From positions 1-42,335 of the forward strand of contig NJBL01000014.1 in NCBI GenBank assembly GCA_005223145.1: DNA of 42,335 bases, given 5' to 3'. This stretch comes from a bacterium (candidate division B38) B3_B38. Its GTDB lineage: Bacteria > Acidobacteriota > B3-B38 > Guanabaribacteriales > B3-B38. Numbering within the stretch: position 1 is the first letter of the stretch; each line of letters starts with the position of its first letter. The notes under the pieces were generated by a model. The model saw nothing but the letters and a program-made list of their open reading frames with translations, was not told the origin of the DNA and ran no database searches. Both the position numbers and the translations under genes were made by a program. Shown piece by piece: positions 1 through 42,335 of this stretch.

Positions 1-1522
1 GGTGGGAGATACCGTTCACCTGTCGGGGTGTCGCACGAGCCTCAGAGGAGGAGCTGCAGGTGATGTCGTCGGTGACCACCCAGATCGTGTCGTCTCCACA
101 GAGGACATACAGCTTATCCAGGTTGTCATTTACCTTCACCCGCATGGGGTCATATCCCACAGGAATGGTGTCAGAACACACCTCTCCTGTGCTGTCGTTG
201 TAAATGAGGATGCTCTCTCTGTCGAAGGCATCGATGTAGACCCGGCGGTAATTGGGGCTTGAGGGATTGAGATTGATGTCTATATCATATAATATTACCC
301 CCAGCTTATCGGAGGTGGTTACCGTATCGCCAAAATTCCGGTTGATGATGGATATGGTAAGGTCGTCCTCATTATCGACAAAGAGCATGTTAGTATCCTC
401 ATTGACGGCTATGAAGCGGGGCCAATCGCCTACATCAATGGTTTTCACCTCGATGTTGGTCTCCCCATCAATGACCACCACCTTCCCCTGCATGGGCCAG
501 AGGTACTGTGTGGCGTAAATCAGATTCCTTGACTCATCAATGGCAATTCCTAACACCCTGGAGTCTGTTATGCTGGTAGCTATATTGGTGACCTCGCTTC
601 TCCTCTCTCTGACCACATCTATGGTTGCATCCCCCAGGGGAAGGTAGATTTTTCCACTGGTCTCGTTTATGGCTATCTCACCGGTGGGGCCAGCGGTCAA
701 GGTTATTATGCGATAGATGGAGTAATTGGAAGCATCAATAGAGAGAAGGATATTATTGTCTCTCTGAACCAGGTAAACCCGGTTGAGCCTCTCATTGACC
801 ATCAGGCGAGAGTAACCTACACCCCGGTAAGGGAGGTTGAGCCTGGCGAGCATGGTCTGGCTGGTGCCGTCAATGAAATAGAGGACATCCTCCTCCTCAT
901 CCACCACGAAAATCTTGTTGGTTTTTTCATTTACGGCAATCTGAACCGGCGAGGGTCCTACCGGGATTTCGCTGACCGCATGGCTGATGCCATCGATGAC
1001 CACCAGGCGGTCTTCAAGATAATCGGTCACATAGATGGTGTTGGTGGCTTCATTTACCGCTAATTGTCTGGAAAACCTCTGACCGGCGAGATGTCCTATA
1101 TCACCCCCAATGGATATGGTAGCCAACACCTTTTTATTCACTCCATCCACCACTACCACCTGGGTATCGACAATATTGGTATATTGGGGAAGGCGATTGA
1201 GTATATATACCCGGTGGGTGGTCTCGTTGATAGCAATGTCTGAAAAGAATTCTCCACAGGGAAGATTGTCAACCACACCAGTAGCACACTCCACTATGGA
1301 GAGGCTATTGCAAGCACCGCCTGAGAGAAACAGACGGTTAAGACCCCGGTCATAGACCATCCCCTGGGGGAATTCTATATTACCTGCCAGGCTGCCGGGA
1401 AGGAAATTGACCGTGTCCACCACCCGCTGGGCATATCCCACCTCCACATTCACCATAAGAAGTAATACCAAGCTACACAAAATAGGAAAAAATATGCTCA
1501 GAAAAACAGACCTAATATTCAT
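1..1522 (-). CDS. Secreted YVTN-type beta-propeller repeat protein (3' end beyond window)
   Basis: Reading the minus strand from an ATG at 1522-1520 gives about 507 codons with no stop before the left edge, so the C-terminus is missing. A ribosome binding site (AAGGAG, then GGGG) lies just upstream. The N-terminus is a signal peptide: a basic start (MNIRS), a long hydrophobic stretch and a likely cleavage site near GYAQ. The rest is a series of about 40-45 residue units with recurring patterns such as AVNE.TN.IYV and VVVIDG. This is the signature of YVTN/NHL-like beta-propellers, whose blades each carry a 'native element, then name of the variable' pattern. Such proteins are exported surface or periplasmic proteins, often with adhesion or binding roles, and no enzymatic motif is visible. 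The ligand is unknown. It is probably monocistronic at its 5' end, with its own promoter at 1643-1671. Confidence 0.85.
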   Translation of the reverse strand, partial: MNIRSVFLSIFFPILCSLVLLLMVNVEVGYAQRVVDTVNFLPGSLAGNIEFPQGMVYDRGLNRLFLSGGACNSLSIVECATGVVDNLPCGEFFSDIAINETTHRVYILNRLPQYTNIVDTQVVVVDGVNKKVLATISIGGDIGHLAGQRFSRQLAVNEATNTIYVTDYLEDRLVVIDGISHAVSEIPVGPSPVQIAVNEKTNKIFVVDEEEDVLYFIDGTSQTMLARLNLPYRGVGYSRLMVNERLNRVYLVQRDNNILLSIDASNYSIYRIITLTAGPTGEIAINETSGKIYLPLGDATIDVVRERRSEVTNIATSITDSRVLGIAIDESRNLIYATQYLWPMQGKVVVIDGETNIEVKTIDVGDWPRFIAVNEDTNMLFVDNEDDLTISIINRNFGDTVTTSDKLGVILYDIDINLNPSSPNYRRVYIDAFDRESILIYNDSTGEVCSDTIPVGYDPMRVKVNDNLDKLYVLCGDDTIWVVTDDITCSSSSEARATPRQVNGISH

Positions 1523-1642
1523 TTCCCCTTACTCCTTTATTCAATTGGGCAATAGTTGAAGAACCTTCTTAATTACATGAGCCATTATCACCCCCTTCCC
1601 ACCTCAAAGCATTTGAAATCCCGACCGTAAAAGAGTTCTTTA

Positions 1643-1671
1643 ATTTTAAATATTATTTGCAGATATTACAA
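1643..1671 (-). promoter_or_regulatory. Predicted sigma70-type promoter for the YVTN propeller gene
   Basis: On the minus strand TTGTAA (1671-1666) and TAAAAT (1648-1643) are separated by 17 bases. They lie about 120 bases upstream of the ATG at 1522. The -10 matches consensus at five of six positions and the -35 at four. The region is AT-rich, so a chance match is possible. Confidence 0.4.
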
Positions 1672-1702
1672 CCATTAAAATTCTATTCAGCAAAAATACT
1701 TC

Positions 1703-3064
1703 CTAATCTTTCTTCATCTGGGAATAGAACTCAGCTAATTTCCCCTCTATCAACTGCTGAATGTGTTTCAGACCCTGGGGGGTGGAGGCTTCAAACCGCA
1801 TCACTATAATTGGCTGGGTATTGGAGGGGCGCACCAGACCCCACCCATCGTCAAAGACCACCCGCACCCCGTCCACATCAATGGTCTGATAGCGCTGAGA
1901 GAAGTATTCCCTCATCCGCTCCACCAGCTTGAACTTAATCTCCTCGGGGCAATCCCGGCGGATTTCGGGGGTGGAGTAGGTTCGGGGGAGGTCTGCCAGA
2001 AGCTCCGACAGGCTCCGCTTGGTGCGGGAGAGAATCTGAATCAGCCTGCAGGAGGCGTAGATGGCATCGTCATAGCCGTAGTATTCATCTGCGAAGAAGA
2101 GATGACCGCTCATCTCCCCCGCCAGTGGTATGCCATCCTCCCTCATCTTCTTCTTAATCAGGGAATGACCGGTCTTCCACATCACCGGCTGACCCCCGTG
2201 CTTTTTTATATCATCCACCAGTGTCTGGGAGCACTTCACCTCGAACAGAATCTTGGCGCCCGGCTGGCGGGAGAGGAGGTCGCGGGAGAATATCACCAGG
2301 AGCTGGTCCCCCCAGATTATGCTTCCTTTCTCATCTATCACCCCCAGTCGGTCGGCATCTCCATCGTAGCCGCAGCCCAGGTCGTAGCCGAGGGTGGTGA
2401 CCGTGTGTATCAGGTCGGTGAGGTACTCGGGAACGGTGGGGTCGGGGAAGTGATGGGGGAAATTCCCATCGGGCTGGCAGTAAAGCTCCTTTACCTCGCA
2501 GCCCAGCCCCCGCAGGAGAGGAGGGGCTACAAGCCCCGCAGTTCCGTTGCCGGCATCGACCACCACCTTTACGGGGCGGTCGAGCTTGAGCTTCGATTTC
2601 AGCAAGGCGATGTAGTCATCGATGATATAATAGCGGTCAACCTTTCCCGCTCCTTTGCTGAACTTCCCCTCTTCAATTATCCGTCGAATATCCTGAATCC
2701 TCTCGCCGTAGAGGGTGCTGGTTCCGTGGGCGATTTTAAAGCCGTTGAACTCCGGGGGATTGTGGCTCCCGGTGACCATAATCCCCCCCTCCTTCTTCAG
2801 GTGATAGATAGAGAAGTAGAAGACCGGGGTGGGGACAACTCCCAAATCGGTAACCGAGCAGCCGGTGGAGAGCAATCCCCTGATTACCGCCTGGCTGTAA
2901 GATTCCGAAGAGAGGCGGTTATCTCTGCCCACCACCATCCTCTTCAGCCCATCTCGCTGGAGGTAGGTTCCTGCGCCGCGACCGATGAGCTCGGCTATCT
3001 CCTCGTTAAGGTCGACATCCACCGTCCCCCGGATGTCATACTCACGGAATATGTGCCTTTTCAT
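1703..3064 (-). CDS. manB: Phosphomannomutase/phosphoglucomutase (alpha-D-phosphohexomutase)
   Basis: A 453-residue protein of normal length for the bacterial PMM/PGM family, which interconverts hexose 6-phosphate and hexose 1-phosphate in the cytoplasm to feed sugar-nucleotide synthesis for LPS and exopolysaccharide. All four signature loops are present: the phosphoserine loop TGSHNPP with Ser100, the metal-binding loop DGDADR at about 234-239, the sugar-binding loop GEMSGH at 316-321, and the phosphate-binding RPSNTQP near the C-terminus. The start follows a GGGGG-type ribosome binding site. It is the last gene of a four-gene minus-strand operon, 44 bases after the DUF362 gene. The sequence does not settle whether mannose or glucose is preferred, so the symbol marks the family rather than a proven substrate. 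Confidence 0.93.
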   Translation of the reverse strand: MKRHIFREYDIRGTVDVDLNEEIAELIGRGAGTYLQRDGLKRMVVGRDNRLSSESYSQAVIRGLLSTGCSVTDLGVVPTPVFYFSIYHLKKEGGIMVTGSHNPPEFNGFKIAHGTSTLYGERIQDIRRIIEEGKFSKGAGKVDRYYIIDDYIALLKSKLKLDRPVKVVVDAGNGTAGLVAPPLLRGLGCEVKELYCQPDGNFPHHFPDPTVPEYLTDLIHTVTTLGYDLGCGYDGDADRLGVIDEKGSIIWGDQLLVIFSRDLLSRQPGAKILFEVKCSQTLVDDIKKHGGQPVMWKTGHSLIKKKMREDGIPLAGEMSGHLFFADEYYGYDDAIYASCRLIQILSRTKRSLSELLADLPRTYSTPEIRRDCPEEIKFKLVERMREYFSQRYQTIDVDGVRVVFDDGWGLVRPSNTQPIIVMRFEASTPQGLKHIQQLIEGKLAEFYSQMKKD

Positions 3065-3108
3065 AGATTAACCCCCTTTTTTCACATTCTATGTGGTAAA
3101 CTATCTTA

Positions 3109-4254
3109 TCAGGAAGGGATTTCGCTAAGAGAGACAATTTTGCCGCGGTCGATATCGTAGAGCTGGTACTGGCGGCTCCCCAGTCCTATCTTCTCGGCGT
3201 AGCTCAGCTGTACCGACCAATCCACACTGGGGTGTAAAGCTCTGAATTTATCCCCTCCCGGCTTAAAAGCGGAGGTGAGGGCGGAGTTGGACAGCCCCCT
3301 TTGGTGGTTCACCAGGTCCGCCGAAGCCTGGTCGATAGCCACCGGGTCTTTTGCCCCCAAAATACCGATATTGGGCACCACCGGGTTATCGCTCCAGGGG
3401 GCGCAATCGCAATCGGGAGTGATGTCAAGCAGGAAGTTGAAGAAGGCGAATTTCCCTTTCTTCGCTTGCAGAATAGCCCACACCACCTCGGCAATCTTCT
3501 CCCCCACCCTCTCCGGCTTCTCCGTCCACAGCACTCGCAATGCCCCCTGGGGACAGAAGACGATGCAATCGGCACATCCTACGCACTTACTATAGTCAAA
3601 GACCGCCTTCTCCTCCTCCATGGTGACCGCTCCGCTGGGGCAGACCTCAACACATTCGCCGCAGCCAGAGCACAGAGCTTTATCGCGGAACTCCGGCTTC
3701 ACTTCGGCGTGCAACTGCTGTTTGGTAGAGCGGGAAGCCAACCCCATGCCTATATTCTTCAAGGTGCCCCCAAAGCCGGTGAGCATATGACCCTTGAAGT
3801 GGCTCAGGCAGACCAGGGAGTCGGCATAGTGCACATTGCTCCCGTAGCGGACGGTCTGAAGATGCTTGAGGTTGACCTTCACCTCCACAAAGTCGTGAGA
3901 CCGAATCCCATCGGCTATAATGATAGGAGCATCAGTGGACTCATAGCCGAAGCCGTTCCTCAACGCCAGCAGCAGATGGTCCACGGCGTTCTGCCGTGCC
4001 CCCCGATAGAGGGTATTGGAGTCGGTGAGGAAGGGCTTCCCACCCCGCTGGCGTATCTTCTCCACCATCTTGCGCACATAGATAGGTCGCAGAAAGCTGG
4101 TTCCCAGCGGCTCCCCGAAATGGAGTTTGATGGCCACCAGCTCCCCTTCAGAGATGAATTCTATCCCCACCCTCTCAATGAGCCGTCCCCACTTAATCAG
4201 AAGGCTCTGATGCTCGTAGGCACGGGAAGAGGTGAAATAAACGGTCGTTTTCAT
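3109..4254 (-). CDS. DUF362 domain protein with two 4Fe-4S ferredoxin clusters
   Basis: 381 residues. Residues 1-185 and 270-370 form the DUF362 fold, with the recognisable motifs KLHFGEPLGTSFLRP near 43-57 and SHFKGHMLTGFGG near 151-163. A bacterial-type double ferredoxin module is inserted between the two halves. Cys195, 198, 201 and 205 plus Cys224, 227, 230 and 234 follow the CxxCxxCxxxCP pattern twice. The protein should be a soluble cytoplasmic iron-sulfur protein. Members of this family are widespread in anaerobes, but their reaction is not established. Electron transfer to an unknown partner is an inference. It lies 24 bases after the MenC-like gene and 44 bases before the hexomutase gene, so it is probably co-transcribed with both. 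Confidence 0.85.
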   Translation of the reverse strand: MKTTVYFTSSRAYEHQSLLIKWGRLIERVGIEFISEGELVAIKLHFGEPLGTSFLRPIYVRKMVEKIRQRGGKPFLTDSNTLYRGARQNAVDHLLLALRNGFGYESTDAPIIIADGIRSHDFVEVKVNLKHLQTVRYGSNVHYADSLVCLSHFKGHMLTGFGGTLKNIGMGLASRSTKQQLHAEVKPEFRDKALCSGCGECVEVCPSGAVTMEEEKAVFDYSKCVGCADCIVFCPQGALRVLWTEKPERVGEKIAEVVWAILQAKKGKFAFFNFLLDITPDCDCAPWSDNPVVPNIGILGAKDPVAIDQASADLVNHQRGLSNSALTSAFKPGGDKFRALHPSVDWSVQLSYAEKIGLGSRQYQLYDIDRGKIVSLSEIPS

Positions 4255-4278
4255 AATATCACCAAGGGAGGGGCTCCC

Positions 4279-5388
4279 TCACCCCGCAATAACCTCCCGT
4301 CTGGTAGTGATGTGGTCGATCCTCCTCTGATTGGGGAGGAATCCAATGCCCGGCTCCGTGGGCACCGTGATGTTCCCATCCTTGTCCACTGTTACCGGAG
4401 GGTCTATAATGTCTTCTTTATAATAGCGGTTGCTGGCAGATATATCCCCGGGCAATGTAAAATTCTCCAGGGTGGAGAGGGCAATATTGTGCGCTCGCCC
4501 GATCCCCGACTCCAGCATGCCACCACACCACACAGGTACTTTATGGGCAAGGCAGATGTCGTGCAGGAGCTTAGCTTGGGATAGCCCCCCTACCCTTCCT
4601 TGCTTGATGTTTATTATGCGGCAGCTTCCCAGCTCTATCGCCCTTTCCCCCTGCCTGGGCGAGGTAATGCTTTCATCCAGACAGAGCGGAGTTCGCAGTT
4701 GCGATTGCAATCGGGCGTGGTCAGCCAGGTCTTCGTAGTGGAGCGGCTGCTCAATCATCATCAGATGGTAATCGTCCAACCGCTTCAGGGTGTCTATATC
4801 CTTTAGGGTGTAAGCCCCATTGGCATCGACCATGAGGGGAGCTTCCTGGTAACTCTGGCGAAGAGCGCTTAGCACATCGGTATCCCAGCCGGGCTTTATC
4901 TTAACCTTAATCCGCTGGTAGCCCCGGGAGAGGTAGTACTCAACCCTCTTAAAAAGCTCATCCGGGGAATCTTCAATCCCCAGGCTGACCCCGGAGCTGA
5001 TGGTCACCCGCTCGCCTCCTAACAGCCGGAACAGCGGCACCCCACGCAGCTTAGCCTCAAGGTCCCAGCAGGCGTTCTCCAGCCCTGCTTTTGCCATACG
5101 ATGCCCGCGAATGGAACCCAGCATATCATAGACCACCGAAGCCCCCGCCAGCTCCTTCTTAAGCACCAGGGGCACCAGAAACTCCTTCAGCACATACCAG
5201 CAGGTCTCGTTGGTCTCGTAGCTGTAAAGGGGAGCTTTTCCGGCAACACACTCCCCGTAGCCAACCAGCCCATCACCGTAAACCTTTACCAGAACTATGC
5301 TCCTGGAGTAAGTTCTTCCAAAACTGGTCTCAAAGAAGTGAACCAGGGGGAGCTCAATTTGAATCAGCTCTACCCTGTCTACTTTCAC
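4279..5388 (-). CDS. menC: MenC / N-acylamino acid racemase-like enolase-superfamily enzyme
   Basis: 369 residues, typical for the o-succinylbenzoate synthase / N-succinylamino acid racemase family. The catalytic residues of the muconate-lactonizing subgroup are all visible: the KxK motif in RIKVKIK (Lys161/Lys163), three metal ligands Asp188 (VDAN), Glu213 (IEQP) and Asp238 (LDES), and the distal Lys262 (NIKQGR). The start codon is GTG, preceded by a GAGGG ribosome binding site. Members either dehydrate SHCHC to o-succinylbenzoate in menaquinone synthesis or racemise N-succinyl amino acids, and many do both. No menB, menD, menE or menF is nearby. The gene directly upstream encodes an acyltransferase, which favours the racemase role. 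The menC symbol therefore marks family, not proven function. Confidence 0.85.
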   Translation of the reverse strand: MKVDRVELIQIELPLVHFFETSFGRTYSRSIVLVKVYGDGLVGYGECVAGKAPLYSYETNETCWYVLKEFLVPLVLKKELAGASVVYDMLGSIRGHRMAKAGLENACWDLEAKLRGVPLFRLLGGERVTISSGVSLGIEDSPDELFKRVEYYLSRGYQRIKVKIKPGWDTDVLSALRQSYQEAPLMVDANGAYTLKDIDTLKRLDDYHLMMIEQPLHYEDLADHARLQSQLRTPLCLDESITSPRQGERAIELGSCRIINIKQGRVGGLSQAKLLHDICLAHKVPVWCGGMLESGIGRAHNIALSTLENFTLPGDISASNRYYKEDIIDPPVTVDKDGNITVPTEPGIGFLPNQRRIDHITTRREVIAG

Positions 5389-5430
5389 TCAGCTCACCCT
5401 CTTGTTTAGCTTCCTCATCACAGAGGGGAT

Positions 5431-6294
5431 TTAAAGGCTATGCCCCCGCTCAAGGTAGTAATAGCTCGCCCCTTCTTGGGTTTTGGGATCTAAGAATTCG
5501 GTTATGGTGTAGACGGCTTCAAAGCATCTGGTAAGAGCCTCCCGCACAGCAAAAAGCCATTTACGGGCTAATGCTAAATCCCTGGCTTTAAGTGACTGGA
5601 TATTATCGGGTATCGCCACCAGGAGCCCCGGAGCAGTAAGGTCAAGTTGGGAAGTAGCAGGTTGAGGAAGTCCCTGCCGATTGCGGACCAAATCCACGGC
5701 TTTCATGGCGGGTTTCTCTGCCAGATGTGTGCTTCCTTTTTTCTTATTGATGTGCTCCTCCACACGGGGAGTGGTCAGATGCCACTCTGCCAGCAGTCGG
5801 TCAGTGGGCAATCCTTGGTGGAGGATGGAAGTTCCCGGTCCATAGAAATCGACCTCATACTCCCTGATAATAACCCCCAATGAGGTGATGTTTAACTTTG
5901 CATTAGCCCTCTCCAGGGGGTCAAAAGCCCACACAATAAGGTCCATCCCCTTTTCCAGCGCCATCCTCCTCTGCTCGAGCTTCAGCAGGCGCCCAATTCC
6001 AAGACCCCGGTAATCCTCCTTAACTGCCAGCATATGGGAATAGTGAATCAGTTTCCCCTCCTTCAGGGCGGGGAACCCGTAGACAAACCCAATTAGCTCG
6101 CCAGCTTTGCTGTAAGCCCCTACTACCACACCACCGAACCTCTGCGCCAGCACCATCATAGGGAGGGGGACAACACTGCGGTCTTCAAATCCCCAGACCT
6201 CCTTCTGCAATTCTTCACAGAGACGAAAACCCTCAAGCTCTCTGATTTCTCGGAGCTGAAAAGATGCCCCTTTTTCATCCTCAGCTGACATCAA
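5431..6294 (-). CDS. GNAT-family N-acetyltransferase of the COG3375 type
   Basis: 287 residues. The acyl-CoA binding loop of the GNAT fold is visible as RGLGIG at 96-101, followed by the helix GRLLKLEQRRMALEKG. The segment VWAFDPLERANAKLN and the later YG.GTS..HQG block are typical of the COG3375 subgroup of predicted acetyltransferases. It is cytoplasmic, with no signal peptide. It is the first gene of a minus-strand operon behind the promoter at 6328-6355. Translation can begin at TTG (6294) or at the ATG three bases on. The GGGAGG site is nine bases from the TTG. The next gene, 42 bases downstream, is MenC/racemase-like. In known N-succinylamino acid racemase pathways a GNAT enzyme supplies the N-acylated substrate, so a D-amino-acid acyltransferase is a reasonable inference. 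Confidence 0.85.
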   Translation of the reverse strand: MMSAEDEKGASFQLREIRELEGFRLCEELQKEVWGFEDRSVVPLPMMVLAQRFGGVVVGAYSKAGELIGFVYGFPALKEGKLIHYSHMLAVKEDYRGLGIGRLLKLEQRRMALEKGMDLIVWAFDPLERANAKLNITSLGVIIREYEVDFYGPGTSILHQGLPTDRLLAEWHLTTPRVEEHINKKKGSTHLAEKPAMKAVDLVRNRQGLPQPATSQLDLTAPGLLVAIPDNIQSLKARDLALARKWLFAVREALTRCFEAVYTITEFLDPKTQEGASYYYLERGHSL

Positions 6295-6327
6295 CCAACA
6301 AAATCCTCCCTCTACTTTATCCTTTAG

Positions 6328-6355
6328 ATTATAGCATAAAATAAGGTTTTGCCAA
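6328..6355 (-). promoter_or_regulatory. Predicted sigma70-type promoter of the GNAT-menC-DUF362-manB operon
   Basis: On the minus strand TTGGCA (6355-6350) and a perfect TATAAT (6333-6328) are 16 bases apart, about 35 bases upstream of the GNAT start. No other strong promoter is seen between the four genes. Confidence 0.65.
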
Positions 6356-6401
6356 CTTCAAAGAAGAGAAGCAAACCAAGTGGAATAAGGGGAGAAGGAA
6401 G

Positions 6402-9059
6402 CTATTTATTCTTCGCAGGGGATTTGGCACAGCGGAAGCCTGTCCCTAAATCGCTTTCAGAAGGGGAGAGCCCCATGCGGGAGGCAGCCCGAGCATAGAA
6501 GGGCTCCCCAAACCAGTTGCCCCCCCGCAGGATGTAGTAGCCTCTTCCATAGTCCTCGTCCTGATATTTGGCTCTTGGATAAGGCTTGTAGGGAGTGTCC
6601 ACCCATTCAGTAACATTGCCAGCCATATCGTTTATACCGAAAGGGCTTTGCCCCCACAAGTAGCTCCCTACTGCTTTGGTGTCGAAAGTTTGTGCCATTT
6701 GGATATTGCACCGGTAAAGGGAGAACCCGCCCACCATTTTAATCACTGCAGGCTCTTCTCCCCAGGGATACTCCGCCCCTGAGGTTCCCCGGGCTGCCTT
6801 TTCCCACTCTTCCTCCGTAGGAAGCCTCTTGCCGGCCCATTCGGCATAGGCTTTGGCATCGTAATAAGATACACCGACCACCGGATGGTTCCCCTTGCCA
6901 AATTCATAGGTATTATTCACCCAGTGAGTTAGTGGCCTATGCCCGGTGGCATCGATAAACTTCTTATATTGGCGATTAGTTACCTCATAGCGGTCGATGT
7001 AAAAAGCTTCCACCCAGACCTCCCTGGCTGGCTGTTCATTAGAGAAAATCTCTTCTTTCCATTTCCCAACAGAAGCGAGCCTTTTTGCATTCTCCAGCGA
7101 TGTCCCCATAGTGAACTTACCCGTGGGAATAAGCACCATCTCTGACAGGGTTATCTCCCTTAGAATTTTAAACTGGAAGAGCAGCAAGGCGGCTACTACG
7201 ACCAGAAAGACAGCTACTCCTCTCATTAATCCCTTCTTGCGGCCCCACCACTTCCAGCCTATCAGCTGCGAAAGGAGGCGATAGCTGGCAGCGACAAAGA
7301 TAGTTAACCCCCCAAGCCAGATCATCTTTTTATACAATGATCCCACAGGCATGAGGTAATGGTAGAAGCTCAGCTCCCAACCGGGGTCTAAGATATGGGG
7401 TATCAGAGTGCTTATCCCCACCCTTGATACAGCCCAGGAAAACAGACTAATCGGCAGATAGAAGAAGCTCCATACCAGGCGGCGGCTTATCAGCCCCAGC
7501 ACCAGGGCAAGGACGAAAAATATTATTCCGTGATTGTACACAGGAGTTATCTGTTCTCCTATAGGGAGCAGATAAAATCCGAATATAAACGACCAGATAA
7601 TGAGAATAATATCTCTATATTTAAGGGAAAAGGATAGATACCCTTCTGCTTCCACCCTTTTTTTAGACATGGTGACCACCGCGGAGATTATCCCCATTAA
7701 AGCACCTATCCCGATGATATCCCATAACCCCCGCTGAAATATATAGCTCTGAGACATTCCTTTAGCAACCAGATATGAGCTGGAGACCATCAACCAGAGG
7801 GATATCAGGCTAACCAGAGGGTAATCAGATATAAGCCCGATGATTACGCCCTGCACAATAAAAGAGAGCAAAAGACCAAGCTCTATCCCCCCCTCGAGCT
7901 CAGGGAACCGAGGGAGGAGAAGAAATCCTACTGCTGCTGCCCACAGAATGATAAGGAGATGCCGACTGAGGCTCCAAACACGGCGTCGCCTCATCAGTCG
8001 GTCTTTCCTCTCCACTGCTTTCGGCTGGGCAACCTCCTTCTTACGAGGTTTTAGCCGGGAAAACAACCTACGCAAGCCCCACCAAATGGCAAGCTGTTTT
8101 ATCACCTTCTGCTCTTTAACAACGGGGATTTTTCCCTCCAGAGCGAGACTGAACTCAGACGCGTTCTTCCAGCGGCGGTTTCTATCTTTCTGCAGACCCT
8201 TCATTATGATAGCGTCGTTAATATGGGATGGGATATCAGGAATGGATTTGGGGGGTTCATTGATAATTCTATATTCTATAGCCCCCTCCTGGAAAGGAGG
8301 ACTCCCACTTAAAAACTCATAAAGCACCACTGCCAGGGAGTAGATATCACTCCGCTGGTCAAGAGGTTCGCCGAGAAGCTGCTCGGGCGACATGTAGATT
8401 GGGGTGCCTAATACATACTCGCTGGTAATTTGTTTCAAGGAATCGAATATATTAGCTGCTATACCGAAATCTGTTATTTTGATAATTCCTTCCTTTGTTT
8501 TCATAAGATTAGAGGGCTTGATGTCCCGGTGAATCACTCCCCTTTGGTGGGCATATGCCAATCCCATACATATCTGCTTAGCATACTGGATGGTCTCATC
8601 AATAGTGAACTTCTTCCTCCGCTTCAGCATCTGCTCAAGATTCTCTCCATCGATGTATTCCATAGTGATGAACTTATACCCCTCCATATCCTCAAAGTTG
8701 TGAAGGCGGACAATATTCTGGTGGCTAAGGAGCATACAGGCTTTGGCTTCTTTCTTCAAATCCTCAACTGCCTGGGGGTTATTTGCCAACTCCTGAGGTA
8801 AGAATTTTATGGCGATAATCATCCCCAGCTCAAGGTCAAGTGCCTGATAGATGACTCCCCTACCCCCTCTCCCTAACTCCTTGATTATCTTATACCGGTT
8901 GCCGATTACTATATTAGGTTTGAAATAAGCCTGAGTATCGAGGATATGGGGTTTATGGCGGTATTTAGGAGGGGTTAAAGCCTGAGCCAGGTCGGCTCCG
9001 CATTTTACGCAGTAGAAACTGGTATCCGGGTTCTCAATGCCACACTTTGGACAAAACAT
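6402..9059 (-). CDS. Zinc ribbon - Ser/Thr protein kinase - membrane - FGE-like fusion protein
   Basis: 885 residues in four parts. Residues 1-24 form a zinc ribbon (Cys3, Cys6, Cys17, Cys20). Residues about 56-320 form an intact Hanks-type kinase: glycine loop GRGGRG near 63-68, Lys85 in IAIKF, HRD at 177-179, DFG at 197-199 and SPEQ in the activation segment. Residues about 370-635 hold many hydrophobic helices and form the membrane part. Residues 640-880 are a formylglycine-generating-enzyme/SUMF1-like domain (starting MVLIPTGKFTMG, with later RLPTEEEWEKAARG and GNVTEW), which would lie outside the cytoplasm if the helix count is even. The two active-site cysteines of true FGE are not seen in the RGGNW...FRCA segment, so this domain is probably a binding or sensing module. 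Role inferred: transmembrane signalling. It stands alone behind its own promoter. Confidence 0.9.
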   Translation of the reverse strand: MFCPKCGIENPDTSFYCVKCGADLAQALTPPKYRHKPHILDTQAYFKPNIVIGNRYKIIKELGRGGRGVIYQALDLELGMIIAIKFLPQELANNPQAVEDLKKEAKACMLLSHQNIVRLHNFEDMEGYKFITMEYIDGENLEQMLKRRKKFTIDETIQYAKQICMGLAYAHQRGVIHRDIKPSNLMKTKEGIIKITDFGIAANIFDSLKQITSEYVLGTPIYMSPEQLLGEPLDQRSDIYSLAVVLYEFLSGSPPFQEGAIEYRIINEPPKSIPDIPSHINDAIIMKGLQKDRNRRWKNASEFSLALEGKIPVVKEQKVIKQLAIWWGLRRLFSRLKPRKKEVAQPKAVERKDRLMRRRRVWSLSRHLLIILWAAAVGFLLLPRFPELEGGIELGLLLSFIVQGVIIGLISDYPLVSLISLWLMVSSSYLVAKGMSQSYIFQRGLWDIIGIGALMGIISAVVTMSKKRVEAEGYLSFSLKYRDIILIIWSFIFGFYLLPIGEQITPVYNHGIIFFVLALVLGLISRRLVWSFFYLPISLFSWAVSRVGISTLIPHILDPGWELSFYHYLMPVGSLYKKMIWLGGLTIFVAASYRLLSQLIGWKWWGRKKGLMRGVAVFLVVVAALLLFQFKILREITLSEMVLIPTGKFTMGTSLENAKRLASVGKWKEEIFSNEQPAREVWVEAFYIDRYEVTNRQYKKFIDATGHRPLTHWVNNTYEFGKGNHPVVGVSYYDAKAYAEWAGKRLPTEEEWEKAARGTSGAEYPWGEEPAVIKMVGGFSLYRCNIQMAQTFDTKAVGSYLWGQSPFGINDMAGNVTEWVDTPYKPYPRAKYQDEDYGRGYYILRGGNWFGEPFYARAASRMGLSPSESDLGTGFRCAKSPAKNK

Positions 9060-9103
9060 AGCCCTTTTTCAGCAGAGGTCAAATACCTCTATAATTTAAT
9101 TAA

Positions 9104-9132
9104 ATATTAAACTATCATATATTTATTGTCAA
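9104..9132 (-). promoter_or_regulatory. Predicted sigma70-type promoter of the kinase fusion gene
   Basis: On the minus strand a perfect TTGACA (9132-9127) and TAATAT (9109-9104) are separated by 17 bases, about 45 bases before the ATG at 9059. The surrounding DNA is strongly AT-rich. Confidence 0.65.
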
Positions 9133-9177
9133 GAATTTAGTTGTCCATTCTTTAACTATCCATGTTGGGGGAGGGAA

Positions 9178-9212
9178 AGGAAAAAGAGAACCCCTGCAGT
9201 GAGCTCAGGGGG
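9178..9212 (-). terminator. Predicted intrinsic terminator after the MFS gene
   Basis: On the minus strand CCCCTG (9211-9206) pairs with CAGGGG (9196-9191) around a nine-base loop, followed by TTCTCTTTTT. It starts 12 bases after the MFS stop codon and separates that gene from the kinase promoter. Confidence 0.6.
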
Positions 9213-9223
9213 TGTGTTTACTA

Positions 9224-10381
9224 TTACCTTCCTGTGATAGGTCTCACAAACCATATAAAAAAAGCGGTGCCTATCAACCCGAAAAGTCCAGCAAAACAGT
9301 AAACAGCAGGGATGTTGAGGTAATCGTAAATAACTCCTCCCACCATAGGTCCTCCCGCCAAACCTATGCTCATTGCCATATTAAAAATCCCCATGGTAGA
9401 GCCCATCCCGAAGTTCCTCCCCTCGGTCACCGTGAGGGCAGTAGCTGATGGCAGGGCAATAGCGCCTGCTACTCCCATAATGGAGTTGATAATCAACAGA
9501 ATCGAGAAGCTACCCGCCAGGGGAACCATAAACAGGGCGAAAGAGGCGATCAGACTGCCAAGAATAACCAGCTTTTTGCGACTTACTCTATCTGCCAGCC
9601 ACCCGAAGCTCCCCTGAAGAAAGGCGGTCAACAGGAGATTGGCCGATACCAAAAGACCGATTTGAGTGCTGGTCAATCGGAGATAATTATGAGCCAATAT
9701 GGGTATAAAGCAGGCATTGACGCCTCGTCCGAAGGAATTGGCAATCCTGAAGGTGGTCAGTCCTTTCATGGTATTGCTCCGCAGAATATCCCGATAAAGG
9801 GTCGGACGAACACTCTCCTTCCTTTTGTACAAATGGAGTTCGGGTAGGAAAAAAATCACCAACAGGAAAGAGAGAAAGCTCAGACCCCCCATAGCGTAAA
9901 AATTGGCGTTGATGCTGAAATACTGCTCCAGAATGCCCCCCATAAATGGACCAAAGCCGAAACCCGCATACAGAGCTATATTAAAGCTCCCCATATAATA
10001 ACCTTCGCGCTCTTTGGGGGAAAGCTCACCGATATACGCCATAGCTACCGGCACAGTCATAGCGGCGGCAAACCCCTGTATCAGCCTCACTGCAGTCAGC
10101 TCCCCTACATTTCGCGCAACTATGAATCCGAGGGATATTACCGCATAGAGGAAAAGCCCCAGAGCGATGAATATCCTCCTCCCCTTTCGGTCTGACCATC
10201 TTCCAATCAGTGGCATAAAAAAGGCGCGGGATATGGAAAAGCCGGAAAAGATAACCCCCAACCAGACACCCCTTGCCCCCAGAGACTCGGCATAGATGGG
10301 AAGAAGGGGAATTATCAGGCCAATACCTATCATCGAGACAAAAACTGCCATAAATAAAACTAAAAACACCCTTTTAACCAT
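9224..10381 (-). CDS. Major facilitator superfamily transporter (drug-efflux-like)
   Basis: 385 residues with about twelve hydrophobic segments. Family motif A is present between helices 2 and 3 as GRWSDRKGRR near residues 60-69, with a second copy, GWLADRVSRKK, in the equivalent loop of the C-terminal half near 259-269. A PDZ-free, compact layout of this kind is usual for proton-driven efflux pumps of the TetA/multidrug group in the inner membrane. The ATG follows GAGG at a six-base spacing. The substrate cannot be told from the sequence. It is a single-gene unit with a predicted promoter at 10437-10466 and a terminator at 9178-9212. Confidence 0.88.
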   Translation of the reverse strand: MVKRVFLVLFMAVFVSMIGIGLIIPLLPIYAESLGARGVWLGVIFSGFSISRAFFMPLIGRWSDRKGRRIFIALGLFLYAVISLGFIVARNVGELTAVRLIQGFAAAMTVPVAMAYIGELSPKEREGYYMGSFNIALYAGFGFGPFMGGILEQYFSINANFYAMGGLSFLSFLLVIFFLPELHLYKRKESVRPTLYRDILRSNTMKGLTTFRIANSFGRGVNACFIPILAHNYLRLTSTQIGLLVSANLLLTAFLQGSFGWLADRVSRKKLVILGSLIASFALFMVPLAGSFSILLIINSIMGVAGAIALPSATALTVTEGRNFGMGSTMGIFNMAMSIGLAGGPMVGGVIYDYLNIPAVYCFAGLFGLIGTAFFIWFVRPITGR

Positions 10382-10436
10382 TTTTGCCTCAGATGCCCAT
10401 GGAGGAGCAAAAAAATCTATTAGGGGTTAGCCCTTT

Positions 10437-10466
10437 ACAATACTCTATTCTCCTTCAGCAGGTCAA
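10437..10466 (-). promoter_or_regulatory. Possible promoter of the MFS gene
   Basis: On the minus strand TTGACC (10466-10461) and TATTGT (10442-10437) are 18 bases apart, about 55 bases before the ATG. The -10 matches four of six consensus positions. Confidence 0.35.
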
Positions 10467-10507
10467 GGTATTTTAGAACATTCTCACAGCTCAGGAGATA
10501 TTTTTAC

Positions 10508-10536
10508 TTGATTTTTCTTGCAATTCAAGTTATTCT
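10508..10536 (+). promoter_or_regulatory. Possible promoter of the M14 peptidase gene, with overlapping inverted repeat
   Basis: TTGATT (10508-10513) and TATTCT (10531-10536) are 17 bases apart, 66 bases before the ATG. The half-sites ACTTGA (10506-10511) and TCAAGT (10525-10530) form an inverted repeat reaching from the -35 into the spacer. This could be an operator, but the half-sites are only six bases long. Confidence 0.4.
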
Positions 10537-10601
10537 AAGATTTCTAAAAATCTCACAGTCTATCGCCATAAATAAACCTTTGGTAAAAAGGAGCTAATGC
10601 G

Positions 10602-13157
10602 ATGAGATGTAAATTATATCTGGCTATTTTCCTCATCTTTGTCATAACAACCACCGCCAGCCCCCAACAGGAAGCGCTCAGCCCCCAGGATGTCCTCGGA
10701 TTTCGGGTAGGAGAAGACTACAAGCTCGCTGGCTGGGAGGAAATTGTCTCCTACTTCCACTCCCTTGATGCTGCCTCCGACAGAGTGATGGTCCATGAGC
10801 TGGGGAAAACTACTATGGGTAATCCCTTCATATTATCCATCATATCCTCCCCTCATAACCTTAATAATCTGGAGCACTATCGTCAGATTCAGCAACGATT
10901 AGCCGACCCCCGGGGGCTCTCCACCCAGGAAGCTAACCAGCTGATAGCTGAGGGTAAGACTATTGTTCTAATCACCTGCTCTATTCATTCTACCGAAATC
11001 GCCGCTTCCCAGATGTCGATGGAGCTGGCTTATCGCTTAGCCAGTGAGGAGAGCCCACAAGTTAAGGAGATAATAGACAATGTGATCTTCCTGCTGGTGC
11101 CCTCTCTTAACCCTGATGGGACAGTTATGGTGGTCGATTGGTATCGTAAGACCCTGGGCACTCCCTATGAGGGAACCTCCCCACCCTATCTCTACCACAA
11201 ATATGTAGGGCACGACAATAATCGCGACTGGTATATGATAACCCAGCAGGAGACCAAGCTGACGGTAGGGAAGATTCACAATGTCTGGCACCCTCAGATC
11301 GTCTACGATATGCACCAGATGGGGAGCCGAGGGGCTCGCCTCTTCATCCCCCCCTTCATCGATCCCATCGACCCCAATGTCGACCCCATCCTGCAAGCGG
11401 AGATCGTCTGGATGGGCTCAGCTATGGCCTCCGAGCTTACTGCTCAGGGCAAAAGCGGTGTGATTATGGCTTCCATGTATGACGCCTGGACCCCTGCCCG
11501 GGCTTATCAGCATTACCATGGGGGGATTAGAATCCTCTCCGAAGCAGCCAGCGTCCGTATCGCCTCGCCTATCAAGGTGAGCTGGGACGAGCTAGCAGAA
11601 GGAAGAGGATACAGCGCTAAAAAATCGAGCTGGAACTTTCCCTTCCCATGGAAAGGAGGGGAGTGGCATCTGCGCGATATCGTCGATTACGAGCTGACAG
11701 CCGCCTTTGCTTGCCTGACCCACGCTGCCCGCTATCGCGACCGATGGTTGTCCAATTTTTACACCATCGGTAAGCGAGCAGTAGAGCGGAAGGAGCCACC
11801 CTTCGCCTTCCTGGTCCCCATTAAGCAGGATGACCTGCCCACTGCCATAGCCATGCTGCAGGTGCTGCAAAAGGGGATGGTGGAAATATACAGAGCAACC
11901 CAGCCCTTCACCGCCGATAGGGTTCCTTACCCGGCAGGCACCTATGTTATCCCTCTGGCACAGCCTTACGGCGGCTATGCTAAAACTCTTCTGGAAGAGC
12001 AACATTATCCCGTTCGTTACCAATACCCTGGAGGTCCACCACTTCCCCCTTATGACACTACCGCTCACACTCTCCCCCTCTTGATGGGGGTGAAGACCGT
12101 AACGGTGGAATCCCCCTTTACAACCAAGCTGGAGCTGGTGGAGGAAATTCTCCCTCCGCAGGGGAAGGTCATTGGAGGGATTGCTAAATATGCCTACCTG
12201 TTGAGCCACAAGTTGAACAACAGCTTTTTAGCGGTGAACCGCCTTCTCAAGGAGGGCTATCAGGTATACTGGTCGGCAGACGATGTCACCCTCGACCGAC
12301 AATTTTTCCCCGCAGGGACGGTGGTCATACCCAAAGCGGACGGTCTGGAAAACAAGATAAAATCTCTGGCGAGCAAGATTTCGCTGGACTTCTTCGCCGT
12401 AAATAAATCCCTCCCGTCCCGGGGCTATCTTCTTAAAACCCCCCGCATCGGTCTCTATAAGAGCTGGATGCCTTCTATGAATGAGGGGTGGACCAGATGG
12501 GTTCTGGAGCAATGGGAATTCCCTTACCAGAGCCTTTACGACAAGGAGCTCCGGGAAGGGAAGCTGACCGAGAAGTTTGATGTAATCATATTGCCCGACC
12601 AACGCCCCTCGGCTATTATCAATGGGATACCTCCGGGGAGATATCCACCTGAATATTGCGGGGGGATGGGGAAAGCCGGTGTGGAGAACTTAAAGCAGTG
12701 GGTCTATGCAGGGGGGACTCTCATCACCTTAGGCTCTGCTTCTCGACTTCCGATGGAGCAATTCTGGCTTCCGGTTAAAGATTCCCTTGAAGGGGTCCCG
12801 CGAGATAAATTCTCTGCCCCAGGGTCCATCGTTAAAGTGGTGCTGGATAGACTTCATCCTATTGCCTACGGCTTCCATCGGGAGACCAATGTGATGTTCT
12901 GGCGGGGATTGGCATTTGAACTCAGAGGGGGGACTGCTGTGGCCTCTTATCCTGCCACTAACCCCCTGTTAAGCGGCTGGATATTGGGAGCTGAACACCT
13001 TTGCCATAAAGGTGCCCTGGTTGACCTCCCTCTGGGAAAGGGGCGGGTCATCCTCTTCGGCTTCCGCATACCCTATCGAGCTCAGTCCTACGCTACTTTT
13101 AAGCTCCTGTTCAATGCCCTCTATTATGGGACGGCAACCCTGAGCAAGCTACCTTAA
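10602..13157 (+). CDS. Secreted M14-family zinc metallocarboxypeptidase
   Basis: 851 residues with an N-terminal signal peptide (basic MRCK, then a hydrophobic stretch to about residue 20). The catalytic domain spans about 40-330. Zinc ligands are His129 and Glu132 in HSTE and His238 in DMHQMG. The substrate-binding segment contains NPDG near 170-173 and NNRDW with Arg208, and Glu314 in ILSEAAS is the likely general base. The remaining ~500 residues are unlike short carboxypeptidases. Near 680-850 they include a GGTLITLGSAS-type segment resembling a class-I glutamine-amidotransferase-like fold seen in long M14 proteins. It probably acts on exported peptides outside the inner membrane. A clear AAGGAG site supports the ATG at 10602. 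No neighbour is co-oriented, so it appears to be a single-gene unit. Confidence 0.9.
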   Translation: MRCKLYLAIFLIFVITTTASPQQEALSPQDVLGFRVGEDYKLAGWEEIVSYFHSLDAASDRVMVHELGKTTMGNPFILSIISSPHNLNNLEHYRQIQQRLADPRGLSTQEANQLIAEGKTIVLITCSIHSTEIAASQMSMELAYRLASEESPQVKEIIDNVIFLLVPSLNPDGTVMVVDWYRKTLGTPYEGTSPPYLYHKYVGHDNNRDWYMITQQETKLTVGKIHNVWHPQIVYDMHQMGSRGARLFIPPFIDPIDPNVDPILQAEIVWMGSAMASELTAQGKSGVIMASMYDAWTPARAYQHYHGGIRILSEAASVRIASPIKVSWDELAEGRGYSAKKSSWNFPFPWKGGEWHLRDIVDYELTAAFACLTHAARYRDRWLSNFYTIGKRAVERKEPPFAFLVPIKQDDLPTAIAMLQVLQKGMVEIYRATQPFTADRVPYPAGTYVIPLAQPYGGYAKTLLEEQHYPVRYQYPGGPPLPPYDTTAHTLPLLMGVKTVTVESPFTTKLELVEEILPPQGKVIGGIAKYAYLLSHKLNNSFLAVNRLLKEGYQVYWSADDVTLDRQFFPAGTVVIPKADGLENKIKSLASKISLDFFAVNKSLPSRGYLLKTPRIGLYKSWMPSMNEGWTRWVLEQWEFPYQSLYDKELREGKLTEKFDVIILPDQRPSAIINGIPPGRYPPEYCGGMGKAGVENLKQWVYAGGTLITLGSASRLPMEQFWLPVKDSLEGVPRDKFSAPGSIVKVVLDRLHPIAYGFHRETNVMFWRGLAFELRGGTAVASYPATNPLLSGWILGAEHLCHKGALVDLPLGKGRVILFGFRIPYRAQSYATFKLLFNALYYGTATLSKLP

Positions 13158-13507
13158 AGCTAAAAGGAGAGAATTCAGCACTCAGTAGGTAACAACAGCA
13201 TCAACGCTGAGGAAGAAGCAAAACTTTGTCCCCAAGCTCTTCTGATATCTCTCCCTAAATGTCAGAAGAGCTCTGGCTGGTCTTCCCATTCGCAGCGCTG
13301 CTGCCCTCGCTTATAATGTGGGGGAGGCAGAGAGGAAAACTTCGTATATCAAAACACACATTGCTGACATCTGTTGTCAGTCCAGGGGATTTTTTTGATA
13401 AAAATAGTGGAGTATTAAAGGAAAGATTATAAAGATACACCTCTTTCTCTGAAGAATAGAGATAATAAAGTATGCTTTGAGCGAGAGAGGCGGAGTCTTA
13501 ACGAGCC
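13158..13507. other. Intergenic region without a recognisable gene
   Basis: 350 bases between the M14 gene and the holin-like gene. Both strands were read and no frame resembles a known protein. It holds one 11-base perfect inverted repeat (13235-13272) and a smaller CTGACA/TGTCAG hairpin near 13362-13380 followed after a gap by a run of T. Neither is a textbook terminator. Confidence 0.5.
13235..13272. repeat. 11-base perfect inverted repeat downstream of the M14 gene
   Basis: AGCTCTTCTGA at 13235-13245 is the exact reverse complement of TCAGAAGAGCT at 13262-13272, with a 16-base loop. It lies about 80 bases after the M14 stop codon. No T-run follows on either strand, so it may be a factor-dependent stop or RNA-stabilising hairpin rather than an intrinsic terminator. 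Confidence 0.55.
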
Positions 13508-13765
13508 TTAACCCTTTTTAGACCTCGCAAACACATTATAGAGAAGCGCAAATATCCAGCCGACTACAAAACCATCGATAAACCCATAAATGAGACCCAG
13601 GAAGCTACCCCCAAAGGTTACCGAATAACCAATATAGAAGCGGTCAAGCAAAATCAGGTGCTGCCCGCCCCCACCGCTGACTATAACCCAGATAGTGGCG
13701 CTGAAGATGGCCAGACCCCAGATTATCCCGGCTGCCAGACCACAGGCTACTTTGCTTAACTTCAT
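13508..13765 (-). CDS. Small two-to-three-helix membrane protein, holin-like family
   Basis: 85 residues. There are hydrophobic segments near 7-30 and 48-78, with glycine-rich turns and the patterns GIIWGLAIF, FYIGYSVTFGGS and GFIDGFVVGWIFALLYN. Small proteins with this pattern occur in many environmental bacteria and are labelled 'bacteriophage holin' in databases. No phage genes are nearby, so a lysis role is not supported here. The ATG follows a strong AGGAGGGG site. It lies downstream of the foldase gene on the same strand, behind a predicted terminator, so it may have its own weak promoter or rely on read-through. Confidence 0.65.
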   Translation of the reverse strand: MKLSKVACGLAAGIIWGLAIFSATIWVIVSGGGGQHLILLDRFYIGYSVTFGGSFLGLIYGFIDGFVVGWIFALLYNVFARSKKG

Positions 13766-13782
13766 CTCCTATCCCCTCCTTG

Positions 13783-13818
13783 TAAAAATTATTCTTCCCA
13801 CATTTGCCCAATGGGAAG
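13783..13818 (-). terminator. Predicted intrinsic terminator after the foldase gene
   Basis: On the minus strand CTTCCCA (13818-13812) pairs with TGGGAAG (13800-13794) around 11 bases, followed by AATAATTTTTA. It starts 20 bases after the foldase stop codon and just before the ribosome binding site of the holin-like gene. Confidence 0.5.
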
Positions 13819-13837
13819 GTATTAAAACAGAAAGAGT

Positions 13838-15769
13838 TTAGCTCATTAGCTGATTTATCAGAGGCTGGTTATAGATTATCTTTTTCCGCTCCCTCAGCCT
13901 GGTGAGGATAGCGGAGTACCGTCGAAGCTGCTTTTGCTGCAATAGAGTCTCTCTCAGAGTCTCCTTCTCTTGAGTGAACTCCTCAGTGGTAGGTTCATCC
14001 TTAGCAACTATCTGAAACACCACGAACCCCTGATCAATGGTGACCACTTCGCTAACCTCCCCTACCCCAATAGCGAACGCCCTCTTTTCTACCTCGGGCA
14101 CCAGCCCAAGCCCCTCAATCTGCTCACCCCGTTTAAAGGGCTTTGGGGATTTAGGCTCTGTCTTCTGCTGGGAAGCCACCGCCAACAGGTCGGGGTTCTC
14201 CCCCAGGAGCTTACGCACTTCCTCCCCCTTTCTTTTGGCCAGCTCCTTTCCCCCTTTCTCCTTGAAATCGCTAATAACCTGGACTTTCACTTTCTCCAGG
14301 GGAGGGATATAAGAATCCTTCTTTTCCACCAGCTGAAAGACATAATAGCTCCTGCTGTCGCGGACAGGTTGGCTGATCTCTCCTACCTTCAGGGAGAAGA
14401 CAGAGTCGATCAATAGGGTGGGCTTCCCCAATCCCTCAATCCTTTCCTCCTTGCCAAAGAAGCCCGAATCCTTTACCTCCAGAGCGTATTGCTTACCAGC
14501 GGCTTTGATGTCATTCCCTGAGGAAGCCTCTTTATAAACCATTTCCGCCAGTTCCTCTGCTTTCTGCTCAGCCTTCTCTGCTCGGAGGGTCTTTTCCACC
14601 CTATCCCTGACCTCCGCATCAGAGAGAGGCTGGTAATAAGCCCGCTGGATATCGGTAAGTTGTACAATGTGGTAGCCGAATCTGGTTCTGATTACATCGC
14701 TGATGTCGTTTATCTCCATAGAAAATAGGACATCGTCAATCTCTTTCACCATTCTACCCCTGGATGAGTATCCCAGATCACCGCCACTTTGTGCTGTGGT
14801 ATCATCCTCTGAATACTCCTTGGCAAGCTCAGCGAAATCCTCCCCCGCCCTTGCACGGCTGAGAACCTCTTCGGCTTTCTTCCTTGTCTCCTCTTCCGTC
14901 TCAGTTGTGGCATTAGGGGATACTTTAAAAAGTATATGCCTTGCCCTTCGTTGGACGGGAATTTTGAAATCCTCCAGATGGGTCTGATAATAGCGCTGAA
15001 CCTCCCTTTCGGAAACCTCAATCTCCCTAATCAACTTAATCGGTTCTATATAAATATAAGTAATCCTTCTCCTTTCAGGCTCCCGATAGTTCTCCTTGTT
15101 CCCTTTATAGTATTCGGCTAACTCCTTGTCGGACGGCACAATAAGGTCGGTAAACGCAGCCGGTTGGAAAAGGAGATAATTTATGCTTACCTCTTCCCTC
15201 TGCCTTTTAAATTCCTCTTTCAGCTCAGCCTCGCTGAGGGTTATCCCGTCAATTATCAGCAAGTTGAACTTCTGAAGGTAGACGTCCCTGCGGATTGCTT
15301 CCTCAAATTCGCTGGGGGAGATACGACTGGCCCTGAGGATCTCAAGATATTTCTCCTGTCCGATAAACCTTCCGTTCTGCTGGAAGATCTCGTATCTTTC
15401 CATAATGTGGTTCCTTATCTCCTCAGGGGAAACCACAATACCTCGGCTTATCGCCTCCTGGACAATCACCTCTTCATTTATCAGGTCGTTCAGGCTCTGG
15501 CTGGCAGCCAGCTGCTGGAGCCACTGCTGGTCGATATTTCCGGAGATAGACTGCTGAAGCCGATTGAGGTTGGCTTTATAAAGCCGAAGGAAGCTCTCGG
15601 CGCTTATCTCCACCCCACCTACCGTGGACACGGCAGTGGAGCTCCCTGAAAGACCCTGGCTACCTCTCCCCCACACTAAAAAGATGGTCAAGATAAAAGA
15701 AATGACCACCATCCACAGGATACTCCTGATCAGAAACGAGCGGGAATGCTCCCTTATTACCTTAAGCAT
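13838..15769 (-). CDS. PpiD/SurA-type peptidyl-prolyl isomerase and envelope foldase
   Basis: 643 residues with an N-terminal membrane anchor (about 13-35). A SurA_N-like helical chaperone domain covers about 40-230, with YxxN and INEEVIVQEA patterns. A parvulin-type PPIase domain covers about 265-365, with RARHILF, FAELAKEYSED..AQSGGDLG and the closing FGYHIVQL. A second, diverged PPIase-like block follows to about 510. This is the PpiD layout: an inner-membrane-anchored periplasmic foldase that helps newly exported outer-membrane and periplasmic proteins fold. The start ATG has GGAGAGG upstream. It is transcribed divergently from the FecR gene, with a predicted promoter in the shared 182-base spacer. 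Confidence 0.9.
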   Translation of the reverse strand: MLKVIREHSRSFLIRSILWMVVISFILTIFLVWGRGSQGLSGSSTAVSTVGGVEISAESFLRLYKANLNRLQQSISGNIDQQWLQQLAASQSLNDLINEEVIVQEAISRGIVVSPEEIRNHIMERYEIFQQNGRFIGQEKYLEILRASRISPSEFEEAIRRDVYLQKFNLLIIDGITLSEAELKEEFKRQREEVSINYLLFQPAAFTDLIVPSDKELAEYYKGNKENYREPERRRITYIYIEPIKLIREIEVSEREVQRYYQTHLEDFKIPVQRRARHILFKVSPNATTETEEETRKKAEEVLSRARAGEDFAELAKEYSEDDTTAQSGGDLGYSSRGRMVKEIDDVLFSMEINDISDVIRTRFGYHIVQLTDIQRAYYQPLSDAEVRDRVEKTLRAEKAEQKAEELAEMVYKEASSGNDIKAAGKQYALEVKDSGFFGKEERIEGLGKPTLLIDSVFSLKVGEISQPVRDSRSYYVFQLVEKKDSYIPPLEKVKVQVISDFKEKGGKELAKRKGEEVRKLLGENPDLLAVASQQKTEPKSPKPFKRGEQIEGLGLVPEVEKRAFAIGVGEVSEVVTIDQGFVVFQIVAKDEPTTEEFTQEKETLRETLLQQKQLRRYSAILTRLRERKKIIYNQPLINQLMS

Positions 15770-15816
15770 TTAATCACCTCTCCAATAAATTAGAAGCAAA
15801 CATAAAATTCTTCATT

Positions 15817-15846
15817 ATTTTAAAACAAAAAGGGGGCCATTGGCAA
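15817..15846 (-). promoter_or_regulatory. Predicted sigma70-type promoter of the foldase gene
   Basis: On the minus strand TTGCCA (15846-15841) and TAAAAT (15822-15817) are 18 bases apart. Each element matches five of six consensus positions. It lies about 48 bases upstream of the ATG. Confidence 0.55.
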
Positions 15847-15902
15847 TAGGTTTCTGAAATTTTTCTTTCCTCTACCCCTATTTTCTTAAACCAGAAAAAA
15901 TA

Positions 15903-15931
15903 TTGATTAATTTTCTCGGCTATGTTATTAT
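15903..15931 (+). promoter_or_regulatory. Predicted sigma70-type promoter of the FecR-domain gene
   Basis: TTGATT (15903-15908) and TATTAT (15926-15931) have a 17-base spacer. They lie 20 bases before the ATG, with GGAG in between, giving a very short leader. Confidence 0.5.
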
Positions 15932-15951
15932 GATTTTGGAGTTTATCTATT

Positions 15952-17412
15952 ATGAACAAAAAGTATAAAGCTACTCGGCTGGGCATAGATTGGTTCACTG
16001 TAACCTATAAAAGCTTGATTATATGGTCTATCATAATATGTATTATCTTAGCAGTTAGTGGGTATTTTGTCTATACCGCCTTTTTCGCTAAGGAGAACCT
16101 TTCCAAGATGGCTCAGAAGGAGATATCCAAAGCGGAAGGTTTGATAAACAGAATAAGAAAATGGCAACCGCAGAGGAAGGAGCTGGTCGAGGAACCCCTG
16201 AATCTCTTAGCTCACGCTCGGGAGGCTCACCGCCAACAGCAATTTGAGGAATCAATCGCCCTCGCCCAGGAATCCCAGAGCCTCTCTTCCCAAACCTTAA
16301 AGGAGTTAGAGGCAGAAGAGTCAAGCGAGCGGCAAGCTTACTTTACCGCCTTAGAGGGTGATGTCAAAAGGAGACTCCGCGGGGAGGTGGAGTGGCTCCC
16401 CAGCAAGATAAGGATGACCTTGAAGCCTGGAGATATGGTTAAAACAGGGGTCAGCTCATCGGCACAAATAATGTTCTTTGATGGGACCACTTATGTTATT
16501 GAGGCGAATTCTCTTATAGTCATCCAGGAGAGCTTTGAGGACCCCTTCTCCAATGAACGGAGAGTATCCGTAAAACTGGACTCAGGAAAGGTCGACCTCT
16601 CTACCCCACGAAAGAATGTGCCCACCTCAGCCTCCGCAATCACTTCCTCCACCACCCGAGCAGTCCTTGGTGAAACCTCGCGGGCAGCTATGAGCTTCGA
16701 GCCCCAACTCAAAGAGACCGTTCTGGAGGTTTACAATGGCTCAGCTGAGGTGAGCACCGGAAAGAATAAGCTCACCGTTGGCTCCCTGGAAAAGGTTACT
16801 ATAGACGCCAAACGCCGGCTCGCCTCGAGAGGGAAACTTCTCCCCTCCCCTCAGCTTATCGTCCCGGTTTATGACCGGCAGTTTATAGATAAAGACCCCG
16901 AGAAGTTAAAAATAACCTTCACCTGGGAAGAGGTCTCCGAGGCAGCGGAGTATACCCTGCAGATCTCCAGAAGCTCCCTCTTTGCCAATCCCTATCTCAT
17001 TCGGGCTCACATGAAGAGGAACTCCATCGGTCTGGATGGATTTGCCGAGGGAACCTATTACTGGCGGGTAGCCGCAGTGAGACCAAATGGTGAGCAGAGT
17101 AGCTTTAGCAACTACTACAAATTCAGGTTGAGGTCTTTAATAAGGAGAATCCAAAGCGGAGATATTACACCGCCGAAGCTAATAGTAGATGAACCCATCG
17201 CCTTTGGAAACATCTTCCTCATCTCGGGTAAAACCGAAGCTGGGGTCCTACTGACAGTCAGCAATCAGAGGATAGATGTAGAGGACGATGGTACCTTTAA
17301 AGATTTCATAACTCTATATAAAGAAGGAAGAAACGAACTAATCATTATCGCTCAAGACCCCAGTGGAAACATTGAGGTTGTAAAAAAGGTGGTCTATGTA
17401 GAGGTTTACTAA
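15952..17412 (+). CDS. FecR-domain membrane-anchored protein with FN3-like and Ig-like C-terminal domains
   Basis: 486 residues. One transmembrane segment lies near 22-44. It is followed by a charged helical stretch (about 50-130) that may form a coiled coil. The FecR domain occupies about 136-260, marked by LRGEVEW, LKPGDMVKTG and AQIMFFDGT. A fibronectin-III-like unit near 315-395 contains FTWEEVSEAAEYTLQIS and GTYYWRVAAV. An Ig-like beta domain ends the protein (SGKTEAGVLLTVSN...DPSGN). Proteins of this type are anchored in the inner membrane with binding domains in the periplasm. Classical FecR signals to a sigma factor, but none is adjacent here. It lies about 140 bases upstream of mreB on the same strand. 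Confidence 0.82.
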   Translation: MNKKYKATRLGIDWFTVTYKSLIIWSIIICIILAVSGYFVYTAFFAKENLSKMAQKEISKAEGLINRIRKWQPQRKELVEEPLNLLAHAREAHRQQQFEESIALAQESQSLSSQTLKELEAEESSERQAYFTALEGDVKRRLRGEVEWLPSKIRMTLKPGDMVKTGVSSSAQIMFFDGTTYVIEANSLIVIQESFEDPFSNERRVSVKLDSGKVDLSTPRKNVPTSASAITSSTTRAVLGETSRAAMSFEPQLKETVLEVYNGSAEVSTGKNKLTVGSLEKVTIDAKRRLASRGKLLPSPQLIVPVYDRQFIDKDPEKLKITFTWEEVSEAAEYTLQISRSSLFANPYLIRAHMKRNSIGLDGFAEGTYYWRVAAVRPNGEQSSFSNYYKFRLRSLIRRIQSGDITPPKLIVDEPIAFGNIFLISGKTEAGVLLTVSNQRIDVEDDGTFKDFITLYKEGRNELIIIAQDPSGNIEVVKKVVYVEVY

Positions 17413-17432
17413 GCATCCCTCTACTCCATTAC

Positions 17433-17465
17433 TCCCCACCTGGGGGAAGAAGTGCTACTTTTTTT
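17433..17465 (+). terminator. Possible weak terminator between the FecR gene and mreB
   Basis: TCCCC (17433-17437) pairs with GGGGA (17443-17447). A second tiny AAGT/ACTT hairpin and a run of seven T (17459-17465) follow. The stems are short and partial read-through into mreB is likely. Confidence 0.35.
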
Positions 17466-17549
17466 CCTTTTTATTATGAAGGGGGAATTTTTCTAATCAT
17501 GAGTGGAGAGAGAGAAGATTAATATGCAATCTTGAAGAAAGGGAATACA

Positions 17550-18575
17550 ATGGGTCTTGGTTCTATATTCAGGATTTTCTCCCACGATTTAGCTATCGAC
17601 CTGGGGACTTCTTACACCCTCATCTATGTCAGCGGGATGGGGATAGCACTATTCGAGCCTTCTATCGTGGCTTTCAATCGGATGACCAATAAGGTGGAAG
17701 CTGTAGGCAACAAAGCCAAAGAGATGCTGGGCAGGGCACCCGGGAACATATTAGCCGTCAAACCCCTGAACGATGGGGTGATTGCCGACTTCGATGCTAC
17801 TGAAAAAATGTTGGAATGCTTCATTAAAAAGGTCTGTAACCGAAGGGTCCTGGTCCGACCTCGCATTATAATCTGCGTGCCCTCCGGAATAACCCAGGTG
17901 GAGAAGCGTGCGGTCAAAGAGTCTGCTCTCAGAGCCAAGGCAACGGCAGTCTATCTGGTAGAAGAGCCCATGGCAGCCGCTGTTGGAGCTGGCCTGCCCA
18001 TTACCGAACCTTCAGGCAATATGATTGTCGATATCGGAGGAGGGACTACCGAAGTGGCGGTCATCTCCCTGGCAGGGATTGTCTTCGGACAATCCATCAG
18101 GATAGCGGGCAACGAAATGGACAACGCTATCACCCAATATATCAAAAGGAAATATAACCTCCTCATTGGAGAGCGAACCGCCGAGCAAGTAAAGATTGAA
18201 ATCGGTTCTGGCTACCCCCTGGAAAAGGAGCTAACCATGGAGATCAAGGGGAGAGATTTGGTAGAAGGTGTGCCCAAAACCATCACTTTATCCGATGCCG
18301 AGGTAAGGGAGGCTCTGGAGGTGCCGGTGAGTGCCATTGTGGATACTGTGAAAATGGCTCTCGAAAAAACTCCCCCGGAACTGGCGGCTGACCTGGTGGA
18401 CAAGGGGCTTATCCTGACAGGGGGATGCTCTCAACTGCACAACCTCGATAAAAGGCTAAGAGAGGAGATTGGCATCCCAGTCTCTTTAGCTGAAGACCCT
18501 ATGACTGCGGTGGTCATGGGCACAGGGAAGCTATTAGAAAATTTGGATCTGCTCAAAAGGGTCTCCATTGAATAG
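17550..18575 (+). CDS. mreB: Rod shape-determining protein MreB
   Basis: 341 residues from the ATG at 17550, which has AAAGGG six bases upstream. A TTG at 17532 in the same frame would add six residues but has a poor ribosome site. The actin-like ATPase elements are present: the phosphate-1 loop DLGTS at about 17-21, the region ICVPSGIT, the phosphate-2 loop IVDIGGGTTE and the adenosine motif LTGGCSQL. The short amphipathic N-terminus (GLGSIFRIF) suits membrane binding. MreB filaments position the peptidoglycan-elongating machine beneath the inner membrane. It heads the order mreB-mreC-mreD-mrdA-rodA. No convincing promoter was found directly upstream. Confidence 0.96.
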   Translation: MGLGSIFRIFSHDLAIDLGTSYTLIYVSGMGIALFEPSIVAFNRMTNKVEAVGNKAKEMLGRAPGNILAVKPLNDGVIADFDATEKMLECFIKKVCNRRVLVRPRIIICVPSGITQVEKRAVKESALRAKATAVYLVEEPMAAAVGAGLPITEPSGNMIVDIGGGTTEVAVISLAGIVFGQSIRIAGNEMDNAITQYIKRKYNLLIGERTAEQVKIEIGSGYPLEKELTMEIKGRDLVEGVPKTITLSDAEVREALEVPVSAIVDTVKMALEKTPPELAADLVDKGLILTGGCSQLHNLDKRLREEIGIPVSLAEDPMTAVVMGTGKLLENLDLLKRVSIE

Positions 18576-18594
18576 ACTTCCCTAAACAGATGGG

Positions 18595-19437
18595 ATGGTG
18601 GCATTTAAAGTGGAAAAGAAGACTGTTCTTATCTTTTTCGTCCTACTCCTGACCATGGTGATCATTATGTCAGGGCAGGTGCGAGCTCCCACCAGCTCAC
18701 CTTATCTGGCAAATGCTATCTTCTCCGTTCTCTCACCCCTCTCCAGGGGGGTTCATTCAGCAATCAGCCAGGTCAAGGATTGGTGGAAAGCCTATATAGG
18801 CTTAAGGGAAGCCTATAAAGAGAAAGAGAGGCTGGAGGAGAGAGTCCATCAGCTGGAAGCAGACTACATCGATATCGAAGAGCTCCGCTTTAGCAACAAG
18901 AGGCTAAGGGCCTTGCTCGGTCTGCAGGAGACAACCCTTTATTCCTCTCTGCCAGCAGAGGTTATCGGAAACGACTCCTCCGGCTATTTTAAGTCCATCA
19001 TCATTAATAAAGGAACCAGCCATTCCTTGCGCCCCGATATGCCGGTGACCGCACCGGGAGGCTTAGTAGGAAGGGTAATTCGCACCTCAACCTGGGCTTC
19101 CCAAGTGCAGCTTATCACCGACATCAATAGCGGAGTAGCTGCTATGGTTCAGCGTAGTCGAGCACAGGGGGTAGTGGTCGGTGAGGGGTCTAATAGCTGC
19201 AGTATGAAATATGTTACCAATTTAGATGATGTGGCTCCTGAGGACATGATAATCACCTCAGGAAGGGAGGGAATTTACCCCGAGGGGATTCCAATTGGTA
19301 GAGTGGTGATGGTAAAAAAAAGCGCCACTCTATTCCAGCAGATCAGGGTAATCCCCCTGGTTGACCTGCGCAAAATAGAAGAGGTCTTGATAATTATCAA
19401 AGAGCGTGAGACCCTTCCCTTTAAAAGAAGGCAATGA
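18595..19437 (+). CDS. mreC: Rod shape-determining protein MreC
   Basis: 280 residues. An N-terminal transmembrane segment (about 10-27) is followed by a coiled coil (about 60-100, LREAYKEKERLEERVHQLEAD) and then the two-barrel periplasmic domain, with motifs VIGNDSSGYFKSIIINKG near 121-138 and VQLITDINSGVAA near 170-182. It scaffolds PBP2 and RodA in the elongasome. The gene follows mreB by 19 bases, and its stop overlaps the mreD start as ATGA, indicating translational coupling. Length and domain order are standard. Confidence 0.95.
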   Translation: MVAFKVEKKTVLIFFVLLLTMVIIMSGQVRAPTSSPYLANAIFSVLSPLSRGVHSAISQVKDWWKAYIGLREAYKEKERLEERVHQLEADYIDIEELRFSNKRLRALLGLQETTLYSSLPAEVIGNDSSGYFKSIIINKGTSHSLRPDMPVTAPGGLVGRVIRTSTWASQVQLITDINSGVAAMVQRSRAQGVVVGEGSNSCSMKYVTNLDDVAPEDMIITSGREGIYPEGIPIGRVVMVKKSATLFQQIRVIPLVDLRKIEEVLIIIKERETLPFKRRQ

Positions 19438-19928
19438 ATATCTATTTGAGAATTGCCATTTCCATCCTTGTAGCCTTGATTGTTCAGACCATCGGCGTCC
19501 GAGCCCTCTCTACAAGCATCGTCTATCTGGATGCCTTCCTGCTGGCGGTGGTATATTTTGCCGCCAAGAAGGGGGTTCTAACCGGCATCTTGGTAGGGGC
19601 GGTCTCCGGACTGGTGCAAGACAGCTTCTCCGGCGGGATAATTGGAATCCATGGGTTTGCCAAAACTCTTGTCGGTTTTTTTGTCGGTTTGCTTAGCACG
19701 ATTCTGGTGGTAGAGAACCTGGTTGCTCAAGCGCTCATCCTTGGGTTGGCCACCTTGCTCAACGGAGCGGTTATTGTGGGAATAAACTATCTCTTTCTTC
19801 ACTCCCCGCTGAAAGGCTTCTGGGGGACTCTGAGCTACCAGTTCCTGGGCAACATCGGGGTGGGAGCTATTATCTTTCAATCGGTAAAACTTTATAGCTT
19901 TGCAAAGGAGCGGAGGTGGACCTCGTAA
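19434..19928 (+). CDS. mreD: Rod shape-determining protein MreD
   Basis: 164 residues, almost entirely hydrophobic, with about five transmembrane helices. This is the normal size and profile for MreD, the small inner-membrane subunit of the elongasome. Identification rests on position between mreC and the PBP2 gene together with the pattern AAKKGVLTGILVGAVSGLVQDSFSG, which is typical of the family (the conserved short D-x-F segment). It overlaps mreC by four bases and mrdA by thirteen. Confidence 0.92.
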   Translation: MNIYLRIAISILVALIVQTIGVRALSTSIVYLDAFLLAVVYFAAKKGVLTGILVGAVSGLVQDSFSGGIIGIHGFAKTLVGFFVGLLSTILVVENLVAQALILGLATLLNGAVIVGINYLFLHSPLKGFWGTLSYQFLGNIGVGAIIFQSVKLYSFAKERRWTS

Positions 19929-21802
19929 GGATACAGCCTGAGGTAAACCATTTCTATTCCCGCTTGAAGGCACTTCAATATCTGACCATACTGCTTTTCC
20001 TCTTCTTTCTCAGCGCCTTCTGGTATCTTCAGGTGATCCACCACGATTACTATAGCCAGCTTGCGGAAAACAATCACCTCAGAATAGTCCCCCTGAGAGC
20101 ACCCCGAGGGGCTATTCTCGACTGTCGGGGGGAGCTGCTGGCGGGCAATCGCCCTTCCTATAACATTGCTATCTTCCGCTCCGGATTTAACTCCGCCAGA
20201 GAAGCCCTCTCCAATATAAAAAGTTTTTTCCCCTTGCAGCCGGAAGAGGCAACCGCTGTTTTGCAAGCCGAGCGCTCCATACCCCTCAATCGCCCCCTGG
20301 TCATCCGTGAAGACACCAGCTTTGAGGAAGTAGCCCTGGTAGAGTCGCGAAAGGCGGTCTATCCCAATCTTTTAGTCGAAGTGGAGCCCAAGCGTTTATA
20401 TCCCTACCACCAGCTTGCTGCTCCGGTGATAGGCCACATCGGGGAGCTCAACTCAAGAGAGCTTGAAGACTCTGCTTACCGCCGTTTCAAAGCCGGCGAC
20501 TTGGTCGGGCAGCTCGGTATTGAGAAGGTTTACAATAACTATTTAGCCGGAATTGATGGTTGGATAAAGCAGATGGTCAACAGCAAAGGGAGCCAGGTGC
20601 GGGTGCTTCAGCGACAGGAGCCCAAATCTGGCAGAACCATCACCCTGACCCTCGACTCTCACCTGCAGCGATATATAGAATCCCTTTTTAGCGGGCTTAG
20701 AGGTGCTGCGGTGGTTCTCTCCCCACAGAGCGGGGCTATTATGGCCATGGTAAACAGCCCCTCCTTTGATCCCAACCTTTTCTCCCGTCGCCTCTCCAGC
20801 GCCGGCTGGAGCGAATGGCTCGGAAATCCGTTCTACTCCCTGCAAAACAGATGCATTCAGAACCTCTACCCCCCGGGCTCCGCTTTCAAGCTCCTGATTG
20901 CCATAGCGGCTCTGGAGGAAGAGCTCATAACTCCCTCTGCCAAGCTTTACTGCTATGGAGCCATCTACCTTTATAGGCATAGATTCAGTTGCCATGCTCT
21001 TGGAGGGCATGGGCTGGTAGACCTGTATAAGGGGATAGTCCACTCCTGCAATGTCTATTTCTACCAGTTAGGGCAACGCCTGGGGGCAAACCGCATAGCT
21101 GCCTATGCTAATAAGTTGGGATTAGGGGTGAAAACAGGTGTTGATCTCCCCTACGAGAAAGAGGGGCTTATTCCCACACCCCACTGGAAGGAGGCTCAGC
21201 GGGGAGAAAAATGGAACCCTGGGGAGACCATCTCTGTTGCCATCGGGCAAGGAGCGGTGCAGGTAACCCCCCTGCAGATGGCGGTGTTTGTCTCCGCTAT
21301 CGCCAACGGAGGGATAATATATCAACCTTATCTCCTGGAGAAGGTCTCCGACAGCTCGGGAAGGGTTCTGGTTCATAACCATCCAAAAGTCAGCCGCCGC
21401 TTGTCCCTTAAGCCTGACACCCTCGAACAGGTAAGAAAAGGCATGTGGGGGGTGGTCAACGACAACGGAACAGGATGGAGAGCCTGGGTTGGCGGGATAG
21501 ATATGGCTGGCAAAACAGGGACAGCCCAGCTCATATCCAGCAGGGACTGGGGAAGTGATAAAATGTTACCCCCTCACCTCCGGTCTCATGCCTGGTTTGT
21601 GGGATTTGCCCCCTTTGACCACCCCGAGGTGGTAGTGGTGGTGTTAGTGGAAAACGGGGGGGCAGGGGGAGTGGCTGCCGCCCCCATTGCGGGGAAAATA
21701 TTTGAAGCCTACTTTTCAAGAAAAGAGGGGGCAAGTACCGTGGGGAGACCCACCCTCCCCACAGCTCCCCAAGGAATCAAGAGCACAAACTCGCAGGAAT
21801 AG
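19916..21802 (+). CDS. mrdA: Penicillin-binding protein 2 (peptidoglycan transpeptidase)
   Basis: 628 residues starting at a GTG with AAGGAG five bases upstream, inside the end of mreD. One N-terminal membrane helix (about 23-40) is followed by the non-catalytic dimerisation/pedestal domain (APRGAILDCRGELLAGNRPSYN) and the transpeptidase domain from about residue 240. The catalytic motifs are intact: SxxK with Ser322-Lys325 in PGSAFK, SCN in HSCNVYFY, and KTG in AGKTGTAQ. It cross-links new peptidoglycan during elongation and works as a pair with RodA, encoded four bases downstream. It acts in the periplasm, anchored in the inner membrane. Confidence 0.96.
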   Translation: MDLVRIQPEVNHFYSRLKALQYLTILLFLFFLSAFWYLQVIHHDYYSQLAENNHLRIVPLRAPRGAILDCRGELLAGNRPSYNIAIFRSGFNSAREALSNIKSFFPLQPEEATAVLQAERSIPLNRPLVIREDTSFEEVALVESRKAVYPNLLVEVEPKRLYPYHQLAAPVIGHIGELNSRELEDSAYRRFKAGDLVGQLGIEKVYNNYLAGIDGWIKQMVNSKGSQVRVLQRQEPKSGRTITLTLDSHLQRYIESLFSGLRGAAVVLSPQSGAIMAMVNSPSFDPNLFSRRLSSAGWSEWLGNPFYSLQNRCIQNLYPPGSAFKLLIAIAALEEELITPSAKLYCYGAIYLYRHRFSCHALGGHGLVDLYKGIVHSCNVYFYQLGQRLGANRIAAYANKLGLGVKTGVDLPYEKEGLIPTPHWKEAQRGEKWNPGETISVAIGQGAVQVTPLQMAVFVSAIANGGIIYQPYLLEKVSDSSGRVLVHNHPKVSRRLSLKPDTLEQVRKGMWGVVNDNGTGWRAWVGGIDMAGKTGTAQLISSRDWGSDKMLPPHLRSHAWFVGFAPFDHPEVVVVVLVENGGAGGVAAAPIAGKIFEAYFSRKEGASTVGRPTLPTAPQGIKSTNSQE

Positions 21803-21806
21803 GTCC

Positions 21807-22898
21807 GTGCTGGAGAGAAGATTATTAGCCAACTTTGATTGGAGACTTCTTGCCCTGGTGATAGTAACCGCTGCCATAGGAGTGGTTCTGGTCTTCAGCG
21901 CCACCCACAAAACCGCCCAGCCATACCTTTATCTCACCCAGCTCCTCTGGGTGGGAATAGGGCTTGGTTTTCTCCTTCTCATCCTCTTCTTCGACTACCA
22001 CTTCTTAGCCCAGATTTCTAAATATATCTACGGTATTTCGCTTCTGATGCTAATCTATCCCCTTCTATTTGGTTCTGAGGTTTCTGGTGCCCGGAGATGG
22101 ATCAGGTGGGGGGGCTTTTCCCTGCAGCCTTCGGAGGTGGCTAAGATCGCCACCCTGCTGTTGCTGGCTTATTACTATGCTGAGATGGAAAGGGTAGTGC
22201 TCAGGTTCAGGGATGTGGTCATCCCCGGGCTAATAGCCGCCCTACCTGCCGTGCTGGTAGCCCTACAGCCCGACCTCGGCAGCGCCCTCACCTTCGTCGC
22301 CATCTATCTCGGGGTTAGCTTTGTTGCTGGCGCCCGGTTTAGGGCCATCGGGCAATTGATTCTCATCCTCCTTCTTATAGCGGTGGTCTCCTGGTTCACC
22401 GTCTTGAAGGATTATCAAAAGGAGAGGCTAACAACTTTCCTCAAGCCTCGGTTAGACCCAGCTGATGCTGGCTATCAGGTGAGGCAATTGAAGATAGCTG
22501 TCGGTTCGGGGGGAATATGGGGGAAGGGATTCCTCCACGGAAGCCAGAGCCAGTTGGAATTTGTCCCGGCTCAGCACACCGACTTTATATTCTCCCTGCT
22601 GGCTGAGGAGGAGGGGTTTGTGGGGACAGTCTTGATGCTCGGACTATACCTGGGAATACTCCTCAGGATGCTTAAGTCGGCTAAGGTGGCACGCGACCCA
22701 CTGGGGGTTTTCATAACAGGGGGATTTTTATCCCTCTTCCTTTTTCAACTATCTACTAATATTTGTATGACAGTTGGGCTGATGCCTACCAGCGGCCTTC
22801 CCATACCGCTGTTGAGCTATGGGGGTAGCTATATGATAGCCACCCTTGCCGGTGTGGGGCTGGTGCTCAATGTCCGTATGAGAAGGATGGTGAACTGA
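21807..22898 (+). CDS. rodA: Peptidoglycan glycosyltransferase RodA
   Basis: 363 residues from a GTG at 21807, preceded by AGGA eight bases upstream. A longer frame opens at an ATG at 21687, but that would overlap mrdA by 116 bases and add a charged, non-conserved tail, so the GTG is preferred. About ten transmembrane helices are visible. The SEDS-family signature appears as LQPSEVAKI, LQPDLGSALTF and the highly conserved block FVPAQHTDFIFSLLAEE near the C-terminal third, ending with GLPIPLLSYGGS. RodA polymerises lipid II glycan strands in the elongasome together with PBP2. It lies inside a tight plus-strand operon. Confidence 0.95.
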   Translation: MLERRLLANFDWRLLALVIVTAAIGVVLVFSATHKTAQPYLYLTQLLWVGIGLGFLLLILFFDYHFLAQISKYIYGISLLMLIYPLLFGSEVSGARRWIRWGGFSLQPSEVAKIATLLLLAYYYAEMERVVLRFRDVVIPGLIAALPAVLVALQPDLGSALTFVAIYLGVSFVAGARFRAIGQLILILLLIAVVSWFTVLKDYQKERLTTFLKPRLDPADAGYQVRQLKIAVGSGGIWGKGFLHGSQSQLEFVPAQHTDFIFSLLAEEEGFVGTVLMLGLYLGILLRMLKSAKVARDPLGVFITGGFLSLFLFQLSTNICMTVGLMPTSGLPIPLLSYGGSYMIATLAGVGLVLNVRMRRMVN

Positions 22899-22911
22899 TA
22901 AAAGAGGCTAA

Positions 22912-25497
22912 ATGAGCGATTCGAGTCTAACCAGCTTGCTTAAGAAGATAGCTTCGGTCAAAAGACCAATTCGATATCTGGGAGGCGAGTGGAATTCTAT
23001 TGCCAAAGACCCATCCAAGGTAAAGTGCCGTTTGCTCCTTGCCTTTCCCGATACCTATGAGATTGGTATGTCCCATCTGGGACTTCGGATCCTGTATCTT
23101 CTGATCAATTCGCATCCCGACCTGGCATGCGAACGGGTCTTCTCCCCCTGGATTGATATGGAGAAGGAGATGAGGTGTAGGGATATTCCCTTGTATTCCC
23201 TGGAGACCAGAAGACCTGCCTCTGAGTTTGACATCATCGGTTTTTCCCTTCAGTATGAGATGAACTACACCAACCTCCTCAACCTCCTCGACCTTGCCGG
23301 CATACCCCTCCGCTCCGACCAAAGGGGAAAGGAGCATCCCCTTATCATAGCTGGGGGTCCCGTTGCCTTAAACCCCGAACCTCTGGCTGAATTTATCGAC
23401 CTGTTTGTCATTGGGGATGGAGAGGAGGTTCTCCTGGAGCTAATCGACCGCTATCAAGCCCTCCGGAGCTCCTCACTGGCAAGGGACAAGCTTCTGAAGG
23501 AACTCAGCCAGATTGAGGGGGTCTATGTTCCCTCCCTCTATTCCACTCGGCGGGAGGCGGCAACTGACTTTATCACCGTACTCACCGACGACAAGAACCA
23601 TAGTGTAGTGCGGAAAAGGATTCTCTGGGACCTGGAAAAGTTCCCTTATCCCGATGCCCCCATAGTCCCTTTTTGCGGCATTGTGCACGATCGCTTATCC
23701 ATAGAGATAGCCCGGGGCTGTGGGCAGGGATGTCGCTTCTGCCAGGCGGGAACAACCTACCTTCCGGTGCGGGAGCGCTCCCCCGAGAGCATCATCGCCA
23801 CAATTATGCGCGGGTTAAAGAGCACCGGCTACGACGAGGTCTCTCTCTGTTCCCTGAGCCCGGGGGATTACAGCCAGCTCCATTTCTTAATCTGCAGCCT
23901 AATGGAGACCCTGGAAAAGGAGAATGTCGCCCTGTCCATCTCCTCGCTTCGACCCCCAGACTTGACTCCTACCATTGCCCATCAGATAAAAAGGGTGAGA
24001 AAGACCGGCTTCACCATCGCACCCGAGGCGGGGAGCCACCGCCTCAGGGAAGTTATTAATAAGGCGTTTTCCGAGGAGGAGATAATAGCCTCCGCCCGGC
24101 AGGCCTTCCAGGAGGGGTGGCAGACGCTCAAGCTCTATTTTATGATTGGGCTGCCCACCGAAACGGAGGAAGACCTACGGGAGATCGTGGAGCTGGCGCA
24201 AAAAATCCTCTCCGCTTCTGGACTGGCCAGGTCAGGCTCCAACAAGATAAACCTCAGCGTATCCAGCTTTATTCCTAAACCCCACACCCCCTTCCAGTGG
24301 CTCCCTATGGAAAGGATGGATGCTCTCAGTCAGAAACAGCTTCAACTGAAAAGGATGCTCTCCCCCTTGCCTGTCCGCTTCAAATGGCACAACCCCAGAC
24401 TCAGCTTCCTGGAAGGTGTCTTCGCCCGGGGAGATAGGAGCCTGGGCAAGAGCCTCCTTAAAGCCTGGCAGAAGGGGTGTCGCTTCGATGGCTGGACCGA
24501 CCAGCTCAGATTCGACCTCTGGATGGAGGCTTTTCAGGAAACAGACATCTCGCCGGAGAGCTTCCTGTATAAGAAAATCCCCACAGAAAGCCCCCTCCCC
24601 TGGGACCACATTCAATCAGGGGTCCCCAAATCCCTGCTGGTCAAAGAGCTGCGGCTGGCTCTTGAAGGGATGCCTTCTGAGGGATGTGGTTCACGGAAAT
24701 GCTCCTGGTGCCACCTTTGCCCGCCAGAACTGATAGCCAGAGAAAAGCCATCCTTGAAAGAGGAAGAACCTACCTCTCCTGTGAAGCCCCCTACCCCATC
24801 TCTCAGGTTCTATTATCGCTGTGCCTATCAAAAGAAGGGTGAGCTGAGGTACCTCTCCCATTTAGACCTGATGCGAGCGATAAGCCGGGGCTTCCGTCGG
24901 GCAGGAATACCCCTCTGCTACACCCAGGGATTCCACCCTCTTCCCCTTATTTCCTTCGGACCAGCTCTGGCAGTAGGAGTGGAAAGCGAGGAGGAATTTT
25001 TAGACTTTATTTCCCCCCGCTGGATAGAGCCTCCCCAGCTTATTGAAAAACTGAACCACAACCTCCCCCCAGGGCTCAGATTTTTAAAAGCTGTGGCACT
25101 CAGAAGAAAGCCCCTCCCTCTCTCTCAGATTATCAACATCGCCCACTATTCGGTCCTATTAGACAAGCTGCTCGAGAAGGAAAAACAGAGCTACCACCAG
25201 CAGCTGATCTCCGAATTCCTGAGCCTGGATGAGGTGTTGGTAGAACGAAGCAAAGGGGCTAAACGAAGGAGATTAAATATAAGACCTTATATCCATAATA
25301 TCTATCTGGAAGAGGAAAAGGGGGTTCTCCACCTTGAGCTTAAGCTCGACAAGGGAGGAAGCGCCAGACCCCAGGAGGTGCTCCAAGCCCTTTATAATGG
25401 TAAAGGGAAGGAGTTACCGATAGTTAGGGTAAGTCTCTCCTGCTTAAAAGAGGGGAACTATCTCTCCCCCTTTCAGGTTGCGGAAGGTGAGCTTTAA
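22912..25497 (+). CDS. TIGR03960-family B12-binding-type radical SAM protein fused to a DUF2344 domain
   Basis: 861 residues. Residues about 30-190 form a B12-binding-like Rossmann region (LAFPDTYEIGMSHLGLRIL). The radical SAM core follows, with the iron-sulfur ligands Cys270, Cys274 and Cys277 in the CxxxCxxC arrangement, and a conserved PEAGSHRLR stretch. A short cysteine cluster, CSWCHLC, sits near 600-606. Residues about 632-860 are the DUF2344/TIGR03936 domain (FYYRCAYQKKGELRYLSHLD). Many bacteria encode the two parts as adjacent genes, while here they are one polypeptide. The reaction is unknown. The gene lies between rodA and rng and shares its stop with the rng start (TAATG). A link to RNase G or ribosome biology is inferred only from this conserved adjacency. 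Confidence 0.9.
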   Translation: MSDSSLTSLLKKIASVKRPIRYLGGEWNSIAKDPSKVKCRLLLAFPDTYEIGMSHLGLRILYLLINSHPDLACERVFSPWIDMEKEMRCRDIPLYSLETRRPASEFDIIGFSLQYEMNYTNLLNLLDLAGIPLRSDQRGKEHPLIIAGGPVALNPEPLAEFIDLFVIGDGEEVLLELIDRYQALRSSSLARDKLLKELSQIEGVYVPSLYSTRREAATDFITVLTDDKNHSVVRKRILWDLEKFPYPDAPIVPFCGIVHDRLSIEIARGCGQGCRFCQAGTTYLPVRERSPESIIATIMRGLKSTGYDEVSLCSLSPGDYSQLHFLICSLMETLEKENVALSISSLRPPDLTPTIAHQIKRVRKTGFTIAPEAGSHRLREVINKAFSEEEIIASARQAFQEGWQTLKLYFMIGLPTETEEDLREIVELAQKILSASGLARSGSNKINLSVSSFIPKPHTPFQWLPMERMDALSQKQLQLKRMLSPLPVRFKWHNPRLSFLEGVFARGDRSLGKSLLKAWQKGCRFDGWTDQLRFDLWMEAFQETDISPESFLYKKIPTESPLPWDHIQSGVPKSLLVKELRLALEGMPSEGCGSRKCSWCHLCPPELIAREKPSLKEEEPTSPVKPPTPSLRFYYRCAYQKKGELRYLSHLDLMRAISRGFRRAGIPLCYTQGFHPLPLISFGPALAVGVESEEEFLDFISPRWIEPPQLIEKLNHNLPPGLRFLKAVALRRKPLPLSQIINIAHYSVLLDKLLEKEKQSYHQQLISEFLSLDEVLVERSKGAKRRRLNIRPYIHNIYLEEEKGVLHLELKLDKGGSARPQEVLQALYNGKGKELPIVRVSLSCLKEGNYLSPFQVAEGEL

Positions 25498-26996
25498 TGA
25501 CCAAGGAAATTGTTGTCAACTCTTCCTTTATGGAAGACCGCATCGCAATACTCGAGGATGCACACCTTACTGAGATATTTATCGAGCGGAAAAGGCACTC
25601 CAGCATCCTCGGAAATATTTATAAAGGGAAGGTTACTGCTGTTCTTCCTGGGATGCAATCAGCCTTTGTGGACATCGGCATAGGAAAGGATGCCTTCCTT
25701 TATGTGAAGGATGTCTTTGAGGATACTGAGGAGTATGAACAGATATGGGGAGAGGACTGGGAAGGGAATCGGAACAGCCTCTCTAAATCCCACTCCATGG
25801 CCATCGATGAACTACTAAGAGAGGGGCAGGAGCTACTGGCCAAGGTTTCCAAAGAACCAATAGGGAATAAAGGGGCAAGGATAACCTCCCATATCAGCCT
25901 ACCAGGGAAATATCTGGTCTTTATGCCCACCTTTGACCATTTAGGGATCTCTCGCAGGATAAAATCCGAAGAGGAACGAAAAAGGCTTAGAGAGCTTCTG
26001 GCCAAGCTTCGCAGGCCCCATGCCGGTTATATCGTCCGAACCGCGGCGGAGGGGAAAGGGAAAAGGGAGTTCCGCTCAGACATAAAATATCTCAGCTCCC
26101 TCTGGAAAGAGATAAAACGGAGGGGAGAAAAAACCCACGCCCCGGCTCTCATCCATAGAGACCTGGACCTTCTATTAAGGGTGATGAGAGACCTCTTCTC
26201 CGAGGAGTTCGCCACTGTGTGGGTGGATTCGGAAGAGAACTATCGGCGCTGTCTCCATTTTGTCAAGCGACTTCAGCCCCCTTTGGTCGAAAGGATAAAG
26301 CTGTTCACCAGGCAAAAGTCCATCTTTGAAGAATTCGGCATCGAAGAAGAAATAGAAAAAGCCTTGCATAACAAGGTGTGGCTGAAGTCTGGAGGCTACA
26401 TAGTTATCAACCAAACCGAAGCTCTGGTGGCTATCGATGTCAATACCGGGCGATATGTCGGCAAACGGGACCTGGAGGAAACGGTACTGAAAACGAATCT
26501 GGAAGCTGTCAAGGAGATAGTGGTTCAGCTGCGGCTCCGGGACCTGGGGGGGATCATCGTGATAGACTTCATCGATATGGAAAAGAAAACAAACCGCAAG
26601 AAAGTGCTCGATGCTCTCAAGAAAGAGCTGAAGAAGGACCGCTCTCCGACAGATTTCCTGACAATGAGCGAGTTTGGTCTGGTGGAGTTGACCCGCAAAC
26701 ACCAGAAACAAAGCCTGGAAGAGACCCTCTGCCAGCCCTGCCACTACTGCCAGGGGCTGGGAAGGATAAAGTCAATCCCCACCATCTGTTATGAAATCTA
26801 TCGGGAGATAACCAAATCCTCCCTTCACCTGAGGGGGAGGGAGCTAATTATCCGTGTACACCCTGAGGTTGCCACCGCCCTGCTTGCTGAAGAAAACAAC
26901 CTGGTGCAGGAACTTCAGAAGGAATTAAAACTGAGGATTTCCGTCAAGAGTGACCCCAACCTCCATTATCAGCAGTTCGACTTTCTGTGTTTATAA
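25497..26996 (+). CDS. rng: Ribonuclease G / E family endoribonuclease
   Basis: 499 residues, matching RNase G rather than the long RNase E. An S1 RNA-binding domain spans about 37-125 (GNIYKGKVTAVLPGMQSAFVDIG). The RNase H-like and DNase I-like catalytic parts follow. The metal-binding aspartates are Asp314 (VAIDVNTG) and Asp357 (IVIDFIDM). The zinc-link cysteines are Cys412/415/418 in CQPCHYCQGLG. It cleaves single-stranded RNA in 5S/16S rRNA maturation and mRNA decay. It is the last gene of the plus-strand operon. The rplU-rpmA pair that often follows rng is absent, and the next gene is convergent only 21 bases away. Confidence 0.94.
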   Translation: MTKEIVVNSSFMEDRIAILEDAHLTEIFIERKRHSSILGNIYKGKVTAVLPGMQSAFVDIGIGKDAFLYVKDVFEDTEEYEQIWGEDWEGNRNSLSKSHSMAIDELLREGQELLAKVSKEPIGNKGARITSHISLPGKYLVFMPTFDHLGISRRIKSEEERKRLRELLAKLRRPHAGYIVRTAAEGKGKREFRSDIKYLSSLWKEIKRRGEKTHAPALIHRDLDLLLRVMRDLFSEEFATVWVDSEENYRRCLHFVKRLQPPLVERIKLFTRQKSIFEEFGIEEEIEKALHNKVWLKSGGYIVINQTEALVAIDVNTGRYVGKRDLEETVLKTNLEAVKEIVVQLRLRDLGGIIVIDFIDMEKKTNRKKVLDALKKELKKDRSPTDFLTMSEFGLVELTRKHQKQSLEETLCQPCHYCQGLGRIKSIPTICYEIYREITKSSLHLRGRELIIRVHPEVATALLAEENNLVQELQKELKLRISVKSDPNLHYQQFDFLCL

Positions 26997-27017
26997 AACC
27001 CTTCTCCTCTATAGCCT

Positions 27018-27581
27018 TCATCTCATGATGGCTATCTTCAGCAGAAGAAGGGCAAAAACAGCGCCCACCCCTACCAGGGTCTTATGCTCTCGGTTTTCCA
27101 GAAAGAGCTTCCATTGAAAGCCACCCCCGCGCCCTTTATACCCCTTCCCCAGGGGAAAAAAGAGATGAACCTTCCTTGCATATGCTTGATATTCATCGGG
27201 AAAAAGCTCCCTTAGCTTTCTCTCCTCGGCTTTCATAGTAGTCCCGTAGATCAGGGGAAAAAGGAGGACGAAAGCTCCCGTGAGCCACCAGCTCCTCCCC
27301 GCCAGACAAAACCCCAGCCCTATGATAAAGCTCCCCAGATAGAGAGGGTGGCGGGTAAAAGCGTAAGGTCCCCCGTTGGCTAACCTGCTCGATTTATTTA
27401 TATAGCCCGAAGCCCACACCCGCAGACCCTCTCCGCACCCTACAACTATGGCCGCCAAAAGGAGGGACTTATAAGTGGGGCGAGCAAAAAAGAGGTAAAC
27501 CAACCCGAACAGCCAATTTATGGTTACCCGGTAACGGGTGACCAACCGGGCTATTGACTCTCTTGAACCTTGCTGTCCCAA
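27018..27581 (-). CDS. ICMT-like membrane methyltransferase
   Basis: 187 residues with four to five transmembrane segments. The pattern PYAFTRHPLYLGSFIIGLG followed by EERKLRELFPDEYQAYARKV matches the isoprenylcysteine carboxyl methyltransferase / phospholipid methyltransferase superfamily, whose C-terminal half binds S-adenosylmethionine. It starts with TTG at 27581, preceded by GGGGAG. No internal ATG lies near the N-terminus. Bacterial members have diverse lipid or small-molecule substrates and the target here is unknown. It is the last gene of the LPS operon, 12 bases after a heptosyltransferase gene, which hints at a lipid or envelope substrate. Confidence 0.78.
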   Translation of the reverse strand: MGQQGSRESIARLVTRYRVTINWLFGLVYLFFARPTYKSLLLAAIVVGCGEGLRVWASGYINKSSRLANGGPYAFTRHPLYLGSFIIGLGFCLAGRSWWLTGAFVLLFPLIYGTTMKAEERKLRELFPDEYQAYARKVHLFFPLGKGYKGRGGGFQWKLFLENREHKTLVGVGAVFALLLLKIAIMR

Positions 27582-27593
27582 TCCCCGTCTCCC

Positions 27594-28655
27594 CTATCTT
27601 AATCCTTCCAGCCTTCGGTTGACAACCTCGAAGACCTTCTGGGGAGCTATTGCTCCCAGGCAGGGCTCTGCACCACAATCTCTCTTGTAGCAGGGAGCAC
27701 AGGGAACCTTCCGTCTGATGACGATGTCGGCGGGATTGTAAGGACCGTTTCGGTCGGGGTCACTCGGTCCGTAGATGCCCACCACCGGGGTCCCACAGGC
27801 AACCGCCAGATGGAGGGGAGCGCTATCTCCACAAATGAGGAGCTTCGCCCTCTTTATCAAGGCGATAAGCTGCGGAATATCGGTGGAAAAGGAGATAGCC
27901 GGACTTTTCCTCATCCGGGAGGCTATTTCCATAGCCAGCTCTCTCTCCCCGGGTCCCCAGGTCAATAGAATATGATAGCCCATCTTGTTAATTATCATAT
28001 CTGCCAGGGAGGCATACTTCTCCGCCGACCAGCGTTTGCTCCGCCATCCTCCACCGGGGTTTATGATGATAAACTCCGTCAGCTTCAGGGTGCTCAGACC
28101 CTCGGTCACATATCTCTCCGCCTCTTCGCTAAAGACCAGGGGAAACTCCACCCGCCGGGAATCTATGCCGAGGGGCTTTAAAAGACCCAGGTTTTTATCA
28201 ACAACATGTATTTCCTGAGGAGCAGAGGGGCGACTTCGGTTGAGGAAGATACTGCTCCAGGGTTCCCGAAGGTCATCTTTCCCAAAGCCGAGGCGAAGGG
28301 GAGCGCCCGAAAGGAAAGTCAACAGTCCCGATTTTATCAGCCCCTGAAAGTCGATAGCCAGGTCAAACCTCCCACGGCGTAGCTCTCTTACGGAGGAGAA
28401 AAGCTCCCGATAAGTAGATAGGCTGAGGGGCTCCTTCCGCCACCTCAGGGTATCCACTGTTAGCAGCCTGTCTATGAAGGGATGGTGAAGAAGGAGAGGC
28501 TGGTGTCTCTTCTCTACCAGCCAGGAGATTTCCATCTCGGGAAACCTACCCTTGAGGAGGGGAAGGACGGGGAGGGTATGAACTATATCTCCCAGTGAGC
28601 TTAACTTTACTATCAGAATCTTTCTGACTCGCGAGGTATCAATGGCTGGCTCCAT
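27594..28655 (-). CDS. Heptosyltransferase-type glycosyltransferase (GT9), WaaC-like
   Basis: 353 residues. The N-terminal ILIVKLSSLGDIVHTLPVLP block and the C-terminal CGDSAPLHLAVACGTPVVGIYGPSDP block define family GT9, a GT-B fold that transfers ADP-L-glycero-D-manno-heptose to Kdo (WaaC) or to the first heptose (WaaF). The N-terminal KLSSLGD form is closer to WaaC, while the second family member in this operon (30346-31455) has the RGTNWIGD form of WaaF. A cysteine-rich segment, CAPCYKRDCGAEPC, lies near the C-terminus and is common in GT9 proteins of many phyla. It overlaps the hldC gene by 17 bases. The enzyme works at the cytoplasmic face of the inner membrane. Confidence 0.85.
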   Translation of the reverse strand: MEPAIDTSRVRKILIVKLSSLGDIVHTLPVLPLLKGRFPEMEISWLVEKRHQPLLLHHPFIDRLLTVDTLRWRKEPLSLSTYRELFSSVRELRRGRFDLAIDFQGLIKSGLLTFLSGAPLRLGFGKDDLREPWSSIFLNRSRPSAPQEIHVVDKNLGLLKPLGIDSRRVEFPLVFSEEAERYVTEGLSTLKLTEFIIINPGGGWRSKRWSAEKYASLADMIINKMGYHILLTWGPGERELAMEIASRMRKSPAISFSTDIPQLIALIKRAKLLICGDSAPLHLAVACGTPVVGIYGPSDPDRNGPYNPADIVIRRKVPCAPCYKRDCGAEPCLGAIAPQKVFEVVNRRLEGLR

Positions 28656-29136
28656 ATTTTTCTATTATCTTTCTGATTAGCAGGCTGGTGGAGTGACCCT
28701 TGGGGTCTCCTCCCACAACCCTGGTAAGAGTGCCACAACTGGCAGCCACACCCTTCTCGGGAACGCTCTCCTCGGTATAATCGGTTCCTTTGGCGTGGTA
28801 GTGGGGCTTAAGGGTGAGGATGAGTTCTTCGACTGTCGGTTTGTCAAAAACCAACACATAATCAACCAACTCAAAGGCGGAGACAATCTGCGCCCGTTCG
28901 TCCTGGCTCATCAACGGTCTCTTTTTGCCCTTAATCTGCTTCACCGAGCGGTCGCTGTTCACACCCACTATCAATATATCACCCAGCTCTTTCGCCCCTT
29001 TGAGATAGCGGATGTGCCCCACATGAATCAGGTCGAAACAGCCGTTAGCCAGGACAATCACCTTCCCCTCTTCTTTCAGCCTGGTGACTTCCCTGTGGAG
29101 CTCTTCAAGACCTTTTATCTTATCCCTGGTCCCCAT
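28639..29136 (-). CDS. rfaE2: D-glycero-beta-D-manno-heptose 1-phosphate adenylyltransferase
   Basis: 165 residues, the stand-alone form of the C-terminal half of HldE. The nucleotidyltransferase motif is GCFDLIHVGHIRYL (residues about 32-45, with the catalytic HVGH), followed by NSDRSVKQIKG, which contacts the phosphates. It couples heptose 1-phosphate to AMP and yields ADP-heptose for the heptosyltransferases encoded around it. It overlaps the kinase gene by 17 bases upstream and the WaaC-like gene by 17 bases downstream, showing a tightly coupled operon. No defect is seen in this gene, unlike its two neighbours upstream. Confidence 0.92.
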   Translation of the reverse strand: MGTRDKIKGLEELHREVTRLKEEGKVIVLANGCFDLIHVGHIRYLKGAKELGDILIVGVNSDRSVKQIKGKKRPLMSQDERAQIVSAFELVDYVLVFDKPTVEELILTLKPHYHAKGTDYTEESVPEKGVAASCGTLTRVVGGDPKGHSTSLLIRKIIEKYGASH

Positions 29137-30144
29137 TTTCCTCCTCTACTGCCTGGAAGAGTTCCAGCTGGCTGACGGTAGCCGTCGCCCTCTTCATCAC
29201 CACAATCCCTCCAGCGTAGTTAGCCAGCCTTGCCGCCTCGTAGAAGGTAGCTCCAGCAGCTAAAGCAAGGGTGAAGACGCTGATAACCGTGTCTCCAGCC
29301 CCGGTAACGTCGGCTATCTCATCGGTGCCGTAGATTCCTATGTGCACCGGCTCTTTCCCTTTCTCAAAAAGGTTCATACCATCGCTCCCCCTGGTCACCA
29401 GCACTGCCTGGCAGGCTAACCTCTGCAGAAGGGCTCTCCCAGCCTTTACCAGCTCCTTTTCATCCTTCCCTATTGGGACTTGCAGAGCCGCTTCCACCTC
29501 CGGTTCGTTGGGGGTGGCCGCGGTCACCCCTGGATAGCTGAGGAGGTTATAGTGGGAATCCAGAGTGATGATTATCCCCCGGCGGTGAGCCTCGCTCAGG
29601 ATATGCTGAAAGACTGGCTGAGAAAGGAAACCATAGCCATAATCCGACAGGATAATAGCATCGAGGTGGTCGGTCAGGGCATCGAAGCTTTTTATGATTG
29701 AGGGGAACAGCTCGTCCCAGCGGTTGAAGGGGAGCTCCCGGTCCATCCTCAGCACCTGCTGTTTGGTAGAGTGGACACCACCTGCCAGGATACGGCTCTT
29801 GGTTGGGGTGGGGTAATGGGGATGAACAATGAACTGCGACAGCTCCACCCCCCTTTTGGTGAGAGCCTGCAACAGTCTCCTGCCCGATTCATCCTCTCCC
29901 ACCATGCCGATGGGTATGGCGACTCCCCTTAGGTAGCGATGTTGTTGACGGCGTTTGCTCCGCCACCGGGAAGAATCACACTCTCCTCATACTTCAATAT
30001 CAGCACCGGGGCTTCCCTGGATATGCGGTCTATCTTCCCGTAGACGAATTCATCGGCGATCATATCCCCCACTACCAGGAGCCTTTTCCCTGAAAACTCC
30101 TCAATTAGCCTTAATAATCTCTCCCGCAGTCTCCCTTGTTTCAT
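29120..30144 (-). pseudogene. rfaE1: D-glycero-beta-D-manno-heptose-7-phosphate kinase, split by a one-base deletion
   Basis: The gene reads as two frames. The first runs from the ATG at 30144 for 71 codons and stops with TAA at 29931-29929. The second is open through 29120, with its first ATG at 29905. The first ends LPGGGANAVNNIAT, and the other frame continues LRGVAIPIGMVGEDESG, exactly the next part of a PfkB-family heptose kinase. Adding one base in ACCTA (as ACC CTA) restores a single frame of about 341 codons, the normal length. The C-terminal part keeps the catalytic GAGD (VTGAGDTV) and ATP-binding segments. The kinase normally makes heptose 1,7-bisphosphate. The break could be a true mutation or a base missed in a short C run during sequencing. 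Confidence 0.85.
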
Positions 30145-30147
30145 ATC

Positions 30148-30344
30148 TCAGCACCTACCTTTACCATTCTGGTGAAGTAGCTTTATAAGCTGCTGATGGA
30201 CCTCAGATGCTATCTCCTCGGTAAAATAGCCTCGGCAGAGCGTGGAAAAGGCTCAACCCTGAGCGGCTCGTCCACACAGCCCACCTCTTTAGTGATGGTG
30301 CCATCCCTGCCCAGAAAAACCGCTCTACTCTTCTTCCCTATTTT
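30148..30344 (-). pseudogene. gmhB: Remnant of gmhB (heptose 1,7-bisphosphate phosphatase)
   Basis: Between waaF and rfaE1 two short minus-strand segments match consecutive parts of the HAD-type phosphatase GmhB. The first (about 30344-30230) reads KSRAVFLGRDGTITKEVG, then VDEPLRVEPFPRSAEAI, matching the family opening (FLDRDGTIN..VGY). The second, in another frame (about 30232-30148), reads RGYFTEEIASEVHQQLIKLL, which matches the RGYFTEE..VHQ.L segment. The roughly 20-25 residues expected between them are missing, as is everything after the second block, including the CPHH-type zinc region. The nucleophile of DxDGT is changed to Gly (GRDGT) and no start codon remains. It is too decayed to be functional. 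Confidence 0.8.
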
Positions 30345-30345
30345 A

Positions 30346-31455
30346 TTATAAATCCGCTCCCTTGTCAGCTGATTTCAACCTCTCAGTTTCCGTCAGCTTC
30401 TGCCGGGCAACCGAATAGACCTCCTCGGCAGTGATCGCTTTCATACAGCGGTGCTCGGTGGGACAGTCGGCTAACTGGCAGGGGCGGCAATCAAGCTGCT
30501 TGCTTATTACCGAGTGCCCCTCCCCCCAGGGGGCGGTAATCCGCTCGTCGGTAGGTCCAAAGATGCCGATAGTGGGAACCCTCAGCGCAGCTGCCAGATG
30601 CATGGGACCCGAGTCGTTGCTGATAAAGAGCTGGCAAAGGCTGATGACCGCAATCAGCTCCTGCAAGGTTGTCTTCCCGGTAAGGACAATGGGCGTACTC
30701 TTCATAAAGCTGGTCATTTTCCTGGCAATATCCCGCTCCCTGGTGCTCCCCACCACGACCACCCGACAATCAGCCGATTGCTCCAGCCTGTCTGCCACCT
30801 CGCCAAACCTCTCCGGCAGCCACCTTTTAGCGGGACCGAAAGCTGCTCCCGGGTTTATCCCCACCAGAGGCCTCTCCCAACTGACTCCTGAGTTTAGAAG
30901 AAGCTGTTTCATTTTTTCCTTGGCACCTTCATCAATGAGTAACTCCATCTGCGGTGGCTCTTCCTCGGCAATTCCCAGACCACGGAGGAGCTCCGTATAG
31001 TAATAGACATGGTGCCGCCTCAGGGTTTCCTTGTTTACCGGCAGAGCCCTGGTCAGCAAGAAACCCCGACCATCAGTAGCGTAACCCCAGCGGTGAGGGA
31101 TGCGGGCAAAAAAGGTCAGAGCAGCGGCTTGGAAGGCATTCTGGAAGAGGATAGCCAGCTCATACCCCCCTTTCCTGAGCTGCCGGACTACGGATAGGAA
31201 TCCTTTAGCCCCTCTGTATTCCCCACTTCTATCGTAGATCAGGAGATGGTCAATAAGCTTTGAGGGCTGATAGATGCCCGCCACCCAGGGCTTCACCATC
31301 AGGGTGAGCTCAGCTGAGGGGAAAGTCCGTCGGATCACCCTCAAAGCGGGCAAAGAGCAGACACAGTCGCCAATCCAGTTGGTGCCCCTGACCAGGATGG
31401 ACCGGAATCCCTCCTGCGGATATTTTCTCCCTTTTATTCTATTTGTAAAAGGCAT
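30346..31455 (-). CDS. waaF: Lipopolysaccharide heptosyltransferase II (GT9)
   Basis: 369 residues from the ATG at 31455, which has GAAGG eight bases upstream and lies four bases after the stop of the preceding acyltransferase gene. An earlier in-frame start at 31542 would overlap that gene by 83 bases and is rejected. The family block ILVRGTNWIGDCVCSLPALR sits at the start and ISNDSGPMHLAAALRVPTIGIFGPTD near the C-terminus, followed by a cysteine-containing C.PCQLADCP segment. The RGTNWIGD form is typical of WaaF, which adds the second heptose of the LPS inner core at the inner membrane. Its ADP-heptose donor depends on genes that are damaged just downstream. Confidence 0.9.
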   Translation of the reverse strand: MPFTNRIKGRKYPQEGFRSILVRGTNWIGDCVCSLPALRVIRRTFPSAELTLMVKPWVAGIYQPSKLIDHLLIYDRSGEYRGAKGFLSVVRQLRKGGYELAILFQNAFQAAALTFFARIPHRWGYATDGRGFLLTRALPVNKETLRRHHVYYYTELLRGLGIAEEEPPQMELLIDEGAKEKMKQLLLNSGVSWERPLVGINPGAAFGPAKRWLPERFGEVADRLEQSADCRVVVVGSTRERDIARKMTSFMKSTPIVLTGKTTLQELIAVISLCQLFISNDSGPMHLAAALRVPTIGIFGPTDERITAPWGEGHSVISKQLDCRPCQLADCPTEHRCMKAITAEEVYSVARQKLTETERLKSADKGADL

Positions 31456-31459
31456 CCCT

Positions 31460-32350
31460 TTAGCCTTCTTGTGGGGGTTGACTCTTCCATCGCTGGTGAA
31501 TCCATAGCCAGTATTGCGGGTAACGCCGTATATACCCCTCAATCACATCGGTACATCTCTGGGTTAGGTTGACAATCGCTTCCCTCCGGTCAGCGAATTC
31601 CCCTGGCTCAATCTCCTTCTCGTAGATTAACCTGTATCTCCCATCTTTTATCGGAAGGGCAAAAGCGGGTATGAGGGGCGCTTTGGTGCGCAGGGCTAAT
31701 GAAGCCAGAATGGGAGTGGTAGATGCCCACCGTCCAAAAAAGCGTATAAAGATCCCCTCCTGGGGTATGGCGTTCTGATCTATAAGGACTGCCACCCCCT
31801 CCTCTTTTCTGAGGGCTCCCAGTATCCCCTTTACGGCATCCTTCTTATAGATAACCCTATTGCCCGACTTACAGCGATAAGTATGAAGTAATCTCTCCAA
31901 ATAGGGGTTATCAAGGGGACGGCTGACTACCCTCATGGGAAAGCCCAAATACCCCTGGGCAACCCCCATTAGCTCCCAATGCCCGAAATGACCGGTGAAC
32001 AGCAGCACTCCCCTCCCTTTGCGATAAGCACGCTCCAGGTTTTCCAGACCCTGATATTCCACCAGCCTCTGGATAGCCTTCTGTTTAACCCTTCTACCCC
32101 ATAAAATATCCATAATCACCGAGCCGAAATGAGAGAAAGACCTGCGGGCAATCCTTGGTTTATCCGCGCTTCCTGAGGTTGAGGGAAAGGCGATATCGAG
32201 ATTGCTCAAGGCTATCCTCCTCAATTTCGGGCAGAGGTAATAGAAGAGGAGTCCGAAAAGCCTGCCCAGCGCCAGGCACAGCCGGCGGGGTAATACAGCT
32301 GCCTTCAAGGAGAGGGTCTTCACCACAAGCCATTCCAGCCGATAGCGCAT
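31460..32350 (-). CDS. Lipid A acyltransferase of the LpxL/HtrB (LABLAT) family
   Basis: 296 residues, typical for the family. One hydrophobic N-terminal segment (about 25-42) is followed by the acyltransferase motif H-x4-E at His121-Glu126 (TGHFGHWE) and the later block VLIDQNAIPQEGIFIRFFGR. These enzymes add a secondary acyl chain to Kdo2-lipid IVA from acyl-ACP at the inner membrane. Whether this is the LpxL or LpxM step cannot be told. It lies directly after lpxK (three-base gap) and just before waaF, in a cluster that runs through lipid A completion and core addition. Confidence 0.88.
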   Translation of the reverse strand: MRYRLEWLVVKTLSLKAAVLPRRLCLALGRLFGLLFYYLCPKLRRIALSNLDIAFPSTSGSADKPRIARRSFSHFGSVIMDILWGRRVKQKAIQRLVEYQGLENLERAYRKGRGVLLFTGHFGHWELMGVAQGYLGFPMRVVSRPLDNPYLERLLHTYRCKSGNRVIYKKDAVKGILGALRKEEGVAVLIDQNAIPQEGIFIRFFGRWASTTPILASLALRTKAPLIPAFALPIKDGRYRLIYEKEIEPGEFADRREAIVNLTQRCTDVIEGYIRRYPQYWLWIHQRWKSQPPQEG

Positions 32351-32353
32351 CTC

Positions 32354-33463
32354 CTATTCCCCCTCCGGATTCAGCCTTAGCTTACTCATCAAGGTCTGCT
32401 GGAATTCTTCCTGCTCCCTTATTTCTATATCTATTTTCAGATAAAGGAAGGGGAGGTCACCGAGCTTCAGCTGGGACAATCGAAGGGCATCCTTTTCAGT
32501 GGTGACCACTGCCTCCGTGTTAAGCTGGCGGGCAGTGGAAACCACAGCATTCACTTCCTTTTGATTGTACCAGTGGTGGTCTCTGAATCTGAAGGAACGA
32601 ACAATCTCCAACTGGAGTTGCCGTAAGTCCTCCTCAAAGTAGAGGGGCTGAGCTATAGCACAGAGGGAGACCACCCTCCTGGTGCGAAAGGGGGGTTCCC
32701 TGACCTTCCGGTCCCCTTTCACCCAGAACAGACCCTTCAGCAAACGCTGGCTGTAGAATAGAGGAGCTGTGGGGTTATATCTCTTTATAGCTTCCAGCAC
32801 AGGCGAATGGCTCTGCCCTGGAGCAGATTGGGTGATTACAATGATGTCGGCTCTCCTTATCCCCTTGAGAGGCTCCCGCAGACGCCCCCGGGGGAAGAGG
32901 TGGAGCTCTGGCTGGATTTCGTTACCGTCCAGCAGTAGGATATCCACATCTCGCCACAGCCTCCGATGCTGAAAGCCGTCATCCAGCAGGTACATTTCAG
33001 CTCCCAGTTTTTCCTCTGCCCATTGCCCCGCCCGATAGCGGTCGGGATGGACAACAACCGCCACCGCCGGCAGGTTCCTGGCTATCAGATATGGCTCGTC
33101 CCCGGCGTATCGTGGTGAGGAGAGAATTTTCTCCCCATCGGATACTACGGCTAAAGCCCTCTTTTTCTCCCTCTTATAACCCCGTGACAGTACCGCTACC
33201 CTAAAACCCTTCTGGTGAAGAAATCTGGCTACGTAAAGAGTGAGGGGTGTCTTACCAGTCCCTCCCACCGTCAGGTTTCCAATGCTTATCACCTTTCCCG
33301 AAAGCCTCCTGAGAGTAAATAGCCCCCGGTCCCACATCCAGTTACGCCATTCAAGAAACCACTGATAGAGCTTAATCAAGGGAAGCATAAGCAAAATAAG
33401 GGGGGAAGAAGTCTTCCCGGTTATCGTTCCCCTATCCTCTCTTATGCTCCCTATATCATTCAT
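32354..33463 (-). CDS. lpxK: Tetraacyldisaccharide 4'-kinase
   Basis: 369 residues. An N-terminal membrane-associated helix (about 20-36) precedes the Walker A motif GNLTVGGTGKTP at about 62-73, which is characteristic of LpxK. The conserved segments VLSRGYKR, GDEPYLIARN, LLDDGFQHR (the DDGFQH catalytic motif) and a C-terminal VTTEKDALRL are all present. The enzyme phosphorylates the 4' position of lipid A disaccharide 1-phosphate on the cytoplasmic face of the inner membrane, giving lipid IVA, the acceptor for the WaaA enzyme encoded 12 bases upstream. Confidence 0.95.
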   Translation of the reverse strand: MNDIGSIREDRGTITGKTSSPLILLMLPLIKLYQWFLEWRNWMWDRGLFTLRRLSGKVISIGNLTVGGTGKTPLTLYVARFLHQKGFRVAVLSRGYKREKKRALAVVSDGEKILSSPRYAGDEPYLIARNLPAVAVVVHPDRYRAGQWAEEKLGAEMYLLDDGFQHRRLWRDVDILLLDGNEIQPELHLFPRGRLREPLKGIRRADIIVITQSAPGQSHSPVLEAIKRYNPTAPLFYSQRLLKGLFWVKGDRKVREPPFRTRRVVSLCAIAQPLYFEEDLRQLQLEIVRSFRFRDHHWYNQKEVNAVVSTARQLNTEAVVTTEKDALRLSQLKLGDLPFLYLKIDIEIREQEEFQQTLMSKLRLNPEGE

Positions 33464-33475
33464 CAGCTCACCACT

Positions 33476-34777
33476 TCAGACTGCTCCTCCTGTTGCTGAA
33501 GGGGGAAATAGCTTCTGGATAATGGCTAAGCTCTTATCGGTTGCTCCTCTATTTGCTTTGACAATTTGCCGTGCCTTCTTCCCCATACGGGCGCAAAGCC
33601 CATCATCCTCCAGAAGTTGGAGGAAAGCCTGGGTAAGCTCCTGCTGATTTTTAACCATTATGCCTCCCTCCTCCTTGAGAAATAGCTGGGAGATGGCTTT
33701 GAAATTATCCATATATCTGCCAAAGACGACCGGCTTACCGCGGGATGCTGGCTCCAGGATATTGTGCCCTCCCACAGGGACCAGGCTGCCCCCGACAAAG
33801 TTTATCCTCCCCAGGGCATAGGCAGAGGTCAACTCCCCGATGGTATCCAGCAGAAGGAGCTCGGGCTCCCCTCCCTCCTCCCCGTACTTGCTGCGCCGAC
33901 GGTAGCAAAAAGAGGAGCTTCTCAGAAGTTTCTCCACCTCGTCAAACCTGGTAGGGCGACGTGGGGCCAATATCATCTTAGCCTGTGGATATTTCTTTTT
34001 AACCTTCCGGAAGCTGGTCAGCATCATCTCCTCTTCACCTTTTTCGGTGCTTCCGGCAACTATCACCGGGGTTTCGGGCTTGACCCCCAGCAGCCCACTA
34101 AGCAGCTTTGTGGTTTTTGAAGAGGCGGGGGGCTCATCGGTATCATATTTGAGATTTCCGGTAGCCATCACTTTATCTTGCCTGGCTCCTAAAGAGATAA
34201 TCCGCCGGGCGTCTTCCTCGCTCTGCATACAGTAAAAATCCACATCTTTCAATACCCGGCGAAAGAGGGTTCGTATTTTAAGATACCGACCATAGGAGCG
34301 GGAGGAGAGCCGCCCGTTTACAAGAACGACTGGTATTCCCCGCCTCTTGCACTGGCGCAGCGCGTTAGGCCATAGCTCTGTCTCCAGGATAACGAGCAAT
34401 ACCGGGTTAAGGCGACTGAGGCTCCGACGGATGGAAAAGCTCCAGTCAAAGGGGAAAAAGACCACCCCATCAACCTCAGGAAAGATCTGCTGGGCAATCC
34501 TGTTGCCCGTAATAGTAGTGGTAGAAATAACGAGGGGATAATCGGGATACCCCTTTTGCAGCGCGCCGATCAGCGACTTTGCCGCCAGCACCTCGCCCAC
34601 TGATACCGCATGCACCCATATAGACTTCTTTCTATTGGAGTTCACCTCTCGGGGGATAGAGCCAAACCTCTGAAAGAGGCTTCTCCAGTAGCGAGGGTAG
34701 ATGAGCTCCCGCACAAGAAAATAAGGTATGAGCACCAAAAAGGCTAAGGTGTAAATTAAACTGTATATAAAATACAT
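33476..34777 (-). CDS. waaA: 3-deoxy-D-manno-octulosonic acid (Kdo) transferase
   Basis: 433 residues. The protein has an N-terminal membrane helix and the GT-B fold of family GT30. The catalytic glutamate lies in HAVSVGEV (Glu62). Other family segments are ETELWPN, LVNGRLSSRS, VAGSTEKGEEE and the Kdo-binding GGSLVPVGGHNILEPA near residues 333-348. It adds Kdo residues to lipid IVA, which is the entry to core assembly. It is the first gene of the LPS operon. No good Shine-Dalgarno precedes the ATG, which is unusual in this window, and the 5' leader contains a nine-codon upstream frame. Confidence 0.95.
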   Translation of the reverse strand: MYFIYSLIYTLAFLVLIPYFLVRELIYPRYWRSLFQRFGSIPREVNSNRKKSIWVHAVSVGEVLAAKSLIGALQKGYPDYPLVISTTTITGNRIAQQIFPEVDGVVFFPFDWSFSIRRSLSRLNPVLLVILETELWPNALRQCKRRGIPVVLVNGRLSSRSYGRYLKIRTLFRRVLKDVDFYCMQSEEDARRIISLGARQDKVMATGNLKYDTDEPPASSKTTKLLSGLLGVKPETPVIVAGSTEKGEEEMMLTSFRKVKKKYPQAKMILAPRRPTRFDEVEKLLRSSSFCYRRRSKYGEEGGEPELLLLDTIGELTSAYALGRINFVGGSLVPVGGHNILEPASRGKPVVFGRYMDNFKAISQLFLKEEGGIMVKNQQELTQAFLQLLEDDGLCARMGKKARQIVKANRGATDKSLAIIQKLFPPSATGGAV

Positions 34778-34861
34778 GGGTAGTTTTGATTTACTTCCGA
34801 GGACTTATCCCCTTGCCTGGCAGTTCAGCCCCATAATTCAAATTACCTATTACGAGAAAAA

Positions 34862-34890
34862 ATTATAATACACTAAGCTTTTAAGGTCAA
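34862..34890 (-). promoter_or_regulatory. Predicted strong sigma70-type promoter of the LPS operon
   Basis: On the minus strand TTGACC (34890-34885) and a perfect TATAAT (34867-34862) have a 17-base spacer. It lies about 85 bases upstream of waaA and is the only convincing promoter seen for the run of genes down to 27018. Confidence 0.75.
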
Positions 34891-34986
34891 CCATATTAAG
34901 GGGTTAAAAAAAGAACCCAGCCAATGCATTTGTTAGAGGCTCATGGAAAGAACTGTTGAACAAGTAATTTCCTCTATTTTACCAAT

Positions 34987-35676
34987 TTATCGGCTACGCT
35001 TCCGGGATGAGCATCTGAGCTTATTGCTGAGGAGGTGAGCCTGACGAGTCGGCTCGGGCAGTCGGTAGCCCCGGCAGGTCTGCAGCACAAGAGAGATGGA
35101 ACCCCTCAGGTCTATCTTATGCCCCGGAGAGACGAATACCGGGCGGACCCCTTTTCTGGTGCGCACCACCGCCCCTATTATCTTATCTCCTGCCTTTATC
35201 CAGGAGAAGCACCCCGCCCGCTTGTCCACCGTCTGATACTCACCGTAGAGCCTGCTCTTGGCACATCCTACGGTAGGAAGTGATAGGCAAAGACCCAGGT
35301 GGGAAGCAAGCCCCATCCCTCGGGGATGAGCAATCCCCTGACCATCGCACACCACAACATCGGGCTTATGGCTCAACCTTTCAGAGGCAGTCAATAGAGG
35401 GGGAACCTCCCGAAAGGAAAGAAGTCCCGGTATATAGGGGAAAGAAGGTTTAGAGATACTCCAGGACTCCTCTATAAGATGAAGGTCGGGGAAGGAGAGA
35501 AGCACAACCACCGCATAAAGGAGCTGGGAGCTTTTGCTGTAGGAGACATCGACCCCGCCAACTATATGAACCTCCCCCTTTAGCTCCTCAAGGGAAACCA
35601 GCTTCCTCAGACGGTGCTGAATTTCAACCGCCTCCCTGGAGGAGACCTCCCAGGAATGTAAAGGGGATAACTTCAT
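34987..35676 (-). CDS. nfi: Endonuclease V (deoxyinosine 3'-endonuclease)
   Basis: 229 residues from the ATG at 35676, chosen because AGGAGG lies eight bases upstream. The frame continues a further 16 codons upstream without a ribosome site. Key residues of the family are present: Asp43 in GGVDVSYS, Asp111 in VVCDGQGIAHPRG and Lys140 in VGCAKSRLYG. The enzyme nicks DNA one base 3' of deoxyinosine in repair of deaminated adenine. It is transcribed in the same direction as ctpA, about 200 bases downstream of it, and has no functional link to the LPS operon that follows. The ribosome site can pair in a hairpin (35682-35699). Confidence 0.93.
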   Translation of the reverse strand: MKLSPLHSWEVSSREAVEIQHRLRKLVSLEELKGEVHIVGGVDVSYSKSSQLLYAVVVLLSFPDLHLIEESWSISKPSFPYIPGLLSFREVPPLLTASERLSHKPDVVVCDGQGIAHPRGMGLASHLGLCLSLPTVGCAKSRLYGEYQTVDKRAGCFSWIKAGDKIIGAVVRTRKGVRPVFVSPGHKIDLRGSISLVLQTCRGYRLPEPTRQAHLLSNKLRCSSRKRSR

Positions 35677-35681
35677 ACAAT

Positions 35682-35699
35682 AACCTCCTGAAAGAGGTT
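35682..35699 (-). promoter_or_regulatory. Hairpin covering the nfi ribosome binding site
   Basis: On the minus strand AACCTC (35699-35694) is a perfect complement of GAGGTT (35687-35682) around a six-base loop. The 3' arm contains most of the AGGAGG used for the ATG at 35676, so the RNA fold would hide it. Whether this is regulatory is unknown. Confidence 0.5.
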
Positions 35700-35874
35700 T
35701 CTCTCTCATATTCAGCTTTAGCAAAGAAGCTACTGAAATTCATCCCTTTGCTGGTAATTTGCTTTAATCCGACTTGAGGTTTAAATTAATAGATTCAGAA
35801 GGAATAGAAACCCAAAGATTAAGAAACACCGCTGCCCCCCTCGTATGAGAAGCGGAAAATAGGGCAATGAGAGC

Positions 35875-37431
35875 TCATGAAGGGTGCTGCTGAAGAATGG
35901 CTTCTCTCTGCTGGAGCAGCTTCTCCGCCTGAGGGAATAGCTCCAACGCCTTCTGAACGGATGCGTCTTCTTGAACCAAAATCTGGTAGCCGGCAGGCAG
36001 CCCCCATTTGTGAGCAAACACCTCCTGCTTTATCCTCATCTTGATGTATTCGGACTCAGCATCAAAGTTGGCAAGAGAATAGGCTATCTTCTCTTTATCT
36101 AAAAATTCCTTAAACTCCTCCACAACGGATGAGGCAACCTCAAAAGTGCGGTCGATATCGGGGTGGCTGCTGACATAATGGGTGGCAAAATTGAAGAATG
36201 TATTACGGCTCTGGAGCCTCTGAGCCAGCTCCGACATGATGGTAGAGGAGATAACCACATCAGGAACTATACCACCTCCGCCATAGACCTTACGCCCTGA
36301 AACAGTGGTAAAAACCTCTTCGCTCTTAGGCGGAAGGGTATCCGGAGAGGGAAAGAAATACTCCTCCCAGGAAGAGGTGTAATCCCTCTGAATACTTCTC
36401 CCACTGGGGGTATAATACTTTGCAGTGGTCAGTGATAGCGCTGTCTCCTGGCTCAGCCTGTAAACGCTCTGCACCAACCCCTTACCCCAGGTTGTCTCCC
36501 CCACAATAAGTCCCCGGTCGTGGTCCTGTATGGCACCAGCCACAATCTCCGAAGCACTGGCACTCCCCAGATTGACCATCACAATGAGCGGAAAGTCGGG
36601 ACGAGTCCCCTCCTTCGTGGCGAAAAAGATCTGAGAGGTTCTCATCGCCCTTCCCCTCATCTCCACGATTTTCCCCTCTCGGATAAACTTGTCCGCCGCT
36701 TTGACTGCTTGATCCAGAAAGCCCCCGGTATTACCCCGAAGGTCTAAAATCAGCCGCTTCATCCCCCTCCCTTCCAGTTCCACCAGAGCATCTTCCAGGT
36801 CATTAGCGCTCGAGAAGGCGAAGCGAGAAAACCTTATATATCCCACTCCCTCTTTCAGTATGAAGGATACCAGGATGCTCGGGGCTTTGATCTCATCCCG
36901 GATAATGGTGAAAACCAGGGGCTCTGGATAGCCCCTCCGGGAGATGGTTATAGTAACCTTGGTCCCCTTTGCCCCTCTCAATTTAGACAGGATGGTCTCG
37001 ATATCCATTCCCTTGGTGCTTTCCCCTTCAATTTCGGCTATCACATCCCCTGCCTGAATCCCCAGGCGATGGGCAGGGCTCCCCTCGATGGGGGAGATAA
37101 TAGTTAACTCCTCACCCCGCACAGCTATGGAAACCCCGATGCCGAAGAAGCTACCCTCCTGATTCCGCTGCAGGCTGCGAAAAGTCCTCTGGTTGAGGAA
37201 ATTAGTGTGGGGGTCAAGGGTGCCCAGCATCCCTCGGATAGCACCAAATATAAGTCTTTGACTATCAACCTCTTCCATATAATTGCTTTGAACTGTCACC
37301 AAAGCCCTGGTAAACATCTTCAGAAATTCGGTGGTCTGCGGAGCTTTCTCCTGTAAAGGAACTACCACCGCAGTACCCAGAGCACACACCACCAGAATCC
37401 CCACGGCAACACCTAAATAAACCCTCTTCAT
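35875..37431 (-). CDS. ctpA: C-terminal processing protease (S41 family)
   Basis: 518 residues. An N-terminal signal anchor (about 5-25) leads to a periplasmic protein. A PDZ domain covers about 97-180 (FGIGVSIAV...IEGSPAHRLGIQAGDVIAEI), and the S41 protease core follows. The catalytic serine is in the GSASASE motif near 289-295 and the lysine is Lys317 in TTWGKGLVQ. The segment LDLRGNTGGFLDQAV near 229-243 is the family hallmark. It trims C-termini of periplasmic substrates and often acts on peptidoglycan hydrolases. The C-terminal 130 residues are a helical extension. It has its own promoter at 37458-37486. Confidence 0.93.
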   Translation of the reverse strand: MKRVYLGVAVGILVVCALGTAVVVPLQEKAPQTTEFLKMFTRALVTVQSNYMEEVDSQRLIFGAIRGMLGTLDPHTNFLNQRTFRSLQRNQEGSFFGIGVSIAVRGEELTIISPIEGSPAHRLGIQAGDVIAEIEGESTKGMDIETILSKLRGAKGTKVTITISRRGYPEPLVFTIIRDEIKAPSILVSFILKEGVGYIRFSRFAFSSANDLEDALVELEGRGMKRLILDLRGNTGGFLDQAVKAADKFIREGKIVEMRGRAMRTSQIFFATKEGTRPDFPLIVMVNLGSASASEIVAGAIQDHDRGLIVGETTWGKGLVQSVYRLSQETALSLTTAKYYTPSGRSIQRDYTSSWEEYFFPSPDTLPPKSEEVFTTVSGRKVYGGGGIVPDVVISSTIMSELAQRLQSRNTFFNFATHYVSSHPDIDRTFEVASSVVEEFKEFLDKEKIAYSLANFDAESEYIKMRIKQEVFAHKWGLPAGYQILVQEDASVQKALELFPQAEKLLQQREAILQQHPS

Positions 37432-37457
37432 CTGAATCCTCTCTTTCTGTTCAATCC

Positions 37458-37486
37458 ATTTTACAAGATTAATCCACTAATGTAAA
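37458..37486 (-). promoter_or_regulatory. Predicted sigma70-type promoter of ctpA
   Basis: On the minus strand TTTACA (37486-37481) and TAAAAT (37463-37458) have a 17-base spacer. Both elements match five of six consensus positions. It lies 27 bases before the ATG. Confidence 0.6.
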
Positions 37487-37517
37487 TAGGAAGCTACATA
37501 AAAACAAAGGACTACCC

Positions 37518-38753
37518 TCACCGCGCAAGATTCCTTCGGGCGATAGCAATGGTAATCCCCAGAATGCAATAGAGGAGCATTAATACCTCGGTGTCGCCCC
37601 AGCTATACTCTGTTAAACCGCTCACCAGAAATCCCGCAACTCCCGCCAGGGAGCCTGCCAGCACTCCCTTTTCAATCCCCGGGGGTGAATCTCTGAAGCC
37701 CCTCCATATCCTCTTCCACCATACGAGGAATATCCACAGGAAGGCGGTCAATCCCAGCAGACCACGGGTGACCAGAATCTGCATAAAGTTGTTGTGCAGA
37801 TGCCAGAGGTTTTGGTGCTGAGCCTCAGGGGAGCGGTATTCAGGGTAAATCTTTTGCAGAGCATGCATTCCTATCCCACTCACCAGATAGCGGGGATTAT
37901 CGGAAAGGATCTGAAAGCCGCTGCGCCACATCAGCAGACGTTCTTTATTAGACTGTAGATAGGGGAGTAAAGACGAGGGTTCACCATCCGGATGAAGTCG
38001 GAAAATAGACCTCACCATAACAGAGCTTCTCCCCAGGTTAAGATAAAATAAGGAGAGGTTTAAAGATACCAACACCAGGATGGTGATGAGAAGAACCCTC
38101 TTCCCCTTCATTCCCGCCAGTAACAGCACGCTGCATAGGAGACCAATCCAGGGACCCCGGGAATAGCTGACGACCAAGCCACCGAACATGACCGCCAGGG
38201 CTATAGTAAAATAAATCTTCCTCCTGACCCCCTTGGAATAGATAAAGAGACCCAGAGTCAGGGAGATGACCACAATCAGATACTCGGCATAGGTCAAGTA
38301 GAGGCTGAAAAATCCAGTGCTTCGGCCCTGAAAGTGGTCGAAGAGGTCCCAACGGGTGATAGATTGGGAAATTCCATAAGCCCCCGCTATGGCACTGACC
38401 AGGATGAGTCTGCTAACCAGCTTCTCCACCTTCCAGGCTTTATCGACATTGAGGGCAAAAAGGTAATATATGATAATGAGGGCTAAGGAGCGAAACTCCT
38501 TCAGGCTGGCAAAAAAATCTATGGAGGTGACCACCGACAGAGCTGAAGCCCCCACCAAAGTCACCAGGGGGGTATCCAGCGGGGTCTTCTCCCATCTCTC
38601 TTTCCTGGCTATGAGGTAGACATAGAACATCAACCCGGCGGTTACCACCCATATTATATAGGTGAAGGAGATGGAAAAGGGGGAGAAGAGGATAAAAAGG
38701 AGCAAGCCCCAGAAGATAACTTCCTTGTCAATCGGTCTGCCAAAGGGCATCAA
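37518..38753 (-). CDS. O-antigen ligase / polymerase family membrane protein (Wzy/WaaL type)
   Basis: 411 residues with about ten to twelve transmembrane helices. A large periplasmic loop between the later helices, residues about 255-330, contains LWHLHNNFMQILVTRGLLGL, the conserved histidine region of the Wzy_C/O-antigen ligase family. These proteins use undecaprenyl-linked glycans to attach O-antigen to the lipid A core (WaaL) or to polymerise repeat units (Wzy). The two cannot be separated reliably by sequence alone. Its nearness to the core biosynthesis operon favours WaaL. It has its own strong promoter and a GAGAGGGG ribosome site. Confidence 0.82.
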   Translation of the reverse strand: MMPFGRPIDKEVIFWGLLLFILFSPFSISFTYIIWVVTAGLMFYVYLIARKERWEKTPLDTPLVTLVGASALSVVTSIDFFASLKEFRSLALIIIYYLFALNVDKAWKVEKLVSRLILVSAIAGAYGISQSITRWDLFDHFQGRSTGFFSLYLTYAEYLIVVISLTLGLFIYSKGVRRKIYFTIALAVMFGGLVVSYSRGPWIGLLCSVLLLAGMKGKRVLLITILVLVSLNLSLFYLNLGRSSVMVRSIFRLHPDGEPSSLLPYLQSNKERLLMWRSGFQILSDNPRYLVSGIGMHALQKIYPEYRSPEAQHQNLWHLHNNFMQILVTRGLLGLTAFLWIFLVWWKRIWRGFRDSPPGIEKGVLAGSLAGVAGFLVSGLTEYSWGDTEVLMLLYCILGITIAIARRNLAR

Positions 38754-38808
38754 ACCCCTCTCTTTCGCTATTTGTTATAACTTTTTACCGGCTCTGTTTT
38801 AATGAAAA

Positions 38809-38837
38809 ATTATATCAGGCTTACCACCCGTTGTAAA
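38809..38837 (-). promoter_or_regulatory. Predicted strong sigma70-type promoter of the O-antigen ligase gene
   Basis: On the minus strand TTTACA (38837-38832) and a perfect TATAAT (38814-38809) are 17 bases apart, about 55 bases before the ATG at 38753. Confidence 0.72.
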
Positions 38838-38887
38838 TCACTTTCCCCTTTCTGCTTTCTTTATATACATCATATACATCCGCATAC

Positions 38888-38924
38888 AAAAAAGAGGGCT
38901 CATCCCTTACTTGGGAGTGCCCTC
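38888..38924 (-). terminator. Predicted intrinsic terminator upstream of the O-antigen ligase promoter
   Basis: On the minus strand GAGGGC (38924-38919) pairs with GCCCTC (38899-38894), with an inner CCC/GGG pairing and a short loop, directly followed by TTTTTT (38893-38888). The nearest minus-strand gene upstream ends about 380 bases away at 39303, so it ends a long 3' untranslated region or an unrecognised RNA. Confidence 0.65.
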
Positions 38925-39302
38925 GTTGAATTTAAAGCCCTTAGACTACTCTATTATAAAATTTATGTTACGATTTTTTTAATTAAATTCTGCTTTAATG
39001 GGTGCAAATAATTCCGCACATACACCAATAAATAACCCCAGAAACTTATACAAGTAACTTTTTTCAAATATGCCGATATAGTTTTAAATATAATAACATT
39101 ATCTATCTAAGAATGCTTTTAAGGAGCACTTCTCCCGAGTTCTGACGATTGCTTCTGTTGAGTCTATTTCCACCATCTTTTCCTCTATTTGCTAATCAAT
39201 GATTTAGGAAATTAAGCAGTACCCTTAAGTTGTGTCAGCGAGGATCAATGCGGTGAAGCTTTCTCGCAAACTCACTTTAAGCGATTTTTTAATGAAACCC
39301 TC
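38925..39302. other. AT-rich region without a recognisable gene
   Basis: About 380 bases between the terminator and the GIY-YIG-like gene. No frame resembles a known protein on either strand and no tRNA or repeat unit was seen. It is clearly richer in A and T than the flanking operons, like the rest of the 38.75-40.7 kb stretch. Confidence 0.5.
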
Positions 39303-39653
39303 TCAACCAAAGATTTTACAGCAAGGACAACTCCAATTAGTGCCCTCTGGACGTTCTGGATGGGTAAAATTATCCGGCGGGTCAAAGTCATGAAAGTTAT
39401 CACATTCCTTTTCGAATGCCGCCTGCGGCGATGCGGCATAACTGAACTTGAAGTGCGTCCACTTTGTTTTGCTAATCCATGACTCCAGGCGGGCTCTGAC
39501 ATCCGAATCAGAACGTCCAATATATCCGACGAGAAACTTCCCTTTTTCGGACTCCCTACCGATAGCGTAGTTACCGGGAGAGGTAAGAGTAACTTTCGCC
39601 TTGAGGGTTTCAGAGTTTAAATTGTATGGTCCTTCCATTCTCAGAAAACGCAC
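39303..39653 (-). CDS. Small GIY-YIG-like protein
   Basis: 116 residues starting at GTG, supported by AGGAGG six to seven bases upstream. The order PGNYAIGR (25-32), VGYIGRS (42-48), an arginine-rich helix start (DVRARL, 51-56) and Glu81 in AAFEKEC follows the GIY-YIG nuclease core: GIY strand, YIG strand, catalytic Arg and Glu. The C-terminus ends in CPCC, a possible metal site together with Cys84. GIY-YIG proteins cut DNA in repair, restriction or homing. Stand-alone short members are mostly uncharacterised, so activity is inferred from the fold only. It sits alone in AT-rich DNA and no promoter was convincing. Confidence 0.65.
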   Translation of the reverse strand: MRFLRMEGPYNLNSETLKAKVTLTSPGNYAIGRESEKGKFLVGYIGRSDSDVRARLESWISKTKWTHFKFSYAASPQAAFEKECDNFHDFDPPDNFTHPERPEGTNWSCPCCKIFG

Positions 39654-39909
39654 TATTTGCCTCCTTTCATTTGTTTCTCAGCTAAATTTCGCATAAAGTT
39701 TTCGGTCCTGGCTAATAGCGCAGCATTTAGGCAAATGAAGTGAACTGCTAAGCCCCGTCATCGAAAAATGCTGTTGAGCATAAATAATTGTTGCACAATG
39801 CAATAATTTTTTAATTAGTGCAAAGTAACTATTTATCCCTTCCCTTTTTTCACAAGAAATTCTACTCCCAGCAAATTAGGCTAAGAATATCAAGGTATAA
39901 TATGGACCT
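39654..39909. other. AT-rich spacer with TTGCA/TGCAA palindrome
   Basis: No gene is seen. A palindromic TTGCACAATGCAA lies near 39790-39802, with a related TGCAA a few bases on (about 39829-39833). This could be a regulator site for the GIY-YIG-like gene, but nothing else supports it. Confidence 0.35.
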
Positions 39910-40386
39910 TTATCTTTCCTCATAGCGCACTACTGTGATTCCGGCTTTAGTTTCCAATGTGGGCAGGACCGTCCGATAATTTCCTTTATCCAGCCTAAGC
40001 AGCGCAAAATCTTCTCCATTTTCTGGAGTACTTTAATAGATTGTCAGCCAATGCTTTTTAGGTTTTGAAAACAAGAAGAATACGGAAACTAAAAGACTGG
40101 CGGCAACCCCGAGAAGCTTCGATTTTTCATATACCGCTTTGGTCATCTTATCATAAGGAATTTCATGTTTTATGTTAAGAGTAGGCCCTGCTGCTTCAAT
40201 CATAATATCCTCATCAGCAAATTGCAGAATTACATTTCTCTCGTTGCTTTTCCCGCCTTCAGTGCGAACAATTTTAATCTCTTGAAATGTTTGTCCATAA
40301 GCTGATGGCACTGTTACTGGAGGAATGGAAGTTCCCCATGAAACTTTAAAGCCAATAAGCAACGAAATGGCACTAACCTTTCTTGT
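39910..40386 (-). pseudogene. Decayed small membrane-protein gene with in-frame stop
   Basis: The minus-strand frame from TTG at 40362 codes for 109 residues and stops with TAA at 40035-40033. The same frame then stays open for 40 more codons (STPENGEDFALLRLDKGNYR...) to a second TAA at 39912-39910. That continuation reads like normal coding sequence after the KKHWLTI segment, so the first stop looks like a mutation. At the 5' end a strong AGGAGG (40397-40392) is followed at ideal spacing by ACA (40386-40384) in frame, with RKVSAISLLIG after it, as though an ATG has been lost. A transmembrane segment (LLGVAASLLVSVFFLF) lies before the stop. I do not recognise a named family. Confidence 0.6.
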
Positions 40387-40454
40387 CTCAACCTCCTGAT
40401 ATTTATTTTTTAAAGTTCACTCTATAAGGAATTCCTCATCAATGATTGTTGAAA

Positions 40455-40484
40455 ATTATAAGACAAATGTACTACTCTTGTCAA
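40455..40484 (-). promoter_or_regulatory. Consensus promoter of the decayed membrane-protein gene
   Basis: On the minus strand a perfect TTGACA (40484-40479) and a perfect TATAAT (40460-40455) are 18 bases apart. The leader to the AGGAGG is about 50 bases. The -35 lies inside one arm of the inverted repeat at 40478-40518. Confidence 0.7.
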
Positions 40485-40518
40485 CAAAATTGATAAATAA
40501 TTGCCAATTTTGTGACAA
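40478..40518. repeat. Long inverted repeat (possible operator) over the -35 box
   Basis: TTGTCAACAAAATTG (40478-40492) and CAATTTTGTGACAA (40505-40518) are inverted copies except for one extra A, with a 12-base spacer. The arms cover the -35 of the minus-strand promoter. The size fits a dimeric repressor site or a cruciform. Confidence 0.6.
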
Positions 40519-40618
40519 TTGATAGGTCTGCAATATTAAAATGCATCTTTCTCGCTAATAAAAGACAAAGTTAGTTATTTAAAAATTGGCCTCCTCAACA
40601 GCAGGCACAGCTGAGGAT

Positions 40619-40648
40619 TTGAAAAAGACTTCCCCTTTATGCTATATT
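40619..40648 (+). promoter_or_regulatory. Predicted sigma70-type promoter of the zinc-ribbon-polX operon
   Basis: TTGAAA (40619-40624) and TATATT (40643-40648) are 18 bases apart. Each matches five of six consensus positions. It lies 75 bases before the ATG at 40724. Confidence 0.5.
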
Positions 40649-40723
40649 AATAACAGAAGCAAAGCACATTCTATCTTCTACATATAATCCTTTTCCCTTG
40701 AACACAAGGAGGATGGCGCAAAG

Positions 40724-41083
40724 ATGAGATGTTTTTATCACCCCGAAAAGGAAGCGGTGGGAGTTTGCCAGTGGTGTGGGCGGGCGGTCTGTGTCGAATG
40801 CCAGCGGACTGAAAGGGGGAAGGTCGCCTGCCACTCGTGCAGCGAGGAGCCTTCGTTCGGCGGGTTTGGTTTCCACTTTGACTTCGGCGACCTCGGCAAG
40901 GAAATCCGCCATTGGGTCCACGAGGCCACCCATTGCCCCTCCTGCAACCGTCTGGTGAAGCCCGATTTCAAGGTGTGTCCTTACTGCCAGGTTCCCCTGA
41001 AGGCTTACTGCTCGCAATGCCACCGCCCCCTCGCTCCAGGTTGGGTAGTCTGCCCCTATTGCGGACAGAAAAAAGAGGATTGA
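40724..41083 (+). CDS. Multi-zinc-finger protein (B-box-like plus double zinc ribbon)
   Basis: 119 residues with 16 or so cysteines and histidines in metal-binding spacing. Residues 3-40 (C..H..CQWCGRAVCVEC....CHSC) resemble a B-box-type zinc finger. Residues about 69-115 hold a double zinc ribbon, CPSC...CPYC and CSQC...CPYCG. A short Phe/Gly/Asp-rich linker joins them. No enzymatic motif is present. It should be a cytoplasmic binding protein for nucleic acid or a protein partner. The gene ends four bases before polX, and the overlapping spacing suggests co-transcription. An ATG at 40713 in the ribosome-site region runs into a stop after four codons and is not the start. Confidence 0.75.
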   Translation: MRCFYHPEKEAVGVCQWCGRAVCVECQRTERGKVACHSCSEEPSFGGFGFHFDFGDLGKEIRHWVHEATHCPSCNRLVKPDFKVCPYCQVPLKAYCSQCHRPLAPGWVVCPYCGQKKED

Positions 41084-41087
41084 CAGG

Positions 41088-42335
41088 ATGAAGAGCCGCG
41101 AACTGGCTGACATCTTCGACAAGATGGCGGACATAATGGAATTCAAAGGGGATAATCCCTTCAAAATTAACGCTTATCGCAAAGCCGCCCGGGTGCTGAA
41201 AGACCTTACTGAAGACATTGAAAAGCTCGCCCAAGAAGGAAAGCTAAAAGACCTCTCCGGTGTCGGCTCCGGCATCGCCAAAAAGATAGAGGAGTATCTG
41301 AAAACCGGTCGTATGAGCAAGTATGAGGAGGTGAAAGAGGGGGTTCCCGACGAGCTGATTGAGTTACTGAAAATTCCCGACCTCGGTCCCAAAACCCTTG
41401 CCCTGCTCCATAAGGAGATGGGGATAAAGAATATGACTGAACTGGAGGAGGCGCTGCAGAGCGAACAGGTGAGAGACCTCCCCGGCATGGGGGCTAAGAA
41501 GGCGGAGAATATCCTTCGGGGCATCCGCCTGCTGAAGGAGAGTCGGGGGAGGATTCCCCTGGGTGTTGCCCTCCCCCTGGTGGATGAAGTGATAGAGCTT
41601 ATGAAAACAAAGGGGATTGTCCGGGAGATATTCCCCGCCGGGAGCCTTCGCAGATGCCGGGAGACCATAGGGGACATCGACCTGCTGGCTACCGGCAAGG
41701 ATGGCACCAGAATAATCGAGGAGTTCACCCATCTCCCTATGGTCACCGAGGTTCTGGCTGCCGGAAAAACCAAGGGGAGCGTCATCACCCATGGAGGCAC
41801 TCAGGTCGACCTGCGGGTGGTGCCCGGGGAGTCCTTTGGTGCCGCTCTGCAGTATTTCACCGGCTCCAAAGCCCACAATGTCAGGCTAAGGGAGATAGCG
41901 AAAGATCAAGGGCTGAAGATAAACGAGTACGGAGTCTTCCGCGGGGAGGAGCGAATAGGGGGAAGCACGGAGGAGGAAGTCTACCGCATTCTGGGTTTCC
42001 CCTGGATACCACCGGAGCTCAGGGAGGACCGCGGGGAAATAGAAGCGGCGATGGAAGGAGGCTTGCCCTCCCTGGTTGAGCTGGCGGACATAAAAGGAGA
42101 CCTCCATGTTCACTCTAACTGGAGCGATGGGAGCGCCACCCTGGAGGAGATAGCCGAGCAGGCAAAGAGGCTCGGCTATGAGTATCTGCTCATTGCCGAC
42201 CACTCCTTCGCTGTAAGGATTGCCGGAGGACTCTCGCCAGAGGAGCTCCTGAACCAGATAGAGGAGATAAAAAAGGTAAACCAGAAGCTCAAAGGCATCA
42301 CCCTGTTAGCCGGGACAGAGGTCGACATCCGCTCC
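41088..42335 (+). CDS. polX: DNA polymerase/3'-5' exonuclease PolX (3' end beyond window)
   Basis: Open from the ATG at 41088 to the right edge, 416 codons, so the last ~150 residues of a ~570-residue family protein are missing. Residues about 1-145 are the helix-hairpin-helix 8-kDa-like and fingers region (LSGVGSGIAKKI, PGMGAKKAENIL). The polymerase beta-type palm follows, with AGSLRRCRETIGDIDLL near 185-201 supplying the metal-binding DID, and a later VDLRV aspartate. The PHP exonuclease domain begins at KGDLHVHSNWSDGS near 337-350, with DHS further on. PolX fills short gaps in base-excision repair. It follows the zinc-finger gene by four bases. It was not closed by a stop, so length is a minimum. 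Confidence 0.93.
   Translation, partial: MKSRELADIFDKMADIMEFKGDNPFKINAYRKAARVLKDLTEDIEKLAQEGKLKDLSGVGSGIAKKIEEYLKTGRMSKYEEVKEGVPDELIELLKIPDLGPKTLALLHKEMGIKNMTELEEALQSEQVRDLPGMGAKKAENILRGIRLLKESRGRIPLGVALPLVDEVIELMKTKGIVREIFPAGSLRRCRETIGDIDLLATGKDGTRIIEEFTHLPMVTEVLAAGKTKGSVITHGGTQVDLRVVPGESFGAALQYFTGSKAHNVRLREIAKDQGLKINEYGVFRGEERIGGSTEEEVYRILGFPWIPPELREDRGEIEAAMEGGLPSLVELADIKGDLHVHSNWSDGSATLEEIAEQAKRLGYEYLLIADHSFAVRIAGGLSPEELLNQIEEIKKVNQKLKGITLLAGTEVDIRS

Follow-up and report, generated by a model that had tools for sequence, protein, structure and literature searches.

Remnants of decayed genes are a known kind of element in loci for the lipopolysaccharide (LPS) core. The described protein closest to the element reported here is GmhB, the heptose-1,7-bisphosphate 7-phosphatase of the HAD-IIIA family, whose E. 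coli representative has been solved (2gmw/3l8e). The HAD motifs listed for GmhB are motif I, DxDx(T/V); motif II, a Ser or Thr in the TNQSG segment; and motif III, (G/S)Dxx(N/T)D, together with a C-terminal Cys/His segment (PMC8204981). Partial redundancy of GmhB is known from E. coli and K. pneumoniae (PMC9302095; PMC9454879): an E. coli gmhB mutant produces full and short LPS side by side (PMC9302095), and a gmhB mutant resembles the wild type in stress tests, a result ascribed to homologous enzymes (PMC9454879). Our literature searches found no paper on gmhB loss or on an HldA paralogue in the bacteria considered here.

The window analysed is a stretch of 42,335 nucleotides from the candidate division B38 bacterium B3_B38, in which waaF and hldA are separated by a gap of 197 bases. 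A preliminary description, made from the letters of the window, had proposed that this gap hides a remnant of gmhB: two minus-strand frames matching consecutive GmhB blocks, with GRDGT in place of DxDGT, 20-25 residues lost between them, and the C-terminal half and the start codon gone, so that gene finders would pass it over. Each of these features withstood closer analysis. In translation, the minus strand reads KIGKKSRAVFLGRDGTITKEVGCVDEPLRVEPFPRSAEAI and then, in a different frame, CRGYFTEEIASEVHQQLIKLLHQNGKGRC up to a stop. Block 1 (30222..30329, minus strand) corresponds to residues 4-39 and block 2 (30163..30246, minus strand) to residues 55-82, as numbered against the full 190-aa GmhB. 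The first Asp of motif I has become Gly, giving GRDGT, and a net internal deletion of ~70 nt (~23 codons) has removed the TNQSG segment with motif II. Motif III and the Cys/His segment have disappeared with the C-terminal ~110 residues (~330 nt). The former start codon (30339..30341, minus strand), which we place from the beginning of an intact GmhB of the same order, MGENKAVFLDRDGT, now reads ATA. With no start codon and two frames, there is no single ORF for a gene finder to call.

The homology itself is secure. The translated search proposed earlier was run with tblastn, the query being the intact GmhB from G003 (same order, outside the genus) and the target the window; it returned both blocks (30329-30225 and 30246-30163) in the correct order with a sum E of 8e-11. 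The best score of 98 compares with a maximum of 46 among 1000 dinucleotide shuffles, and the two-segment score of 167 with a maximum of 69; since none of the 1000 reached either value, a chance match is ruled out as the source of the two blocks. Across the whole 2.25-Mb genome, block 1 is the top GmhB match (E 1.9e-5), and the runner-up, at E 0.005, belongs to a generic HAD enzyme. The GmhB profile NF006506 matches the remnant weakly (E 0.012), and Pfam and PDB sequence searches of the remnant returned nothing, such that profile scans by themselves would miss it. Because the profile evidence is weak, the case rests on relatives and synteny.

Among the genomes compared, the class is represented by four, namely three congeners (G000, which is the window's genome, G001 and G002) and G003. 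The gene order in G003 is waaF-gmhB-hldA1-hldB1-waaC, with an intact gmhB, overlapping hldA1, exactly where the remnant lies, which bears out the proposal that the remnant occupies the ancestral place of gmhB between waaF and hldA. When the same locus was compared in G001 and G002, both proved to carry this short remnant too, complete with its two deletions and its ATA. The frameshifts differ among the congeners, as do the lesions in the nucleophile motif, which reads GRDGT in the window and DTDDT in G001 and is unreadable in G002. Given shared deletions combined with differing frameshifts and lesions, we conclude that the stretch is very probably a gmhB pseudogene that was fixed before the three known species of the genus split. 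Taken alone, such a pseudogene is ordinary gene decay.

These observations leave almost no room for the reading that the two blocks are a sequencing or assembly error within an intact gmhB. One fact could be cited in its favour, as the neighbouring hldA1 of the window has a single frameshift that is possibly an error. However, the same large deletions occur in two separately assembled congeners, HAD motifs II and III are missing rather than shifted, and ~26 other genes of the window align over their full length with no frameshift. We therefore reject it, chiefly on account of the deletions common to the two congeners.

Most of the surviving sequence drifts. For the three species pairs, which share species and thus are not independent comparisons, the identity of block 1 and the middle is 0.70, 0.63 and 0.62, whereas that of fourfold sites in neighbouring genes is 0.75, 0.73 and 0.78; over its upstream two thirds, the remnant therefore diverges between species at least as much as fourfold sites do. 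The last ~65 nt before hldA (30145-30210) are better conserved, at 0.83-0.92 against 0.73-0.78 for fourfold sites (p 0.01-0.16, depending on the species pair). The 3' edge of the remnant (30145..30165, minus strand) is fused to the hldA leader, holds the probable hldA1 ribosome-binding site AGGTAGGTG and is better kept than the remnant's other parts. Raised conservation of this end fits an hldA ribosome-binding site. Among the three species, conservation of 30145-30210 exceeds what such a site strictly needs. The better-kept end could also be read as a sign that the stretch, though derived from gmhB, now serves hldA as a leader or small RNA. Against this, drift is free over the first two thirds, the ribosome-binding site accounts for most of the conservation at the end, and the short frame has no start codon; a search of the stretch against Rfam gave no match. 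We consider that reading very unlikely. The preliminary description had named purifying selection on the sequence as something else in close relatives as grounds for abandoning its proposal, and we do not see this, as identity nowhere exceeds that of fourfold sites except beside hldA1.

The remaining genes of the cluster, all on the minus strand, have fared differently. Downstream of the remnant, hldA1 is split into a 5' piece (29929..30144, 71 aa), which ends at a frameshift near 29911-29932, and a 3' piece (29120..29905, 261 aa); both G001 and G002 have it as an intact open frame of 339 aa. Its omega is 0.10-0.17 in all three species pairs, and because both pieces in the window are under the same constraint as the congener genes, the frameshift must have arisen very recently or be an assembly error. 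Within G002, positions 1-130 of locus L066 on contig C59 join the first hldA1 codons to a late part of the gene, unlike contig C123 of the same genome; this junction reflects either a deletion at strain level or misassembly where the contig ends. Next come hldB1 (28639..29136), of the heptose-1-phosphate adenylyltransferase type, and an open waaC-like heptosyltransferase I gene (27594..28655; TIGR02193 187.6 bits, cut-off 185.3), while an open waaF-like heptosyltransferase II gene (30346..31542; TIGR02195 195.6 bits, cut-off 134.6) lies on the other side of the remnant. Both heptosyltransferase genes thus look intact, as had been proposed, and HldA1, HldB1, WaaC and WaaF are all under purifying selection.

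The preliminary description had also presented the remnant as the loss of one step of ADP-heptose synthesis. The loss of gmhB holds, and a search of the G000-G002 assemblies at permissive E found no second or intact copy. The restriction to a single step does not hold. Neither gmhA, an intact canonical hldA (hldA2), nor an hldB above the TIGR02199 cut-off was found in the three congener assemblies, which are MAGs of 93, 79 and 80% completeness; G003 has gmhA, gmhB and a canonical hldB. A relic of hldA2 persists in the window's genome (G000:C50:55122-55584), with two in-frame TAGs, a change of frame and no C-terminal half; it adjoins a heptosyltransferase-like gene and lies near nadB, and G003 holds an intact hldA2 amid the same neighbours. 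The start of another contig (G000:C18; L115 3-230) lies in a glycan cluster and carries the 5' part of one more hldA2-type gene; its frame is open, but the contig end cuts it and the continuation is absent from the assembly. Because the MAGs are incomplete to this degree and C18 begins inside an hldA2-type gene, it is a serious caveat that an assembly gap may hide gmhA, gmhB or a portion of a heptose locus. We sought the vacated gmhA site through its neighbour gene in G003, which proved to be absent from the genus as well. HldD was considered as a further lost gene and is uninformative, as G003 too has just generic epimerases far below the cut-off.

Nor does the comparison show a pathway that is whole but for a single step, given that the neighbouring hldA is frameshifted and belongs to a clade whose occurrence is independent of gmhB. 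Among 60 relatives with contig-level assemblies, HldA-type kinases fall into two groups when classed by a threshold on the ratio of two-query scores, with none between 0.57 and 0.86, and a tree of 41 sequences separates HldA1 and HldA2 clades at 100/99 support, with B. cenocepacia HldA grouping with HldA2. Against the HldA equivalog TIGR02198 (curated cut-off 345 bits), HldA2 scores 390 and 382 bits, whereas the intact HldA1 of G001 scores 305.5 bits and other HldA1 proteins 260-289, all below the cut-off. Likewise, HldB1 falls below the curated TIGR02199 cut-off of 181.5 bits in the window (158.7), G002 (159.3) and G003 (177.4). The predicted HldA1 structure (pLDDT 88) is closest to B. cenocepacia HldA, the heptose-7-phosphate kinase (4e84; TM 0.82, 34% identity), which is also its nearest solved relative by sequence (E 9e-40). 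HldA1 is thus an HldA-like kinase, with heptose-7-phosphate as a candidate substrate; it differs from B. cenocepacia HldA in reading RISREAP where that protein has RISPEAP and LDS(R/H) where it has VDPK, and in an insert of 5 residues.

The distribution of the two kinases separates them further, in counts that are threshold-based and in which kinship is handled solely by taking one genome per family. HldA2 is present in 33 of 38 genomes with gmhB and in 2 of 22 without it (p 2e-9; 2e-4 with one genome per family), and it is similarly associated with gmhA (p 3e-10; 1e-4 with one genome per family). Across the 60 relatives, gmhB accompanies both gmhA and HldA2 (p about 1e-9). HldA1 occurs in 27 of the 38 and 16 of the 22 (p 1) and shows at most a weak negative trend with gmhA (p 0.04; 0.45 per family). 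Sixteen genomes from 8 families, several of them 99-100% complete, have HldA1 without gmhA, gmhB or hldA2. In G007, which has no gmhA, an rpiB-like gene for a sugar-phosphate isomerase comes immediately after hldA1-hldB1 on contig C20 (L107 3281-5154); it is possibly a stand-in isomerase, or there by chance.

The sequence of events begins with a genus ancestor that had waaF-gmhB-hldA1-hldB1-waaC, as G003 still does. Its gmhB lost the start codon, the ~70-nt internal segment and the 3' half before the three species split, and what survives has since drifted without constraint. The canonical GmhA-HldA2-GmhB-HldB2 route to ADP-heptose might have been given up as a unit, leaving gmhB without a substrate, and hldA1-hldB1 and the heptosyltransferases might have been retained because they serve an ADP-sugar supply that bypasses GmhA and GmhB. 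Such a supply could consist of another sugar, or could depend on a non-homologous isomerase and phosphatase. For this pathway part of the explanation, in which the canonical route was lost and hldA1-hldB1-waaC/waaF were kept for use free of GmhA and GmhB, we see the chances as evenly balanced. Against it, HldA1 may still act on heptose-7-phosphate, because its nearest solved relative by both sequence and fold is a genuine HldA. Furthermore, gmhB sits in the HldA1 operon of many relatives, a hint of former cooperation between the two.

The main rival explanation agrees that the stretch is a pseudogene and differs on the pathway. It holds that gmhB is the sole true step lost, that another HAD phosphatase substitutes for it, that HldA1-HldB1 still make ADP-heptose, and that gmhA is unassembled or replaced by a non-homologous isomerase. 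The partial redundancy of GmhB in E. coli and K. pneumoniae speaks for it, as does the purifying selection on the four retained proteins. Four relatives (G020, G025, G026 and G049) have gmhA with gmhB undetected; another phosphatase has likely replaced GmhB there, and these genomes also count in its favour. However, gmhA was not found in the three congener assemblies or in the other HldA1-only genomes, of which several reach 99-100% completeness, and canonical hldA is a relic and canonical hldB absent in the genus. We regard this explanation as a credible one that falls somewhat short of an even chance.

Should loss of the canonical route as a unit be the correct reading, the gmhB relic would be a dated mark showing that the genus once had a canonical ADP-heptose route and then dropped it, while its two heptosyltransferase genes and the divergent kinase/adenylyltransferase pair stayed under selection. 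A broader proposal, which we advance tentatively and think more apt to be wrong than right, is that HldA1-HldB1 form the core of a GmhA/GmhB-free ADP-sugar route that supplies WaaC/WaaF-type transferases across many of the phylum's lineages, with the gmhB relic marking a complete switch. The question raised is which sugar HldA1/HldB1 activate, and what cargo WaaC/WaaF carry, in bacteria that lack GmhA and GmhB. Similarity-based annotation would label both pairs as ADP-heptose enzymes and would infer a heptose core that may not exist.

Set beside known systems, both blocks of the remnant align to the N-terminal part of E. coli GmhB, which is also the best solved match of the intact G003 gmhB at the same operon place. 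Relative to the E. coli enzyme, the remnant lacks the start codon, HAD motif II and the C-terminal half, its nucleophile motif is broken, and it is spread over two frames; it does not count as a working GmhB. It resembles other decay remnants of LPS-core loci in its deletions, frameshifts and loss of the start within an operon that is otherwise mostly open. Unlike the usual examples, the loss of gmhB here accompanies that of gmhA, canonical hldB and canonical hldA, and it is found in an environmental MAG lineage in which it is common to three species.
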